Of a stretch of 64,000 bases of DNA, positions 1 through 64,000 are shown in pieces; the stretch's first letter is position 1; each line of letters begins with the position of its first letter. Origin of the DNA: Hoeflea sp. (GTDB lineage: Bacteria; Pseudomonadota; Alphaproteobacteria; Rhizobiales; Rhizobiaceae); the NCBI RefSeq assembly GCF_002733955.1, contig NZ_NVXQ01000002.1, forward strand, positions 248,001 through 312,000, read 5' to 3'. The position numbers and the translations under genes are program-made. Below the pieces are notes generated by a model. That model was not told where the DNA came from. It ran no database searches and worked only from the letters and a program-made list of their open reading frames with translations.

Positions 1-450
1 ATCGGCATCGCTGGCCGCCTTGAGCAGCAGCGGCGTCAGATCGCGGGTCAGCGTGAACAGGCCAGCCACATTGACCGACATTACCTTCGACCAGGCCGCG
101 TGCGGAAACTCCTCGTAAGGCGCGCCCCATGACACGCCGGCATTGTTGACCAGAATATTCAGCCTGTCGGTGCGCGCCTGCACCTCCTGCACCAGCGCCA
201 CCACGCCGTCGGCGGTGCCCACGTCGCCTGCGAACCCTTCGGCTTTTCCCGGCGCGCCCAGCGCGTTGATTTCATCGGCCACGCGGACGCAGTCCTCGCC
301 CTTGCGCGAGGCGATCAGCACCCGTGCCCCGGCCTGCACCAGCGCCGTGGCAATCATCCTGCCGATACCCGTTGCTCCGCCCGTGACCAGCGCCGTTTTT
401 CCGCTCACGCCAAAAAGACTGCCCAGATAGCCGTCGCTCACTTCACTCAT
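1..450 (-). CDS. SDR family oxidoreductase (3' end cut by window edge)
   Basis: The first 150 codons of a short-chain dehydrogenase/reductase lie here and the gene continues beyond base 1. The protein starts MSEVSDGYLGSLFGVSGKTA and shows the Rossmann glycine motif TGGATGIG near residues 27-34, which binds NAD(P), and the NNAG motif near residue 107. The catalytic Ser-Tyr-Lys part is outside the window, so activity cannot be judged. The ATG (448-450 on the complement) follows a strong GGAGG about 6 bases upstream. It is transcribed away from the TetR gene and probably shares that regulator's operator. The substrate is unknown; the context suggests oxidation of a hydroxyacyl-CoA or an alcohol. 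Confidence 0.9.
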   Translation of the reverse strand, partial: MSEVSDGYLGSLFGVSGKTALVTGGATGIGRMIATALVQAGARVLIASRKGEDCVRVADEINALGAPGKAEGFAGDVGTADGVVALVQEVQARTDRLNILVNNAGVSWGAPYEEFPHAAWSKVMSVNVAGLFTLTRDLTPLLLKAASDAD

Positions 451-527
451 GAATAACCTCCCCGCTGCGTTTTGGCGTTTCCGCCGCCGCATCGTTCCCT
501 GACAATAGCGCTGTCACGATAATTGAC

Positions 528-547
528 AACATACTCGATAGTATGTT
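528..547. promoter_or_regulatory. Palindromic operator in the SDR/TetR divergent promoter
   Basis: A perfect inverted repeat, AACATACT-CGAT-AGTATGTT (8-bp arms, 4-bp spacer), sits midway between the divergent SDR and TetR genes. Its size and position suit a TetR-family dimer and suggest self-regulation plus control of both transcripts. Binding by the adjacent regulator is inferred, not shown. Confidence 0.6.
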
Positions 548-637
548 CAACTCTTGGGCAACTGCAAGACGGGACGGCAATATTCTTCAACTCCACCGTC
601 CACGCATCCTCAAGACTGCACAGGGGCAAGCAGACAG

Positions 638-1297
638 ATGGCGACCGCCGCGCGATCGACCAAATACCGCCGCCAGAGCGACACCGAGCTGTCCCGCATG
701 GAAATCATGGAGGGCGCGGCACTCTGCTTCGAAGCCCGTGGTTACGCGGCCACCAGCCTGGACGAAGTCGCTGCCCGAATTTCCTCGACCAAGGGTCGGA
801 TCTACCATCACTACGGCTCCAAGGCCGAGCTGTTCCTCGACGTCTACCGCACCGGCATGATGATGAACTTCCAGGCCATCGAACCGCTGCTCGAACATGA
901 CATGCCGCCGATCGAGCGGCTGAAGGCCGTGCTCAAGGCGCATGTGCGCTGCGTCATCCGCACCAAGGCATTCCAGAACGTTGTCGGCCAGGGCGTCGAC
1001 ATGCTCAGGCACGGCACCATGCCGGCCAATGAACACGCCGAACTGGCGCAACTGGCTGAGCTGCGTGACGCCTATTCCGAGCATTTCAGCAAGGTGCTCG
1101 AGGACGCCAAGGCCGCGGGCGCGATTGACTACACCAACATCAAGATCGCGCTCAATTCGGTCTTCATGTGCATCAACGGACCCATCGTCTGGTTCACACC
1201 GCGAAAAGGCCAGGCCGAACACGAAATCGAAGCCCTCGCAGATGAGTGCGTGCTCTATGCGATCCGGCTTCTTGGCTACAGGGGTGAGATGTCGTGA
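638..1297 (+). CDS. TetR/AcrR family transcriptional regulator
   Basis: This 219-residue protein has an N-terminal TetR-type helix-turn-helix at about residues 17-63 (motif ATSLDEVAARISSTKGRIYHH), followed by a helical ligand-binding domain. The frame is open from 554, but ATG 638 starts closest to the family's usual N terminus (MATAARSTKYRRQ) and has GGGGCAAG upstream. It is divergent from the SDR and about 40 bp upstream of the acyl-CoA dehydrogenase, so it probably represses the whole catabolic cluster until an acyl-CoA-type effector binds. The effector is inferred from context only. Confidence 0.88.
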   Translation: MATAARSTKYRRQSDTELSRMEIMEGAALCFEARGYAATSLDEVAARISSTKGRIYHHYGSKAELFLDVYRTGMMMNFQAIEPLLEHDMPPIERLKAVLKAHVRCVIRTKAFQNVVGQGVDMLRHGTMPANEHAELAQLAELRDAYSEHFSKVLEDAKAAGAIDYTNIKIALNSVFMCINGPIVWFTPRKGQAEHEIEALADECVLYAIRLLGYRGEMS

Positions 1298-1336
1298 ACG
1301 GCATTTGACCGCAGATACAGTTGGAGGAGGATTTAC

Positions 1337-2581
1337 ATGACCCAGGCAAAGCCGATGGATCTTGGTATCACCAAGCATCTCGAACCCATTCTCGAGGCCG
1401 TGCGCGACATGGTTCGCAACGAGATCATGCCGCTCGACGAGGAGTTCCTCGCAGCCGTCGGCTCCGAGGGTGACCGCTGGAGCTACACCGCCCGCCAGAC
1501 CGAGATCCTCGAAGGCCTCAAGGCCAAGGCAAAGGCCCGCGGGTTGTGGAACCTCTGGCACACCCAGGCCGAAGACGGGCTGACCACGGTCGAATATGCC
1601 TATCTCGCCGAGGAAATGGGCAAGGCCAGCCTCGGTGCCGAAACCTTCAACTGCTCCGCACCCGACACCGGCAACATGGAAGTGCTTGACCGCTACTCCA
1701 GCGCCGAACACAAGAAACAGTGGCTCGAGCCGCTGCTCAACGGCGAAATCCGCTCCGCCTATCTGATGACCGAGCCCGATGTCGCCTCGTCCGACGCCAC
1801 CAATGTCTCGATGTCCTGTGTCCGCGATGGCGACGACTACGTGCTCAATGGCGAGAAATGGTGGGCCTCGGGCGTCGGCGATCCGCGCTGCAAGATCTAC
1901 ATCGTCATGGTTCGCACCGGCGATGACGACACGCCGAAGCATCAACGCCACTCGATGATCCTGGTGCCGGCAGACACCGCCGGAATCGAGAAGATCAGGC
2001 CGATGCAGGTCTACGGTCAGGATGACGCGCCACATGGCCATTTCCATGTCCGTTTCACCGACGTGCGGGTGCCGGCCAGCAATCTTCTGCTTGGCGAAGG
2101 TCGCGGGTTCGAGATCGCCCAGGGCCGGCTTGGACCGGGCCGCATCCACCATTGCATGCGCGCCATCGGCCAATCCGAAATGGCGCTCGAGCTGATGTGC
2201 AAACGCTCGCTGGAACGCGAAGCCTTCGGCAAGAAGATCGCCCAGCTCGGTGCCAATTATGATATCATCGCCGAATGCCGCATGGAGATCGAACAGGCCC
2301 GGCTTCTGTGCCTGAAGGCGGCCTGGATGATGGATCAGGGCGATGGCCGTGCCGCCGCTCCCTGGATCAGCCAGATCAAGGTGGTCGCGCCCCGGGTGGC
2401 GCTCAAGGTTACCGACGAGGCGGTGCAGATGTTCGGCGCGCAAGGGATCTCGCAAGACACGCCGCTGGCCCGCAGCTGGACCCATTTGCGCACGCTAAGG
2501 CTGGCGGATGGCCCCGACGCCGTCCACCGCCGCCAGGTGGCGCGCAACGAGCTCAAACGCTACACGCAGGAAAAGGTGTGA
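1337..2581 (+). CDS. Acyl-CoA dehydrogenase, ACAD10/11-like
   Basis: This 414-residue flavoenzyme has the three-part acyl-CoA dehydrogenase fold: N-terminal helical domain, middle beta domain ([15 protein letters not shown], near residue 140) and C-terminal helical domain. The C-terminal motif [13 protein letters not shown] (about 385-397) resembles the ACAD10/ACAD11 branch, where Asp (D391 here) occupies the place of the usual catalytic Glu. That branch includes enzymes acting on 4-phospho-acyl-CoAs made from 4-hydroxy acids, such as LvaC of levulinate catabolism; this substrate is an inference. ATG 1337 follows GGAGGAGG. The downstream MDR gene begins 6 bp after the stop, so they are probably co-transcribed. 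Confidence 0.93.
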
Positions 2582-2587
2582 CCAGTC

Positions 2588-3553
2588 ATGAAGGCTATTG
2601 TCTGCCCTGAATACGGCCCGCTCTCCAATCTCGAATACCGCGACATGCCGGATCCGACACCGGGTCCCGACGAGATCGTGCTCCGCTCCGAGGCCATTGG
2701 CCTGAACTATCCCGACGGGCTGCTGGTTCAGGGGCTCTATCAGATGAAGCCCGAGACGCCCTTCGTCCCCGGCATGGAGGCCGGCGGCATTGTCGAAACG
2801 GTGGGCGCGAATGTCAGCCACCTCAAGCCCGGCGACCGGGCAGTGGTGATGCTCACCAATGGCGGCTATGCGGAGAAGGTGCTGGCCCCGGGCAGCCGGG
2901 CATTTCCGATACCTGACAGCATGGATTTCGCCGACGCCTGTGCGCTGATGTGCGCCTGGGGCACGTCGCACCATGCGCTCAAGCAACGCGCCGAACTTCA
3001 GCCCGGCGAAACCCTTCTGGTGCTCGGTGCCGCCGGTTCCACCGGGCTGGCCGCCATTTCCATCGGCAAGGCCATGGGTGCGCGGGTGATCGCGGTGGCT
3101 TCGAGCGAGGCTAAGCAGCAGGCCTGTCTAGAGGCCGGCGCAGACATCGCCCTGCCCTATGACGGTTTGCGCGAAGCGCTCAAGCAGCACGCGCCGGGCG
3201 GCGTCGATGTGGCCTTCGATCCGGTCGGCGGGACTGCCTTCGACGTGGCCGCGCGCGCCATGGCCCGCAACGGACGTTTGCTGGTGATCGGCTTTGCCTC
3301 GGGCGAAATCCCCAAGCTGCCGGTCAATCTGGTGCTGTTGAAGGAATATGCGCTGGTCGGCGTGTTCTGGGGCGCCTTCGTCGCCAAGGAACCCGACGTC
3401 TACGCCGCCAACAACCGCGAATTGTTTGCCTGGCATGCGCAAGGCCGCATCAAGACCCGGATCGATGAACAGCGGCCATTGTCCGATGCCGCAGCTGCGC
3501 TGCAGCGCATCCTCGACCGTGGCGCCATCGGCAAGACCATCCTGACCCCGTAA
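2588..3553 (+). CDS. NADPH:quinone oxidoreductase-like MDR protein
   Basis: This 321-residue medium-chain dehydrogenase/reductase has an N-terminal GroES-like domain (residues 1-120, ending in GDRAVVMLTNGGYAEKV) and a Rossmann domain with the nucleotide motif LGAAGSTGLAA near residue 145. The catalytic-zinc ligands of alcohol dehydrogenases are absent, as in quinone oxidoreductases and enoyl reductases. It starts 6 bp after the acyl-CoA dehydrogenase stop and ends 9 bp before another MDR gene, so it is the middle gene of an operon. It probably reduces an enoyl or quinone intermediate of that pathway; the exact reaction is unknown. Confidence 0.88.
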   Translation: MKAIVCPEYGPLSNLEYRDMPDPTPGPDEIVLRSEAIGLNYPDGLLVQGLYQMKPETPFVPGMEAGGIVETVGANVSHLKPGDRAVVMLTNGGYAEKVLAPGSRAFPIPDSMDFADACALMCAWGTSHHALKQRAELQPGETLLVLGAAGSTGLAAISIGKAMGARVIAVASSEAKQQACLEAGADIALPYDGLREALKQHAPGGVDVAFDPVGGTAFDVAARAMARNGRLLVIGFASGEIPKLPVNLVLLKEYALVGVFWGAFVAKEPDVYAANNRELFAWHAQGRIKTRIDEQRPLSDAAAALQRILDRGAIGKTILTP

Positions 3554-3562
3554 GGACATGAC

Positions 3563-4600
3563 ATGACTTTGCCTTCGAGCATGAATGCGCTGATCCTCAA
3601 GCATGATGGATACGGCAACACCCGCACCGGCGCGGCAATCGAAACGCTGGAGCCCTATCTCGAATATGGCGCCCTGCCCGTGCCAAAGCCCGGCCCCGGC
3701 CAGGTGCTGATCAAGGTGCGGATGGCCTCGATCAATCCGTCGGATCTCTATTTCATCAAGGGCGAATACGGTCAGCCGCGCATCAAGGGAGCGGCCGCGG
3801 GGTTCGAAGGTGTCGGCGACGTCGTCGACGGCAACGGTCTCTACGCCCGCTACCTCAAGGGCAAGCGCGTGGCCTTTGTCGGCGGCGTCGACGGCTCCGG
3901 CGCCTGGGCCGAGTATATCGTCGTCGAAGCGGCGATGTGCGTCGTGGTCAAGCTGGCGATGCGCGACGAGGATGCGGCGGGACACGTCGTCAACCCGGTG
4001 ACCGCATGGACCATGTTCGACATCGTCAAGGGCTCGGGCTCGAAGAGCTTTGTCTTCACCGCCGCCTTTTCCCAGCTCGGCAAGCTGATGGCCGGGCTGG
4101 CGCGCGACAATGGTTATGCGATGATCGCCGTCATCCGCAAGGAGAGCCAGGCAGCTCACCTGAAGGAGCTCGGCGCCAAGCATGTGCTGGTCCAGTCCGA
4201 TCCGGACTTCGCATCGAAGCTCGCCGCGCTGATGAAATCCGAGAAGCCGCGCATCCTGCTCGACGCCGTCGCCAACCAGATCTCAGCCGACATCTTCACC
4301 GCCATGCCGGCCCGCGCCCGCTGGATCGTCTACGGCAAGCTCGATACCGAGGCGCCGGCGCTCAACGAACCGGGTCAGCTTATTTTCATGAACAAGAAGA
4401 TCGAGGGCTACTGGCTGATGAACTGGTTCCGGCAGGCGTCGATCCTCACCAAGCTGAAGACGCTGCGCGCGGTGCAGAACCGCTTCATCACCGGCGCCTG
4501 GAGCACGGAAGTGGTGGCGACAGTCCGGCTGGCCGATGTCATGCACGACCTGCCCGAGGCGCTGAAGATCGGCGACGGCAAGGTCATGATCGTGCCATAG
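3563..4600 (+). CDS. Zinc-independent MDR family dehydrogenase
   Basis: This 345-residue protein is a second medium-chain dehydrogenase/reductase. Residues 30-130 form the GroES-like fold (PGPGQVLIKVRMASINPSDL), and the cofactor domain follows from about 150, with a degenerate glycine motif (FTAAFSQLGKLMAG). No structural or catalytic zinc cysteine cluster is visible. It closes the TetR-controlled operon and may be a crotonyl-CoA-reductase or enoyl-reductase relative. The 171 bp after it contain only an AT-rich promoter-like stretch before the DUF4864 gene. Confidence 0.85.
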   Translation: MTLPSSMNALILKHDGYGNTRTGAAIETLEPYLEYGALPVPKPGPGQVLIKVRMASINPSDLYFIKGEYGQPRIKGAAAGFEGVGDVVDGNGLYARYLKGKRVAFVGGVDGSGAWAEYIVVEAAMCVVVKLAMRDEDAAGHVVNPVTAWTMFDIVKGSGSKSFVFTAAFSQLGKLMAGLARDNGYAMIAVIRKESQAAHLKELGAKHVLVQSDPDFASKLAALMKSEKPRILLDAVANQISADIFTAMPARARWIVYGKLDTEAPALNEPGQLIFMNKKIEGYWLMNWFRQASILTKLKTLRAVQNRFITGAWSTEVVATVRLADVMHDLPEALKIGDGKVMIVP

Positions 4601-4771
4601 CCGGTCTGGCACGATAAACTTCTACATTAGTATATAATTCCAAGCTCATGTTTGGATTCGATATTCCACCATTGTTAAAGTGATTTCTCAGGCCGGGAAG
4701 AATTTTCATCGCGGTCTGAAACTTTCCATCCGGCGGCACCGTCCTACCTTTCACAGGCAGGAGGCCAGCTC

Positions 4772-5206
4772 ATGACACATCCCCACAGGTTCCCATTCAT
4801 CCTCGCGGCAACGCTGATCGCAGTGCTGACAAGTCTCGCCTCAGCGCGCGCCGACGACGCGGCGACGGCCCGCGGCGTCATCGAAAGCCAGATCACGGCC
4901 TTCCTCAATGACGATGCAGCCGCCGCCTATTCCTTTGCAGCGCCGTCGATCAAGCAGCTCTATCCCGACGAAGCCCGCTTCTTCAACATGGTCAAACGCG
5001 GCTACCAGCCGGTCTACCGGCCCGGCAATTTCGCCTTTGGCCGCTCGAAGGCCACCGGCGACGGCAGCAGCATTGTCCAGGAAGTCATCATCCAGGGCCC
5101 GGATGGTCAGGACTGGACTGCGCTCTATTCGCTGGAACGCCAGCCCGACGGCAGCTTCAAGATCGATGGCGTGCAGATGATCAGGGCCGCCAGCCCGCAG
5201 ACCTGA
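4772..5206 (+). CDS. DUF4864 domain-containing exported protein
   Basis: This 144-residue protein has a signal peptide (hydrophobic residues 7-24, likely cleaved after SARA) and a compact alpha+beta domain of the SnoaL/NTF2-like type that matches DUF4864 (motif FLNDDAAAAYSFAAPSIKQLYPD). No catalytic residues are known for this family. ATG 4772 follows a good CAGGAGG site. It is monocistronic, and a short hairpin (5207-5219) follows the stop. It probably acts in the periplasm; function unknown. Confidence 0.85.
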   Translation: MTHPHRFPFILAATLIAVLTSLASARADDAATARGVIESQITAFLNDDAAAAYSFAAPSIKQLYPDEARFFNMVKRGYQPVYRPGNFAFGRSKATGDGSSIVQEVIIQGPDGQDWTALYSLERQPDGSFKIDGVQMIRAASPQT

Positions 5207-5386
5207 GCCACGTCGTGGCCTGCCTGTTGTCGCAGCTTGCTCGGCGCGTCGGAACAAGGCCGCTCTCTCCGCGTTGAAGGGAACCCGCCGGCATTGCCAG
5301 CCGGCCGGATTTCCACCTATGCTCAGTGCCCCGGATCCCGGATCTTTCGGTATCGCGCGCCGGGCATCAACAGACGGAGACTTGCC

Positions 5387-5869
5387 GTGAGCGTCGCCTT
5401 CACCAAGGAAGAAAGTTCCGAGACCGCAGCCGAAACGCAGCTGCCCGACCGACCGATTTCCGCGCATCCCAATCTGGTGACATCGACCGGTCTGAAACAA
5501 CTGCAGGCAGAGCTTGCAACCGCGCGCACCGCGTTCGAGGCGGCCAACGGCATCGACGACGTCAACGAGAAGCGGCGTCAGCAGGCAGGCCCGTTGCGCG
5601 ATGCGCGCTATTTCGCCGAGCGGGTTCGTACCGCCCAGCTGATGCCCGATCCCGCGTCGCACGAGACCGTCGCCTTCGGCGCGACCGTCACCTACAGCCG
5701 CGACGGCAAGCCGCCGCAGACCTACCGCATTGTCGGCGAGGATGAAGCTGACCCGAAGACCGGAACAATCTCCTTTGCCTCGCCGGTCGCCCGCGCCCTG
5801 ATGGGCAAGGCCGTCGGCGATGTGGTCGAGACCGGCGAGTACGAGATCGAAGTGATTGCGATCGCCTGA
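5387..5869 (+). CDS. GreA/GreB-family transcription factor lacking the acidic tip motif
   Basis: This 160-residue protein starts at GTG 5387 (GGAGA 7 bases upstream); the frame is open further upstream without a convincing site. It has a coiled-coil (about residues 30-85) and a C-terminal FKBP-like GreA domain (about 95-160, ISFASPVARALMGKAVGDVV) that binds the RNA polymerase secondary channel. In GreA the coiled-coil tip carries DLSENAEY with catalytic acids; here the equivalent reads GPLRDARYF, so the leading Asp is a Pro. It may be a regulator without cleavage activity, or a nucleoside-diphosphate-kinase-regulator-like paralogue. The canonical greA would lie elsewhere. Confidence 0.85.
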   Translation: MSVAFTKEESSETAAETQLPDRPISAHPNLVTSTGLKQLQAELATARTAFEAANGIDDVNEKRRQQAGPLRDARYFAERVRTAQLMPDPASHETVAFGATVTYSRDGKPPQTYRIVGEDEADPKTGTISFASPVARALMGKAVGDVVETGEYEIEVIAIA

Positions 5870-5917
5870 CCAGTGGCGAGTCTGCATCGAGGATCTCCGC
5901 ATCGGGGCTGATCGACG

Positions 5918-5962
5918 GCATGTCCCGCTCAATCGGAGTCAATCGAGCGATAACGGACATGC
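5918..5962. repeat. Short palindromic repeat, copy A
   Basis: GCATGTC at 5918 pairs with GACATGC ending at 5962, enclosing CGCTC (5926-5930) and GAGCG (5945-5949). The flank CGATAACG.ACATGCAT is shared with a second copy at 25917-25965, while the inner stem differs. It resembles a dispersed palindromic element common in rhizobial genomes. It may act as an RNA-level hairpin after the GreA-like gene. Confidence 0.65.
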
Positions 5963-6780
5963 ATCATGTCTACGCGTTTTATCCGGACAGCCCAAACCGC
6001 TGCCGCGCGACAAGAGCCGCCGGGGGATGAGCTGCAAATCCGGAGGGCCGCACGCGGGCATTGCCTTACGGAAAAATAGAATGGGTGGCGCAACCTGCGC
6101 ACGGCCCGAGCATCGCCGGATGATGTCCGCATCCGACAGGCGGCGCCTTGCACTTCTCGGGAGTGGCTTATCCACCAGGGTCCCGCCCGGATTGCTCCAG
6201 TCACGGTCTGGACTGACCGCGCCAGAGGGTTTCGGGGAACCGGCACGGACGCTGAAGGTCAAAAACCTCACATGTCCGCCACAGGCCCGCACCGGTCTTC
6301 CCGCTCCGCGCATCCGCCTTTCGGCGGCCACGGAACGAAACCCGGCCCGGTGGCTGGCTTTGCACGCGTCTCAAAGAGACCCGCCCGCCAGCGGAACCCC
6401 GATGACCTCCGCCTCCTCCCGGGCCATGCCGCACGTTCCGGCACACCCCGAAAGGCCTTCCTCCCGCCTGGACCAACACGTTCACGTTCCATCCGGCAGC
6501 GGGAGCCCGGAAAGTGTGACACGGGTTTTCGGGGTGGGGAAAAGAATGACAGGAATGGATTTTTCTGTTTCACGGCCTGATAGGTGGCCGCGATGATGAA
6601 TTTGCTCTAGCGTCAGATCAGATAAGATGCATATGTCTGGTATCACACAAAAGTCCCTGGAATCGACACTGCCCGGCGGCAGATCGCGAACTGGCCGAAA
6701 ATCGAAGTATGACAGGTTGCCGGCGGGGCCATCTGTTTGACCAAACTAGACGTATTTTTGCGTTACAGGACACTTTGAGG
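5963..6780. other. Gene-poor stretch, no recognisable gene
   Basis: About 820 bp separate the GreA-like gene from the RsbQ-like gene. Open frames exist on both strands (for example 5856-6596 on plus and 5939-6331 on minus), but their translations are Arg/Pro/Gly-rich, overlap one another, lack convincing ribosome sites and match no family I know. I see no tRNA, tmRNA, RNase P or riboswitch signature. From about 6590 the base composition becomes AT-richer, which probably marks the promoter of the RsbQ/kinase pair. Confidence 0.5.
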
Positions 6781-6789
6781 GAGTGGCTC

Positions 6790-7596
6790 GTGGACATACT
6801 CATTCGAAACAATGTGACGGTAATCGGCGACGGAAACACGCCGCTCGTCTTCGCCCATGGCTATGGTTGTGATCAAAACATGTGGCGTTTGATCACTCCG
6901 GATTTCTTATCAGACTACAAGGTCGTACTCTATGATCTCACCGGCTCGGGCAAGTCCGACCTCGGGGCGTATGACTTCAAGAAATACAGCACCCTCGAAG
7001 GCCATGCGACAGACCTGATTGAAATCTGTGACGCGCTTGATTTGTCGGGTGCAGTCGTAGTCGGTCACTCAGTCAGCGCAATGTCCGCCGCGTTGGCTGC
7101 CAATCGCCAGCCGGAGCGGTTTTCGGCATTGGTGATGGTAGCGCCGTCACCATGCTACATCAATGATGGCGATTACACCGGAGGCTTTACGCCAGCAGAC
7201 ATCGAAGGACTTCTCGATTTTCTTGATACGAATTTTCTGGGGTGGTCGAGGGAAATGGCGCCCGCAATCATGGGCGTGCCGGACAAACCGCATCTTGCGG
7301 AAGAGCTGACCAACAGCTTCTGCCGGACCGATCCGTCAATTGCGCAGCATTTCGGCAGAGTGACCTTCATGTCCGACCATCGGCACGATGCAAAGAAGGT
7401 GAGCCTGCCAACCTTGATCCTACAGTGCAGCGAAGACATCGTCGCACCTGTAGCCGTCGGGGAATGGCTGCAGGACAATATAAGAGAAAGCCAGCTGGTC
7501 CTGATGAATGCAACGGGGCATTGCCCACATCTCAGCGCCCCGGCTGAAACAGTTTCTGCGATACGCGAGTTTCTGGGCGCGGATGCCAACACCTAA
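6790..7596 (+). CDS. RsbQ-like alpha/beta hydrolase
   Basis: This 268-residue protein starts at GTG 6790 behind GAGGGAG; the longer ATG start at 6709 has no family support. It closely resembles Bacillus subtilis RsbQ in length and motifs: HGYGCDQ near the oxyanion hole (residues 23-29), nucleophile elbow VGHSVSAM with S94, acid D216 (CSEDIVAP) and H244 (TGHCPH). RsbQ acts with the PAS domain of the phosphatase RsbP in energy-stress signalling and is structurally related to plant D14/KAI2 receptors. Here the next gene, 12 bp downstream, encodes a PAS-bearing histidine kinase instead, so the hydrolase probably feeds that sensor. Ligand unknown. Confidence 0.9.
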   Translation: MDILIRNNVTVIGDGNTPLVFAHGYGCDQNMWRLITPDFLSDYKVVLYDLTGSGKSDLGAYDFKKYSTLEGHATDLIEICDALDLSGAVVVGHSVSAMSAALAANRQPERFSALVMVAPSPCYINDGDYTGGFTPADIEGLLDFLDTNFLGWSREMAPAIMGVPDKPHLAEELTNSFCRTDPSIAQHFGRVTFMSDHRHDAKKVSLPTLILQCSEDIVAPVAVGEWLQDNIRESQLVLMNATGHCPHLSAPAETVSAIREFLGADANT

Positions 7597-7607
7597 CCTT
7601 TCGAGAT

Positions 7608-8996
7608 GTGACCAGCACGATGGCATCAGAAAATCAGGTCCACGAAACGGCTGATGAAATACTCGCTGATTTGCCTTGCGGCGTTGTCTCCACGCTGACT
7701 GACGGCACGATCGTGCGGGTCAATGAAACGTTCCTCAACTGGACCGGACTGCCATCGAATGTGGTTGACGAAGGTCGGCGCTTTCAGGAACTGCTGACCG
7801 TGCCGGGGCGCATTTTCTACGAGACACATTTCGCACCGCTGCTCCTCATGCAGGGAGGTGTCAAAGAGGTGGCATGCCAGCTCAAACGGGTCGACAAGGA
7901 ACCGCTCCATGTCCTGCTTAACTCCATGGTGGTCGAAGGTCGAGGAGATCTCCCGCGCATTATCCGGACGGTTGTCTTCGACGCAACGGACCGGTTCAAG
8001 TATGAACAGGAACTCAGACGCGCACGCAATGAGTCCCGGCAACTTGCCGCGATCGTCAACGCCTCCACTGACGCCATTGTCAGTGCCGGCCTGGACGGCG
8101 TTGTTCGCACCTGGAATCCCGGCGCCACCCGTATGTTCGGCTACACAGAGGCCGAAGCCGTGGGCCACGATGTTGACGATCTAATCGTACCTGACGACCG
8201 CAAACTGGAGCGGGAGACAAAGTACAGGAGGGTCCGGGCTGGGGAAACCGTGATTTTCTCTGACACCGAAAGACACCGCAAGGACGGACGGCTTGTTCCA
8301 GTGGAAATCACCGCCACCCCCATGGTTGATGACCACGGTCGCGTGATCGCTGCATCCTTGATGTTTCGGGACATCAGTGAGCGCAAGATTGCGGAAGAAA
8401 AACAACTGCTTCTGATGGGTGAACTTAACCACCGGGTCAAGAACCTGCTCGCGGTGGTTCAGGTGGTCGCCCGGCAAACAGCCAGCGTCAGCGACGCCGC
8501 AACATTCGGCAACAAACTGTCCGATAGGCTACTCGGTCTGGCTGCATGCCAGGACCTTCTCGTGCAGACCAACTGGCTAGGCGCCGAGCTGACTGAGCTG
8601 ATCTCGGCGCAACTGGCACATTTCAGCGACATGATAGGCACCCGCATATTCATCGACGGCCCCGACATCAAAGTAACTCCCAATGTCGCCCAGAGCCTCG
8701 GCATGGCGCTGCACGAACTGGCCACGAACGCAGCCAAATACGGCGCGCTCTCAAATTCCAGCGGGGGCGTCAAAATCAGTTGGCAGATCCGGAATGATCC
8801 CGACCCTCGGTTTGCCATCCAATGGGTGGAACACGACGGGCCGCTGGTCGAGCCCCCAACCAAGGAAGGATTCGGGAACAAGGTGCTCCGGCGGATGGTG
8901 GAGGCTTCGGTGAAGGGTGAAGTGTCGCTTGACTATGCACCGGATGGCCTGCGTTGGAATCTTGAAGCACCGCTGAGCGACATTACAGCGGAGTAA
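7608..8996 (+). CDS. PAS-PAS-HWE sensor histidine kinase
   Basis: This 462-residue protein is cytoplasmic (no TM segment). It has an N-terminal PAS domain (about 15-130), a second PAS with PAC (about 145-262, ending SLMFRDISERK) and an HWE-family kinase core: phosphoacceptor H275 in GELNHRVKNLLAVVQ, N374 in ALHELATNAAKYGALS, and the W-x-E signature at W406/E408 followed by the glycine box GFGNKVL. HWE/HisKA2 kinases commonly feed PhyR and the general stress response in alphaproteobacteria. The start is GTG 7608 (weak ribosome site) or ATG 7620. It sits directly behind the RsbQ-like hydrolase and has no linked response regulator here. Confidence 0.92.
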   Translation: MTSTMASENQVHETADEILADLPCGVVSTLTDGTIVRVNETFLNWTGLPSNVVDEGRRFQELLTVPGRIFYETHFAPLLLMQGGVKEVACQLKRVDKEPLHVLLNSMVVEGRGDLPRIIRTVVFDATDRFKYEQELRRARNESRQLAAIVNASTDAIVSAGLDGVVRTWNPGATRMFGYTEAEAVGHDVDDLIVPDDRKLERETKYRRVRAGETVIFSDTERHRKDGRLVPVEITATPMVDDHGRVIAASLMFRDISERKIAEEKQLLLMGELNHRVKNLLAVVQVVARQTASVSDAATFGNKLSDRLLGLAACQDLLVQTNWLGAELTELISAQLAHFSDMIGTRIFIDGPDIKVTPNVAQSLGMALHELATNAAKYGALSNSSGGVKISWQIRNDPDPRFAIQWVEHDGPLVEPPTKEGFGNKVLRRMVEASVKGEVSLDYAPDGLRWNLEAPLSDITAE

Positions 8997-9014
8997 GCGG
9001 CAGGCATTTGCCGC
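8997..9014 (+). terminator. Stem-loop after the kinase gene
   Basis: GCGGCA (8997-9002) and TGCCGC (9009-9014) form a 6-bp hairpin immediately after the kinase stop codon. No U-tract follows, so it is at most a weak terminator or an RNA-stability element. Confidence 0.3.
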
Positions 9015-9243
9015 CAATGGTCAGCTCGTTCTGCCTGGTGTGCAGTTCGCGCAAGACGTAACCCTCTGCAGGGTACCGGGGCACTGTCGTTCGGACCGCT
9101 TCGGCCTGCAGCGCGATGTGCAAGGCAGGGGTGTTGCGTCACGACACCGGATTTCTTCTTTTGGCAAAATCCGCTATGACCAGTCGCGAGCAAACGCTGC
9201 GATCACCCCAACACCCAACGCGATTCCCGAGGAAACCTTGACC

Positions 9244-9576
9244 ATGAAATTCCGGCTTGCAATCCTGGCTGTCAGCGCCGCCCTTGTTTCGGCCTGCACC
9301 ACCGCTTCGGTGGCTTCCAATCCGCTTGAGAAGCGCTGGAACGGCAAGTCGGCAGGCGTGTTCTTTGCCGCCTACGGTCCGCCGATCTCCGACAGTGGCG
9401 GCGCGCTCGGCGCCACGCAATATACCTGGCGCGGCGGGTTTCGCGGCGGCCGGCCCTGCGTGGTCGAGCTTTCGGTTTCCAAGGACTACACCATCACATC
9501 GATCCGCGCCGTCTCCGACCGGATTGACCCGAAGGGCGGGCCGTCGCATTGCGAAAAGACGCTTGATGCGGAGTGA
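9244..9576 (+). CDS. Small putative lipoprotein
   Basis: This 110-residue protein has a lipoprotein signal (hydrophobic residues 4-16, lipobox VSAC with the acylated Cys near residue 18) and a short globular domain containing a GAxxYTWRGG-like segment (about 58-72) and two further Cys (PCVVEL and HCEK) that could form a disulfide. ATG 9244 follows GAGGAAA. It is a hypothetical lipoprotein of the type widespread in Rhizobiales; I know no function. It stands alone between the kinase and the repeat cluster. Confidence 0.78.
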   Translation: MKFRLAILAVSAALVSACTTASVASNPLEKRWNGKSAGVFFAAYGPPISDSGGALGATQYTWRGGFRGGRPCVVELSVSKDYTITSIRAVSDRIDPKGGPSHCEKTLDAE

Positions 9577-9602
9577 GGGTGGCAGGGTGGCTTGCTGAAC
9601 GC

Positions 9603-9740
9603 CGTCATGCCGGACCTGATCCAGACAAGCGCAGCGACGTAGCCTCCGGCATTCCCTTCCGGCCAGGTTGTTGGGTTGGAAGAGTCCTTTGACCCGGCGG
9701 ACGCCGGGTCGCTGGATGCCGGATCAAGTCCGGCATGACG
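9603..9740. repeat. Interspersed repeat, copy 1
   Basis: This 138-bp element has terminal inverted segments: CGTCATGCCGGAC at the left and GTCCGGCATGACG at the right end. The inner hairpin is GACCCGGCG-GA-CGCCGGGTC. The right-hand part, from about 9680 on, is nearly identical to copy 2. The left half of copy 1 is diverged. No open reading frame of substance lies within. Confidence 0.8.
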
Positions 9741-9907
9741 GGGAGTGTGGGGGCGTTTCCGGACGCTGGCGGATTTCATCGTTTCGCGGAATAGCGAGCA
9801 GCAGCTTTGACCAGATGGAGCAGTAAGGCGCTGTGGTCATGAGCCGACCTTCGCTTTGCCAAATGACGCTCGATGCGGTGTGTGGCGTCCGAGTGTCTTC
9901 TGGACCC

Positions 9908-10020
9908 CGTCATACCGGACTTGATCCGGTATCCAGTCAGCCCAAGTCCTTGGGCTGGAAGACTCTTCTGACCCGGCGGACGCCGGGGTCGCTGGATGCC
10001 GGATCAAGTCCGGCATGACG
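9908..10020. repeat. Interspersed repeat, copy 2
   Basis: This 113-bp second copy carries CGTCATACCGGACTTGATCC at the left and the complementary GGATCAAGTCCGGCATGACG at the right end, and shares the central GACCCGGCGGACGCCGG hairpin with copy 1. The two copies have the same orientation and lie 167 bp apart between the lipoprotein gene and tgt. Such elements are probably non-autonomous or RNA-level repeats; no transposase is present. Confidence 0.82.
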
Positions 10021-10082
10021 GATAGTAGGGAGGCGCTTACGTAGTTCGGAGACTTCGGAGCCGGCAGGATGCAACCCGTGCC

Positions 10083-11237
10083 CTACCCCAGCGGCGGAAT
10101 ATCGCCTTTGGCCCAGGCGGCTTGCGTCTCGGCGGAAAAGTCCTCGAAGCGTTGGGCCTCGATTGCTCCGCGGATGCCCGACATCAGGTCCTGGTAGTAG
10201 CTCAGATTGTTCCAGGTAATCAGCATCATGCCCAGAATCTCGTTGGAGCGGACCAGGTGGTGCAGATAGGCGCGGGAATAGTCGCGCGCCGCCGGGCATG
10301 AGCTTTGCTCGTCGAGCGGCCGGTGGTCTTCGGCGTGGCGGGCGTTCTTGATGTTGATCTTGCCGTGGCGGGTGAAGGCCAGGCCGTGGCGGCCGGCGCG
10401 GGTCGGCATCACGCAGTCGAACATGTCGATGCCGCGGCCGACGGATTTGAGCATGTCGTCGGGCGTGCCCACCCCCATCAGGTAGCGCGGCTTGTCCGCC
10501 GGCAGCAGCGGACAGGTGACATCGAGCATGTCGAGCATCACCTCCTGCGGCTCGCCGACGGCAAGGCCGCCGACGGCATAGCCCTTGAGATCGAGGCCCG
10601 AGAGGCCTTGCGCCGAGCGCTCGCGCAGTTTCGGGACATCGCCGCCCTGGACGATGCCGAACATCGCCTTGCCGGGCTGGTCGCCAAAGGCTGACTTGCA
10701 GCGCTCGGCCCAGCGCAGCGACATGTCCATGGCGCGCTCGATCTCGGTCTCGCCGGCGGGCAGCCGCACGCATTCGTCGAGCTGCATCTGGATGTCGGAA
10801 TCAAGCAGGCCCTGGATCTCGATCGAGCGCTCCGGGCTCATCTCGTGGCGCGAGCCGTCGATATGCGACTGGAAGGTCACGCCCTGCTCGTTGATCTTTC
10901 TCAGCGCCGACAGAGACATCACCTGGAAGCCGCCGGAATCGGTCAGGATCGGCTTTTGCCAACGGCCGAACTCGTGCAGGCCGCCGAGTTTTGCCACCCG
11001 CTCGGCGCCGGGGCGCAGCATCAGGTGATAGGTGTTGCCGAGAATGATGTCGGCGCCGAGATCCTGGACCTGGTCCATATACATGGCCTTGACCGTGCCG
11101 CCGGTGCCCACCGGCATGAAGGCCGGCGTCCGGATGGTGCCGCGCGGCATCGAGATCGCGCCGCGCCGCGCCTTGCCGTCAGTGGCGAGCAGTTTGAACT
11201 GGAAGGTGTCGGATGTCACATCGGCTTCGGCGGTCAT
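10083..11237 (-). CDS. tgt: tRNA-guanine(34) transglycosylase (Tgt)
   Basis: This 384-residue enzyme exchanges guanine 34 of GUN-anticodon tRNAs for preQ1 in queuosine synthesis. Catalytic residues are visible: D100 ([12 protein letters not shown]) and nucleophile D274 ([15 protein letters not shown]). The zinc site is unusual: the normal CxCxxC...His is replaced by S312-x-C314-x-x-A317 before [11 protein letters not shown], and the later His of the HN pair reads N343-N344. The start overlaps the queA stop by 4 bp, so the two genes are translationally coupled and act on consecutive steps. Confidence 0.97.
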
Positions 11238-12310
11238 GGCTCGCTCCGGAACAACAGGCTGGAATCGCCATAGGAATAGAAACGGTAGCCAGTGTCGATG
11301 GCATGGCGGTAGGCGGCGCGCATGGTCTCAAGGCCACAGAAGGCCGAGACCAGCATGAACAGCGTCGAGCGCGGCAGGTGGAAATTGGTCATCAGCACGT
11401 CGACGGCGCGGAAAGCGTAACCCGGGGTGATGAAGATGTCGGTCGGTCCCGACCAGGGCTGGATCGTGCCGTCTTCGCTCGCTGCACTTTCCAGAAGCCG
11501 CAGCGAGGTGGTGCCGACGGACACGACGCGGCCGCCGCGTGCATGTACGGCGTTGAGCGCGGCAGCGGTTTCGGCGTTGACATGGCCGATTTCCGAATGC
11601 ATCAGGTGCTCGGTGGTGTCGTCGACCTTGACCGGCAGAAAGGTGCCGGCGCCGACATGCAGCGTGACGAAATACCGGGAAATGCCGCGCGCATCGAGTT
11701 TGTCAAACAGCGCGTCGGTGAAGTGCAGGCCTGCGGTGGGGGCTGCGACGGCGCCGTCCTCGCGGGCATAGATGGTCTGATAATCCTTGCGGTCCTGGTC
11801 GTCCTCGCCGCGCTTCGACGCGATATAGGGCGGCAGCGGAATGTGGCCGGTGGCCATGATCGCCTCGTCCAGCGCCGGGCCAGAAAGATCGAAGATCAGC
11901 TCAAGCTCGCCGCCCTCGCCCCGTTCGCCCGCCGTGGCGTCAAGCACGCCGGTGAGGCAGGTGGAGCCGTCACCGCCAAAATGCAGCCGGTCGCCGTGCT
12001 TGATCCGCTTGCCCGGACGCACGAAGGCTTTCCAGCGGTCGGGGCCCGCGCGCATGTGCAATGTGGCGGAGATGCGTTGCCGGTTGTCGCCACGGCTGCG
12101 AAAACCTTCGAGCTGAGCGGGAATGACTTTTGTATCGTTGAACACCAGCGCGTCGCCGGGCTCGAGCAGATCGGCCAGATCAGAGACCGCAAGATCCTGC
12201 AGGCTTCCATCGGCACCCACGCGCAGCAGACGGGCACTGTCGCGCGGGACTGCCGGCCTCAGCGCGATGCGCTCGTCGGGAAGGTCGAAATCGAAAAGGT
12301 CTACGCGCAT
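11234..12310 (-). CDS. queA: S-adenosylmethionine:tRNA ribosyltransferase-isomerase (QueA)
   Basis: This 358-residue enzyme transfers and isomerises the ribosyl part of SAM onto preQ1-tRNA to give epoxyqueuosine. The N terminus [19 protein letters not shown] and the motifs [10 protein letters not shown] (about 57-66), PPYI (PLPPYI near 177) and [13 protein letters not shown] (about 214) are typical of QueA. The ATG at 12308-12310 follows GAGGCG. It is followed by tgt with a 4-bp overlap and preceded by the cyclophilin terminator, so queA-tgt may be read partly from its own promoter. Confidence 0.97.
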
Positions 12311-12324
12311 CCGTGCGCCTCATG

Positions 12325-12369
12325 AAAAACGCGCGGAATTCCCATGGCTGAACCACGAAATTCCGCGCG
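12325..12369 (-). terminator. Intrinsic terminator of the cytoplasmic cyclophilin gene
   Basis: On the minus strand, CGCGCGGAATT and AATTCCGCGCG form an 11-bp stem (loop about 18 nt) followed by five U residues. It lies between the cyclophilin stop and the queA start. Confidence 0.75.
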
Positions 12370-12379
12370 TGGAGGTGAC

Positions 12380-12895
12380 TTAAGCCTTGGCGTCAGCCGC
12401 AACCTTCATCGACACGATCTTGTCGGGATCGACGACGGGCTCGCCGCGCTTGATCTTGTCGACATTGTCCATGCCGGACGTCACCTGGCCCCAGACCGTG
12501 TACTGGCGGTTGAGGAAGCCGGCATCGTCGAAGCAGATGAAGAACTGCGAATTGGCCGAGTTCGGATCCTGCGCGCGCGCCATCGAGCAGGTGCCGCGCG
12601 AATGGTTCATGTTGGAAAATTCCGCCTTCAGGTCGCCCTTGTCGGAACCGCCCATGCCGGCGCGGCGGGGATCGAAGGACGGCCCGTCGGACTTGCCGAA
12701 CTTGACGTCACCGGTCTGCGCCATGAAGCCTTCGATGACGCGGTGGAACACGACGCCGTCATAGGCGCCTTCACGGGCCAGTTCCTTGATCCGTGCAACA
12801 TGGCCGGGGGCCAGGTCGGGAAGCATTTCGATGATCACTTCACCTTGGGTGGTTTCCAAGATCAGTGTGTTTTCGGGATCCTTGATCTCCGCCAT
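12380..12895 (-). CDS. ppiB: Peptidyl-prolyl cis-trans isomerase, cytoplasmic cyclophilin
   Basis: This 171-residue cyclophilin has no signal peptide. The catalytic and binding residues are visible: FHRVIEGFMAQTGD (Arg and Phe of the active site, about residues 50-63) and the MARAQDPNSANSQFFI segment (about 105-120). ATG 12893-12895 follows AGGAGAG. A second, exported cyclophilin gene lies 36 bp upstream on the same strand, so they probably form an operon made by duplication. It catalyses prolyl isomerisation during protein folding. Confidence 0.95.
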   Translation of the reverse strand: MAEIKDPENTLILETTQGEVIIEMLPDLAPGHVARIKELAREGAYDGVVFHRVIEGFMAQTGDVKFGKSDGPSFDPRRAGMGGSDKGDLKAEFSNMNHSRGTCSMARAQDPNSANSQFFICFDDAGFLNRQYTVWGQVTSGMDNVDKIKRGEPVVDPDKIVSMKVAADAKA

Positions 12896-12931
12896 GGGGT
12901 CTCTCCTGTTTAGATTGGAATGGGTATCTGG

Positions 12932-13498
12932 TCAGCTGCCGGAGCGGACCTCGATCATGCGGTCGGGATTGTCCACCGCACCATTGGCGTTGGCGCTGCC
13001 GCGCTTGATCTGGTCGACATGCTCCATGCCCTCGACCACCTGGCCGACAACCGTGTACTGGCCGTTGAGATGCGGTGCGGGCGCAAACATGATGAAAAAC
13101 TGCGAGTTGGCCGAATTCGGGTTCTGCGAGCGGGCCATGCCGACCGTGCCGCGCTCGAACGGCTTGTCGGAAAATTCCGCCGCGAGGTCAGGCCCGGACG
13201 AGCCGCCGGTGCCGGCGCGCTGCGGCACGAAGCCGTCTTCCATGTCGCCGAACTCGACATCGCCGGTCTGCGCCATGAAGCCTTCGATCACCCGGTGAAA
13301 GGCGACATTGTCATATTCGCCGGCATCGGCCAGCGCCTTCAGCCGCGCCGCATGCTCGGGCGCGACATCATCGGCAAGTTCGATGACCACATCGCCCGTC
13401 TTGAGCGTGATGGTCAGCTTCTCGGCGGCAGTGGCAAAGGCAGTCGAGGCCAGGCCGAGGGCCAGGGTCGCGGCGATGAGCAGGCGGGAAGAACGCAT
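12932..13498 (-). CDS. ppiA: Peptidyl-prolyl cis-trans isomerase, exported cyclophilin
   Basis: This 188-residue cyclophilin starts at ATG 13496-13498 (MRSSRLLIAATLALGL) behind a GGAG site; the longer open frame to 13582 is not needed. Residues 1-24 form a signal peptide ending near AFATA, so it works in the periplasm. The active-site segments FHRVIEGFMAQTGD and MARSQNPNSANSQFFI match the neighbouring cytoplasmic paralogue. The gene lies between coaD and ppiB, all on the minus strand. Confidence 0.93.
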   Translation of the reverse strand: MRSSRLLIAATLALGLASTAFATAAEKLTITLKTGDVVIELADDVAPEHAARLKALADAGEYDNVAFHRVIEGFMAQTGDVEFGDMEDGFVPQRAGTGGSSGPDLAAEFSDKPFERGTVGMARSQNPNSANSQFFIMFAPAPHLNGQYTVVGQVVEGMEHVDQIKRGSANANGAVDNPDRMIEVRSGS

Positions 13499-13593
13499 GA
13501 GGGCTCCATATAAGTGCGGCGGCTGGGCATTTCGCACCGGCGGCAATCGTTTGACACACCGCCGCGGGCTTGGCAACGCCACGGCGAAGGCTG

Positions 13594-14091
13594 TTAGGGT
13601 CCCGAAAGCCGCGCTTTGAGTGCCTGATGCACGACGGCCGGGACAAACGGCGTGACATCGCCGCCCATCTTGGCGATCTGCCTGACAAGCGTGGCGGTGA
13701 TGTGGCGGGATTCGGGATAGGCCGGCGCGAACACGGTGGTGATACCAGGCGCCATCGCCCGGTTCATGCCCGCCATCTGCATTTCATAGTCGAGATCGGT
13801 GCCGTCGCGCAGGCCGCGCACCAGCACGGTTGCGCCCGCATCTTGCGCCGCTTCCACCACGAGGTTCTGAAACGAGACCACGCTGACATCGCCCGCGCGC
13901 TGCGGAAACTCGGCCGCAACCACCTTGGTGATCATGGCCGCACGTTCATCGAACGAGAACATCGGCGTCTTGCCCGGATGCACGCCGATGCCGACCACAA
14001 GCCGATCGCACAGCGCCAGCGATTGCTCGAGCACGTGGATGTGGCCATTGGTCATGGGGTCGAACGACCCGGGATAAAACGCGATGCGCAT
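13594..14091 (-). CDS. coaD: Phosphopantetheine adenylyltransferase (CoaD)
   Basis: This 165-residue enzyme joins 4'-phosphopantetheine and ATP to dephospho-CoA, the fourth step of CoA synthesis. The nucleotidyltransferase motif [13 protein letters not shown] (about residues 8-20) and the second motif [15 protein letters not shown] (about 128-142) are present. The start is ATG 14089-14091 ([10 protein letters not shown]), with AGAAGGG upstream; an upstream in-frame ATG would add 11 residues not usual in the family. It heads the coaD-ppiA-ppiB-queA-tgt block. Confidence 0.97.
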
Positions 14092-14176
14092 GACAAAACC
14101 CTTCTTTGCAAGGCCTTTTGTCATGACAGCGAATGCGCTTCAAGCGATGAATGGACGAAACCGCCGGCTAGCCGGC

Positions 14177-14437
14177 TCAGAAATCGGCCGAAGACAACCA
14201 GATCAGCGATTTGCGGGTTTTCTTATAGGCGCGCACGGCCGCCGTTTCGATCTGGGCGCGATAGCGGTCGAAGGCCTCGAGATAGGCGGTATCAGGCGAA
14301 CGGGCGAGCCCGGCGATCTGCTCGAGCGCCGGAGCTTCCAGCACGAAGCGGACTTCCATCACGCCGTCATAGCCGGAAAACCGGATCGTGCCGGCATCCT
14401 CGTCAAAACTGCGCATCTGGTTGGGAAAACCGATCAT
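14177..14437 (-). CDS. DUF1488 family protein
   Basis: This 86-residue protein starts MIGFPNQMRSFDEDAGTIRF and matches the small DUF1488 family, which has a beta-rich N-terminal half followed by a helical C-terminal half. It has no signal peptide and no known activity. It lies 85 bp upstream of coaD on the same strand and 35 bp downstream of a 46-residue small-protein gene. Function unknown. Confidence 0.8.
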   Translation of the reverse strand: MIGFPNQMRSFDEDAGTIRFSGYDGVMEVRFVLEAPALEQIAGLARSPDTAYLEAFDRYRAQIETAAVRAYKKTRKSLIWLSSADF

Positions 14438-14471
14438 CGCAGGGCTCGCAATCGCTGCGGCGCAAGCGCGG

Positions 14472-14612
14472 TCACTTCTTGGCTTTTTTCTGAAACGGGT
14501 TTGTTTCCAGCTGCTTGACCGCGGTTCCGACCGCCGCCGTGGCTTTCACCGCGGCCTTGTCCTTCTTCGGTTTGCGAACTTCCTTGTTCGACTTCATTTG
14601 GCCCTTGGCCAT
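14472..14612 (-). CDS. 46-residue Lys-rich small protein
   Basis: This gene is easily missed because of its size. It starts at ATG 14610-14612 behind AGGAC and encodes MAKGQMKSNKEVRKPKKDKA, then an Ala/Val-rich centre, and ends QKKAKK. About 30 percent of residues are Lys, so it is strongly basic and probably disordered. I recognise the MAKGQM(K/R)SN start from small conserved rhizobial proteins, but I know no function; nucleic-acid or ribosome binding is a guess. A longer frame on the same strand (14434-14715) is a shadow. Confidence 0.65.
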   Translation of the reverse strand: MAKGQMKSNKEVRKPKKDKAAVKATAAVGTAVKQLETNPFQKKAKK

Positions 14613-14732
14613 GACAGGTCCTGTTCCGGCGTAGCATCCGGGCGGCCGGGATTGGCCTGTTCGGTTGGTCTACGCGACATAGAGAATATTCTGCGCCGTT
14701 CCTGGCCATTGCCATGACGGCGGTGTCAGGCG

Positions 14733-14945
14733 CTAGGCGTTGCTGACGGAACTCACAAGTTCCAGATTGCTGCCCTGCTCAACGCGCTCATGGCCCTGTT
14801 CCTCGTTGCGGATCCGGTACTGGGCCTTGCCCTGATTGTCCGGCAACCGCATCAGCACGGTAAATTCCCTGGGCGTGCGCGGCGACAACCCGACGCGCGA
14901 TTGCAGCGTTACCTGCTGCCCCTTGGTGAAGACATTCTTGCTCAT
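14733..14945 (-). CDS. Conserved-type 70-residue hypothetical protein
   Basis: The 70-residue product starts MSKNVFTKGQQVTLQSRVGL and has alternating charged and hydrophobic residues suggesting a small beta-barrel (SH3-like); the centre reads AQYRIRNEEQGHERVE. ATG 14943-14945 has GGAATG upstream; another ATG lies two codons earlier, and the frame is open to 15062. It is cytoplasmic. I do not know a function. It is the first of a run of small minus-strand genes leading to coaD. Confidence 0.65.
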   Translation of the reverse strand: MSKNVFTKGQQVTLQSRVGLSPRTPREFTVLMRLPDNQGKAQYRIRNEEQGHERVEQGSNLELVSSVSNA

Positions 14946-15324
14946 GGTCATTCCAATACGATCTGCGCCCGGCGCAGAATTTGTGCGTCCCGGGCATTTA
15001 TTTTTCAATTCTTGGTCGAGATGCAAACAGGGTGACAGCCAGCCTAAGCCATGCCAAGCCACGCAATGCTTGAGTTATTACACCTGTTTCATACGCCTTT
15101 ATTGCGGTTTATCAAAGTCAATTCTTGCATCGACGCCCGTCGGCCTGACCATCGCGGCCAACAAATTGTGCGTCTGCGAAAAAGAATCGAACCGCGACTT
15201 CAAAGCCATGTCATAGTGTTCGAGCGCGCCCGAAGGCGTGCACCCGGCCCGCAAATTGCGCGACCGGCACTGGAACCAAGCAATGGCCACTTCGTTGCAG
15301 CAGTTCACGACATGAGGTGTTGCC
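14946..15324. other. 379-bp intergenic region
   Basis: This is a divergent spacer between the 70-residue protein gene and the transglutaminase-like gene. Short overlapping frames on both strands look spurious. An AT-richer part (15060-15200) probably holds the promoters. I see no RNA gene. Confidence 0.4.
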
Positions 15325-16236
15325 ATGCTGATCAGATTTGGATTTGAAATCATCGTCGACTGCCCCGCACCGGTCCCGATGCTGCTGGCACTCTCCACCC
15401 ACACGGAATTCAATGGCCGCCTGATTGGCGCTGACTACGTCAGAACCACCGCCATGACGCCCATTTCGGTCTATGTCGACCGTTACGGAAACCGGATATC
15501 CCGCGCCGTCGCCGACCAGGGCCGCACCACGTTCTGGTCCGATTGCGTCGCCGAAGTTAGCGGAACGCCGGACATCTGGCCGACATTCGCGGTTCAGCAC
15601 CGGATCGAGGACCTGCCCAGCGACACGCTCGATTTCCTCGGCGCCAGCCGCTATTGCGATTCCGACAGTCTGGGCAATTTTGCCTGGGCCACCTTCGGCA
15701 ACACCCAGGAAGGCTGGCCCCGGGTGCAGGCGATCAGCACCTTCGTCCACAATCACGTGACCTTCGGCTACAAGTTCGGCCGGCCGGACAAGACCGCCCG
15801 CGACGTGCTGGAGGAAAAATCCGGCGTCTGCCGCGACTTCGCCCATCTCGGTGTCAGCCTCTGCCGTGCCATGAACATTCCCGCCCGCTACGCCAGCGGC
15901 TATCTCGGCGATATCGGCGTGCCCGATTCCGGCTTTGACGATTTCTGCGCCTGGTTCGAGGTCTTTCTCGGCGGCAGCTGGCACACGGTCGATGCCCGCT
16001 ACAATGTCCCGCGCATCGGCCGCATCCTGATGGTCCGCGGCGCCGATGCGTCGGATGTGGCGATGATCACCTCGTTCGGCAGCTACCAGCTGTCATCCTT
16101 CAGGGTCTGGACCACCGAGCTCGAAGACGGTACCAGCGACCAGGACCTGCACGCGATGTTTAAGACATTGCCGCCGCCCCGCCCCGGCGGACCGGATTTC
16201 GGCCTGGCCATGCCGGGCGCCGTGCATCTGAGCTGA
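15325..16236 (+). CDS. Transglutaminase-like cysteine protease family protein
   Basis: This 303-residue protein has an N-terminal beta-sandwich region (about 1-130, bacterial transglutaminase-associated) and a transglutaminase-like core (about 135-250). The Cys of the catalytic triad is in SGVCRDFAHLG, and the His and Asp are in the segment WHTVDARYN. No signal peptide is seen, so it is probably cytoplasmic. Such proteins are usually peptidases or amide-hydrolysing enzymes rather than crosslinkers. ATG 15325 follows GAGGTG. It has its own terminator (16268-16294). Confidence 0.9.
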   Translation: MLIRFGFEIIVDCPAPVPMLLALSTHTEFNGRLIGADYVRTTAMTPISVYVDRYGNRISRAVADQGRTTFWSDCVAEVSGTPDIWPTFAVQHRIEDLPSDTLDFLGASRYCDSDSLGNFAWATFGNTQEGWPRVQAISTFVHNHVTFGYKFGRPDKTARDVLEEKSGVCRDFAHLGVSLCRAMNIPARYASGYLGDIGVPDSGFDDFCAWFEVFLGGSWHTVDARYNVPRIGRILMVRGADASDVAMITSFGSYQLSSFRVWTTELEDGTSDQDLHAMFKTLPPPRPGGPDFGLAMPGAVHLS

Positions 16237-16267
16237 CCGCGGCTTCGTCGCATCGGCTTTCAGTGAC

Positions 16268-16294
16268 CGGGACGGTGCCAGCCGGTCCCGTTTT
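16268..16294 (+). terminator. Intrinsic terminator after the transglutaminase-like gene
   Basis: CGGGAC (16268-16273) pairs with GTCCCG (16285-16290), followed by TTTT. The stem is short but GC-rich and lies 31 bp after the stop codon. Confidence 0.65.
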
Positions 16295-16405
16295 GCCAGT
16301 GCGCCCAGTCACCAATCATTAGCCATAAAACCGTTCAGGTTTGGTTCATTCAGGATTTGTCATGGTGTCTGCATCAGAGTTTGGTGTGACGAAAGGACAA
16401 ATGTG

Positions 16406-16531
16406 ATGACTGTAGCTCTCGCCTTGCTTGCCCTCATGATCGTCGCGCTGTTCAGCGGTCTGGTTCTCGGCGCCCTGCGCCGGGAGATGCCGGACGAAAC
16501 AAGGGACCCGGTCTGGACCGGCCATCGCTGA
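16406..16531 (+). CDS. 41-residue single-pass membrane protein
   Basis: A very short gene starts at ATG 16406 behind GAAAGGA. The product begins MTVALALLALMIVALFSGLV, a single transmembrane helix (about residues 3-24), followed by a polar tail ending WTGHR. Codon use matches the neighbours and the reading frame has a good ribosome site, which favours a real gene. Function unknown; such miniproteins often modulate a membrane partner. It is followed by TGCCC-TTTT-GGGCA at about 16550, a weak terminator-like hairpin. Confidence 0.6.
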   Translation: MTVALALLALMIVALFSGLVLGALRREMPDETRDPVWTGHR

Positions 16532-16709
16532 TACGCCTGACCACGCCAAACCTGCCCTTTTGGGCAATTTGGCCCGGCTGTGAAGAAATCTGGCCGGGTT
16601 TGTGCTGACCGCGCCGCCCGTCCGGGCGCACGTCTGAACTTCCAATCCCCCTCAGAACACCGGGTTTACCCGGCAAGACGATGCCGGCAACGGCGCGGCT
16701 CAAGCACGC

Positions 16710-17414
16710 TCAATCGCCGGCGCGGGATCTCAACGGTATCCCGAGTTTTATGCGCCATTGTTTCATCAAAGCCGCCCGACGCTGCGGATAGATCGTGGTT
16801 TCGATGTTCAGGCTGACCACACGATCAGCCCGGAAATGCCGAAAATCATTGCGCAATTCGCACCAGGCAACAATCACCCGTGTCCGGTCGAAAAACGCCA
16901 ATGCGATCGGCCAGATAACGCGCTCGGTGCTCGCGCCATTGACGTCTGCATAGGCGATCGTCAGCTTGCGTTGCCGCCGGATAGCATCGCGAATGCGCGG
17001 CAACTCGCTTTCGCCGGCAGACAGCGGCGCCCCCGGGCCCACCAGCAGGGTGGACTCGTCCAGCCCCGCGCGCAGATCCGGCGGCAGCACCGCCCCAATC
17101 TTGGCCAGTGCATTGCGCGCCGCCTGCCCCAACGGCTGGTCCGCGCGCTCCGCCACCCAGCGCGAGCCGAGCACCAGCGCCTCGATCTCGTCTTCGGAAA
17201 ACATCAGCGGCGGCAGCATGAAGCCGGGCTTGAGCACAAAACCCACCCCCGCCTCGCCATCAATCGCCGCCCCTTGCGCCTTCAGCGCATCGATGTCGCG
17301 ATAGATGGTCCTGAGCGAGACCCCAAGCTCTTCGGCCAGCGCGGCGCCACTGACAGGGTGCCGGTAGCGGCGAAAGACTTGCAACAGATCGAGAAGACGG
17401 GCGGCGCGGGACAA
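16710..17414 (-). CDS. WYL-domain (YafY-type) transcriptional regulator
   Basis: This protein of about 234 residues has an N-terminal DeoR/HTH_11 winged helix (VSGAALAEELGVSLRTIYRD, within the first 50 residues) and a WYL sensor domain (TIAYADVNGASTERVIWPIA; WCELRNDFRHFRADRV). I chose the TTG start at 17412-17414, giving LSRAARLLDLLQ, because GGAG lies 6 bases upstream and this is where the family begins; a GTG at 17456 has no ribosome site. The ligand is unknown and there is no adjacent enzyme gene on this strand. Confidence 0.85.
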   Translation of the reverse strand: MSRAARLLDLLQVFRRYRHPVSGAALAEELGVSLRTIYRDIDALKAQGAAIDGEAGVGFVLKPGFMLPPLMFSEDEIEALVLGSRWVAERADQPLGQAARNALAKIGAVLPPDLRAGLDESTLLVGPGAPLSAGESELPRIRDAIRRQRKLTIAYADVNGASTERVIWPIALAFFDRTRVIVAWCELRNDFRHFRADRVVSLNIETTIYPQRRAALMKQWRIKLGIPLRSRAGD

Positions 17415-17652
17415 GACGGGCTCCGGAGGCGGGTTGGCGACGCGGGAGTGTAGCACGGATGGTGACAGATTATGGCAGGAGTGGGTGGGGCATGTTGGAG
17501 CGGCCCTTCATTGACAGGCGTTGAGCCCCTGCTCAAGGTGAATGTGGCAGGAGCCCCCAACAACCATCTGGCAGCTTCCGGCCCATAGCTGACTTTGGTG
17601 CGTTTAGCTGCGGAAGGCGGCTTTGAGCTTGGAATGGCCTATATTGTTTGCT

Positions 17653-18393
17653 TCACTCATGATCTGCTTTGCTTTTCGGCTGCAATTCGCTGTAGGGACA
17701 AACATCATCTTCGAAAGGTACGTGGCGGCGGCGAAACTGGGTTCCGGCCATCGCTTTTATGCGGCTTATCCTGTCCATTCTGAAATGGCGGAAGTCTTCA
17801 CGCGAGGGGTCCCAGCCGACGAGGTACCAAAGGGGCGGCAAGATAAGCATTGCTTGCGGCTCAACCTCACGTCGGGTTTTGCGGCCCTTTGCGTCGCGAT
17901 ATTCAAACCGAACGAATTGGCGTCCAAGGAAAGCCGCTTCAAACATGGGGAGCAGTTCCGGGTCCATTTTCCCCATGTCCGACAAGTCCTGTAGCGGCGA
18001 TAGCTGGCCGATGTGCAAACACTCCAGGAAACTGCGCAGGTCCTTAATTTTATCTGAGGGCAAGGCTTTTTCGATCTTGGCAAGGCCCGCGTCGGCTAGT
18101 TCGGAGAACGGTAAGTTTCCGGCTGCCCGCATGGCAGCGACACTGATCAACAGGGCAAAGACCTCGGGGACCGAAAGTCTGGCATTGGTTTGGACCGACT
18201 GCGGATCAAGCTGAAGACCACCACCGCGGCCGACATCAGAATGGATCACGTAGCCTGCTTCCCGCAGGGCGCTGATGTCGCGCAATACGGTTCGGCGAGA
18301 GGTGCCAACTTCCTTTGCAAGCGCTTCTACCGTGGATGTACCGTTGCGGCGTAGGCTGCGCACGATGGCGTCGTGTCTGAGTCTCACATTCAT
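17653..18393 (-). CDS. WYL-domain transcriptional regulator of the RidA gene
   Basis: This 246-residue regulator starts at ATG 18391-18393 (MNVRLRHDAIVRSLRRNG). It has a winged helix (VEALAKEVGTSRRTVLRDIS, about residues 18-40) and a WYL domain in the C-terminal half (VRFEYRDAKGRKTRREVEP; WDPSREDFRHFRMDRI). It is divergent from the RidA-family gene, and a long perfect inverted repeat lies between them. It therefore probably represses or activates ridA and itself. It is only distantly similar to the WYL regulator 240 bp downstream. Confidence 0.9.
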   Translation of the reverse strand: MNVRLRHDAIVRSLRRNGTSTVEALAKEVGTSRRTVLRDISALREAGYVIHSDVGRGGGLQLDPQSVQTNARLSVPEVFALLISVAAMRAAGNLPFSELADAGLAKIEKALPSDKIKDLRSFLECLHIGQLSPLQDLSDMGKMDPELLPMFEAAFLGRQFVRFEYRDAKGRKTRREVEPQAMLILPPLWYLVGWDPSREDFRHFRMDRISRIKAMAGTQFRRRHVPFEDDVCPYSELQPKSKADHE

Positions 18394-18408
18394 TATATCA
18401 ACATAACA

Positions 18409-18437
18409 CAAATGGTGACAGGATTTGGCACCATTTG
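18409..18437. promoter_or_regulatory. Inverted-repeat operator between WYL regulator and RidA genes
   Basis: CAAATGGTG (18409-18417) and CACCATTTG (18429-18437) are perfect 9-bp arms separated by 11 bp, so the arm centres are 20 bp apart, two helical turns. It lies in the 86-bp divergent promoter and is a strong candidate site for the adjacent WYL regulator. Confidence 0.65.
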
Positions 18438-18479
18438 ATCGTAGACCCAATCCATCAACGCAGAGAAGGAGATTGCGAT

Positions 18480-18875
18480 ATGAAACGGACAGCAGTGAAT
18501 CCCTGGGATTGGTCTATCAAGCTGGGCTACAATCAGGCCGAGGTGATCGAAGGCGCGGCGCGACAAGTGATATGCGCGGGTCAAACCGCGGTGGATAGCG
18601 ATGGCTCTCCGCAACATCCCGACGACATGCGAGCGCAGATCAGCCTCGCGCTCAATAATCTTGAAGCGGTACTGAAAGGCGCGGGTATGGACCTGAGTAA
18701 TGTGGTCAAGTTGGGTATCTATGCCACTGACGTTGATGAAGCGCTGAAGAATTTTGACCTTCTGGGCATGCGTTTCGGCTCCCATGGGGTTGCCCCGCCA
18801 ATGACCCTCCTGGGGGTGACGCGCCTTGCGATCCCTGGACTGCTTTTCGAGGTTGAAGCGGTTGCAGCGGCCTGA
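18480..18875 (+). CDS. RidA family protein (YjgF/YER057c/UK114)
   Basis: This 131-residue protein has the RidA fold: the N-terminal strand region with VICAGQTAVDSDG (about 31-43), and MTLLGVTRLAIPGLLFEVEAVA at the C terminus. RidA deaminates reactive enamines and imines formed by PLP enzymes. The usual catalytic Arg in RidA (R105 in the human numbering) is in the segment GVTRLA here, which supports activity. The ATG follows GAAGGAGA. It is divergently controlled by a WYL regulator, suggesting induction by a specific metabolite. Confidence 0.9.
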   Translation: MKRTAVNPWDWSIKLGYNQAEVIEGAARQVICAGQTAVDSDGSPQHPDDMRAQISLALNNLEAVLKGAGMDLSNVVKLGIYATDVDEALKNFDLLGMRFGSHGVAPPMTLLGVTRLAIPGLLFEVEAVAAA

Positions 18876-18884
18876 TCAAAAGCG

Positions 18885-18921
18885 ATGCGGCCATTGGATT
18901 GAGACATGTCAATGGCCGCAT
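18885..18921 (+). terminator. Strong hairpin after the RidA gene
   Basis: ATGCGGCCATTG and CAATGGCCGCAT form a perfect 12-bp stem, ending 46 bp after the stop. No U-tract follows, so it may be an RNA-end protection hairpin or a weak terminator. Confidence 0.45.
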
Positions 18922-19038
18922 TACCAGATTGAGGTCTTTGATGGAAATTGCCGCGAGAGTCCGCTCTCCGCTCACTGCCGACATCCGTCGCAATGCGCCA
19001 AGCATTCGCCCCTTTTGACATTCCCACCCCCTCTGCAC

Positions 19039-19064
19039 AAAAAAGCCGGGGATCGCTCCCCGGC
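19039..19064 (-). terminator. gyrA intrinsic terminator
   Basis: On the minus strand GCCGGGGA-GCGA-TCCCCGGC forms a perfect 8-bp stem with a 4-nt loop, followed by six U residues. It lies just after the gyrA stop. Confidence 0.9.
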
Positions 19065-19091
19065 TTCTTGATTTTGCAACTGCCGACCAAA

Positions 19092-21947
<2,856 letters not shown>

Positions 21948-22130
21948 TTGGATGGAATCATTTCTGCGTTATAGCCGAAAGCCGCTGCTGTCGCCAATTT
22001 TCGCACCCTGAATCAGCCCCTCAACAGACTTTCTCCACCGTTGCGGACACGGATGGGGGTTTCGAACCGGTCTTATGTATCGTAAGTCAGGGAAAGAGGC
22101 CGTTTTACCAAGCTTGCCGGGGGATGCTCA

Positions 22131-22760
22131 ATGACAGTCGAGCTGATCATAAATGCCTTCGTCACGATCATCGTGATGTTCGACCCTCCGGGCCTCGCAG
22201 CGATCTTTCTCGGCCTGACCACCGGCATGACCCGCAGCCAGCGCATCCAGGTCGCCATCCGCGGCACGGTGACCGCGGCGGGCATTCTCGCCGTCTTCGC
22301 CATAGCCGGCGCCACCATTCTCAATATCCTGGGCATTTCGCTCGGCGCCTTCCGCATCGCCGGCGGCCTGCTGCTGTTCTGGATCGCCTTCGAGATGATT
22401 TTCGAAAAGCGCCACGAGCGCCAGGAAAAGAGCGCCGAGCGGGCGATCACCAAGGACCACATTTCCAATGTCGCTGTGTTTCCGCTGGCGATCCCGCTGA
22501 TTGCCGGCCCGGGCGCCATCTCGGCGGTCATCCTGCTCGCCGGCTCGTTTTACCAGCCGGTCGAGCGCGCCGGGCTGATCGGCGTCATTGTCGCCGCCTC
22601 GCTGGTGCTGTTTGCCTTCCTGGTGATTGCCGAACGCATCGACCAGTTCCTCGGCGACACCGGCCGCACCATCCTCACCCGGCTGCTGGGTGTGATCCTC
22701 GCCGCTCTTTCGGTGCAGTTCGTCGTCGACGGCATCAAGCAGGCATTTCTCGGCGCCTGA
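22131..22760 (+). CDS. MarC family membrane protein
   Basis: This 209-residue integral membrane protein has about six transmembrane helices and the MarC/UPF0056 signature DPPGLAAIFLGLT (about 18-30) and IPLIAGPGAISAVI (about 120-133). The family was once linked to multiple antibiotic resistance, but its transport substrate is not established. The ATG has GGGGGATG upstream. It is divergent from gyrA and monocistronic. The following 290 bp contain no recognisable gene. Confidence 0.92.
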   Translation: MTVELIINAFVTIIVMFDPPGLAAIFLGLTTGMTRSQRIQVAIRGTVTAAGILAVFAIAGATILNILGISLGAFRIAGGLLLFWIAFEMIFEKRHERQEKSAERAITKDHISNVAVFPLAIPLIAGPGAISAVILLAGSFYQPVERAGLIGVIVAASLVLFAFLVIAERIDQFLGDTGRTILTRLLGVILAALSVQFVVDGIKQAFLGA

Positions 22761-23053
22761 GGCGGTGATCAAAGGCCAAGACAAGGACTGCGACTTCGAG
22801 ACCTGGTTCTGACGCGCCGACGCGCGAAAGAACCGGGGCGCTCTCTCAGCGTGTCAGCCGATCACACCAGGTCCGGCACACGAACCACCAGACTTAAGCT
22901 GCCGACCTGATCAACACCGCCTCATCCGGCATCTGATCCGCTGTTTTTCCTGAAACCCCTGTTTTCCATGAAAGAAGACATGAAGCCGGTTTGCTCCGGC
23001 AGGACCGGAGGCTGCCAGGCGAGCTGGCTGGGCTGTTCGGCACCATGGGTGCC

Positions 23054-23521
23054 TCAGCGTCGGAACATGCCCCGGGCTCTCGAAACCTGGTCGATCATCA
23101 GCACGTTCAGCCCACCATTGGTGTAGGATGTCAGGAAGTTGACCTCCCCGGATTGCGTGACGACGCTTCGGCTGATGCGGCCGGTCTGCGTGACGGCGGC
23201 CTCGTTGACGCCGCCGATCTGGCGCAGTTGGCTCCGGCTACGATCACCAGTTTGCGAAACATCGGCGCTGTTGTGTTTTCCGGCCTGGAAAACCCCCGAC
23301 ACGTTGTACTGGCCGTTTTGACGGATAAACGCGATGTTCCGGTTCCCAAACTGATTGAGTTCGACGACATTGTTGCGCGACTTCTGCCGGATTTCCGCGA
23401 TGTTCAGCTGGCCGGTCTGTGTCCGGCGGATGGAATTGCTGTCGCTGGCAACGGCAAATCCCGTCGATGCTGCCAGCGTTACGGAAAATGCGACCGACAC
23501 CAGTATTTTAGAGTTCATCAT
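23054..23521 (-). CDS. Curlin-repeat protein (CsgA/CsgB-like), 155 residues
   Basis: The protein has a signal peptide (residues 1-27) and ten consecutive 11-residue blocks from residue 36 to 145, most ending in Gln with Gly at position 2 and Asn at position 5 (for example NGQYNVSGVFQ). This is the curlin amyloid repeat pattern, so it is probably secreted and may form or nucleate curli-like fibres. It ends in a basic tail, RARGMFRR. ATG 23519-23521 or the next ATG follows CGAGG. It is the last of three tandem curlin-type genes, about 100 bp apart. No csgE/F/G gene is in the window. Confidence 0.85.
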   Translation of the reverse strand: MMNSKILVSVAFSVTLAASTGFAVASDSNSIRRTQTGQLNIAEIRQKSRNNVVELNQFGNRNIAFIRQNGQYNVSGVFQAGKHNSADVSQTGDRSRSQLRQIGGVNEAAVTQTGRISRSVVTQSGEVNFLTSYTNGGLNVLMIDQVSRARGMFRR

Positions 23522-23618
23522 GAACCTCGCATGTTGCTGACCGATAGCAGGCAAAGTGGCGTGTGCTATCGAACCAGGGTTGAGTTGTCCGGAACGGCAA
23601 TCGGCGAAAACCCCCGGG

Positions 23619-23969
23619 TCAGCGGCGGCTCATCCGTCCGCTGCGTCCCGAAAAACCTGGCCCGTTCTGGATCTGATCGATAATCGACACCTGGTTGCTG
23701 CCAAACTGGCCGACCAAGGCATTGTTCTGTCGGCCGACCTGCTTCAGGTTTGTAACGCCGCCGGAGCCGACGCTCACCGATCCGAAGGAATTGAACAGGC
23801 CATTCTGGTTGACCTGATAGCTGGTCGTGTCGTGGCGATCGATGTTCACATGAACACTGACGTTGAAGTCGTTGTTCTGGTCGATCCTCACCGTATCGCC
23901 GGCCAAAGCCGGCGAACTGGCGACAAATCCACCGAACAAGGCTGCGAAAGCCATTCGGGTGTAAGACAT
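23619..23969 (-). CDS. Curlin-like protein, 116 residues, irregular repeats
   Basis: The protein starts at ATG 23967-23969 (MSYTRMAFAALFGGF) behind AGGAGCC, with a signal peptide ending near ALAG. The mature part is a degenerate curlin solenoid: NNDFNVSVHVN, NGLFNSFGSVS, VGRQNNALVGQ and FGSNQVSIIDQ keep the 11-residue spacing, but one unit is longer. It ends in GRMSRR. Being less regular than its neighbours, it could be a nucleator (CsgB-like) or cap rather than the main subunit. This assignment is inference. Confidence 0.8.
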   Translation of the reverse strand: MSYTRMAFAALFGGFVASSPALAGDTVRIDQNNDFNVSVHVNIDRHDTTSYQVNQNGLFNSFGSVSVGSGGVTNLKQVGRQNNALVGQFGSNQVSIIDQIQNGPGFSGRSGRMSRR

Positions 23970-24037
23970 CTCGGGCTCCTGAAACAAGTGCAAAATCAAC
24001 GGGAGACGACAAACGTCCCCCGTCTTTACAGGTGCCC

Positions 24038-24436
24038 TTAGCGGCGGCGCAGCTGCGTACCGATAAACACATTGTTGCGGCCACCGATCAGCGCGTCGAT
24101 GTCGTTGTTGCGGCCGACCTGAAATGCACCGACGGTATTGTTGCGACCGCCCTGATCAACCCCCAGGACATTGTTGCGACCGGCCTGCGCCGAGACGGCA
24201 ACGTTACCGCGCCCCGCCTGGAAAACACCAGCAGCGTTGTTCCGACCAACTTGCTCCATTGTAGCTGTGCCGTTCCGGCCAATCTGCGCAACTCCCACAG
24301 AGTTGGAACGTCCGGACTGGTGAATGGCAGCAGCATTGTTGTTGCCCCCCATGATCACCGTTGTCACATTATCGGCAAGCGCCGGACTTGAGGCCAACAC
24401 AATGGCAGCCGTAGAAATCATAATATACTTGTTCAT
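24038..24436 (-). CDS. Curlin-repeat protein, 132 residues, nine perfect 11-mers
   Basis: After a signal peptide (residues 1-22, ending ALAD), residues 30-128 are nine uninterrupted 11-residue units with consensus xGRNNxxxxxQ (for example VGRNNAAGVFQ, AGRNNVLGVDQ), then LRRR. This is a curlin-type beta-solenoid of exceptional regularity. The preferred start is ATG 24434-24436, placed just after GGGGGAAGTG. It is the first gene of the curlin run and faces a divergent porin across an AT-rich promoter region. It is probably the major subunit. Confidence 0.85.
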   Translation of the reverse strand: MNKYIMISTAAIVLASSPALADNVTTVIMGGNNNAAAIHQSGRSNSVGVAQIGRNGTATMEQVGRNNAAGVFQAGRGNVAVSAQAGRNNVLGVDQGGRNNTVGAFQVGRNNDIDALIGGRNNVFIGTQLRRR

Positions 24437-24669
24437 CACTTCCCCCTGTTGAATTGCTCTACTCAGAGTTCACTAGAAGTGCCCTCCCAATACAAAAGTT
24501 AACAAATGATTAATAGTTTATCAACAAGATAATTACTATGGGATTAGGGAAATATTTACTACAATATATTTAAATTTTTAGTCAAATTTGAAGTTTCGGC
24601 GGGCGCCAGCGCAGCTTTGATTTGCTTGTTGGCTCTTGTTGAAAGTCCGTTCGGGGGGAGAAAGCTGGA
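24437..24669. promoter_or_regulatory. AT-rich divergent promoter region, curlin genes / porin
   Basis: This 233-bp spacer is strikingly AT-rich, especially 24480-24600 with runs such as ATATATTTAAATTTTTAG, against a GC-rich background. It separates the curlin genes from the porin and probably carries both promoters. No precise site can be named from sequence alone. Confidence 0.5.
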
Positions 24670-25917
24670 ATGCGCAGTACTTACACGTGCTTGATCGCAT
24701 ATCGCATGTGCTCGCTTTTTGCAGCTGTGCTGTTTTCTTTCCACGCCGTCGCGGACGAGATCGTGGTGCCGGAAGAGCATGCCACGGCTGTCGAAACATG
24801 CCCCGAATTCGGGGCGGGCTTTCTACGTGTGCCGGGCAGAAACACCTGTCTGCGTGTCGATGGATCGATAACCGCGACCTACACACTCAACACCACTGAC
24901 AAGGACCTGCTGGCTGAAACAACCTATCTGAACGATAGCCCTTTCATCATCTACGATACCGTTGACACTGCAGCTTCGCGTATCAAGCCCGAAGTGGAAA
25001 CCGTCCTTCGCTTCACCACGGCAGCCCCCAGCGAGTACGGACCGGTGGTCTCGGTGCTGAAATTCGGCCACCTCAAAGATCCCGAGACCGAGACGCTGCA
25101 GGTCGAGCAGGCGTTCGTTGCCCTCAACGGGTTTTCCTTCGGGCTGAGACGATCCTTCTTCGATTTTTCCTCCGGCGTATCAAATACCAACGGATATGCT
25201 TCAAACAGCAATGTCCTGCTTGCATCTTACGGTCACGACATCGGCAAGACGGGCCGTGTTACCGTGTCGCTTGAGGACAACACCAACCGGCGCGTGGATG
25301 ACGGTGTCTGGTCCTTGCGCGGCAGGCATGAGCTGCCTGATCTGGTGGTGGCTGCAAGCCTGAAGAATTCTGACCGGGGCTATGCTCAGCTTGCGGGTGT
25401 CGTCACCCAGCTCAACAGCGATCGCAGCACATTCTGCTGCGGGGTTCCAAAGGACAAGCTGGGATGGGCCGTCTCAGCCGGGCTTGAATACCGCACGAAG
25501 TTTGCGGGCAAGCATGGACGCTTCATCCTGACCGGCACCTATGGCGAAGGAACGATCAGCTATCTCGGCGGCACGCCGTTTGCGACCGACTTCGTAATCG
25601 ACGCGGATGGCAGCATCGTTCCCACGAAAGGATTTTCCCTGCTAGCGGGCTATGAGCATATCTGGAAGGAAAACCTGAAATCGCACCTGACGGTATCTGC
25701 CATATCAACCCGTACCACCACGAGGGACCTGAACTGGCGTCCTCTTTCGGTCCTCGCCTCCACCGGCGTCGAGTATCTGCCCGCCAACGGGATGACCTTC
25801 GGGCTTGAGGCAAATTACTATCTTGACCAAGCCAAGGCGCGCTACTTCGGCATCGAGGGTGAGCAGAGCAAAGTCGAATTCGCCAAGATGAAGGTGTACG
25901 CCCGCCGCAGTTTCTAA
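24670..25917 (+). CDS. Alphaproteobacterial outer-membrane porin
   Basis: This 415-residue protein has a signal peptide (about 1-29), then CPEFGAGFLRVPGRNTCLRVDGSI, abridged here to its key features: two Cys 15 residues apart and the porin start motif seen in Omp2a/Omp2b-type porins. The rest is alternating beta-strands, and the protein ends with Phe (YARRSF), the usual outer-membrane insertion signal. It should form a trimeric diffusion channel. The ATG follows GGGGGGAG. It is divergent from three curlin-type genes. A palindromic repeat overlaps its stop codon. Confidence 0.85.
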   Translation: MRSTYTCLIAYRMCSLFAAVLFSFHAVADEIVVPEEHATAVETCPEFGAGFLRVPGRNTCLRVDGSITATYTLNTTDKDLLAETTYLNDSPFIIYDTVDTAASRIKPEVETVLRFTTAAPSEYGPVVSVLKFGHLKDPETETLQVEQAFVALNGFSFGLRRSFFDFSSGVSNTNGYASNSNVLLASYGHDIGKTGRVTVSLEDNTNRRVDDGVWSLRGRHELPDLVVAASLKNSDRGYAQLAGVVTQLNSDRSTFCCGVPKDKLGWAVSAGLEYRTKFAGKHGRFILTGTYGEGTISYLGGTPFATDFVIDADGSIVPTKGFSLLAGYEHIWKENLKSHLTVSAISTRTTTRDLNWRPLSVLASTGVEYLPANGMTFGLEANYYLDQAKARYFGIEGEQSKVEFAKMKVYARRSF

Positions 25918-26020
25918 TGCATGTCGCGTTCAAATGGATTCATTTGAACGATAACGTACATGCATCCTTTCAAAGTGTTACAGCGACCTTTGCGCATCCA
26001 ATTGGATGCGCGGCGCTGTA
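25917..26020. repeat. Two-hairpin palindromic repeat, copy B
   Basis: The first hairpin (25917-25965) pairs ATGCATGT with ACATGCAT outside and CGTTCAAATG with CATTTGAACG inside. The second (25979-26020) pairs TACAGCG with CGCTGTA and GCGCATCC with GGATGCGC around AATT. It overlaps the last base of the porin stop and shares its ends with the element at 5918-5962. It resembles a known rhizobial dispersed palindrome and may serve as the porin transcript end. Confidence 0.75.
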
Positions 26021-26138
26021 GGCTCCGTCAGCAGTTCCAGACCGCCATACCGGGGTCTGCCCAGTAAGAACCGCTGCTCACGCCTCGCCAGAAGAAGTGT
26101 CAGATTTCGGACCACTGCAGCACGCGCACCAGGCTTGG

Positions 26139-26534
26139 TCAGCTGCCAAGCTCCACGACAAGTTCCGCACCGCCCCAGCCATGCACCTTGTCATGGGCGC
26201 GAATGGTAACGGTGGCGACACCTTGCGGGATGACGATGCCGGACTGGCTGCGGGTAAAGGGCTGCTCGGTATCATGCGGATGCGCCAGCACGCGCTCACC
26301 CAGCACTGTACCGTCGGGACCGATCACCTGCCACTTGTCGGAATAGTGATCCCAGCCGGCATCGGCATGGCGCACACTGACGTCAAACCGGTAGGTTCCA
26401 TCCGCGGCCCTGGCAAATGTTGCCGCCACCACATCGGCCTCGCCGGCTTCGGCGGCAAAGGCGACTGACAGAGAGGCAACAGCAGCCATCATCAGCACAG
26501 TGAGGGTGTGGGCTGTCTTCGGTTTTCCAAACAT
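26139..26534 (-). CDS. Conserved exported hypothetical protein
   Basis: This 131-residue protein has a signal peptide (about residues 1-31, ending AAEAG) and a beta-sandwich-like domain with the motifs VRHADAGWDHYSDKW (about 74-88) and HPHDTEQPFTRS (about 104-115). The His-rich pattern may bind a metal, which is inference. I recognise the type as widespread in Rhizobiales, without known function. It could be envelope-related, given its position after the porin and curlin genes, but it is on the opposite strand to the porin. Confidence 0.75.
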   Translation of the reverse strand: MFGKPKTAHTLTVLMMAAVASLSVAFAAEAGEADVVAATFARAADGTYRFDVSVRHADAGWDHYSDKWQVIGPDGTVLGERVLAHPHDTEQPFTRSQSGIVIPQGVATVTIRAHDKVHGWGGAELVVELGS

Positions 26535-26656
26535 GACCCAGTGTCACCCGGTCCGATGCCCGAACGCCAATCACAATCCTGTGCTTCAGCAGATATCCGG
26601 GCCATTCGGCGACAGTCTGCCGCCTGCTCACCGCTCCGTTGCCTGACCGGCGATGA

Positions 26657-27070
26657 TCAGTTTGCCGCCGGATGGCCTTCGCTCAGTTGCAGCAGATCCC
26701 ACAGATTGCCGTAGATGTCGCGAAACACCGCCACCGTGCCATAGTCCTCGGTTTTCGGCTCGCGGATGAACTCGACGCCTTCCGCGGTCAGACGATTGTA
26801 ATCGCGCCAGAAATCATCGGTGTTGAAAAACAGGAACACGCGACCGCCAGTCTGGTTGCCGACAAACGCTTCCTGTTCCGGTTTCGAGGCCCGGGCAAGA
26901 ACGATCGAGGCGCCCTGCCCGCCTTTCGGCCGGACCACCACCCAGCGCTTGTCCTGCTCGGGCTGGTAGCTGTCTTCGAGCAGATCGAAGCCGAGAACAC
27001 CGCAATAGAAACCGATGGCCTCATCATAATCGTGCACCACGAGGGCGACATGGGTGATCGATTGTTTCAT
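26657..27070 (-). CDS. VOC (glyoxalase/bleomycin resistance) family protein
   Basis: This 137-residue protein has two beta-alpha-beta-beta-beta modules of the vicinal oxygen chelate fold. His near residue 7 (ITHVALVVHDYDEAIGFY) and the C-terminal FRDIYGNLWDLLQ are typical; the final Glu metal ligand of glyoxalase I seems replaced (DLLQ), so the reaction is unknown. It is a single gene upstream of the ssb terminator on the same strand as ssb, but separated from it by that terminator. Confidence 0.88.
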   Translation of the reverse strand: MKQSITHVALVVHDYDEAIGFYCGVLGFDLLEDSYQPEQDKRWVVVRPKGGQGASIVLARASKPEQEAFVGNQTGGRVFLFFNTDDFWRDYNRLTAEGVEFIREPKTEDYGTVAVFRDIYGNLWDLLQLSEGHPAAN

Positions 27071-27118
27071 TGCTCTTGATCCTGCGGTTTCGGATGCAAA
27101 CTTGCCGGTGTCAGAAAA

Positions 27119-27154
27119 ACAAAGGCCCGCAAACTCTTAGCTTGCGGGCCTTTT
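27119..27154 (-). terminator. Terminator between ssb and the VOC gene
   Basis: AAAGGCCCGCAA and TTGCGGGCCTTT form a 12-bp stem around a 9-nt loop. U-runs occur on both sides, so it can act in both directions, but for ssb it is the natural end. Confidence 0.88.
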
Positions 27155-27170
27155 GATCAGATCGATCCGA

Positions 27171-27680
27171 TCAGAACGGAATGTCGTCGTCGAGGTCGCG
27201 GGAGGATCCGCCGCCGCCAAATCCACCGCCCGAACCGCCGCGGTCACCACCCGACGATCCGCCGCCAAAGTCTCCGCCGCCGCCATAATCACCACCACGG
27301 CCGCCACCGCCACCGCCGCCGCCTTCATTGCGGCCGTCGAGCATGGTCAGATTGCCGTTGAAGCCCTGCAGCACCACTTCGGTGGAGTACTTGTCCTGGC
27401 CCGACTGATCCTGCCATTTGCGGGTCTGCAGCTGGCCCTCGAGATAGACCTTGGAGCCCTTCTTGAGATAGTTCTCGGCGATCTTGCACAGGCCTTCGTT
27501 GAAGATCACGACCCGGTGCCATTCGGTCTTTTCGCGCCGTTCGCCCGAATTCTTGTCACGCCAGCTTTCCGACGTCGCCACCGACAGGTTGGCGATCGGC
27601 CGTCCGTCCTGGGTGCGGCGGATTTCCGGGTCCGCTCCAAGATTGCCAACCAGAATGACTTTGTTGACGCTACCCGCCAT
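27171..27680 (-). CDS. ssb: Single-stranded DNA-binding protein
   Basis: This 169-residue protein starts at ATG 27678-27680 ([20 protein letters not shown]) behind GGTGAG. Residues 1-110 are the OB fold that binds single-stranded DNA as a tetramer; a long Gly-rich linker follows (about 118-160), and the acidic tip DLDDDIPF recruits partner proteins. It is divergent from uvrA, with an SOS box in between, so it should be DNA-damage inducible. Confidence 0.97.
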
Positions 27681-27800
27681 GATGTTCTCACCTTCCAACA
27701 CTTCAGGCGGCACTCGGCCGCCCCGTCCAAATCGAATTTCACCTTACAGGATCAGCCATCCCCCCGTCAGACGGACAGGGACAATCCACAGGCCTTTTTT

Positions 27801-27840
27801 GTTCTTTATATGTTCTATTATCTGTGTCAGTTTCTGTCAA
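27801..27840 (-). promoter_or_regulatory. ssb promoter with LexA SOS box
   Basis: GTTC-TTTATAT-GTTC (27801-27815) is a perfect alphaproteobacterial LexA box (GTTC-N7-GTTC). On the minus strand it overlaps a promoter with -35 TTGACA (27840-27835), a 17-bp spacer and -10 TAGAAC (27817-27812). LexA binding there would block ssb directly, and it may also control divergent uvrA. Confidence 0.82.
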
Positions 27841-28090
27841 GAGATTCGGCTGCATGGCAGCTACCCGGCACCGCCCATCTCGACATTGTGGCCACGGTGC
27901 TTATGTATGGTTCTGGTCTGCCCCCCGGAACAATATTTAATGTGCAGTGTTGCATGGGGGCAATGTTACTTGCGGGATACGCCGGTCACTTCCCCCGGAC
28001 CGTCAAACCTGCGAGCATTCTGGATAGGCGAGCGATCCGCTTGTGTTTCACGCGAACGCACCGGACCCTCCACGGCAAATCGGCGGCGAC

Positions 28091-31012
<2,922 letters not shown>

Positions 31013-31055
31013 GGTCTGTGTCGGCAACCGAAGCAGTGTTGAGCGGTTTACGTTC

Positions 31056-31973
31056 ATGATTGGACGATTGATTTTCGTATTCGTGCTGGTGCCGGCTGCG
31101 GCATCGGCACAGGCGCTCGACAATATCGAGGCCTTGCGCGAACGTAGCCTTGAACTGGTGAATCAGGAACGCTGCGCGGAAGGGCTCAGCCGGCTCGAAC
31201 TCGAGGACGACTTGAACGAAGCTGCGCTCGCCCATGCCGAAGACATGCTTGAACGCGATTATTTCGCCCACACATCACCTGACGGCGGAACGGTGCTCGA
31301 CCGCTATCTGGATGCCGGAGGCGATCAGGGCCGCGTGGTTCGGGAAAACCTGTCCCGCTGCAATGGATGCTTGGGCCAGCCCGACATCAAGAGTGTCGAG
31401 CAAATGCACGAAGGCTGGATGAACAGTCCCGGTCATCGCGCAAACATCCTTGCGGAAGGACTGACCAATTTCGGTTTCGCTGTGGTTCATGACAGCGATG
31501 GAAACCGTTACGGAGTCCAGACCTTTGCAGGATCCGGCGTGCCCCGCGGCGAGCTCACGGGCGGTTCCGTCGAGACCATCGGGCCGCAGGAGCAAACGCG
31601 GCTCGCCGCCGAATTCATCAATGACCTGCGTTCCGGGGCTAAGGCGGCAACTGCGGACCAGCGCTTGCGCCAACATGTCGAAAGCAAATTGCCTTCCGGC
31701 AATCTCACCGATGACAGTCTCTCCAAGATGAAGCTGCTGGATGATCTCCCGGCGGATTTCCCATGGCTGAGCTATCAGGTGCTTTCCGGACAATGCGGTG
31801 GCTGTGGCAAGGAACCCACCAATTCCGACGTCAAGTTCTTCCTCGAAAGGTGGAGCGAAGGCGGCCGAACCCGCGCAATTCTGACGGATACGTCCCTGAC
31901 AAGCCTCGGTTTCGTCGTCGTGGCGGATGGCCAGGGGCGCAAGTTGTCAGTTCTGTTGCTGGCCGGAGAATGA
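31056..31973 (+). CDS. Exported CAP-domain protein with a tandem second CAP-like repeat
   Basis: This 305-residue protein starts at ATG 31056 (MIGRLIFVFVLVPAAASAQA), a signal peptide. Residues about 25-155 are a SCP/PR1 (CAP) domain with HAEDM, HTSPDG and the sequence WMNSPGHRANILAEGLTN. Residues about 175-305 look like a second, degenerate copy: CNGC...GHRANIL...LTNFGFAVV in the first aligns with CGGC...RTRAIL...LTSLGFVVV in the second, which lacks the His/Glu residues. It lies 43 bp after uvrA. The periplasmic function is unknown. Confidence 0.85.
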   Translation: MIGRLIFVFVLVPAAASAQALDNIEALRERSLELVNQERCAEGLSRLELEDDLNEAALAHAEDMLERDYFAHTSPDGGTVLDRYLDAGGDQGRVVRENLSRCNGCLGQPDIKSVEQMHEGWMNSPGHRANILAEGLTNFGFAVVHDSDGNRYGVQTFAGSGVPRGELTGGSVETIGPQEQTRLAAEFINDLRSGAKAATADQRLRQHVESKLPSGNLTDDSLSKMKLLDDLPADFPWLSYQVLSGQCGGCGKEPTNSDVKFFLERWSEGGRTRAILTDTSLTSLGFVVVADGQGRKLSVLLLAGE

Positions 31974-32109
31974 GCAGGGCTGCACCGCCGCTCCTGCCGG
32001 ATTCGGGTTGCGTTCCAGCGCAATTTTGATTGAGTCGCTACCGGCAACACCCAAAAGAGTCGGGGCCGTAACTGATCTCGAACATATCATCAATTGAGAG
32101 GAGGCGCTC

Positions 32110-32910
32110 ATGACCACACACGGAACAATCCGCACCGGCATTGGCGGCTGGGTGTTTGATGCCTGGAACGAGAGCTTCTATCCGCCGAAACTGGCCAAGA
32201 CCAAGCACTTGCACTATGCGGGCAGCCAGTTGCGGGCAATCGAGGTCAACGGCACCTATTACGGCAGCCAGAAACCGGCGACCTTTGCCAAATGGGCGGC
32301 GGATGTGCCGGACGGGTTCGTGTTTTCGCTGAAAGCCAGCCGCTACTGCACCAACCGCAAGGTGCTGGCCGAAGCCGAGCCGTCGATTACAAAATTTCTC
32401 AATCAGGGCATCACCGAGCTTGGCGACCGGCTCGGCCCCATCCTCTGGCAGTTCATGCCGACGAAAAAATTTGAACCGGATGATTTCGCGGCCTTTCTCG
32501 CGCTGCTCCCAGACGAGCAAGACGGCATCAAGCTTCGTCACGTCGTTGAGGCCCGGCACGAGAGCTTTTGCACGCCGGATTTCATCGAGTTGCTGGCCAA
32601 GCACAACGTGGCGGCGGTCTGCGCCGATCATGACACCTATCCGATGGTGGCCGATGTGACCTCGGACTTTGTCTATGCAAGGCTGCAGCAGGGCTCGGAT
32701 GATGTCCCGACCTGCTATCCACCTGACGAGATTGATCTCTGGGCCGAGCGGCTGAAGACTTATGCCGCGGGTTCTGCACCATCCGATCTCGACCTCATCG
32801 CGCCCGACCGAAACGTCGAAAAGCAGCCGCGCGATGTCTTTGCCTTCTTCATCACCGGCGGCAAGGTCAACGCGCCCAAGGGGGCGATGACGCTGCAGCA
32901 GAAGGTCTGA
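32110..32910 (+). CDS. DUF72 domain-containing protein
   Basis: This 266-residue protein has the TIM-barrel-like DUF72 fold, with family motifs IGGWVFDAWNESFYP (about 13-27), EVNGTYYG, FSLKASRYCTN and the later VVEARHESF. The family has no established activity. The ATG follows GAGAGGAGG. It is monocistronic, between the CAP-domain gene and an SDR. No signal peptide is seen, so it is cytoplasmic. Confidence 0.92.
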   Translation: MTTHGTIRTGIGGWVFDAWNESFYPPKLAKTKHLHYAGSQLRAIEVNGTYYGSQKPATFAKWAADVPDGFVFSLKASRYCTNRKVLAEAEPSITKFLNQGITELGDRLGPILWQFMPTKKFEPDDFAAFLALLPDEQDGIKLRHVVEARHESFCTPDFIELLAKHNVAAVCADHDTYPMVADVTSDFVYARLQQGSDDVPTCYPPDEIDLWAERLKTYAAGSAPSDLDLIAPDRNVEKQPRDVFAFFITGGKVNAPKGAMTLQQKV

Positions 32911-33016
32911 TCTGGCCGGGGTTCAGGCTTCTGTAACTGTCTTGACCAGTATCAAGGCCGTCCTGCTTTCTCGAGTGTATCATTGCCTCTGACGCAACCA
33001 CACGGGAGGAATGAAG

Positions 33017-33787
33017 ATGGCTGCTTTTACGGGAAAGACTGCGCTTGTCACAGGATCAGGCGCCGGCATCGGCCGAGCCACGGCACTGAAATTTGCCGCT
33101 GAGGGCGCCAATGTCGTGGTGTCCGATATTCATGTGCCGGCCGGGGAAGAGACCGTCGCGCTGATCCACAAGGCTGGCGGAACCGCGATGTTCCAGCGCG
33201 CCGATGTCTCCAGCCCTGAAGATGTCGCGGCCTTGGTGGCCGGCGCAGTTGATGAGTACGGACGGCTCGATTGCGCGGTCAACAATGCCGGCATCGAGGG
33301 CACCATTGCGCCTTTCGCCGATCAGGCGGAATCCAACTATGACGCCATCATGCGGATCAACGCCAAGGGCACATTCCTGTGCCTTCAGGCTGAAATCAAC
33401 CACATGCTGAAGAGCGGCGGCGGCACCATCGTCAACCTGGCTTCGGTTGCCGGCCTGATCGGGTTTCCGGGCCTGTCGCCCTATGTCGCCTCCAAACATG
33501 CGGTGATCGGCATGACCAAGAACACGGCGCTTGAATACGGCAAGGCCGGGATCCGGGTGAACGCCGTCTGCCCCGGCGGCATCGACACGCGGATGCTGGA
33601 TTCGCTGGCGGATCAGGCAACCGCTGGCGCCCAGTCGAGCGCCGAGATGATGGATCCGCTGCACCCGCTCGGCCGCATCGGCACGCCGCAGGAAGTTGCC
33701 AACCTGATCGTCTGGCTGTCCTCGCCCGAAGCCTCGTTCATGCTCGGGGCCATCGTGCCCGTCGATGGCGGCTACACCGCGCAATAG
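33017..33787 (+). CDS. SDR family oxidoreductase
   Basis: This 256-residue classical short-chain dehydrogenase has TGSGAGIG (cofactor, about residues 12-19), NNAG (about 88), the catalytic Ser in VNLASVAGL, YxxxK in YVASKHAVIG (Y157/K161 region) and a C-terminal PVDGGYTAQ. The ATG at 33017 has GGAGG 7 bases away; the ATG two codons earlier lies against the ribosome site and is less likely. The substrate is unknown. A hairpin (33802-33830) separates it from the convergent MFS gene. Confidence 0.92.
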   Translation: MAAFTGKTALVTGSGAGIGRATALKFAAEGANVVVSDIHVPAGEETVALIHKAGGTAMFQRADVSSPEDVAALVAGAVDEYGRLDCAVNNAGIEGTIAPFADQAESNYDAIMRINAKGTFLCLQAEINHMLKSGGGTIVNLASVAGLIGFPGLSPYVASKHAVIGMTKNTALEYGKAGIRVNAVCPGGIDTRMLDSLADQATAGAQSSAEMMDPLHPLGRIGTPQEVANLIVWLSSPEASFMLGAIVPVDGGYTAQ

Positions 33788-33801
33788 GGCTGAATGTTTC
33801 G

Positions 33802-33830
33802 GGGAGCCACGAAGCGACATCGTGGCTCCC
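33802..33830. terminator. Bidirectional hairpin between SDR and MFS genes
   Basis: GGGAGCCACGA (33802-33812) and TCGTGGCTCCC (33820-33830) form a perfect 11-bp stem with a 7-nt loop between convergent genes. It lacks a U-tract, so termination efficiency is uncertain. Confidence 0.6.
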
Positions 33831-33854
33831 TGCCCCTCCTGGGCCAAGGCGTAG

Positions 33855-35063
33855 CTAGCGAATGTTCTTGGGCAGCAAGATGGTCAGCAGACCCAGGAAC
33901 GGCAGGAATGCGCAGATCTGGTAGACATAGACAATCCCCCTGGCATCGGCCACTTGCCCCAGCACCGCGGCCGCAATGCCGCCCATGCCAAAGGCAAAGC
34001 CGAAAAACACCCCGGCGATCAGCCCCACCCGGCCCGGCACCAGTTCCTGTGCAAACACGATGATTGCCGGAAATGCCGAGGCCAGCACCACACCGATGAT
34101 CACCGTCAGCACCGCTGTCCAGAACAGGTCTGCATGCGGCAGCATCAGCGTGAACGGCAAAATGCCGAGGATCGACACCCAGATCACTGCCTTGGCGCCG
34201 ATCCGGTCACCGATGGGTCCGCCAATCAGGGTCCCGGCAGCCATCGCGCCGAGGAACACAAACAGCATCAACTGCGAATCCTGCACGCTGACACCAAAGC
34301 GTTCGATCACGTAGAAGGTGTAGAAGCTGGAAAAGCTTGCGACATAGATGTTCTTGGTAAACACCAGCAGCGCCAGCACCACCAGCGCGATGATCACCCG
34401 GCGGCGCGAATGCAAAAGTGTCGTGTCGGCCGCCGGGCGGCCGGCGGATGCCCGCCGGAAGGCTGCATACCAGCGGCTGACCCAGGTCAGGATTGCCATG
34501 CCGCAGAGCGCTGCAAGCGCGAACCAGGCTACCGAAGCCTGGCCATTGGGCACGATGATGAAGGCCGCAAGCAGCGGCCCCGTTGCGGTGCCGATATTGC
34601 CGCCGACCTGGAAAACCGATTGCGCCGTCCCGTGCCTGCCGCCGGAAGCAAGCCGGGCGATGCGCGAGGATTCGGGATGGAACACGGCCGAACCGAACCC
34701 GACCAGCGCGGCTGCCAGCAGCAACAGCCCGTAGTAGCCAGCTGTCGCCAGCAACAACAGCCCGATGAGCGTGAAGCCGGTTCCGACCGGCAGCGCATAG
34801 CCGATCGGGCGCTTGTCGGTGAAGGCGCCGATCGCCGGCTGCAAAAGCGACGCGGTAAACTGGAACGCGAAGGTCAGCAGCCCGATCTGGGTGAAACTCA
34901 GATCGTAATTGATTTTGAGGATCGGATAGATCGCCGCCAGAACCGACTGCATCGTGTCATTGAGAAAATGGCAGATGGAAAGCGCCACCACCACGGAGAA
35001 CGCCGCCGGTGTGGCTGCCTTGGTCACGGATCCTGCTCCGGAATTGTCGGGAATAACGCGCAT
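33855..35063 (-). CDS. MFS transporter, fosmidomycin-resistance (Fsr) type
   Basis: This 402-residue protein has about 12 transmembrane helices and the Fsr-family signatures HFLNDTMQSVLAAIYPILK (about 30-48) and FHPESSRIARLASGGRHG with SVFQVGGNIG. Fsr proteins expel fosmidomycin and perhaps other small anions; the natural substrate is uncertain. The start at ATG 35061-35063 has AAGGAAAG upstream. An AraC-family regulator is divergent, 230 bp away, and probably controls it. Confidence 0.92.
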   Translation of the reverse strand: MRVIPDNSGAGSVTKAATPAAFSVVVALSICHFLNDTMQSVLAAIYPILKINYDLSFTQIGLLTFAFQFTASLLQPAIGAFTDKRPIGYALPVGTGFTLIGLLLLATAGYYGLLLLAAALVGFGSAVFHPESSRIARLASGGRHGTAQSVFQVGGNIGTATGPLLAAFIIVPNGQASVAWFALAALCGMAILTWVSRWYAAFRRASAGRPAADTTLLHSRRRVIIALVVLALLVFTKNIYVASFSSFYTFYVIERFGVSVQDSQLMLFVFLGAMAAGTLIGGPIGDRIGAKAVIWVSILGILPFTLMLPHADLFWTAVLTVIIGVVLASAFPAIIVFAQELVPGRVGLIAGVFFGFAFGMGGIAAAVLGQVADARGIVYVYQICAFLPFLGLLTILLPKNIR

Positions 35064-35292
35064 GATCTTTCCTTGGTTTCTCACACACCAGGATCTCGGT
35101 CATCACCGGATGCTCCGACCTGATCGCATGAGCACGTGACTTGAATGGGCGAGCCGGCGGGTCAGGAACCCGGTTTCGAGCGGCAGCGTCAATTCCGGCT
35201 GTCGAAAACAACCTCGTTCAGAGAGATACACGCCTTGTCTGCAGCCCGCCTTCGTGGTTTGGTCTGATTTTTACGCATTTGGGCCAACCGCA

Positions 35293-36120
35293 ATGTCTCT
35301 TTTATCCGTCCACGACGATCTCCATGCGCCGGTCACCGATCCCCAGCTCAATCCCCATCGGGTTCTGGTTGAAGCCTCTTTGATCCCGGCACTGGCCTTT
35401 GCCCACAGCTTTGTCCGTGACGAGCATGTCTCCGAGCACCACCACAGCAGGTCTCAGCTGCTGCATCCGATCACCGGCGTGGTGATCGTCACAACGCCGG
35501 TCGGACGCTGGATGGTTCCACCCGATCACGCCTTGTGGATCCCGGCAGGGACACGGCACGCCGTCGACATCATCGGCGAGGTCGAGATGCAGTCTGCCTA
35601 TGTCCGGCTGGATGCGATCGATGGGCTGCCGACCCATCTCCACGTCACCGGCATGACCCGGCTGATGCGCAGCCTGCTCGACGAAACCGTCCGCATCGGG
35701 CCGGAGGCAACCGACGCCCGCGCCGAGCTCATCCGCAGCACCCTGCTGCACGAGATCCCGTTGCTGCCCGAACGCCCGCTTGGCTTGCCGCTGCCCCGCA
35801 ACCCGCGCCTGGCCGATCTCTGTCGCGGCTTCATCGCGCTGCCTTCGGCCCGGCTTGAAATCGATGACTGGGCCGACAGCGTCGGCATGAGCCGCAGAAC
35901 CTTCACCCGCCTCTTCCGGCAGCAGACCGGGCTCAGCCTCTCGGCTTGGCGCCAGCAAGCCTGTGTCATGGCAGCACTTCCCCGTCTCAGCGCCGGCGAG
36001 CCGGTCACCGCAGTGGCGATGGATCTCGGCTATGACAGCATCCCGGCCTTCACAACCATGTTCTCCCGGGTCATGGGTGCACCACCCAAATCGTACCTGA
36101 GAAACCAGAGACTTCACTGA
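35293..36120 (+). CDS. AraC family transcriptional regulator
   Basis: This 275-residue protein has a cupin-like N-terminal sensor domain (about 30-130, with EHHHSRSQLLHP and WIPAGTRHAVDI) and a C-terminal double helix-turn-helix (about 180-270, with DWADSVGMSRRTFTRLFRQQ and AVAMDLGYDSIPAFTTMFSR). I chose ATG 35293 over GTG 35254; neither has a clear ribosome site. It is divergent from the Fsr-like MFS gene, so it most likely controls that pump in response to its substrate. Confidence 0.88.
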   Translation: MSLLSVHDDLHAPVTDPQLNPHRVLVEASLIPALAFAHSFVRDEHVSEHHHSRSQLLHPITGVVIVTTPVGRWMVPPDHALWIPAGTRHAVDIIGEVEMQSAYVRLDAIDGLPTHLHVTGMTRLMRSLLDETVRIGPEATDARAELIRSTLLHEIPLLPERPLGLPLPRNPRLADLCRGFIALPSARLEIDDWADSVGMSRRTFTRLFRQQTGLSLSAWRQQACVMAALPRLSAGEPVTAVAMDLGYDSIPAFTTMFSRVMGAPPKSYLRNQRLH

Positions 36121-36341
36121 ATGCACTACTCAGCTTCACGGCCATCGAACAGCTGCAGGCAGCGCTCTTAGCGAGCATTCAAGGCGAGAAACCACCTGAG
36201 GTAAGCAAATTGTGACATTGCCGAAAATGCGATAGGCTGAGTCGCGTTCCCGTCAGACCCGGCGACCACGACAATAAGCTGCCGACAGCTGCTTCAGCCG
36301 TGCCACGGGTTCTGTCTTTCATTACAGGTTTTGAGTGTTTC

Positions 36342-37994
36342 ATGTCCGGAATGGTCGTCTTTATCAATCTAGCCGGTGCCGTTGCCCTGCTGCTCTGGGC
36401 CACCCGCATGGTTCGCACCGGGATCGAGCGGGCCTATGGCGACGTGCTTCGCGAAAAGCTCCGGCTTGCAATCGGCAACCGGGTAACAGCTGCAATTGCA
36501 GGCTTTTTCTTCGCCATCGCACTGCAGAGCGCGACTGCTGTTGCGCTGATCGTCGCCGGCTTCGTCGCCAGCGGTTACGTCTCGACCGCCATCGGCATAG
36601 CCACATTGCTCGGCGCAGATCTCGGCTCCGCGCTGGTGGTCCGCATTCTGCGCCAGGACCTGTCGCTGCTCATTCCGGTGCTGCTGCTTGCCGGCACGAT
36701 TGCGTTCCGGGCAAGCGAGTCCCGCAACTGGCGCCAGATCGGCCGCATTCTTGTCGGCCTTGGCCTGCTGCTGCTGTCGTTGCGGCTGATTGGCGAGGCA
36801 TCGATCCCGCTCAAGACCAGCGAGATCCTGCCGGTCATCATCAATTACCTGTCGCGCGACTGGATCACCGCTTTCGTCCTCGCCGGACTGCTGGCCTGGG
36901 CGTTTCACTCCAGCGTCGCCGCGGTGCTGCTGCTTGCCTCACTGGCAGACCGGGCGCTGATCCCGCCGGTGCTCATCATCCCGCTGGTCCTCGGCATCAA
37001 TTTTGGCGCCGCCGTGATCGCCGCAGTGCTGACCCGCGGCGAACGGGTCGATGCGCGCATCGTGCCGCTCGGCAACGTTGCCATCCGCGGGCTGGGAACG
37101 CTGATCGCCCTGGGTGCACAGATGAGTTTCGAACTCGAGAGCAGCTTCTTTTCGGATCAGCCTGGGGATGCCGTGGTGCTGGTACACCTGGCCATCAATC
37201 TGGCGGTTCTCGTCTTTGGCCTGCCGTTTTGCGGCATGGTCGGGCGAATGCTCAAGCGCTGGCTGGTCCCGACCGCCCTGCCCGATGAGATTGCAGCCGA
37301 AACCAGAATGTCGGCCCTCAATCCCGAGCATCTGGCTGACCCCCGCCAGGCCGTTGCCAATGCCACCCGCGAAGTGCTGACGGTCTGTGAACGCATCGAG
37401 CTGATGCTGACCTGGATTTTCGATGTCTTCGACATCCCGGACAAGCAGAAAATGCGCCGGATCGAGGAACTCGACGACGAGATCGATGAAACCCATCGCG
37501 ACATAAAATTCTATCTCGCCAAGATTTCCGAAAGCCGGCTGGATGAAAAATCAGCCGCTCAGCTTCAGGATCTCCTTGGCGCCACCATCAAGCTCGAGCA
37601 GGCTGCCGATATTATTGCCCAGAACATGGTGACGAGAGCCCGCAAGAAGGATTCGCGCAAAATCACCTTCTCCAACGAAGGCTGGCACGAGCTCAAGGCC
37701 CTGCACCAGGAAGTCCTCAAGAACGGGCGCCTGGCCTTCAACCTGTTCGTCAATGCCGATGTCGATCACGCCAGAGAGCTGGTGGCTCAGAAGGAGGTGG
37801 TGCGCACCATGGTTCGCCAGAGCGAGGAACAGCACATGCAAAGGCTTCGCGACGGCAACGACAACAGCTACGACAGCAGCTCGATCCACATCGACACCAT
37901 GCGCGATCTCAAGGAGATCAACTCGCTGTTTGCTTCCATTGCCTACCCGGTACTGGCCCGCGCCGGCATGCTGCGCAAGAGCAGGCTTCTGTAG
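36342..37994 (+). CDS. Na/Pi cotransporter family protein with PhoU-like tail
   Basis: This 550-residue protein has an N-terminal membrane domain with two Na/Pi-cotransporter repeats (about 1-310, including the QSATAVALIVAGFV and HSSVAAVLLLASL motifs with their QS/HSS residues) and a C-terminal helical PhoU-like domain (about 340-550). It probably carries phosphate with sodium and is self-regulated through the PhoU tail. The start at ATG 36342 is chosen from the family length; the frame is open from GTG 36300. It is monocistronic, and the right end is 29 bp from the convergent nnr gene. Confidence 0.92.
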   Translation: MSGMVVFINLAGAVALLLWATRMVRTGIERAYGDVLREKLRLAIGNRVTAAIAGFFFAIALQSATAVALIVAGFVASGYVSTAIGIATLLGADLGSALVVRILRQDLSLLIPVLLLAGTIAFRASESRNWRQIGRILVGLGLLLLSLRLIGEASIPLKTSEILPVIINYLSRDWITAFVLAGLLAWAFHSSVAAVLLLASLADRALIPPVLIIPLVLGINFGAAVIAAVLTRGERVDARIVPLGNVAIRGLGTLIALGAQMSFELESSFFSDQPGDAVVLVHLAINLAVLVFGLPFCGMVGRMLKRWLVPTALPDEIAAETRMSALNPEHLADPRQAVANATREVLTVCERIELMLTWIFDVFDIPDKQKMRRIEELDDEIDETHRDIKFYLAKISESRLDEKSAAQLQDLLGATIKLEQAADIIAQNMVTRARKKDSRKITFSNEGWHELKALHQEVLKNGRLAFNLFVNADVDHARELVAQKEVVRTMVRQSEEQHMQRLRDGNDNSYDSSSIHIDTMRDLKEINSLFASIAYPVLARAGMLRKSRLL

Positions 37995-38023
37995 TCTGGG
38001 AACCCGGGCAGCAAATCAACCGG

Positions 38024-39487
38024 TTACAGCGGTTCGATATGCCGGGCGAGATCTTCGGCGCTCATCCCCCGGCCCGCACGGTTTGCGGCATCGCTGTGCA
38101 GCGCCACGCCGGCACATGCCGCTTCGAAGGCCGGCATGCCCTGGGCGAGCAGGCTACCGATGATACCGGCAAGCACGTCGCCGGATCCGGCCGTGGCCAG
38201 CCAGGCCGGCGCATCGGCATTCACGGCCGCGCGCCCGTCCGGTGCCGCGATCACCGTGTCGGGCCCCTTGTAGACCATGATCGCGTTGAAGCGCCTGGCT
38301 GCGGCTCTGGCACGATCGATCTTCGACAGTGATGTGTCTTCCGCAAGGTCCCCACACAACCGCCGGAACTCTCCCTCGTGCGGCGTGAGGATCAGCCGCG
38401 GTTCACCGGCAAACAGCTCCGCCAGCGCTTCCGGATTGTCTGCGAACGAAGTCAGCCCGTCAGCGTCAAGCACGACCGGCCGCCCGGTGGCGGCGAGCCT
38501 GGCCGTGTAGCTGCGCGCCTTTTCCAGATCACCGAAACCAGGTCCAAGCACTAAAGCTGAAAGCCGTTTGTCTGACAGCCACGCCTCCAGCTCCGCTTCG
38601 TCACGGATCGAGCGCTGCATGATGGCGGTGAGATGCGACGCCAGCGCCAGGGTCGCGCCCGGCGCATTGGCCATGGTCACCAGTCCGGCGCCGCTGTTCA
38701 GACCGGCCGTTGCCGACAGCCGAGCTGCACCGGTGGAACTCAGCGGTCCGCAGAACACGACCAGATGGCCGCGGCCATATTTGTGCTGCCCCGCATCCGT
38801 GACCGGGCGTTCTGATGCGTAAAGACCGGGATGGTTTTTCCACATCGGATCGTCGCTGCTGATCTGACGTGCCGGGATGCCGATATCGCACAGATGCATC
38901 TGGCCGCACAGCGCCCTGCCCGGCATCAGCAGATGCCCGGGCTTCAGCGCCGCAAACGTTACCGTGTGACTGGCCGAAAAACAGGCGCCCGTCGGCTCGC
39001 CGGTCCTGCCCGACAGGCCCGATGGCAGATCGACGGCAATGACCGGCGTACCAGCCTGCTGCGCCCGGCCGATCAGGGCCGCGATGTCGGATGACACCGG
39101 TCGGTCGAGCCCTGCCCCGAACAAGGCATCGACAATCACGTCGCCTAGGCGCGGCTGCCAGTCATCGAGCGTCTGCAAGCTGCCGGGAAAGGCCTGGCGC
39201 GCTCGGGCTGCATCACCACCCGGCTTCGGCTCCATGCCGAAGCGCACCACCTCGACCCCGCTGGCGGCCAGCAAGCCGGCTGCGACATGACCGTCGCCGC
39301 CATTGTTGCCCGGCCCGCACAGGACCACGGCGCGCTGGACTTCCGGATAATGCGCCAACAGCACCGCCGCCACATGGGCGCCGGCCTTTTGCATCAGGCC
39401 GAAACTGTCAATGCCGCTGTCAGCGGCGGCGCGGTCTATCTCGCCCATCGTTTCGGGAGAAACCAATAGTGTCTCGTGTATTGCCAT
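38024..39487 (-). CDS. nnr: Bifunctional NAD(P)H-hydrate epimerase / dehydratase
   Basis: This protein of about 487 residues repairs damaged NAD(P)H hydrates. The N-terminal YjeF_N domain (about 1-210) epimerises the hydrate and carries the GPGNNGGDGHVAAGLL motif; the C-terminal ribokinase-like domain (about 220-487) is the ADP-dependent dehydratase, with LTPHEGEFRRL and the catalytic region ATAGSGDVLAGIIGSLLAQG. The start is ATG 39485-39487 (MAIHETLLVSPETM) or ATG 39500-39502; neither has a clear ribosome site. It faces the glnB promoter region. Confidence 0.95.
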   Translation of the reverse strand: MAIHETLLVSPETMGEIDRAAADSGIDSFGLMQKAGAHVAAVLLAHYPEVQRAVVLCGPGNNGGDGHVAAGLLAASGVEVVRFGMEPKPGGDAARARQAFPGSLQTLDDWQPRLGDVIVDALFGAGLDRPVSSDIAALIGRAQQAGTPVIAVDLPSGLSGRTGEPTGACFSASHTVTFAALKPGHLLMPGRALCGQMHLCDIGIPARQISSDDPMWKNHPGLYASERPVTDAGQHKYGRGHLVVFCGPLSSTGAARLSATAGLNSGAGLVTMANAPGATLALASHLTAIMQRSIRDEAELEAWLSDKRLSALVLGPGFGDLEKARSYTARLAATGRPVVLDADGLTSFADNPEALAELFAGEPRLILTPHEGEFRRLCGDLAEDTSLSKIDRARAAARRFNAIMVYKGPDTVIAAPDGRAAVNADAPAWLATAGSGDVLAGIIGSLLAQGMPAFEAACAGVALHSDAANRAGRGMSAEDLARHIEPL

Positions 39488-39613
39488 GATCGTTCGTGAC
39501 ATGAGGCCGGCAGCACGGTCAAGATTGCCCGTCCAAACCGGCAGCACTCGCAACACTGCGCATGCATACGCACATTATTTAATCATTCTGCACAGTTTGA
39601 ATGCGCTTGCTGA

Positions 39614-40207
<594 letters not shown>

Positions 40208-40267
40208 TCACTGTGTGCGGCCGCGCGCCGCGCACCCATCGTCATTTACTAACAGGGAATATCGAAC

Positions 40268-41677
40268 ATGACGACTGCCACTGAAATCCTCAAGCAAATC
40301 AAGGACAACGACGTCAAATTCGTCGACCTGCGCTTCACAGACCCCAAGGGCAAGATGCAGCACGTGACCATGGACGTGTCTTGCGTTGACGAAGACCTGT
40401 TCGCCGATGGCGTCATGTTCGACGGCTCCTCGATTGCCGGCTGGAAGGCGATCAATGAATCCGACATGGTGCTGATGCCAGACACCGCGACTGCGCATAT
40501 GGACCCGTTCTTCGCCCAGTCGACCATGGTTGTCTTCTGCGACATTCTCGACCCGATTTCCGGCGAAGCCTACAACCGCGACCCGCGCACCACGGCCAAG
40601 AAGGCCGAAGCCTATCTGCAGGCGTCCGGTCTCGGCGACACCGTCTATATCGGTCCCGAGCCCGAATTCTTCATCTTCGATGACGTCAAGTACAAGGCTG
40701 ACCCCTACAACACCGGATTCAAGCTCGATTCGTCGGAACTGCCGTCGAACGACGACAGCGACTACGACACCGGCAACATGGGTCACCGTCCGCGCACCAA
40801 GGGCGGCTACTTCCCGGTTCCTCCGGTCGACAGCTGCCAGGACATGCGTTCGGAAATGCTCACCGTTCTGGCTGAAATGGGCCTGGTCGTTGAAAAGCAC
40901 CACCACGAAGTGGCGTCTGCTCAGCACGAACTGTGCATGGTCTTCGACACCCTGACCCGCATGGCCGACAAGACCCAGATCTACAAGTATGGCGTCCATC
41001 AGGTTGCCCATGCCTACGGCAAGACCGCAACCTTCATGCCGAAGCCGGTCTTCGGCGACAACGGTTCGGGCATGCACGTTCACCAGTCGATCTGGAACGG
41101 CGGTAAGCCGACCTTCGCCGGTGACGAATATGCCGGTCTTTCGGAAAACTGCCTGTTCTACATCGGCGGCATCATCAAGCACGCCAAGGCCATCAACGCG
41201 TTTTCGAACCCGTCGACCAACTCCTACAAGCGTCTGGTTCCTGGTTACGAAGCTCCGGTCCTGCTGGCCTACTCGGCACGCAACCGTTCGGCCTCCTGCC
41301 GTATCCCGTTCGGCTCCTCGCCGAAGTCCAAGCGCGTTGAAGTCCGCTTCGGCGATCCGACCGCCAACCCGTACCTGTGCTTTGCAGCCATGCTGATGGC
41401 CGGTATCGACGGCATCAAGAACAAGATCCATCCGGGCAAGGCCATGGACAAGGACCTTTACGACCTTCCTGCCAAGGAACTCAAGAAGATCCCGACCGTT
41501 GCCGGTTCGCTACGCGAAGCGCTCGAAAGCCTCGACAAGGATCGCAAGTTCCTGACCGCCGGCGGCGTCTTCGACGACGACCAGATCGACGCTTTCATCG
41601 AGCTGAAGATGGAAGAAGTGATGCGTTTCGAAATGACCCCGCATCCGGTCGAATTCGACATGTACTACTCGGTCTAA
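40268..41677 (+). CDS. glnA: Glutamine synthetase type I
   Basis: This 469-residue enzyme makes glutamine from glutamate, ammonia and ATP. Visible family motifs are [17 protein letters not shown] (about 54-70), the ATP/metal segment [16 protein letters not shown], the N-terminal [14 protein letters not shown] and the adenylylation site Tyr in [13 protein letters not shown] (about residue 398). It is regulated by adenylylation through GlnE and transcriptionally with glnB. A strong terminator follows. Confidence 0.98.
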
Positions 41678-41697
41678 GACCTTACGAATGCAAAAAG

Positions 41698-41731
41698 AAA
41701 CCGGGGCGGATCATCGATCCGCCCCGGTTTT
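41698..41731 (+). terminator. glnA intrinsic terminator
   Basis: AAACCGGGGCGGATC and GATCCGCCCCGGTTT form a stem of about 15 bp with a 3-nt loop, followed by TTTT. The long symmetric stem can also serve the convergent aminotransferase operon. Confidence 0.93.
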
Positions 41732-41775
41732 CATTTGGGCTGCAGCCTGGCGGTCTACGCCGCCAGGTCAGATGA

Positions 41776-43260
41776 TTATTTCTTCGTCTGGCTGCCGATG
41801 AAATCACGCACGATGCGGACAATGCCGCGGCCCAGCACGGCGTCCAGCGCCGCAATGAACTCGTCGACATGCTCCGGACCGCAGACCAGAGGCGGTTCCA
41901 GCCGAATGACATTGCGGTTGTACTCGGTGAACGCCACCAGCACATTGTGATCGCGCAGCAGTTCAGCGCCGACAAAACCCGACAGCGAGCCCTTGAGCTT
42001 GTCATCGAGCAGCGCCACCATCGGCCTGAGCAGCGCCGGCAGGGTCTGGCTAAAATCCTGGAACTCGAGACCGACCATGAAGCCGCTGCCGCGCACATCC
42101 TTGATGATCTGTGGATACTTGGCCTTCAGCTCGTTGAGGCGCTCGATCAGGTAGGAACCGACCCGCTCGGCATTGCCGATCAGATCCTCGTCATACATGA
42201 CGTTGAGGCCTTCGATCGCCGTCACGCAAGCCTCGCCGATACCACCAAAGGTGGCCTGCGCATGGATCATCGCCGTCTTCGGCGTGCCATAGGCCTTCAT
42301 GTAGACATCGCGGGAGGCGATCATGGCTGCCATCGCCGTCTTGCCACCACCAAGCGATTTGGCAAGCGCCGTCACATCAGGCACCACTCCCGCCTTCTCG
42401 AAGGCAAAGAAATGGCCCGAACGCCCCATGCCGCATTGCACTTCGTCGGCAATCCACAACACACCGTGCTTGTCGCACAGGGCGCGCAGCTCCTGCCAGA
42501 ATTCGACCGGCGCCTCGATGATGCCGCCACCGCCCTGGATGGTCTCAAGCACGATGACGCCGATTTCCGGATCCGCCTCGAAAGCGTTGCGGATGGCATC
42601 AATATCGCCAAACGGCACCTTGACCGTGTTGCCGGTGAGCTGGAATTCGCCGCGGTAGAGCTCGGAGTCGGTCAGCGACAGCACGCCCTTGGTCTTGCCG
42701 TGGAACGAGTTCTGGGCATAGACGATCTTCGGCCGCTTTGGCCCGGCAGCGCGCTCGGCCACCTTGATCGCCGCTTCCATGGCTTCCGAACCGGATGAGC
42801 CAAGAAACACCATGTCGAGATCGCCCGGCGCGATTGCCGCGAGATTCTTGGCCAGAGCCGAGGCATATTGGCTCATGAAGGCGATAGCGATCTCGTGACG
42901 GTCTTCGTCCTGGAAAGCTTTGCGCGCCTCGATGATGCGCGGATGGTTGTGACCCAGCGCCAGCGATCCGAAACCGCCGAAGAAATCGAGGATCTTGCGG
43001 CCGTTCTGGTCGGTGTAATACATCCCAGACGCGGTTTCGATCTTGATCTTGTGGAAGCCCAGAAGCTTCATGAAATGCAGCTGGCCCGGATTGATGTGAT
43101 CCTTGAACAGCTCGGTCATTTCAGCGACAGACATCGCCTTTGCATCCGCGACCGTCAGAAGATCAGGCCGCCCTGCACGATTGTCAGCAGCCTTGGGCGC
43201 AGGTTGCGCGTCGGACAATGGAGGAGCGTCGACTGCGACGCGCGTAGGTGTATCAAGCAT
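41776..43260 (-). CDS. PLP-dependent class III aminotransferase
   Basis: This 494-residue protein belongs to the acetylornithine/4-aminobutyrate class III family. The PLP-binding Lys is in VTALAKSLGGGKTAMAA, the conserved Asp is in WIADEVQCGMGRSG and the phosphate-binding segment GSSGSEAMEAAIK is present. An extended N terminus (about 60 residues before the fold) is unusual. The ATG 43258-43260 follows GAGGGAG. It lies 23 bp after an epimerase gene and forms the last gene of a three-gene operon. The substrate is unknown; an amino-sugar or amino-lipid is possible. Confidence 0.92.
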   Translation of the reverse strand: MLDTPTRVAVDAPPLSDAQPAPKAADNRAGRPDLLTVADAKAMSVAEMTELFKDHINPGQLHFMKLLGFHKIKIETASGMYYTDQNGRKILDFFGGFGSLALGHNHPRIIEARKAFQDEDRHEIAIAFMSQYASALAKNLAAIAPGDLDMVFLGSSGSEAMEAAIKVAERAAGPKRPKIVYAQNSFHGKTKGVLSLTDSELYRGEFQLTGNTVKVPFGDIDAIRNAFEADPEIGVIVLETIQGGGGIIEAPVEFWQELRALCDKHGVLWIADEVQCGMGRSGHFFAFEKAGVVPDVTALAKSLGGGKTAMAAMIASRDVYMKAYGTPKTAMIHAQATFGGIGEACVTAIEGLNVMYDEDLIGNAERVGSYLIERLNELKAKYPQIIKDVRGSGFMVGLEFQDFSQTLPALLRPMVALLDDKLKGSLSGFVGAELLRDHNVLVAFTEYNRNVIRLEPPLVCGPEHVDEFIAALDAVLGRGIVRIVRDFIGSQTKK

Positions 43261-43283
43261 GGTGTGGGCTCCCTCGGAACGGT

Positions 43284-44297
43284 TCATTCGGCCGGTGCGA
43301 CCTGGCCGGAAACGGACGATCCGCTGCGGGCCTTGGCTGCGCGATATTCGTCATAGGCGGCGATCAGCATGTCCTCGTCGCGATATTGCGGCACCCAGCC
43401 GAGCTGGCGCTCGCCCTTGGACACGTCGAGAACGCAGTTCTCGTCGGCGATCAGGTACTGTTCGGGATCCATGATCGGCATGTTGACCAGGTCGAACAGG
43501 TCGAGCGTGCGCTTGACCGCCCAGCCCGGGGTCGGAATCAGGAAGGATTTCGACCCCGCATGCTTGACCAGGTCTCCGAGCAGCTTGCGCACCGGCGGCG
43601 GGTTGATCGATCCGAGATTGTAGGCCTCGTTCGGCACGCCCGCCTTCCAGGCCAGACGCGCAGCTTCGGCGCAGTCGAACACCGAAATGAACTGGTACGG
43701 GTTCTTGCCCGATCCGATCATCGGCACCGGCAAATTGGCGTCGATCAGCTTGAACAGTTTTTCCAGAATGCCCAGACGGCCCGGTCCGATGATCAGGCGC
43801 GGCCGGAACAGCGAGATCGACATGCCCTTCTGCCGCCATTCGGCTGCCAGCACCTCGGTATCGAGCTTGGACTGGCCGTATTCGCCAAGCGGCGCCACCG
43901 GATGCTCCTCGGTCATCGGATAGGTCATCGTGTGGCCGTAGATCATGTCGGTGGTGAAATGCACCAGCCGGTCGGCCCCGACCTTGTCCATCGCCTCGAT
44001 GATGTTCTTGGTGCCGTCGTAATTGACCGGATAGAAGAAATCATGACGCTTCGAGCGGATCTGCAGCGGCGACAACATCTTGGCCGACAGGTTGTAGACC
44101 ATGTCGTCCGCCGTAATCGGCACGCCGGCGACCATGTCGGGCCGGGTCACGTCGCAGGCGACGATCGTCGCATCGCGGTAGAACGACTTGTTGTCATTGA
44201 CGATGTCCGCCACCACGACCTCTTCGCCGTCGGCAAGGAGTTTCTGGGCGAGATGGCGACCGACGAAGCCGTCGCCTCCAAAAAGAATGTGTTTCAT
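43284..44297 (-). CDS. NAD-dependent epimerase/dehydratase
   Basis: This 337-residue extended SDR has a Rossmann motif GGDGFVGRH (about 7-15), a catalytic YxxxK in GEYGQSKLDTE and a Thr-rich region HFTTDMIYG in place of the usual Ser. It probably acts on a nucleotide-sugar or a hydroxy-acid derivative. It overlaps the upstream transporter-like gene by 4 bp (ATGA) and precedes the aminotransferase, so the three are co-translated. The product is unknown. Confidence 0.92.
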   Translation of the reverse strand: MKHILFGGDGFVGRHLAQKLLADGEEVVVADIVNDNKSFYRDATIVACDVTRPDMVAGVPITADDMVYNLSAKMLSPLQIRSKRHDFFYPVNYDGTKNIIEAMDKVGADRLVHFTTDMIYGHTMTYPMTEEHPVAPLGEYGQSKLDTEVLAAEWRQKGMSISLFRPRLIIGPGRLGILEKLFKLIDANLPVPMIGSGKNPYQFISVFDCAEAARLAWKAGVPNEAYNLGSINPPPVRKLLGDLVKHAGSKSFLIPTPGWAVKRTLDLFDLVNMPIMDPEQYLIADENCVLDVSKGERQLGWVPQYRDEDMLIAAYDEYRAAKARSGSSVSGQVAPAE

Positions 44298-44740
44298 CGT
44301 GAAATCTCGTTCGTTGCTGCGTTAATCTTTGAAAGCTGCGCGGTTTCAAGCTCACCGGCCGCCTGATCGTCACGCCCGGACTGGGCAATCAGCACCGTTC
44401 CCACGCAAATGAAGGCGATGCCCGCGATGCGCCAGCTGTTGAGGTCTTCCTTGAACAGGACATAGGCAAAGACCGCCACCGCCACATAAGCAAGGCTCAG
44501 GAACGGATAGGCAAAGGACAGTTCGACCTTCGACAGCACGTATAGATGCGATGCCATCGAGATGACGAAGGTCGCCAGCCCTGCAAAAACCCAAGGGTTG
44601 AACAATATCTGGAAGATACGGGCAATCATGGTGTCGGCAGTAAAGGACACCGGCCCCAGCGATATCATACCCTGCTTGAGCATCAGCTGTGCTGCGGCAT
44701 TGGTCAGCACAGTGAAAAGAATGAAGACGATATATTTCAT
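44294..44740 (-). CDS. Four-TM EamA/SMR-like transporter
   Basis: This 148-residue membrane protein starts at ATG 44738-44740 (MKYIVFILFTVLTNAAAQLM) behind GGGAGC. It has four predicted transmembrane segments (about 2-22, 48-68, 75-95, 101-120) like EmrE or the ArnE/ArnF lipid-sugar flippase subunits, and a charged C-terminal tail. It is the first gene of the operon with an epimerase and an aminotransferase. A flippase for the operon's product is one reading, but a simple drug/metabolite exporter is equally possible. Confidence 0.85.
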   Translation of the reverse strand: MKYIVFILFTVLTNAAAQLMLKQGMISLGPVSFTADTMIARIFQILFNPWVFAGLATFVISMASHLYVLSKVELSFAYPFLSLAYVAVAVFAYVLFKEDLNSWRIAGIAFICVGTVLIAQSGRDDQAAGELETAQLSKINAATNEISR

Positions 44741-44875
44741 GTCCCGCTCCCGAATTAGGCACGAGACAGCTCTAGTCTTATTTCCCAAACATCCGGTTCA
44801 TTCGCGCGGTCAATTTTGTCTTAAATTGTACCTATTCCCGAAATGAAGCGTTTTGAAAGCGCAAAGAGCTCGCGT

Positions 44876-45748
44876 CTAGCGGCTCAAGACGAATTCGAGC
44901 GTCTGCTTCCAGTCCGTCATCCGCATCGGCGTGCCGTGCGAGCCGGTGTCGAACAGCACGAATTGCGCCGGGTAATTCTTGGCCGAGCGCCTTACGCGGT
45001 CGAAAACGGATTTCTGATCCTGCCAGTCATAGACCGTGTCGTAGCTGCCATGGGTAAAGACGATCGGCATCCGCGCCTTGACCGCAGCACTTCTTGCGAT
45101 CCCCATGTCCGGCGCCCCGCCAAGCAGCACCATGCCGGCCAGCCGCGGCACCACCGCCGGATCATTGGCGAGTTTGGAACAGATGATCGACCCCATCGAG
45201 GCGCAGGCCAGCACCACGGGCGCCCGCCCTGCAACGACCAGCTCCCTGACATCGGCCGCCCCCTTGTCATCGAAACTCTTGACCGATGGGGCCAGGTAGG
45301 AGCCGCCATTGAGCAGCATGAGGTTCTTCAGCCGGTTGAAGTTGCCGCCGAAGGTGTGATCGTTCATGCCCAGCCGTTGGTCGCCGCCCCGTCCATGCAC
45401 GAAGATGACCGCGAACCGGGCTTTCGAATAGTCGCCGGTCACGCCGGTTTCGATCGTCCGGCCATTGGCTTCGTGCAGCGCAACCCGGCCCTGCCTTCGC
45501 ACGGCGAGCGAGATGTATTTCGAATGCACCCGCCGTTCCGGTTCCGCGTCACGGCGGTGAATGTCGCGCTGCTTGTCGTAGTCGACGACAATGAAACTGC
45601 CCTGCTCTGACACCGAGAGAATGCCCGGATAGGCGAACAGCCGGTCCTTGTGACCGCGCAACTCGAGAGCCAAGACGCCGGTGGCGGCGCTCAACTGCAT
45701 CACAAAGGCAAGGATTATCGCACCCTGAACGGCAAGAACGCCGCGCAA
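44876..45748 (-). CDS. Exported alpha/beta hydrolase
   Basis: This protein of up to 290 residues has a hydrophobic N terminus (signal peptide about 8-28) and a serine-hydrolase fold: FVHGRGGDQRLGMND (oxyanion region), a nucleophile motif LACASMGSII that departs from GxSxG, THGSYDTVYDW and a C-terminal His in TGSHGTPMRMTDW. TTG 45746-45748 is the start giving a full signal peptide; ATG at 45700 is an alternative that would shorten it. The substrate is unknown. It is divergent from parE. Confidence 0.8.
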   Translation of the reverse strand: MRGVLAVQGAIILAFVMQLSAATGVLALELRGHKDRLFAYPGILSVSEQGSFIVVDYDKQRDIHRRDAEPERRVHSKYISLAVRRQGRVALHEANGRTIETGVTGDYSKARFAVIFVHGRGGDQRLGMNDHTFGGNFNRLKNLMLLNGGSYLAPSVKSFDDKGAADVRELVVAGRAPVVLACASMGSIICSKLANDPAVVPRLAGMVLLGGAPDMGIARSAAVKARMPIVFTHGSYDTVYDWQDQKSVFDRVRRSAKNYPAQFVLFDTGSHGTPMRMTDWKQTLEFVLSR

Positions 45749-45845
45749 AGCTGCAAACCAAATGCTACATAGTCGATTGAAGGAATGGATTCTGGCACAC
45801 TCCGGCTGATTCGTTTCCCCAATCTACATCAGGCACAACGGCGAT

Positions 45846-47924
45846 ATGGACGATTCCAACGATCTTTTTTCCACAACCGGCGCACCGGCTGCAAGCCCCG
45901 CGCCGAAATCGGAAGACACCCCTGTGAAACAAGCGGCTCCTGCCGCGGCGAAACCGGCGCGTCCGGCCGCGTCCAAACCGGGTGCGCCCGCCAGTGGTGA
46001 CGATTATGACGCTTCGACCATCGAGGTGCTGGAAGGCCTGGAACCGGTCCGGCGCAGACCGGGCATGTATATCGGCGGTACCGACGAGCGCGCCCTGCAC
46101 CATCTGTTTGCCGAAGTCATCGACAACTCGATGGACGAAGCCGTTGCCGGACATGCCAATTTCATCGAGGTCGAGCTCGACGCTGACGGCTACCTCACCG
46201 TCACCGACAATGGCCGCGGCATCCCGGTCGAAAACCATCCCAAGTTCCCCGGCAAATCCACCCTCGAAGTCATTTTGACGGTGCTGCATGCCGGCGGCAA
46301 GTTCGACAGCAAGGTCTACGAGACCTCCGGTGGCCTGCACGGCGTTGGCGTCTCGGTGGTCAACGCGCTGTCCGATGATCTGGTGGTCGAGATCGCCCGC
46401 AACAAGAAGCTCTACCGGCAGACTTTTTCCCGCGGCATCCCGCAAGGCGCGCTTGAGGAACTCGGCGACATCCACAACCGGCGCGGCACCAAGGTGCGGT
46501 TCCACCCCGATCCGGAGATTTTCGGCGCCGGCGCCCGCTTCGATCCCGGTCGTCTTTACCGCATGGCCCGCTCCAAGGCCTATCTCTTTGGCGGTGTCGA
46601 GATCCGCTGGGTCTGCGCGCCTTCGCTGGTCGAAGGCACCGAGACCCCGGAAAAGGCGGTCTTTCATTTCCCCGGTGGCCTCAAGGACTATCTCGAGGCA
46701 TCGCTGGGCAAGGAACACCGGGTCAACCGGGACATCTTCGCCGGCAAGACCGAACGCCCCGGTGGCCACGGCTCGCTCGAATGGGCGGTCACCTGGTATG
46801 GCGGCGACTCCTCGATCAGCTCCTACTGCAACACCATCCCGACCCCCGATGGCGGCACCCATGAAGCGGGCCTGCGCATTGCCCTGACCAAGGGCCTGAA
46901 GGCCTATGCCGAGCTCACCGGCAACAAGCGCGCCGCCGCCATCACCACCGACGACGTGATGATCTCGTCCATCGGCATGCTCTCGGTGTTCATCCGCGAG
47001 CCGGAATTCGTCGGCCAGACCAAGGACAAGCTGGCTACGGCGGAAGCGCAGCGGATTGTCGAAAACGCCCTGCGCGATCCCTTCGACCACTTCCTCGCCG
47101 ATTCCCCCGCAGAAGCCGACAAACTGCTCGAATGGGTGATCGAGCGTGCCGATGAACGGGTGCGCCGGCGCAAGGAGAAGGAAGTCAACCGCAAGACAGC
47201 CGTGCGCAAGCTGCGGCTTCCGGGCAAGCTGTCAGATTGCAGCCAGACCACGGCCGCGGGCGCCGAACTCTTCATCGTCGAGGGTGATTCCGCTGGCGGC
47301 TCGGCCAAGCAGGCGCGCAACCGCTCCAACCAGGCCATCCTGCCGCTGCGCGGCAAGATCCTAAACGTCGCCAGCGCCGGACGCGAGAAGCTGGGCGCCA
47401 ACCAGCAGATCGCCGACCTGGTGCAGGCGCTGGGCTGCGGCACCCGGTCGAAGTACCGCGAAGAGGACCTGCGCTACGAACGCATCATCATCATGACCGA
47501 TGCCGACGTCGACGGCGCCCATATTGCCTCGCTGCTGATCACGTTCTTCTACCAGGAAATGCCCGAGCTGATCCGTCAGGGCCATCTCTACCTGGCTGTC
47601 CCGCCGCTCTACAAGATCACCCAGGGTGGCAAGTCGCTCTATGCCCGGGACGACGAGCATAGGGTCGAGCTGCTGGAAACCGAATTCACCGGCCGCGGCA
47701 AGGTGGAAATCAACCGGTTCAAGGGCTTGGGCGAAATGATGGCTTCCCAGCTCAAGGAAACCACCATGGACCCGTCCAAGCGCACCTTGCTGAAGGTGGC
47801 AGTCGATGTGAGCGACCCGGAATCAACCCAGGAAACCGTCGACAACCTGATGGGCACCAAGGCAGACGCCCGCTTCCGCTTCATCCAGGAACACGCCGAA
47901 TTTGCCAACAACCTGGATATCTGA
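45846..47924 (+). CDS. parE: DNA topoisomerase IV subunit B
   Basis: This 692-residue protein has the GHKL ATPase (about 55-250: VIDNSMDEAVAG, DNGRGIPV, GGLHGVGVSVVNALS) and the TOPRIM domain (about 470-580: EGDSAGGSAKQARNR and MTDADVDGAHIASLL). The length and the absence of the long GyrB insertion favour ParE over GyrB. An Ala/Pro-rich N-terminal extension (about 1-50) precedes the ATPase, as in rhizobial ParE. It decatenates daughter chromosomes with ParC, which is not in this window. Confidence 0.95.
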   Translation: MDDSNDLFSTTGAPAASPAPKSEDTPVKQAAPAAAKPARPAASKPGAPASGDDYDASTIEVLEGLEPVRRRPGMYIGGTDERALHHLFAEVIDNSMDEAVAGHANFIEVELDADGYLTVTDNGRGIPVENHPKFPGKSTLEVILTVLHAGGKFDSKVYETSGGLHGVGVSVVNALSDDLVVEIARNKKLYRQTFSRGIPQGALEELGDIHNRRGTKVRFHPDPEIFGAGARFDPGRLYRMARSKAYLFGGVEIRWVCAPSLVEGTETPEKAVFHFPGGLKDYLEASLGKEHRVNRDIFAGKTERPGGHGSLEWAVTWYGGDSSISSYCNTIPTPDGGTHEAGLRIALTKGLKAYAELTGNKRAAAITTDDVMISSIGMLSVFIREPEFVGQTKDKLATAEAQRIVENALRDPFDHFLADSPAEADKLLEWVIERADERVRRRKEKEVNRKTAVRKLRLPGKLSDCSQTTAAGAELFIVEGDSAGGSAKQARNRSNQAILPLRGKILNVASAGREKLGANQQIADLVQALGCGTRSKYREEDLRYERIIIMTDADVDGAHIASLLITFFYQEMPELIRQGHLYLAVPPLYKITQGGKSLYARDDEHRVELLETEFTGRGKVEINRFKGLGEMMASQLKETTMDPSKRTLLKVAVDVSDPESTQETVDNLMGTKADARFRFIQEHAEFANNLDI

Positions 47925-47938
47925 TCCGGGGTGACGCC

Positions 47939-49078
47939 TTATGCGGCTTCGGCAGCGAGCGCTTGCGCATAGGTCCGTGATGCATGCCGATGCCAGCTCA
48001 AATGCATGGTTTCAACCAGCCGCAAGAGCTCCGCGACGGCGGGCTGACGTTGCGCATCCTCCGCATGGCGCTGCATCAGTTCGGTCGTGACCTTGCCTGT
48101 GTCGATGCTTCTGTTCAGGCGCGACGCCGCGCGCCAGATCTGGGTTGCCGTCACAAACACAGGCGCCAGATCGCTACCCAGACCGATTGCGCGATAGAGC
48201 GCCCGCATCGCGGTTTCGCGTCCGTCGATCAGGATGCCGCGAACGCGCGCGTCACTCATGCCGGATAGCGAGACCACCGCGCTGGCAAAAAAATCGACAT
48301 TTCCGGCACAAAGCGCATGGATCAGGAATGCCGGAGTCAGTCGGCCGGCCATGCGCAGATGTTCGACCAGCGCCGGGATCTCGTCTTGGCCGACGGTCTC
48401 GGCCAGCCCGAGTGTCGCATTCATGCAGGCTTCCTCGGTAACCTTGCGCCCGCGGCTACCGCCGATGGCCGAGCGCACGAATGCGGATCCGGCGAGTGCG
48501 GCTCCCAGCCGTTCGACCAGCCCCTGGCGCACGTCGCACGGCAGATCCTGCCGCTCGAACAGCCGCGCCCGGATTTCGGCATTGTCGCCAAAGCGTTCCG
48601 CTATCCGCCGGAGTGAAATCCGCGCCAGGGAAACATGCGGATTGTCGAGCATGTCGGCAACCGCATCGGCCTCCCCCACCTCGGCCATGGCCGCGGCGAC
48701 CGAGACGGACACCGGACAGCGGAAGGCGACGAACCGCTGCAGCGAGAGACGCCCGCCGGCGATGATTTCGATCAGGTCATTGTCGGCAAGGGCTGGTGAC
48801 AAGGCGATGATCCGGCCCGCGACCTCGATCTGGTCGGAGGCAAGCCCGAGCAGGATGCTGCGCGGCGCGTGTTCCACCATCGCCAGGCCTTCTGCCAGGG
48901 CCAGCCGGACTTTCGGCGACGGGTCTTCGAGCAGCAGCGAAAGCGCCGCTTCGGCTTCCTGCCGCTCCGATTGTTTCATTGATCCTTGCGCATAGGCCTG
49001 GGTCAAAGCCTGCGTCGCACGGCAGCGGTCACTGACCTTGGCGGTTTCCGACCACTTCAAAAAGGAACTGACTATCAT
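47939..49078 (-). CDS. DUF2336 domain-containing protein
   Basis: This 379-residue protein starts at ATG 49076-49078 (MIVSSFLKWSETAKV) and is helical throughout, with HEAT-like repeats across about 45-280 (for example SPKVRLALAEGLAM, DNPHVSLARISLRRIAERFG). It matches the alphaproteobacterial DUF2336 family, whose function is unknown. It has no signal peptide. It is convergent with parE (stops 14 bp apart). Confidence 0.88.
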   Translation of the reverse strand: MIVSSFLKWSETAKVSDRCRATQALTQAYAQGSMKQSERQEAEAALSLLLEDPSPKVRLALAEGLAMVEHAPRSILLGLASDQIEVAGRIIALSPALADNDLIEIIAGGRLSLQRFVAFRCPVSVSVAAAMAEVGEADAVADMLDNPHVSLARISLRRIAERFGDNAEIRARLFERQDLPCDVRQGLVERLGAALAGSAFVRSAIGGSRGRKVTEEACMNATLGLAETVGQDEIPALVEHLRMAGRLTPAFLIHALCAGNVDFFASAVVSLSGMSDARVRGILIDGRETAMRALYRAIGLGSDLAPVFVTATQIWRAASRLNRSIDTGKVTTELMQRHAEDAQRQPAVAELLRLVETMHLSWHRHASRTYAQALAAEAA

Positions 49079-49406
49079 CGATATGCGACCCCACTCGGTA
49101 CCAGTGGGACTCACCCTAGAGCCAAATGGTTTACGATCGGTTCACCATACTTGTTAACACCCGCTGCAGCTTCGAACAGGTCCATTACAGTTCCATCACA
49201 CTGAATAGCTTCAGCAACACCTAATAAAACCGGCTGCCCAAAACGATGAAACGTTAAGCGCACCAGCACCCCTGCCCTTAAGGCAGCAGAAGTCAGGTTC
49301 GGTTTCTGGGGTTATCCATTCCGCATCCGCATTCCTTGCCCCATTGCGCTTGCGCATCGGTTTGGAACGCGGCATCAATAACGGGCAATTGTACGAGGGG
49401 TAAAAC
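49079..49406. other. 328-bp intergenic region
   Basis: This spacer separates divergent DUF2336 and MaoC genes. It contains CCCACT-N7-AGTGGG (49089-49107), which is a possible operator or hairpin, and AT-richer sequence around 49140-49230, but no open frame of interest. Confidence 0.4.
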
Positions 49407-49862
49407 ATGCGCGGTATGTATCTTGAGGAATTCGAACCGGGCGCCGTGATTTCCCACTCTCTGCGCAGAACGGTCACAGAAATGGACAACATGTTGTTTT
49501 CCAACATGACCCTCAATCCGCAACCGCTGCATATCGATTACGAATTCTGCAAGACCACCGAATTCGGGCAACCGCTGGTCAATTCCCTGTTCACGCTCGG
49601 GCTGATGATCGGCATATCGGTCAACGACACCACGGTCGGCACCACCATCGCCAATCTCGGCATGACCGACGTAACCTTCCCGCACCCGCTGTTTCACGGC
49701 GACACCGTCCGGGTTGAAACCAGGGTGCTGAGCGTCCGGGAATCGAAGTCGAAGCCCGATCGCGGCATTGTCGAGATGGAACACCAGGCCTTCAACCAGC
49801 ACGACAAGCTGGTTGCCCGCTGTGTCCGCCAGGCCATGATGCGCAAGAGGCCGGAACAATGA
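49407..49862 (+). CDS. MaoC family dehydratase
   Basis: This 151-residue hot-dog-fold protein has the hydratase segment MTLNPQPLHIDYEFCKTTEFG (about 34-54) with the Asn/His/Asp-type catalytic residues of MaoC (R)-hydratases. It hydrates an enoyl-CoA or similar. It overlaps the following CitE-like gene by 4 bp (ATGA), so the two are translationally coupled. Together they resemble a mesaconyl-CoA-hydratase/malyl-CoA-lyase type pair, but the hydratase is short, so the exact substrate is unknown. Confidence 0.9.
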   Translation: MRGMYLEEFEPGAVISHSLRRTVTEMDNMLFSNMTLNPQPLHIDYEFCKTTEFGQPLVNSLFTLGLMIGISVNDTTVGTTIANLGMTDVTFPHPLFHGDTVRVETRVLSVRESKSKPDRGIVEMEHQAFNQHDKLVARCVRQAMMRKRPEQ

Positions 49863-50761
49863 TGCGCTCGCTGCTGTTTGTTCCAGGCGATTCGGATCGC
49901 AAACTGCAAAAGGGCGTCACGTCCGGAGCCGACGCGCTGATTCTCGATCTTGAGGATTCCGTTGCCCTGTCGCGCAAGGCGGAGGCACGCGCCACCGTGG
50001 CGTCGTTTCTGGCGAGCACCGACCGGGCGGCCGGCACGCCCTGGTTCATCGTCCGCATCAATGCGCTCGACACCGGCATGAGCGATGACGACCTCGCCGC
50101 TGTCGTGTCCGCCGCGCCTGATGCGATCCTGCTGCCGAAAGCCGGATCAGGTGCCGACATCCAGGATCTCGGCGCCCGCATTGGCGTGCATGAAGCAGAG
50201 GCCGGCCTGGAAGTGGGCAAGATCAGGATCCACGCACTGATGACAGAGACCGCCGGCGGCATGCTGGCAGCCGGTTCCTTCGCCGCGAAGTCGGAGCGCC
50301 TGGCCGCCCTGGCCTGGGGCGCGGAAGACCTGGCAGCCGATATCGGGGCATCTTCCAACAAGGATGACAGCGGCGTCTATACCGATGTCTTCCGCATGGC
50401 GCGGAGCCTGACGATCCTTGCCGCGGCCCATTCCCGCGTCGACGCCATCGACACCGTCTTCACCGATTTTCGCGATCTGGACGGCCTTGACGCCGAATGC
50501 CGGGCCGCCGTGCGCGACGGTTTCAGCGGCAAGATGGCGATCCATCCCGACCAAGTGGCCGTCATCAACCGCGCCTTCACCCCGCCCCCGGCAGATGTCG
50601 AGCGGGCGGTGAGAATTCTGGCATTGTTTGCCGCCGCCGGACCGGATGCCGGCGTGCTGTCGCTCGACGGCAAGATGATTGACCGACCCCACCTGCGCCA
50701 GGCCGAGCGGGTTGCCCGCATGGCGGGCCTCAAGCCCGATGAGATGCCTGCAGTCGAATAG
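49859..50761 (+). CDS. HpcH/HpaI/CitE family CoA-ester lyase
   Basis: This 300-residue TIM-barrel protein matches citrate-lyase beta/malyl-CoA lyase: MRSLLFVPGDSDRKLQKG (start), GADALILDLEDSVAL (Asp/Glu metal site, about 22-36), ALMTETAGGML and GKMAIHPDQVAVINRAF. It cleaves a beta-hydroxyacyl-CoA into two acyl units with Mg2+. It follows the MaoC gene with an ATGA overlap, suggesting hydration of an enoyl-CoA followed by retro-Claisen cleavage. Confidence 0.93.
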   Translation: MMRSLLFVPGDSDRKLQKGVTSGADALILDLEDSVALSRKAEARATVASFLASTDRAAGTPWFIVRINALDTGMSDDDLAAVVSAAPDAILLPKAGSGADIQDLGARIGVHEAEAGLEVGKIRIHALMTETAGGMLAAGSFAAKSERLAALAWGAEDLAADIGASSNKDDSGVYTDVFRMARSLTILAAAHSRVDAIDTVFTDFRDLDGLDAECRAAVRDGFSGKMAIHPDQVAVINRAFTPPPADVERAVRILALFAAAGPDAGVLSLDGKMIDRPHLRQAERVARMAGLKPDEMPAVE

Positions 50762-50764
50762 GGC

Positions 50765-51379
50765 CTACTTCTTTGCCGGCCAGGCCGGACGGCGCATCTC
50801 GAACGTGTTGGCCGCATCGGCGTAATCCATGTAGCCCAGACGCGCCAGTGGGGCCACGGCAGCCATGTCGAGCCTGCCGTCGGCCAGGGCTGCGTCGTCG
50901 ATGTGGATGCCGACAACCTGACCGATCACCACGAACGAGCCGCTGGCCTCACCCTCGAGGCTCTTGGCCTCGAAGATCTCGGTCACCTTGCATTCCAGAG
51001 CCGCGTGGGCCTCGGCGACAAACGGCGCATTGATCATCCGCGCCTCAGCCATGGCCAGGCCGGCAAATTCGAACTCGCTCTCGCCATAGGGCGCGTCGGC
51101 GGATGACAGGTTCATCTTTTCCGTCAGCGAACGCCCGACCATGCTGGTGGTGAACACCCGCGTTTCCTCGATGTTGCGCAGGGAATCCTTGCGTCCCGAC
51201 GACGAGAACATCACCATTTTCGGGTGATCGGAAATCGCATTGAAGAACGAGTACGGCGCAAGGTTGTTCGATCCGTCCGCGCCCCGGGATCCGATCCAGC
51301 CGATCGGCCGCGGCGAGACGATCGCCTTGAACGGGTCATGCGGCAAACCGTGCTTGTTGTCTTTGGCCTCATAAAACAT
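50765..51379 (-). CDS. Flavin reductase family protein
   Basis: This 204-residue protein has the FMN-binding split-barrel of the DIM6/NTAB family, with the motif IVSPRPIGWIGSRGADGSNN (about 19-38) and SYFNAIS-like APYSFFNAISDHP (about 41-53). It starts at ATG 51377-51379 behind AGGAGA. The upstream frame is open but lacks family support. It is 5 bp downstream of a nitroreductase gene and the two are probably co-transcribed, suggesting a shared flavin-dependent reduction. Confidence 0.92.
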   Translation of the reverse strand: MFYEAKDNKHGLPHDPFKAIVSPRPIGWIGSRGADGSNNLAPYSFFNAISDHPKMVMFSSSGRKDSLRNIEETRVFTTSMVGRSLTEKMNLSSADAPYGESEFEFAGLAMAEARMINAPFVAEAHAALECKVTEIFEAKSLEGEASGSFVVIGQVVGIHIDDAALADGRLDMAAVAPLARLGYMDYADAANTFEMRRPAWPAKK

Positions 51380-51384
51380 CGATG

Positions 51385-51963
51385 TCAGTCTCCTGCGAAG
51401 GTCACAATGTCGGCGAGCTCCGGCCTCGGCCGCTCGCCAGGATGCATTTTCGGTGATCCGATGTGGATGAAGCCCGCGACCTTCTCCTCGGGTTTCACCC
51501 CCAGGATCGGATAGGCCTTCTGGTCGAAGGCGAACCACTCGCTCAGCCAGTTGGAGCAATAGCCCAGCGCATTGGCTGCCATCACCAGGTTGAGACAGAC
51601 CGCGCCGGCGCTCATCACCTGTTCCCATTCCGGGATCTTGGGGTGCGGGGCAGCCTGCGACACCACGGCAATGACGACCGGGGCCCGGGTCAGACGGGTC
51701 TTTTCGACCGCAATCATGTCCTCGGCCATGTCCGGCTTGTTGGCCATGGCGATTTCGGCCAGTTCAAGCGAGATCCGCTCGCGCACTTCGCCCGCATAGA
51801 CAATGAAGCGCCACGGCGCGAGCTTGCCGTGATCCGGGACCCGGCGCGCCAGCGTGAGCATCTCTTCGATTTCCGACCGCGATGGCCCCGGTTCGCTCAT
51901 CTGGAAAGCGGGAATCGAGCGGCGGGTTTCGAGATAGGCTTTCAGGGCAGCATTGACCGGCAT
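51385..51963 (-). CDS. Nitroreductase family protein
   Basis: This 192-residue FMN protein has the nitroreductase fold: [15 protein letters not shown] near the N terminus, [17 protein letters not shown] (about 38-54) and [16 protein letters not shown] (about 130-145). It is of the RutE/YdjA-like short class. The start at ATG 51961-51963 ([15 protein letters not shown]) follows GAGGAAG. It lies 5 bp from the flavin reductase gene. Substrate unknown. Confidence 0.9.
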
Positions 51964-52068
51964 GTCTTCCTCGTGCATTCAGGTTTGACCGAAATCGGCC
52001 ATGAATTTGCCATGGCTTTGGGGTCCAAGTGACCTCTCGCAATTCAGAAGTCAACCGGACCCTGCCTC

Positions 52069-52998
52069 ATGAACAGACTGTCTATTGTTCTTCTCTCTGC
52101 GCTGACCCTGATGGCGTCATCATCCTTGGCAAGCGCGCAGGACGCCTTTGCCGAGACTGCCGATCCGAAAATCACCCTGCCTGGACTGACCGAATATGCA
52201 CCGGCGTCCGAGGCCGGCGATTCTGCCGCCATCCGCCGAACCGTGCGGGTGCAAGCGGCCCTGACCGAGGCCGGCGAGCCCCTGAAATACGGACTGACCT
52301 GGCGCATCTTTCATCCCGCTCCCGATGCCGAAGGCAAATTGCCGCTGCTCGCCACCTCCGAAGGCGGCTCGGCTGAGTTCGAATTCGAGCCGGGCGACTA
52401 TTTCCTCCATGTCGCCTTCGGCCGCGCCGGGGTGACAAAGAAACTCACCGTGCCCCGCGACGGACCGATCGAGACCCAGCACATCGTCATGGAAGCCGGC
52501 GGCCTGATGCTCAATGCGGTGTCCGGTATCGACGCGCGTATTCCCTCCAGCCAGTTGCTGTTCAACATCTACAAGGCCGAGGAAGGCATCGATGGCGAAC
52601 AGCAGCTGGTGGTCGAGGACGTCAAGCCCAACACCATTGTCCGGCTCAATTCCGGCACCTATCACATTGTCTCCGAATATGGCTCCGTCAACGCGGTGAT
52701 CCGGTCGGACATCCGGGTCGAGGCCGGCAAGCTGACCGAAGCCGTGATCCAGCACCGCGCCGCTCAACTCACCCTCAAGCTGGTCTCCGAGCCCGGCGGC
52801 GAGGCCATTGCCGACACGGCCTGGTCGATCCTGACTTCAGGCGGCGACGTGGTGTCGGAAAGCGTTGGCGCCTTCCCGACCATCGTCCTGGCCGAGGGCG
52901 AGTACACGGCAATCGCGCGCAACAAGAACAAGGTGCATCAACGCGATTTCACCGTTGTCGCCGGGCGGAATTCGGATGTGGAAGTGTTGCTGAACTAG
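52069..52998 (+). CDS. Exported hypothetical protein with repeated beta-sandwich modules
   Basis: This 309-residue protein has a signal peptide (about residues 1-23, ending SLASAQ) and then about three Ig-like/carboxypeptidase-regulatory-like beta modules. Phrases such as EFEFEPGDYFLHVAFGRAG, IVRLNSGTYHIVSEYGSV and IVLAEGEYTAIARNKN recur with about 80-90 residue spacing. It should be periplasmic or surface-associated. Function unknown. Its stop overlaps that of the convergent acyltransferase gene by 3 bases within CTAG. Confidence 0.82.
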   Translation: MNRLSIVLLSALTLMASSSLASAQDAFAETADPKITLPGLTEYAPASEAGDSAAIRRTVRVQAALTEAGEPLKYGLTWRIFHPAPDAEGKLPLLATSEGGSAEFEFEPGDYFLHVAFGRAGVTKKLTVPRDGPIETQHIVMEAGGLMLNAVSGIDARIPSSQLLFNIYKAEEGIDGEQQLVVEDVKPNTIVRLNSGTYHIVSEYGSVNAVIRSDIRVEAGKLTEAVIQHRAAQLTLKLVSEPGGEAIADTAWSILTSGGDVVSESVGAFPTIVLAEGEYTAIARNKNKVHQRDFTVVAGRNSDVEVLLN

Positions 52999-53840
52999 GC
53001 GATTTCGCGCCGCTTTTCGGGCCTGCGCCGCGGGATTTCCAGTGCGAAAACCGCCTCGTACAGCTTGCCCAGCAATGTCTTCCGGTCGGTGATCTTCGCA
53101 AGATCGTCGGCTTTGAGCACTTCACCCGGATAGGCCACGATCGCCGAGCCGGACAGCCGCCTGAATTCGCGCACCAGCAGCGAGGTCCGCAGCGTCAGCG
53201 ACACCCGGCTTGCCAGATGGAACAGGGCGCCGCACTGGCCCTCGAAATAGACCGGGATCACCGATGCCCGTGCGGCCTGCACCAAGCGCGCGGGAAACAT
53301 CTTCCAGGGCAGGTCCACCGCACGGCCGAAGCCCCTGGGTGCGGTGGCAACACCGCCTGCCGGGAACACGACGATGGTCACGCCCGCCTTGAGCATTTCC
53401 ACGGCCTGCTGCCGCGTTGCCATGTTGATGGCCATCGCCTCACGCGTCTCGTCAAATGAAATCGGCAAGGCGAAGGGCGCGATCTCGGGGATCTTCATCA
53501 GGTCGTTGTTGATCAGAACCCGGAAAGGTCGGCCGAGCGCCTCTGCCATGGCCAGAACCGCAATCCCGTCGCCGATGCCGTAGGGATGATTGGCGATGAT
53601 CACCAGAGGACCATCGGGCAGATTGCGCGGCGGCCATTCGGACCTGATATCAAGCCGGATATTGATCAGCTCGAGCATGCGCGCGAAGACATGCCGCCCT
53701 TGCGGAACGATTTCACGGCTCCAGGTCTGGTAAAGCCGAAAATACCGGTCGCGGCCAGACAGGCCTTCGATGGACCGGATCAACCAGCGCTTGAACAGCG
53801 GCTGGTTCTGGTTGGCGTAGCTGAGCTGATCGAGGCGCAT
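52995..53840 (-). CDS. Lysophospholipid/hemolysin-type acyltransferase
   Basis: This 281-residue protein has a PlsC-like acyltransferase domain: NHPYGIGDG (catalytic His and Asp, about residues 84-92), VFPAGGVATAPRG (acyl-acceptor binding) and a central hydrophobic region. It probably acylates a lysophospholipid or ornithine-lipid precursor at the membrane. It is downstream of thrS on the same strand but separated by a strong hairpin. Function is inferred from motifs only. Confidence 0.9.
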   Translation of the reverse strand: MRLDQLSYANQNQPLFKRWLIRSIEGLSGRDRYFRLYQTWSREIVPQGRHVFARMLELINIRLDIRSEWPPRNLPDGPLVIIANHPYGIGDGIAVLAMAEALGRPFRVLINNDLMKIPEIAPFALPISFDETREAMAINMATRQQAVEMLKAGVTIVVFPAGGVATAPRGFGRAVDLPWKMFPARLVQAARASVIPVYFEGQCGALFHLASRVSLTLRTSLLVREFRRLSGSAIVAYPGEVLKADDLAKITDRKTLLGKLYEAVFALEIPRRRPEKRREIA

Positions 53841-53905
53841 GGTGACTCTCGAGAAATGACAGGGTCACTCCGAGATGCCACGTCTCCATGAAGGTCATGT
53901 GACAG

Positions 53906-53937
53906 CCGGCGCGGCAGGATTTGGCCTGCCGCGCCGG
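53906..53937. terminator. Strong hairpin between thrS and the acyltransferase gene
   Basis: CCGGCGCGGCAGG and CCTGCCGCGCCGG form a perfect 13-bp GC-rich stem with a 6-nt loop just after the thrS stop. It has no U-tract and may act as a weak terminator or processing site. Confidence 0.55.
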
Positions 53938-53944
53938 AAAGAGT

Positions 53945-55951
53945 TCAGCCTGCCCGCGACGCCTTCTCGGCGTTCTTGCGCAGAACGTCGGGAGGGGTGG
54001 CTTCCTCGGCCAGTTTCGCAACCGCATCGGCAAGCGACATCGACACCTGGTCGCGGCTGCCGAGACGGCGGATATTGACTGCCTGTTCCTCGGCTTCGCG
54101 CATGCCGCAGACCACGATCACCGGCACCTTGGCCATGGAATGCTCGCGGACCTTGTAGTTGATCTTCTCGTTGCGGAAGTCGGTTTCTACCTGGAGACCG
54201 GCGTCACGCAGCTTCTGTGCCACGGTTTCGCCGTATCCGTCCGCTTCCGAGGTGATCGTGGCGACGACAACCTGCAGCGGCGCAAACCACAGCGGCATGT
54301 GGCCGGCATGGCTTTCGATCAAAATCCCGAGGAACCGCTCGAGCGAGCCGCAGATCGCCCGGTGCACCATCACCGGCTGCTTCTTCTCCGAATCGGCCCC
54401 GATATAGAAGGCGCCGAAACGCTCCGGCAGGTTGAAGTCGACCTGCGTGGTTCCGCACTGCCAGTCGCGGCCAATGGCATCGCGCAGGGTGTATTCGAAC
54501 TTGGGTCCGTAGAACGTCCCCTCGCCCTCATTGATCCCGGTCTTGATGCGCCCGCCCGATTCGGCGGCCATCTTCTCGAGCACCTTCTTCAGGATGTCTT
54601 CGGCGTGGTCCCACATGGCATCGGTGCCGACACGCTTCTCCGGCCGTGTCGCAAGCTTGACCACCACTTCCTCGAAGCCGAAGTCGCGGTAGACCGACAT
54701 CATCAGATCGTTGATCTTCAGACATTCCGCCTCAAGCTGTTCCTCGGTGCAGAAGATATGCGCGTCATCTTGGGTAAACGCGCGCACCCGCATCAGCCCG
54801 TGCAAAGCGCCCGATGGCTCGTAGCGGTGAACATTGCCGAATTCGGCCAGCCGCACCGGCAGATCGCGGTAGGACTTCAGCCCGTGCTTGAAGATCTGCA
54901 CATGGCCGGGGCAGTTCATCGGCTTGAGCGCGAAAATCCGGTTGTCGGCTTCCTCGTCGTCGGGATTGGTGAAGGCATGGGCGGACTTCACCGCGAACAT
55001 GTTTTCCTGATACCAGCCCCAGTGACCGGAAGTCTCCCACAGGCTCTTGTCGAGGATCTGCGGCGCATTGACCTCTTCATACTCGTTCTCAAGCCGGCGG
55101 CGCATATAGGCGAGCAGGTTCTGGAACATCTTCCAGCCCTTGGAGTGCCAGAAGACGACGCCCGGCCCCTCTTCCTGGAAATGGAACAGATCCATCTCCC
55201 GTCCGAGCCGGCGGTGGTCACGCTTTTCGGCTTCCTCCAGCATGTGCAGATAGGCATCAAGCTCGGCCTGATCGGCCCAGGCGGTGCCGTAGATCCGGGT
55301 CAGCATGGCGTTGTCGGAATCGCCGCGCCAATAGGCGCCGGCCACCTTCATCAGCTTGAAGGCGGTGCCGATCTGACCGGTCGAGGCCATGTGCGGCCCG
55401 CGGCACAGATCGAACCAGTCGCCCTGCTTGTAGATCTTGAGATCCTGATCGGCCGGAATAGCCTCGATCAGCTCGACCTTGTAGGCTTCACCCCTGTCCT
55501 CGAAGACTTTTCGGGCTTCATCGCGCGACCAGACCTCCTTTGTGAAGGGCTTGTTGCGGGCGATGATCTCCTTCATCTTCTTCTCGATCACCGGCAGGTC
55601 TTCGGGCGTGAACGGCTCGTTCCTGGCGAAATCGTAATAGAAGCCGTTCTCGATCACCGGACCGATGGTTACCTGGGTGCCGGGAAACAATTCCTGCACC
55701 GCTTCAGCCATCACATGGGCGGTATCGTGCCGGATCAGTTCCAGCGCGCGCGGATCGGTGCGGGTGATGATTTCCAGCGCGCCATCGCGGACCGGATCGC
55801 TCAGATCGGTGAGTTCACCGTCAAGCGCGATCGCAACCGATTTCTTGGCCAGCGACTTGGAAATCGACTCCGCGACCTCGCGGCCGGTCGTGCCGGCGGG
55901 GTATTCGCGCTGGGAGCCATCGGGAAATGTGAGGGATACGGCGGATGCCAT
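53945..55951 (-). CDS. thrS: Threonyl-tRNA synthetase
   Basis: This 668-residue class II synthetase charges tRNA-Thr. The TGS domain is at 1-65, the editing domain follows ([17 protein letters not shown], about 74), and the catalytic core has motif 2 and zinc ligands ([28 protein letters not shown]). The anticodon-binding domain ends the protein. ATG 55949-55951 ([13 protein letters not shown]) follows GGAGAG; the upstream frame is open but not coding. Confidence 0.98.
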
Positions 55952-56110
55952 GGCAGTCTCTCCTTGATCCAGTCCCGCCAACGAACGCGGGTGGTTGAGG
56001 TTGGTGTGTGCAGGGCGGCGTTTACGCGATTTGGCTAAAGCGGGCAAGTCTGGCGCTTGCCATTCACTCAACCGGCGCAACTGCGGGCCGCCGAAACCTC
56101 TCGCGCCAGC

Positions 56111-56452
56111 CTATTTGCCAGCCGCGCATCTGTGCCCCACAGAGGCAAACCGCCACGGCGCCCACCAGGCCAGCCGCCTATCCAGCGTTTTGGGCACGTT
56201 GTCGATGCCGTGGGTGCCGCCGGGACCGCAACGTCCGACGCGGAACAGTGTCAGCCAGCCGCCCTTCCACAGCCCGTGCCGGGCGATGGCTTCATAGCCG
56301 TATTCGGAACAGGTCGGCAGATGGCGGCAGGAGTTGCCGATGAAACCCGACAGCGTCAGCTGGTAGAGCCGGATCAGCCCGGTGCCGAGCAACCGGCCCG
56401 GCGTTTTCGGCCAGGGGCCGGCCCAGTTGCGGCCGGTCGAGGCACCGCTCAT
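56111..56452 (-). CDS. yidD: Membrane protein insertion efficiency factor YidD
   Basis: This 113-residue protein has the YidD signature: LIRLYQLTLSGFIGNSCRHLPTCSEYG with its Cys pair, abridged to the motifs GNSCRHLPTCS and CGPGGTHGIDNVP. It assists YidC-dependent membrane insertion. It overlaps the stop of the upstream Fe-S scaffold gene by one base (TGATG), so translation is coupled. thrS follows 159 bp downstream. Confidence 0.95.
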   Translation of the reverse strand: MSGASTGRNWAGPWPKTPGRLLGTGLIRLYQLTLSGFIGNSCRHLPTCSEYGYEAIARHGLWKGGWLTLFRVGRCGPGGTHGIDNVPKTLDRRLAWWAPWRFASVGHRCAAGK

Positions 56453-56901
56453 CAGGCGGCGTCTTCCTCGGCCCTGCGCGCCTCGATCTGGTCGAGGCAG
56501 TCGCAGACGGCGTCAAACGTCAAAAGCGTTGAAGCATGACGGGCTCGGTACTCACGCACCGGCTCGAGAAACTTGAGATCGGCGAACCGGCCTTCCGGCG
56601 CAGGCCCGTTTTCCTTGAGCATCCTGCGCATGATCTCACGCACCTCGCGCAGCTCGCTTGCACTTGCGCCGATGATGTTGCTCGCCATGATCGACGACGA
56701 CGCCTGCCCCAGCGCACAGGCTTTGACGTCATGGGCAAAATCGGACACGACATCGCCGTCCATCTTCAGCCACACCTTGACCTTCGAGCCACACAGCTTG
56801 GAATGGGCAGAGGCCTCCGCGTCCGCGTCCTCCAGCGTTCCGATCCGCGGAATATTGCCGGCAAAATCCAGAATCCGGGCATTGTAGACATCATCGATCA
56901 T
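56452..56901 (-). CDS. IscU/NifU-type iron-sulfur scaffold protein
   Basis: This 149-residue protein has the IscU fold, with the Cys residues of LCGSKV and VKACALGQASSS and a third near FDAVCDCLDQ that could act in cluster assembly. ATG 56899-56901 (MIDDVYNARILDFAGNIPR) starts it; the longer frame to 57204 is not coding. It precedes yidD with a one-base overlap and is divergent from folE. In related species this gene sits in the same place; its client proteins are unknown. Confidence 0.9.
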   Translation of the reverse strand: MIDDVYNARILDFAGNIPRIGTLEDADAEASAHSKLCGSKVKVWLKMDGDVVSDFAHDVKACALGQASSSIMASNIIGASASELREVREIMRRMLKENGPAPEGRFADLKFLEPVREYRARHASTLLTFDAVCDCLDQIEARRAEEDAA

Positions 56902-57187
56902 CGGTTCGGACCTTTCCCGGTTTCGGGTATTGGCAGTCAGCCAGCGGCAAGAGTTGACGGCATCGCATCTCGACGCGGCGCGCGGAATTACTATATAGTG
57001 TTTGTCAGGCGTTCGGCAAAACCTGTTTGCAACGCACTGAGGGAAACCGTGCCGGAGGGCTATGCCCGAAAGCCCCGGAGCCCACTGGACAAGAAACACG
57101 GTGCCTGCCGTAAATTGGCCCAAGTGCGTGGTCCGATTGAATGCGAACAACGTAGATGGGGTGTAATCCCCCATGGAGGCCACGAGC

Positions 57188-57790
57188 ATGGATGCCATCG
57201 TCAACCGACTGAACGATCAGGACAACCGCCCCACCGAAGCCGAAGCCGAGGAAGCCGTCCGCACGCTTTTGCGCTGGGTCGGTGACGACATCACCCGCGA
57301 AGGCCTGCTCGACACGCCCAAGCGCGTGGTCAAGGCCTACAAGGAGCTGTTCTCCGGCTATGATCAGGACGCCGAGGAAGAGCTGGGCCGTACCTTCGAG
57401 GAGGTTGCCGGCTATGACGACATCGTGCTGGTCAAGGATATCCCGTTCTTCTCCCATTGCGAACACCACATGGTGCCGATCATCGGCAAGGCCCATGTCG
57501 CCTATCTGCCCGACGGCAAGGTTCTCGGCCTGTCCAAGATCGCCCGGGTGATCGAGATCTATGGCCGCCGCCTGCAGATCCAGGAAACCATGACCGCCCA
57601 GGTCGCCCATTCCATCGACGATGCCTTGCATCCGCGCGGTGTCGCGGTGATGATCGAGGCCGAACACATGTGCATGGCCATGCGCGGCATCAAGAAGCAA
57701 GGCTCGACAACCATTACCACGACCTTTACAGGCGCATTCAAGACGGATCCGCACGAACAGGTCCGCTTCATGACATTGATCCGGGGTTGA
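57188..57790 (+). CDS. folE: GTP cyclohydrolase I
   Basis: This 200-residue enzyme converts GTP to dihydroneopterin triphosphate, the first step of folate synthesis. Visible motifs are [20 protein letters not shown] (about 37-56), the zinc site [10 protein letters not shown] and [12 protein letters not shown], and SKIxxxAxxV QxxE. The start at ATG 57188 ([10 protein letters not shown]) has GGAGG 7 bases away; ATG 57173 is possible. The preceding 286 bp hold the divergent promoters, including ACTATATAGT. hisI follows 27 bp later. Confidence 0.97.
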
Positions 57791-57817
57791 TTGAGCGCCC
57801 CGATGTGAGGGGTACTC

Positions 57818-58267
57818 ATGACATCTTCATTCAAATCCGCACCCGCCGACAAGTCCGAGCTTGAAAACGGCTCGGACCTGACACCGCGCTTCGACGCCAA
57901 TGGCCTGATCACCGCCGTGGTTGTCGACAGCGGCGACAACGAGGTGCTGATGCTCGCCCACATGAACGATGAGGCCTTGCGGCTGACCATCGAGACCGGC
58001 CTGGCCCATTACTGGAGCCGTTCGCGCAACCAGCTTTGGAAGAAGGGCGAAACCTCGGGAAACATGCAGACGGTCGATGAAATCCGCATTGATTGCGACC
58101 AGGACGCCGTGCTGCTCAAGGTCCGGGTCAGTGGTGCCGACGCCACCTGCCACACCGGCCGCCGCTCCTGTTTCTACCGCAAGGTGGTGGAAAGGGACGG
58201 CCAAATCCGGCTCGAGATCGGCTCGGAGCCCCTGTTCGATCCCGCATCGGTATATACCGATCATTAG
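57818..58267 (+). CDS. hisI: Phosphoribosyl-AMP cyclohydrolase
   Basis: This 149-residue enzyme opens the adenine ring of phosphoribosyl-AMP in the histidine pathway. The family motifs [17 protein letters not shown] (about 47-63), [14 protein letters not shown] and the metal-binding Asp/Cys segment DQDAVLLKV...[10 protein letters not shown] are present. It is the single-domain form (no HisE fusion). It is 27 bp after folE and may share its transcript. Confidence 0.97.
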
Positions 58268-58379
58268 GCAAACTGACCCGTTTTGACCCAGTCACATCGT
58301 TCCTTCACAAATTCGCAACCCAAATCTGGTGTCATCTGCTTGAACGCGGGGGGAGTGTTCGGCAGGGAAGGACAAAAAG

Positions 58380-59348
58380 ATGCTGAACTGGAACATGGGC
58401 CGCAATACAGAGCCAGTCGCTGAAACCGGCGACGCAATGGCCATGACACCGGTGGGCGGGATGCAACACAATCCGACACAGAAACCCAAGATCGCCCTGG
58501 CGCTGGGCGGCGGCGCAGCGCGCGGCTGGGCCCATATCGGCGTGCTTCGGGCGCTCGACGAAGCCGGTGTCGAGGTCTCGATGATCGCCGGCACCTCGAT
58601 CGGCGCCCTGGTCGGAGGCTGCTACCTGGCCGGACGGCTGGACGAGCTTGAGAATTTCGCCCGCAGCCTGACCATGCGCCGGATCGCCGGCCTCCTCGAC
58701 TTCGCCATTGGCGGCGGCGGCCTGTTCGGCGGCATGCGGCTCAATGACCGGATGCAGGAACACCTTGTTGGCGTCAACATCGAGGATCTCGACCGCACCT
58801 TCGTCGCAGTGGCCGCCGAACTCAACACCGGTCACGAAGTCTGGATTTCCTCCGGATCGCTGATCACCGGCATTCGCGCCTCCTATGCCCTGCCCGGCAT
58901 CTTCGAGCCGGTCCGCTGCAACAACCGGACCCTGCTCGATGGTGCCCTGGTCAATCCGGTACCGGTCTCCGTCTGCCGCGCCCACGAGCAGCCGCTCGTG
59001 GTGGCCGTCAACCTGCATTACGATCTCTATGGCCGCTCCGCGGTGATCAAGCACACCGCAAGCGAACCCGCGCCGGACTATACCGGGCCGGAGCGTCGCA
59101 AGAAGGCGCGCGAGAGCCGCATCGGCATGACCACGGTCATGGTTCAGGCCTTCAACATCATCCAGGACCGCATTTCGCGCGCCCGGCTTGCCGGCGATCC
59201 GCCGGATCTCTCGCTGCATCCGCGTCTGTCGGACATTGGCCTGTCGGAATTCCACCGCGCCAGCGAAGCCATCGATCGCGGCTATCAGGAAACCTCTGCA
59301 AAGCTTGGCGAAATCATGCGCATGCAGGCAGCCTTGCAGATGGCATAG
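58380..59348 (+). CDS. Patatin-like phospholipase family protein
   Basis: This 322-residue protein has the patatin/RssA fold: oxyanion glycine motif LALGGGAARGWAHIGVLR (about 40-57), nucleophile GTSIG (Ser near 73) and the DGAL Asp (about 184), all for a Ser-Asp dyad lipase or acyl hydrolase. A short N-terminal extension precedes the fold. It is probably cytoplasmic. A hairpin follows its stop at 59354-59371. Substrate unknown. Confidence 0.93.
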   Translation: MLNWNMGRNTEPVAETGDAMAMTPVGGMQHNPTQKPKIALALGGGAARGWAHIGVLRALDEAGVEVSMIAGTSIGALVGGCYLAGRLDELENFARSLTMRRIAGLLDFAIGGGGLFGGMRLNDRMQEHLVGVNIEDLDRTFVAVAAELNTGHEVWISSGSLITGIRASYALPGIFEPVRCNNRTLLDGALVNPVPVSVCRAHEQPLVVAVNLHYDLYGRSAVIKHTASEPAPDYTGPERRKKARESRIGMTTVMVQAFNIIQDRISRARLAGDPPDLSLHPRLSDIGLSEFHRASEAIDRGYQETSAKLGEIMRMQAALQMA

Positions 59349-59598
59349 AAAAACCGGCAGAAAACGCCGGCTACACCACCATCTCACAAATGAAAAACAG
59401 TCTGCCTTCAATTGCAAAGGCAGGCTGACGTAGTCGTTTGACCAGTGATAAATATTGTCGTCAAAAACTATCTGCGACCACAAAAATAACCGGTCAAAAC
59501 CCATATGTTTTCAGTGTTCATTAGTATCCAATTATTAACAGACTGGCGACAGGTTACGAGCATTACCAAGTCCAACTTCGGAACCAAAGGAACTGCTC

Positions 59599-60042
59599 AT
59601 GACAAAAATCGCTCTCTCGCTCCTTATGACTGCAACCTTCAGCACATTCGCCGTTGCGAGTGACTATGCCTCCAAGGATGAAGCCCAGGCGCTGGCGCAA
59701 AAGGCCGCTGCCTATCTGCAGGACAACGGCATGGAAAAGGCTGCAGCTGCGTTCCAGACCCAGGGCAGCGAGTGGTTTGACCGCGACCTTTATGTCTTCG
59801 TCATGCAGAAAAACGCCGGCGTGCTTGATTCGCACGGCGCCAAGCCTGCGCTGGTCGGCAAGAACCTGCTCGGCCTGAAGGACACCGACGGCAAGCTGTT
59901 CGTCAAGGAACTCGCAGCGATCGAGACAGAAGGCTGGGTTGACTACAACTGGCAGAACCCGACCACCAGCGCCATCGAAGCAAAGTCGACCTATTGCACC
60001 GCAGTGGACGCGTCTCTCGTCTGCGTCGGCGCCTACCAGTAA
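59599..60042 (+). CDS. Secreted stand-alone Cache domain protein
   Basis: This 147-residue protein has a signal peptide (about residues 1-20, ending AVAS) and a single Cache-like sensing domain (DRDLYVFVMQKNAGVLDSHG, about 54-73; GKNLLGLKDTDGKLF). Two C-terminal Cys (TYCTAVDASLVCVGAY) could form a disulfide. It probably binds a small molecule in the periplasm. It lies 78 bp upstream of an MCP gene on the same strand and may be its soluble ligand-binding partner. The partnership is inference. Confidence 0.85.
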   Translation: MTKIALSLLMTATFSTFAVASDYASKDEAQALAQKAAAYLQDNGMEKAAAAFQTQGSEWFDRDLYVFVMQKNAGVLDSHGAKPALVGKNLLGLKDTDGKLFVKELAAIETEGWVDYNWQNPTTSAIEAKSTYCTAVDASLVCVGAYQ

Positions 60043-60120
60043 CGATAAGTTATTGAGTAGACGAATATATTGGCGGCGGCCGAAAGGCCGTCGTCATACA
60101 CCAAACGGGATTTCCTTGAT

Positions 60121-62070
60121 ATGAATTGGCTAAGACTGAGCAACATTCCCATCGTCGTCAAATCACTCATTGCACCGGTGATAGCCTGTGCTGCAATCGT
60201 GATCATTGCTGCGGTCTACTATTCATCAAGCCTGGAAGCCTCAAGGCTCATGCAGGCAGAGAAAACCAACAACGAGCTGCTACTCACGGCAAACGCGCTG
60301 AAGCAGACCATCACCTCCGCCAATGGCAGCCTGCTGCGCGCGATGAACTGGAAACAGGCCGGCGCCGGTGACGACATGGTCCAAAAATCCCTCGATGACG
60401 TCGACGCTCTCCTGGCCCAGGCCGATACCACGCGCGCGGTCTTGCGTGCCAACGCCGCCCCCGAGGCAGCCGAGCTCGTTCAGGCGCTCGACGAATCCAT
60501 CGAAACCTACAAGGTTCAGGCCGCCGAAGTGGCCGGCAATGTCATGATTGACGCCCTTCTGGCGACCCTGACAATGCAGGACGCCGACGCTCAGGCAATC
60601 AAGATCGGCGAGCAGAACGAGGTTCTGGTCAAGTCGTTCGAGGCTTCCGCATCAGCCGCCGCCCGGGCTGCCGAGGCGGCAAATCGGACCGCGCTCACCC
60701 AGGTTCTGGGCACGGCAGCGGCTGCGCTCGTCATTTCCCTGCTTTGCTCATTTGTACTTGGCCGTGCGATATCGCAACCCGTTCGCGGCATCACCCGTGT
60801 GCTGGCAGCCCTCGCCGATGGCAAGCTTGAAACCAAGATCGAATATTCCGACCGCAAGGACGAGATCGGCACCATGGCGCAGACCGCCGAAGTGTTCCGC
60901 CGCAGTGCGCTGCAGAACCGGCAGCTTGAGCAGGAAGCCGAAGGCGCCCGTGAAAAGGCTGAAAGCGACCGTCTTGCAGCCCAGCAGAAAGCAGAAGCCG
61001 CTGCAGCCGAAAGCCTCCGCATTGCCACCGCCGGACTTGGTGCCGGTCTCAAGCGTCTGGCAGAGGGCGACCTATCGTTCCAGCTCGAGGAAGAGTTTGC
61101 ACCGGAATTCGAAGCCTTGCGCCACGATTTCAATGTGTCGATCAAGAACCTCGGCGGCACCCTGACGACTGTTGCCAGCGGCGTCTCGGCGATGGAACAG
61201 GGAACCCGCGAGCTTGCCCAGGGTGCCGACGACCTGTCGCGGCGCACCGAACAGCAGGCAGCATCGCTTGAGGAAACAGCTGCAGCGGTCGAAGAGATCA
61301 CGGCCAACGTCAACTCCTCGACCAAGCTGACCGCGGAAGCCCGCGACACCGCCGCCAAGGCAAATGAAGCCTCGGTGCAGTCGGCAAAGGTTGTCGGAAA
61401 TGCCGAAGACGCCATGCGCAAGATCGAGGAAAGCTCGCAGCAGATTTCCAACATCATCGGCGTGATCGACGAGATTGCCTTCCAGACCAACCTGCTTGCG
61501 CTCAACGCCGGCGTCGAGGCGGCCCGTGCGGGAGAAGCCGGCAAGGGCTTCGCCGTGGTGGCCCAGGAAGTGCGCGAACTGGCGCAACGTTCCGCCAACG
61601 CGGCCAAGGAAATCAAGGCACTGATCCAGACATCGACGTCGGAAGTCAGCAATGGTGTCAACCAGGTCCGCGATGCGGGAGAGGTGCTGCGCAACATCGG
61701 CAACCTGGTCAATGAGATCAATGAGCGGATCACGTCGATCGCAACCGCATCGAGCGAGCAGTCGACCGGTCTTGGCGAGGTCAATCAGGCGGTCAACTCG
61801 ATGGACCAGATGACCCAGCAGAATGCGGCAATGGTTGAGCAATCAAGCGCTGCCACGGCCACTCTCGCCGATGAAGCCGCAAAACTCCGCGAAGCCGTCG
61901 CCAGCTTCAAACTCGACAGCTCCGCGGCACAAGCGAGCAGTCTCCGCGCTGCTGCCACGGTCATGGCGTCAGCATCCCCTGCACCTCAGCGTGCAGCGCC
62001 TGTCGCCAGACCAGCCCGCGCTGCAGCCAGCAATGCTGCGGTTCAGCAGGCTGACTGGAGCGAATTCTGA
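60121..62070 (+). CDS. Methyl-accepting chemotaxis protein
   Basis: This 649-residue receptor starts at ATG 60121 ([20 protein letters not shown]). It has TM1 (about 15-37), a helical periplasmic domain (about 38-198), TM2 (about 200-222), HAMP regions (about 223-275 and 320-370) and a signalling domain with the conserved tip [21 protein letters not shown]. It ends ADWSEF, similar to the C-terminal CheR/CheB-binding pentapeptide. It signals to CheA/CheW, which are not in this window. It follows a Cache protein gene and has a strong terminator. Confidence 0.95.
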
Positions 62071-62135
62071 TCGCACACAGAAAGGTCCGGAACGGCACAT
62101 CCCCGAACCGGCGAAATAAGCGATAAAATGTAAAT

Positions 62136-62172
62136 GACGCGCTCAGATGGAAACATCGGAGCGCGTCTTTTT
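62136..62172 (+). terminator. MCP intrinsic terminator
   Basis: GACGCGCTC (62136-62144) and GAGCGCGTC (62159-62167) form a 9-bp stem followed by TTTTT. It slightly overlaps the end of the convergent CBS gene. Confidence 0.88.
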
Positions 62173-62599
62173 ATCCGGCGATATAAGCCTTGATTTCCTC
62201 GGCCTCGCGCTCGACATCCTCGATGCGCCGGCGCACGACGTCACCGATGGAGATAATCCCCACCAACCTGCCGTCTTTCTCGACCGGCAAATGACGGAAC
62301 CGGCCATTGGTCATCAATTCCATGACCTGGTTGATGGTGTGATCTTCACCGCAGGTGGTGACCTTCGAGGTCATGATCGCCGAAATCGGCGCCGTCAGGG
62401 CGTCCGCGCCCTTCTTTCCAACGGCACGAACGATATCGCGCTCGGAAAGAATGCCCGCAATCTTGCCGCCATCGCCAGTCACGACAACCGCGCCGATCTT
62501 GTTGTCGCCCAGAAAGCGCACGGCTTCTTCCGTACCCATTGTCGGGCTTACCGTGACAACGTCCCGGCCCTTCTGGTCAAGTATCTGCTTAACAGTCAT
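62171..62599 (-). CDS. CBS-domain-pair protein
   Basis: This 142-residue protein consists of two CBS domains (about 5-65 and 73-132) with motifs IGAVVVTGDGGKIAGILSERD and GRFRHLPVEKDGRLVGIISI shown in part. CBS pairs bind AMP/ATP or NAD-type ligands and act as energy sensors or inhibitory modules. No effector domain is attached. ATG 62597-62599 follows AGGAGGAT. It is monocistronic and convergent with the MCP gene. Function unknown. Confidence 0.93.
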   Translation of the reverse strand: MTVKQILDQKGRDVVTVSPTMGTEEAVRFLGDNKIGAVVVTGDGGKIAGILSERDIVRAVGKKGADALTAPISAIMTSKVTTCGEDHTINQVMELMTNGRFRHLPVEKDGRLVGIISIGDVVRRRIEDVEREAEEIKAYIAG

Positions 62600-62884
62600 T
62601 CAATCCTCCTCGCGCAAGATGTCTACCATTCAAAGCGCTCCCGATCGCTTTCGAATTTGACATATGGTGCGCTCGAAGCCGGAGCTTTGCAAGCCTGCTG
62701 ATCCGGCACGCTCGGCGCAGCGTGAAAAGCTACCAAAGTGTCACAAAACCGGACACATGGCCCATGTGCGGCACTCACCCGGCTTGCATCACAACATGAG
62801 AACAGGCCAGCATGGCAGGGGGTGACGCAAGCGCCGGGACTGCACGTCAGTCAGGCTGATCTGCGAGCTTGCAGAACCCGTGCG

Positions 62885-63619
62885 CTACCACAAATTCGCA
62901 TCCTGCCTGAGTGGATCAAACAGCGAGAACGCCAGGAATCCGAACAGGAAACCACCGACATGCGCCTCCCAGGCAATCGCAGAATCCGCGATGCCGAATG
63001 AAAACCCGACAGCTGCCAGCAGGTTGATGACGAACCAGACAACCAGAAATCCCAGGACGGTGCGGTTTCCCAGTGACTGCACGATGCTCAGACGCGGGTT
63101 GAGATGCGCCCGATCCCGCCGGAACCCGCCGCCGTCGCCAAAGGCAAACCGGGCCGCAGCCCCCATCAACGCAGAGACCACACCGGAGGCGCCGACCATC
63201 ACGGTCTGATCGCCCCAGTGAAAGGCAAGAAACAGCGCCGCGGACGCGAGCGCGCTCAACAGCCAGAAGACAAGAAACCGGACCCAGCCGATGCGTCGGG
63301 CGACCACGGCCCCGAACGCGGCCAGCCAGAACGAATTCAGCGCCAGATGGGTGTAACCGCCATGCAGCAGCGAGTAGGTGATCGGCGACCACAGATACGG
63401 GCCCGCCTGCCCGGAAATGCCAATCGCATAGCGCTGCGGGATAAAGGCAGTCTGCAGATAAATCTCGAGAACGGCTGCCCTGGGCAGCAATGAATCGAGC
63501 GCGACCTGGATCGCCACCATCAACAACAACATCGCCAGAACGACATTGGGCAAGTTGAATACCGGTTCGTTCCCAGGCCGGTTGGGACCATTGGGGATGG
63601 CGTCGTGGTCCTGGCTCAT
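62885..63619 (-). CDS. Rhomboid family intramembrane serine protease
   Basis: This 244-residue protein has six predicted transmembrane segments and the rhomboid dyad: Ser145 in VGASGVVSALMG and His220 in AWEAHVGGFLFGF, plus LLHGGYTHLALNSFWLA (about 85-101) with its HxxxN. It cleaves substrates within the membrane. ATG 63617-63619 (MSQDHDAIPNGPNRPG) is the family-like start. Its leader contains a strong terminator at 63693-63723. The substrate is unknown. Confidence 0.92.
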   Translation of the reverse strand: MSQDHDAIPNGPNRPGNEPVFNLPNVVLAMLLLMVAIQVALDSLLPRAAVLEIYLQTAFIPQRYAIGISGQAGPYLWSPITYSLLHGGYTHLALNSFWLAAFGAVVARRIGWVRFLVFWLLSALASAALFLAFHWGDQTVMVGASGVVSALMGAAARFAFGDGGGFRRDRAHLNPRLSIVQSLGNRTVLGFLVVWFVINLLAAVGFSFGIADSAIAWEAHVGGFLFGFLAFSLFDPLRQDANLW

Positions 63620-63692
63620 ACGAAGGCGCTTCCAATTTGTTTCAGACACTCGAGCAGTAAGACCCCGGACCACAGGCTGGCAACCGCCAGAC

Positions 63693-63723
63693 AAAAAAAA
63701 GCCGCTCGCATGAAGCGAACGGC
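63693..63723 (-). terminator. Strong terminator upstream of the rhomboid gene
   Basis: On the minus strand GCCGTTCGC-TTCAT-GCGAGCGGC (one G-U pair) forms a 9-bp stem followed by eight U residues. The nearest upstream minus-strand gene is not in the window, so it ends either an unannotated small RNA starting within 63730-63957 or an attenuated leader of the rhomboid gene. Confidence 0.8.
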
Positions 63724-63900
63724 CGGCCGAGCCCCCTCGTCCAAATTTGTGCTGAAGGAACACTCCTTCGTCAACTGATGCTCCAAGATGGCACGCCACC
63801 CGGCACTCCGCAATGGGAACCGAAAATTAACCTTAATGGCGCGGCCATGGCATGGTTTTCGCTTTGTTAAGAGGAACAACAGGTGGCTTGATCCCGTTTG
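63724..63900 (-). ncRNA. Candidate small RNA ending at the rhomboid-leader terminator
   Basis: The minus-strand sequence upstream of the U8 terminator contains a second hairpin (GAAGGA-GTGT-TCCTTC at about 63756-63771) and no convincing gene. A U8-tailed terminator with upstream stem-loop is typical of Hfq-binding small RNAs. The 5' end is unknown and no clear promoter is seen, so the boundaries are approximate. Confidence 0.35.
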
Positions 63901-63957
63901 CGTCAAAATGGAACAAATCGGCACAAAGCAGCCCCTCTCAACACTGGTGGCGACGAA

Positions 63958-64000
63958 ATGAAACACAAGAACAGCTTTGAACTTTTCGACTACTGGACCG
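63958..64000 (+). CDS. PAS-domain protein (5' end only)
   Basis: The first 14 codons of a gene run off the right edge: MKHKNSFELFDYWT. This start closely resembles the PAS_5-type proteins of Rhizobiales that begin MKH..FELF.YW. The assignment rests on this short motif and needs the flank. It is divergent from the rhomboid/candidate RNA side. Confidence 0.55.
   Translation, partial: MKHKNSFELFDYWT

Follow-up and report, generated by a model that had tools for sequence, protein, structure and literature searches.

The closest described relative of the locus reported here is the RsbQ-RsbP system of Bacillus subtilis, which belongs to the energy-stress branch of the sigma-B response. There, the gene of a hydrolase with a catalytic triad lies upstream of the gene of a protein with an N-terminal PAS domain of the RsbP type; no second PAS domain follows, and the output comes from a PPM phosphatase whose target is RsbV. 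According to PMC3183031, signalling in B. subtilis involves a contact at F55 of RsbP and depends on the active site of RsbQ, and an AlphaFold2 model described in PMC12143880 places RsbQ between PAS domains and linkers. The part of PMC3183031 that deals with the RsbP-PAS class (Nadezhdin et al. 2011) gives nine class residues, C10, L13, L48, Q53, F55, C56, Y59, E72 and P86, and reports that alanine at L48, F55, Y59 or E72 leads to a null RsbP phenotype in B. subtilis. The same paper already names histidine-kinase outputs of the RsbQ-PAS module in Gram-negative bacteria, with the gene order and the N-terminal RsbP-PAS that we find here, and its set includes additional PAS domains in five of 45 proteins, to be compared with the second PAS domain of our kinase. 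It calls the signal of the module mysterious and sigma-B in B. subtilis the only known target, and states that there is no experimental support for the module sensing energy status, even in B. subtilis. A later answer on signal or target was not found in the open-licence PMC literature searched, where absence is a weak indication.

Two further systems resemble parts of the locus. The Brucella abortus LOV-PAS-HWE kinase (6ph4) has the same sensor-PAS-HWE chassis, although its N-terminal sensor is a LOV domain, and the plant receptors KAI2 and D14 are hydrolases related to the one described below. KAI2 and D14 are hydrolase-type hormone receptors whose known partners are plant proteins and not a PAS kinase, and we know of no partner hydrolase of the Brucella kinase.

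An RsbQ-type hydrolase followed by a PAS-PAS-HWE kinase

The window, a stretch of 64,000 nucleotides from a Hoeflea sp. contig, carries on its forward strand the gene of an RsbQ-type alpha/beta hydrolase (6790..7596; GTG start, 268 aa), preceded on the same strand by a likely ribosome-binding site, GAGGGAG, read directly from the sequence at 6777..6783. Residues 94, 216 and 244 of the protein are Ser, Asp and His. The S94 position is Ser in all 118 aligned hydrolases, and the D216 and H244 positions hold Asp and His in 117 of the 118, the remaining row having a gap. Pfam returned generic alpha/beta-hydrolase matches only. The top match among solved structures is B. subtilis RsbQ itself (1wom, E 8.7e-89, residues 2-264), followed by Olei00960 and then by proteins of the KAI2/D14 type. 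The residue check and this ranking bear out the preliminary description of an RsbQ-like hydrolase with the triad S94/D216/H244, and the window provides, on the hydrolase side of the RsbQ-PAS module, an RsbQ homologue with its catalytic triad.

The next gene, on the same strand, encodes a sensor histidine kinase of 462 aa (7608..8996; GTG start, with an in-frame ATG at 7620 as a possible alternative). A PAS-PAS-HWE kinase had been described directly downstream at a spacing of 12 bp; Pfam, the HWE motifs and the predicted fold uphold the architecture, but the gap counts 11 bases (7597-7607). In order along the forward strand, the kinase comprises PAS1 (residues 15-125, 7650..7982; placed by profile and predicted fold), a predicted connecting helix (residues 127-152, 7986..8063), PAS2 (about residues 154-255, 8067..8372; Pfam PAS_9/PAS_4/PAS and predicted structure), an HWE_HK domain (residues 272-353, 8421..8666; PF07536) with the phosphoacceptor H275 at 8430-8432, and a catalytic ATP-binding part (about residues 354-455, 8667..8972) with a G-box at 421. 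PAS2 and HWE_HK exceed the Pfam cut-offs, the latter with E 2e-21 and 77.0 bits against 22.8. Together with the PF07536 match, the kinase has H275, the N-box residue H369 and W406-x-E408, which we take to be marks of the HWE histidine kinase family. A model of the whole kinase (mean pLDDT 88.2, pTM 0.70) gives the same order: PAS1, helix 127-152, PAS2, a helix 257-291 that carries H275, and the catalytic part. A whole-chain fold search with this model ranks the Brucella LOV-PAS-HWE kinase first, with an overall TM-score of only 0.42. Where RsbP has its phosphatase, the window kinase has a second PAS domain and an HWE core.

PAS1 alone scores just below the Pfam cut-off (PAS_9, 26.2 bits versus 27). 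In the 75-sequence PAS1 alignment A3, 74 match PAS_9 at E 0.001 or better. Its sequence retrieved from solved structures only lactoferrins and other chance matches, none below E 0.06; its model is a PAS fold (mean pLDDT 91.3) whose nearest structures are PAS and LOV domains. Residues were mapped through an RsbP sequence that was compared with PMC3183031 at ten residues and agrees at all of them. By this mapping, C24, V27, L63, R68, F70, Y71, H74, E87 and H101 of the window correspond to C10, L13, L48, Q53, F55, C56, Y59, E72 and P86, and by reading eight of the nine class residues fit in letter or kind. At the four null-phenotype positions L48, F55, Y59 and E72 the window has L63, F70, H74 and E87, each the most frequent letter of its column in an alignment of 116 rows that counts the window itself (some rows are near-duplicates, such as G186 and Pseudohoeflea). 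The same is true of all nine class positions except L13, where Val is the second commonest letter, and P86, at which loss weakens RsbP and which is His in the window and in 6 of the 116 rows and Pro in 97. The P62 position is kept as P77. PAS1 ends in DAT (FDATDR), close to the DIT motif, which PMC3183031 gives as absent from its RsbP-PAS sequences; other RsbQ neighbours have comparable endings. Judged by sequence, the first PAS domain of the window kinase is of the RsbP type, with the positions critical for RsbP signalling kept, and it lies directly downstream of the hydrolase as the most N-terminal domain of its protein. By sequence and gene order, the window pair belongs to the RsbQ-PAS module already described (PMC3183031).

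Pairing of the two genes across genomes

A profile built from 15 hydrolases, scanned against named genomes, gave at least 591 relatives. Among the best 80 of these, 79 RsbQ homologues have a stop-to-stop frame with a PAS1 match just downstream, the exception being L125, an RsbQ without an adjacent PAS1 match. The hosts of this best 80 of at least 591 belong to Pseudomonadota, Bacteroidota, Actinomycetota, Myxococcota, Acidobacteriota, Chloroflexota and Planctomycetota and include a cyanobacterium. An RsbQ match is also present in 74 plasmid records. In the 248 genomes of the family of G450, another genome of the window's class, the hydrolase search (E 1e-60 or better) and the search with a PAS1 profile built from RsbQ neighbours (E 1e-12 or better), with up to 10 and 17 first-look candidates scored per genome, each returned ten genomes. 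The two sets of ten are identical; each genome has one place, at which the two matches stand 21-73 bases apart.

Of 199 genomes in the window's own family, its own included, 16 gave a hydrolase match at 1e-30. Besides the window there are 16 places; at 15 of them a PAS1-type protein with HisKA-type motifs follows (by eye; the frame of L028 ends early), and at L041 a shortened hydrolase precedes a transposase-like ORF. Inspection by eye of these 16 places revealed no HWE kinase beside the hydrolase. In the class, 11 of 385 genomes, again including its own, have a hydrolase match at 1e-40. The ten others divide into G450, with an HWE kinase, four with PAS-kinase frames carrying HisKA-like motifs (by eye) and five with weaker RsbQ-like hydrolases (35-40% identity), none of which has a PAS1 match in its flank of up to 1.5 kb. 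An RsbQ match was likewise absent from the flanks (up to 1.5 kb) of all 12 HWE-kinase relatives that lack a PAS1 match. The RsbQ-like hydrolase of Paracoccus sp. Arc7-R13 stands in front of a diguanylate cyclase, and a PAS1 match was not found in that cyclase. As this case and L125 illustrate, the RsbQ-PAS pairing is widespread but not universal.

Another species of the genus (G586) has an orthologous pair, with the hydrolase 88% and the kinase 84% identical, between the same flanking neighbours, and for this reason the adjacency of the two genes is not due to chance. A chance neighbourhood is also ruled out by the 79 of 80 adjacent cases (best 80 of at least 591) together with the shared ten of the 248 genomes, and the co-occurrence that the preliminary description had proposed to check is in place. 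Within the genus, the kinase is found in two of 18 genomes, its own included, and is absent from 16 of the 18 species; the hydrolase search covered two of the remaining 16 genomes and was negative in both. In the window (5237-9576), a GreA-like gene precedes the pair and a lipoprotein gene, present in 18/18 genomes of the genus, follows it. In six of the 16 genomes lacking the kinase, the GreA-like gene can be seen in the flank (1.5 kb) of the lipoprotein gene, and neither a hydrolase nor a kinase match lies between the two; the gap is about 150-180 bases in three of these genomes and 830-850 bases in the remaining three. For the other ten, the GreA-like gene falls outside the stretch read. 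On this evidence, hydrolase and kinase appear to be gained or lost together in the genus.

The HWE output and its origin

What is new here is the HWE output of the RsbQ-PAS module, which was not found described in the literature searched; the module itself is known. HWE has no occurrence in the main text of PMC3183031, and we found no report of RsbQ together with HWE, nor later reports of RsbQ homologues with sensor histidine kinases in proteobacteria, in the open-licence PMC literature, where such absence is weak. With HisKA-type neighbours at 15 of the 16 other places of its family, the window differs in output from its relatives as well.

Pfam (E 1e-5 or better) was run on the window kinase P0002 and on 78 of the 79 neighbours from the best 80 of at least 591, L122 being omitted because its frame ends early. 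Of these 79 proteins, 58 carry HisKA, nine SpoIIE and two HWE_HK, the last being P0002 and L094, from an uncultured delta-proteobacterial MAG. Further RsbQ-PAS-PAS-HWE sets occur in G586, in G450, on a Loktanella salsilacus plasmid and in five more genomes of the family of G450. The ten outputs of that family are HWE in six, HisKA in two and GGDEF in two (motifs by eye; G450 by Pfam). One of the six HWE outputs is degenerate: in the RsbQ-linked PAS-PAS-HWE protein of G955 (L193 / L180), the phosphoacceptor His is replaced by Ser and the N-box His by Asn, and it is possibly a pseudokinase kept beside its RsbQ. A second PAS domain is present in each of the ten HWE-linked kinases found, recognised by Pfam in four, by a PAS2 match in one (G586) and by eye in five. 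The pair of G450 (L149:2492-16159) lies among apparent genes for a PQQ-type alcohol dehydrogenase, an ABC transporter, a LuxR-type regulator and a FIST-type protein (by eye). Searched at E 1e-75, own genome included, the kinase matched in 11 genomes of the family (394 searched) and in 4 of the class (385 searched), and only in the window genome (G000), G586 and G450 does the matched kinase have a PAS1 match and an adjoining RsbQ. In G165 (L151:5823-10851), an RsbQ lies about 2.9 kb upstream of a PAS-HWE kinase lacking a PAS1 match, with the RsbQ's own PAS1-HisKA hybrid kinase between them.

In a tree of 108 hydrolases (a quick search without bootstrap, leaving out eight near-copies, the divergent L040 and L046, five weak hydrolases and L186), the nine alphaproteobacterial HWE-linked hydrolases form a clade (SH-aLRT 95), apart from the HisKA-linked hydrolases of the same families, with L094 outside it. 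Y48 and W226 mark all nine and H72 eight of the nine, and a single clade of the five HWE-linked hydrolase rows that were found first is not rejected (p-AU 0.87). The kinase cores behave otherwise. For 25 HWE cores (L001, L006, L007, L136, L137 and L141 having been left out as long branches or near-copies), the ten RsbQ-linked rows as one clade are rejected (p-AU 0.0004), and a single origin is not supported. The window core groups with a kinase of G444 (support 94/90; 97/92 in a 31-row tree) that lacks a PAS1 match and has no RsbQ in its flank, and the five cores from the family of G450 are a separate group (99/97). For PAS1, which offers few columns, the best tree does not unite the nine alphaproteobacterial rows, but their union is not rejected (p-AU 0.14), and this domain alone does not decide. 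Since the hydrolases form one clade but the cores do not, the joining of sensor and HWE cores probably took place on more than one occasion; the alternative is that the sensor was lost repeatedly. The evidence of the core tree is moderate because its branches are long.

An import of a Gram-positive device is ruled out by the HisKA-linked RsbQ-PAS pairs in the window's own family and by the spread of the module over many phyla. The preliminary description took the locus for a Gram-positive input that is here joined to a kinase of alphaproteobacteria, and this part of it is not supported, Gram-negative kinase outputs being already named in PMC3183031; its statement that hydrolase/PAS pairs with other outputs had been reported was correct.

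Proposed signal transfer and candidate targets

Taken together, sequence membership, adjacency, conservation of critical residues and predicted fold make it probable that the two genes encode a two-protein cytoplasmic sensor, in which the hydrolase acts through PAS1 on the HWE kinase core. By analogy with B. subtilis RsbQ/RsbP, the hydrolase would contact PAS1 directly, docking on its F-alpha helix, and would change it in a manner that depends on a substrate or ligand and on an intact catalytic triad. The change would then travel via helix 127-152 and PAS2 to the HWE core, altering autophosphorylation of H275 and, with it, the transfer of phosphate to a response regulator whose gene lies elsewhere. 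The coupling may differ from that in RsbP because PAS2 intervenes between PAS1 and the kinase core, and PAS2 could even be the dominant sensor. The His at the P86 position, the DAT ending of PAS1 and the incomplete pairing across genomes are points against this mechanism.

A competing version, to which we give slightly less than an even chance, has the hydrolase itself as the sensor, a ligand in its pocket being signalled by contact and no product being handed to the PAS domain, as in Model 2 of PMC3183031, which leaves this open. The conserved PAS contact helix and the KAI2 and D14 proteins, which make up most of the further solved-structure matches of the hydrolase, are in its favour; no observation here separates it from the making or delivery of a ligand that the preliminary description had suggested.

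The same bipartite sensor may have PhyR as its target, with the kinase phosphorylating this regulator in the alphaproteobacterial general stress response, a proposal that we consider less likely than not. HWE/HisKA2 kinases coordinate activation of that response according to PMC12148442 and PMC10359499, and the Brucella kinase found as first fold match is linked to it in PMC4438053. The window genome (4.86 Mb, 40 contigs) encodes NepR, PhyR and an EcfG-like sigma factor on contig C1 (1181-4248 and 8243-9904; L150). However, the pair lies on a different contig, and the PhyR locus has two HWE kinases of its own, to which the window kinase is only 30-36% identical. With an EcfG consensus, no EcfG-like promoter was found at 6001-7700. 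The HWE type does not by itself name the target, since the genome has eight HWE matches, and PhyR is one plausible target among several, with output to it possible. By eye, no response-regulator gene was seen beside the window pair and no conserved third gene around five further HWE-linked pairs. On the Loktanella salsilacus plasmid (NZ_CP072993.1, L152:3163-8876), genes for RsbQ, the PAS-PAS-HWE kinase, a KaiC-like ATPase, a second HWE kinase and a single-domain response regulator stand in a row on one strand, a hint as to the signal route.

That the hydrolase is a metabolic enzyme adjoining the kinase by accident of position would agree with its generic Pfam matches, but it is very improbable given the adjacency over many phyla and the one-to-one occurrence with the PAS domain.

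The two-protein sensor with an HWE output raises the question of whether two unrelated bacterial stress responses, those of sigma-B and EcfG, have one common sensor. A full form of this proposal, in which RsbQ-PAS and HWE kinases were brought together two or more times in alphaproteobacteria and at least one of the resulting kinases drives PhyR, so that both responses share a sensor input, is at present doubtful. Through the HWE-linked hydrolase clade, soluble kinases made of two proteins become available, and their binding, ligand and phosphotransfer are open to direct assay. With one hydrolase clade facing several kinase lineages, the system would exemplify a sensor that holds on to its partner and exchanges its output.
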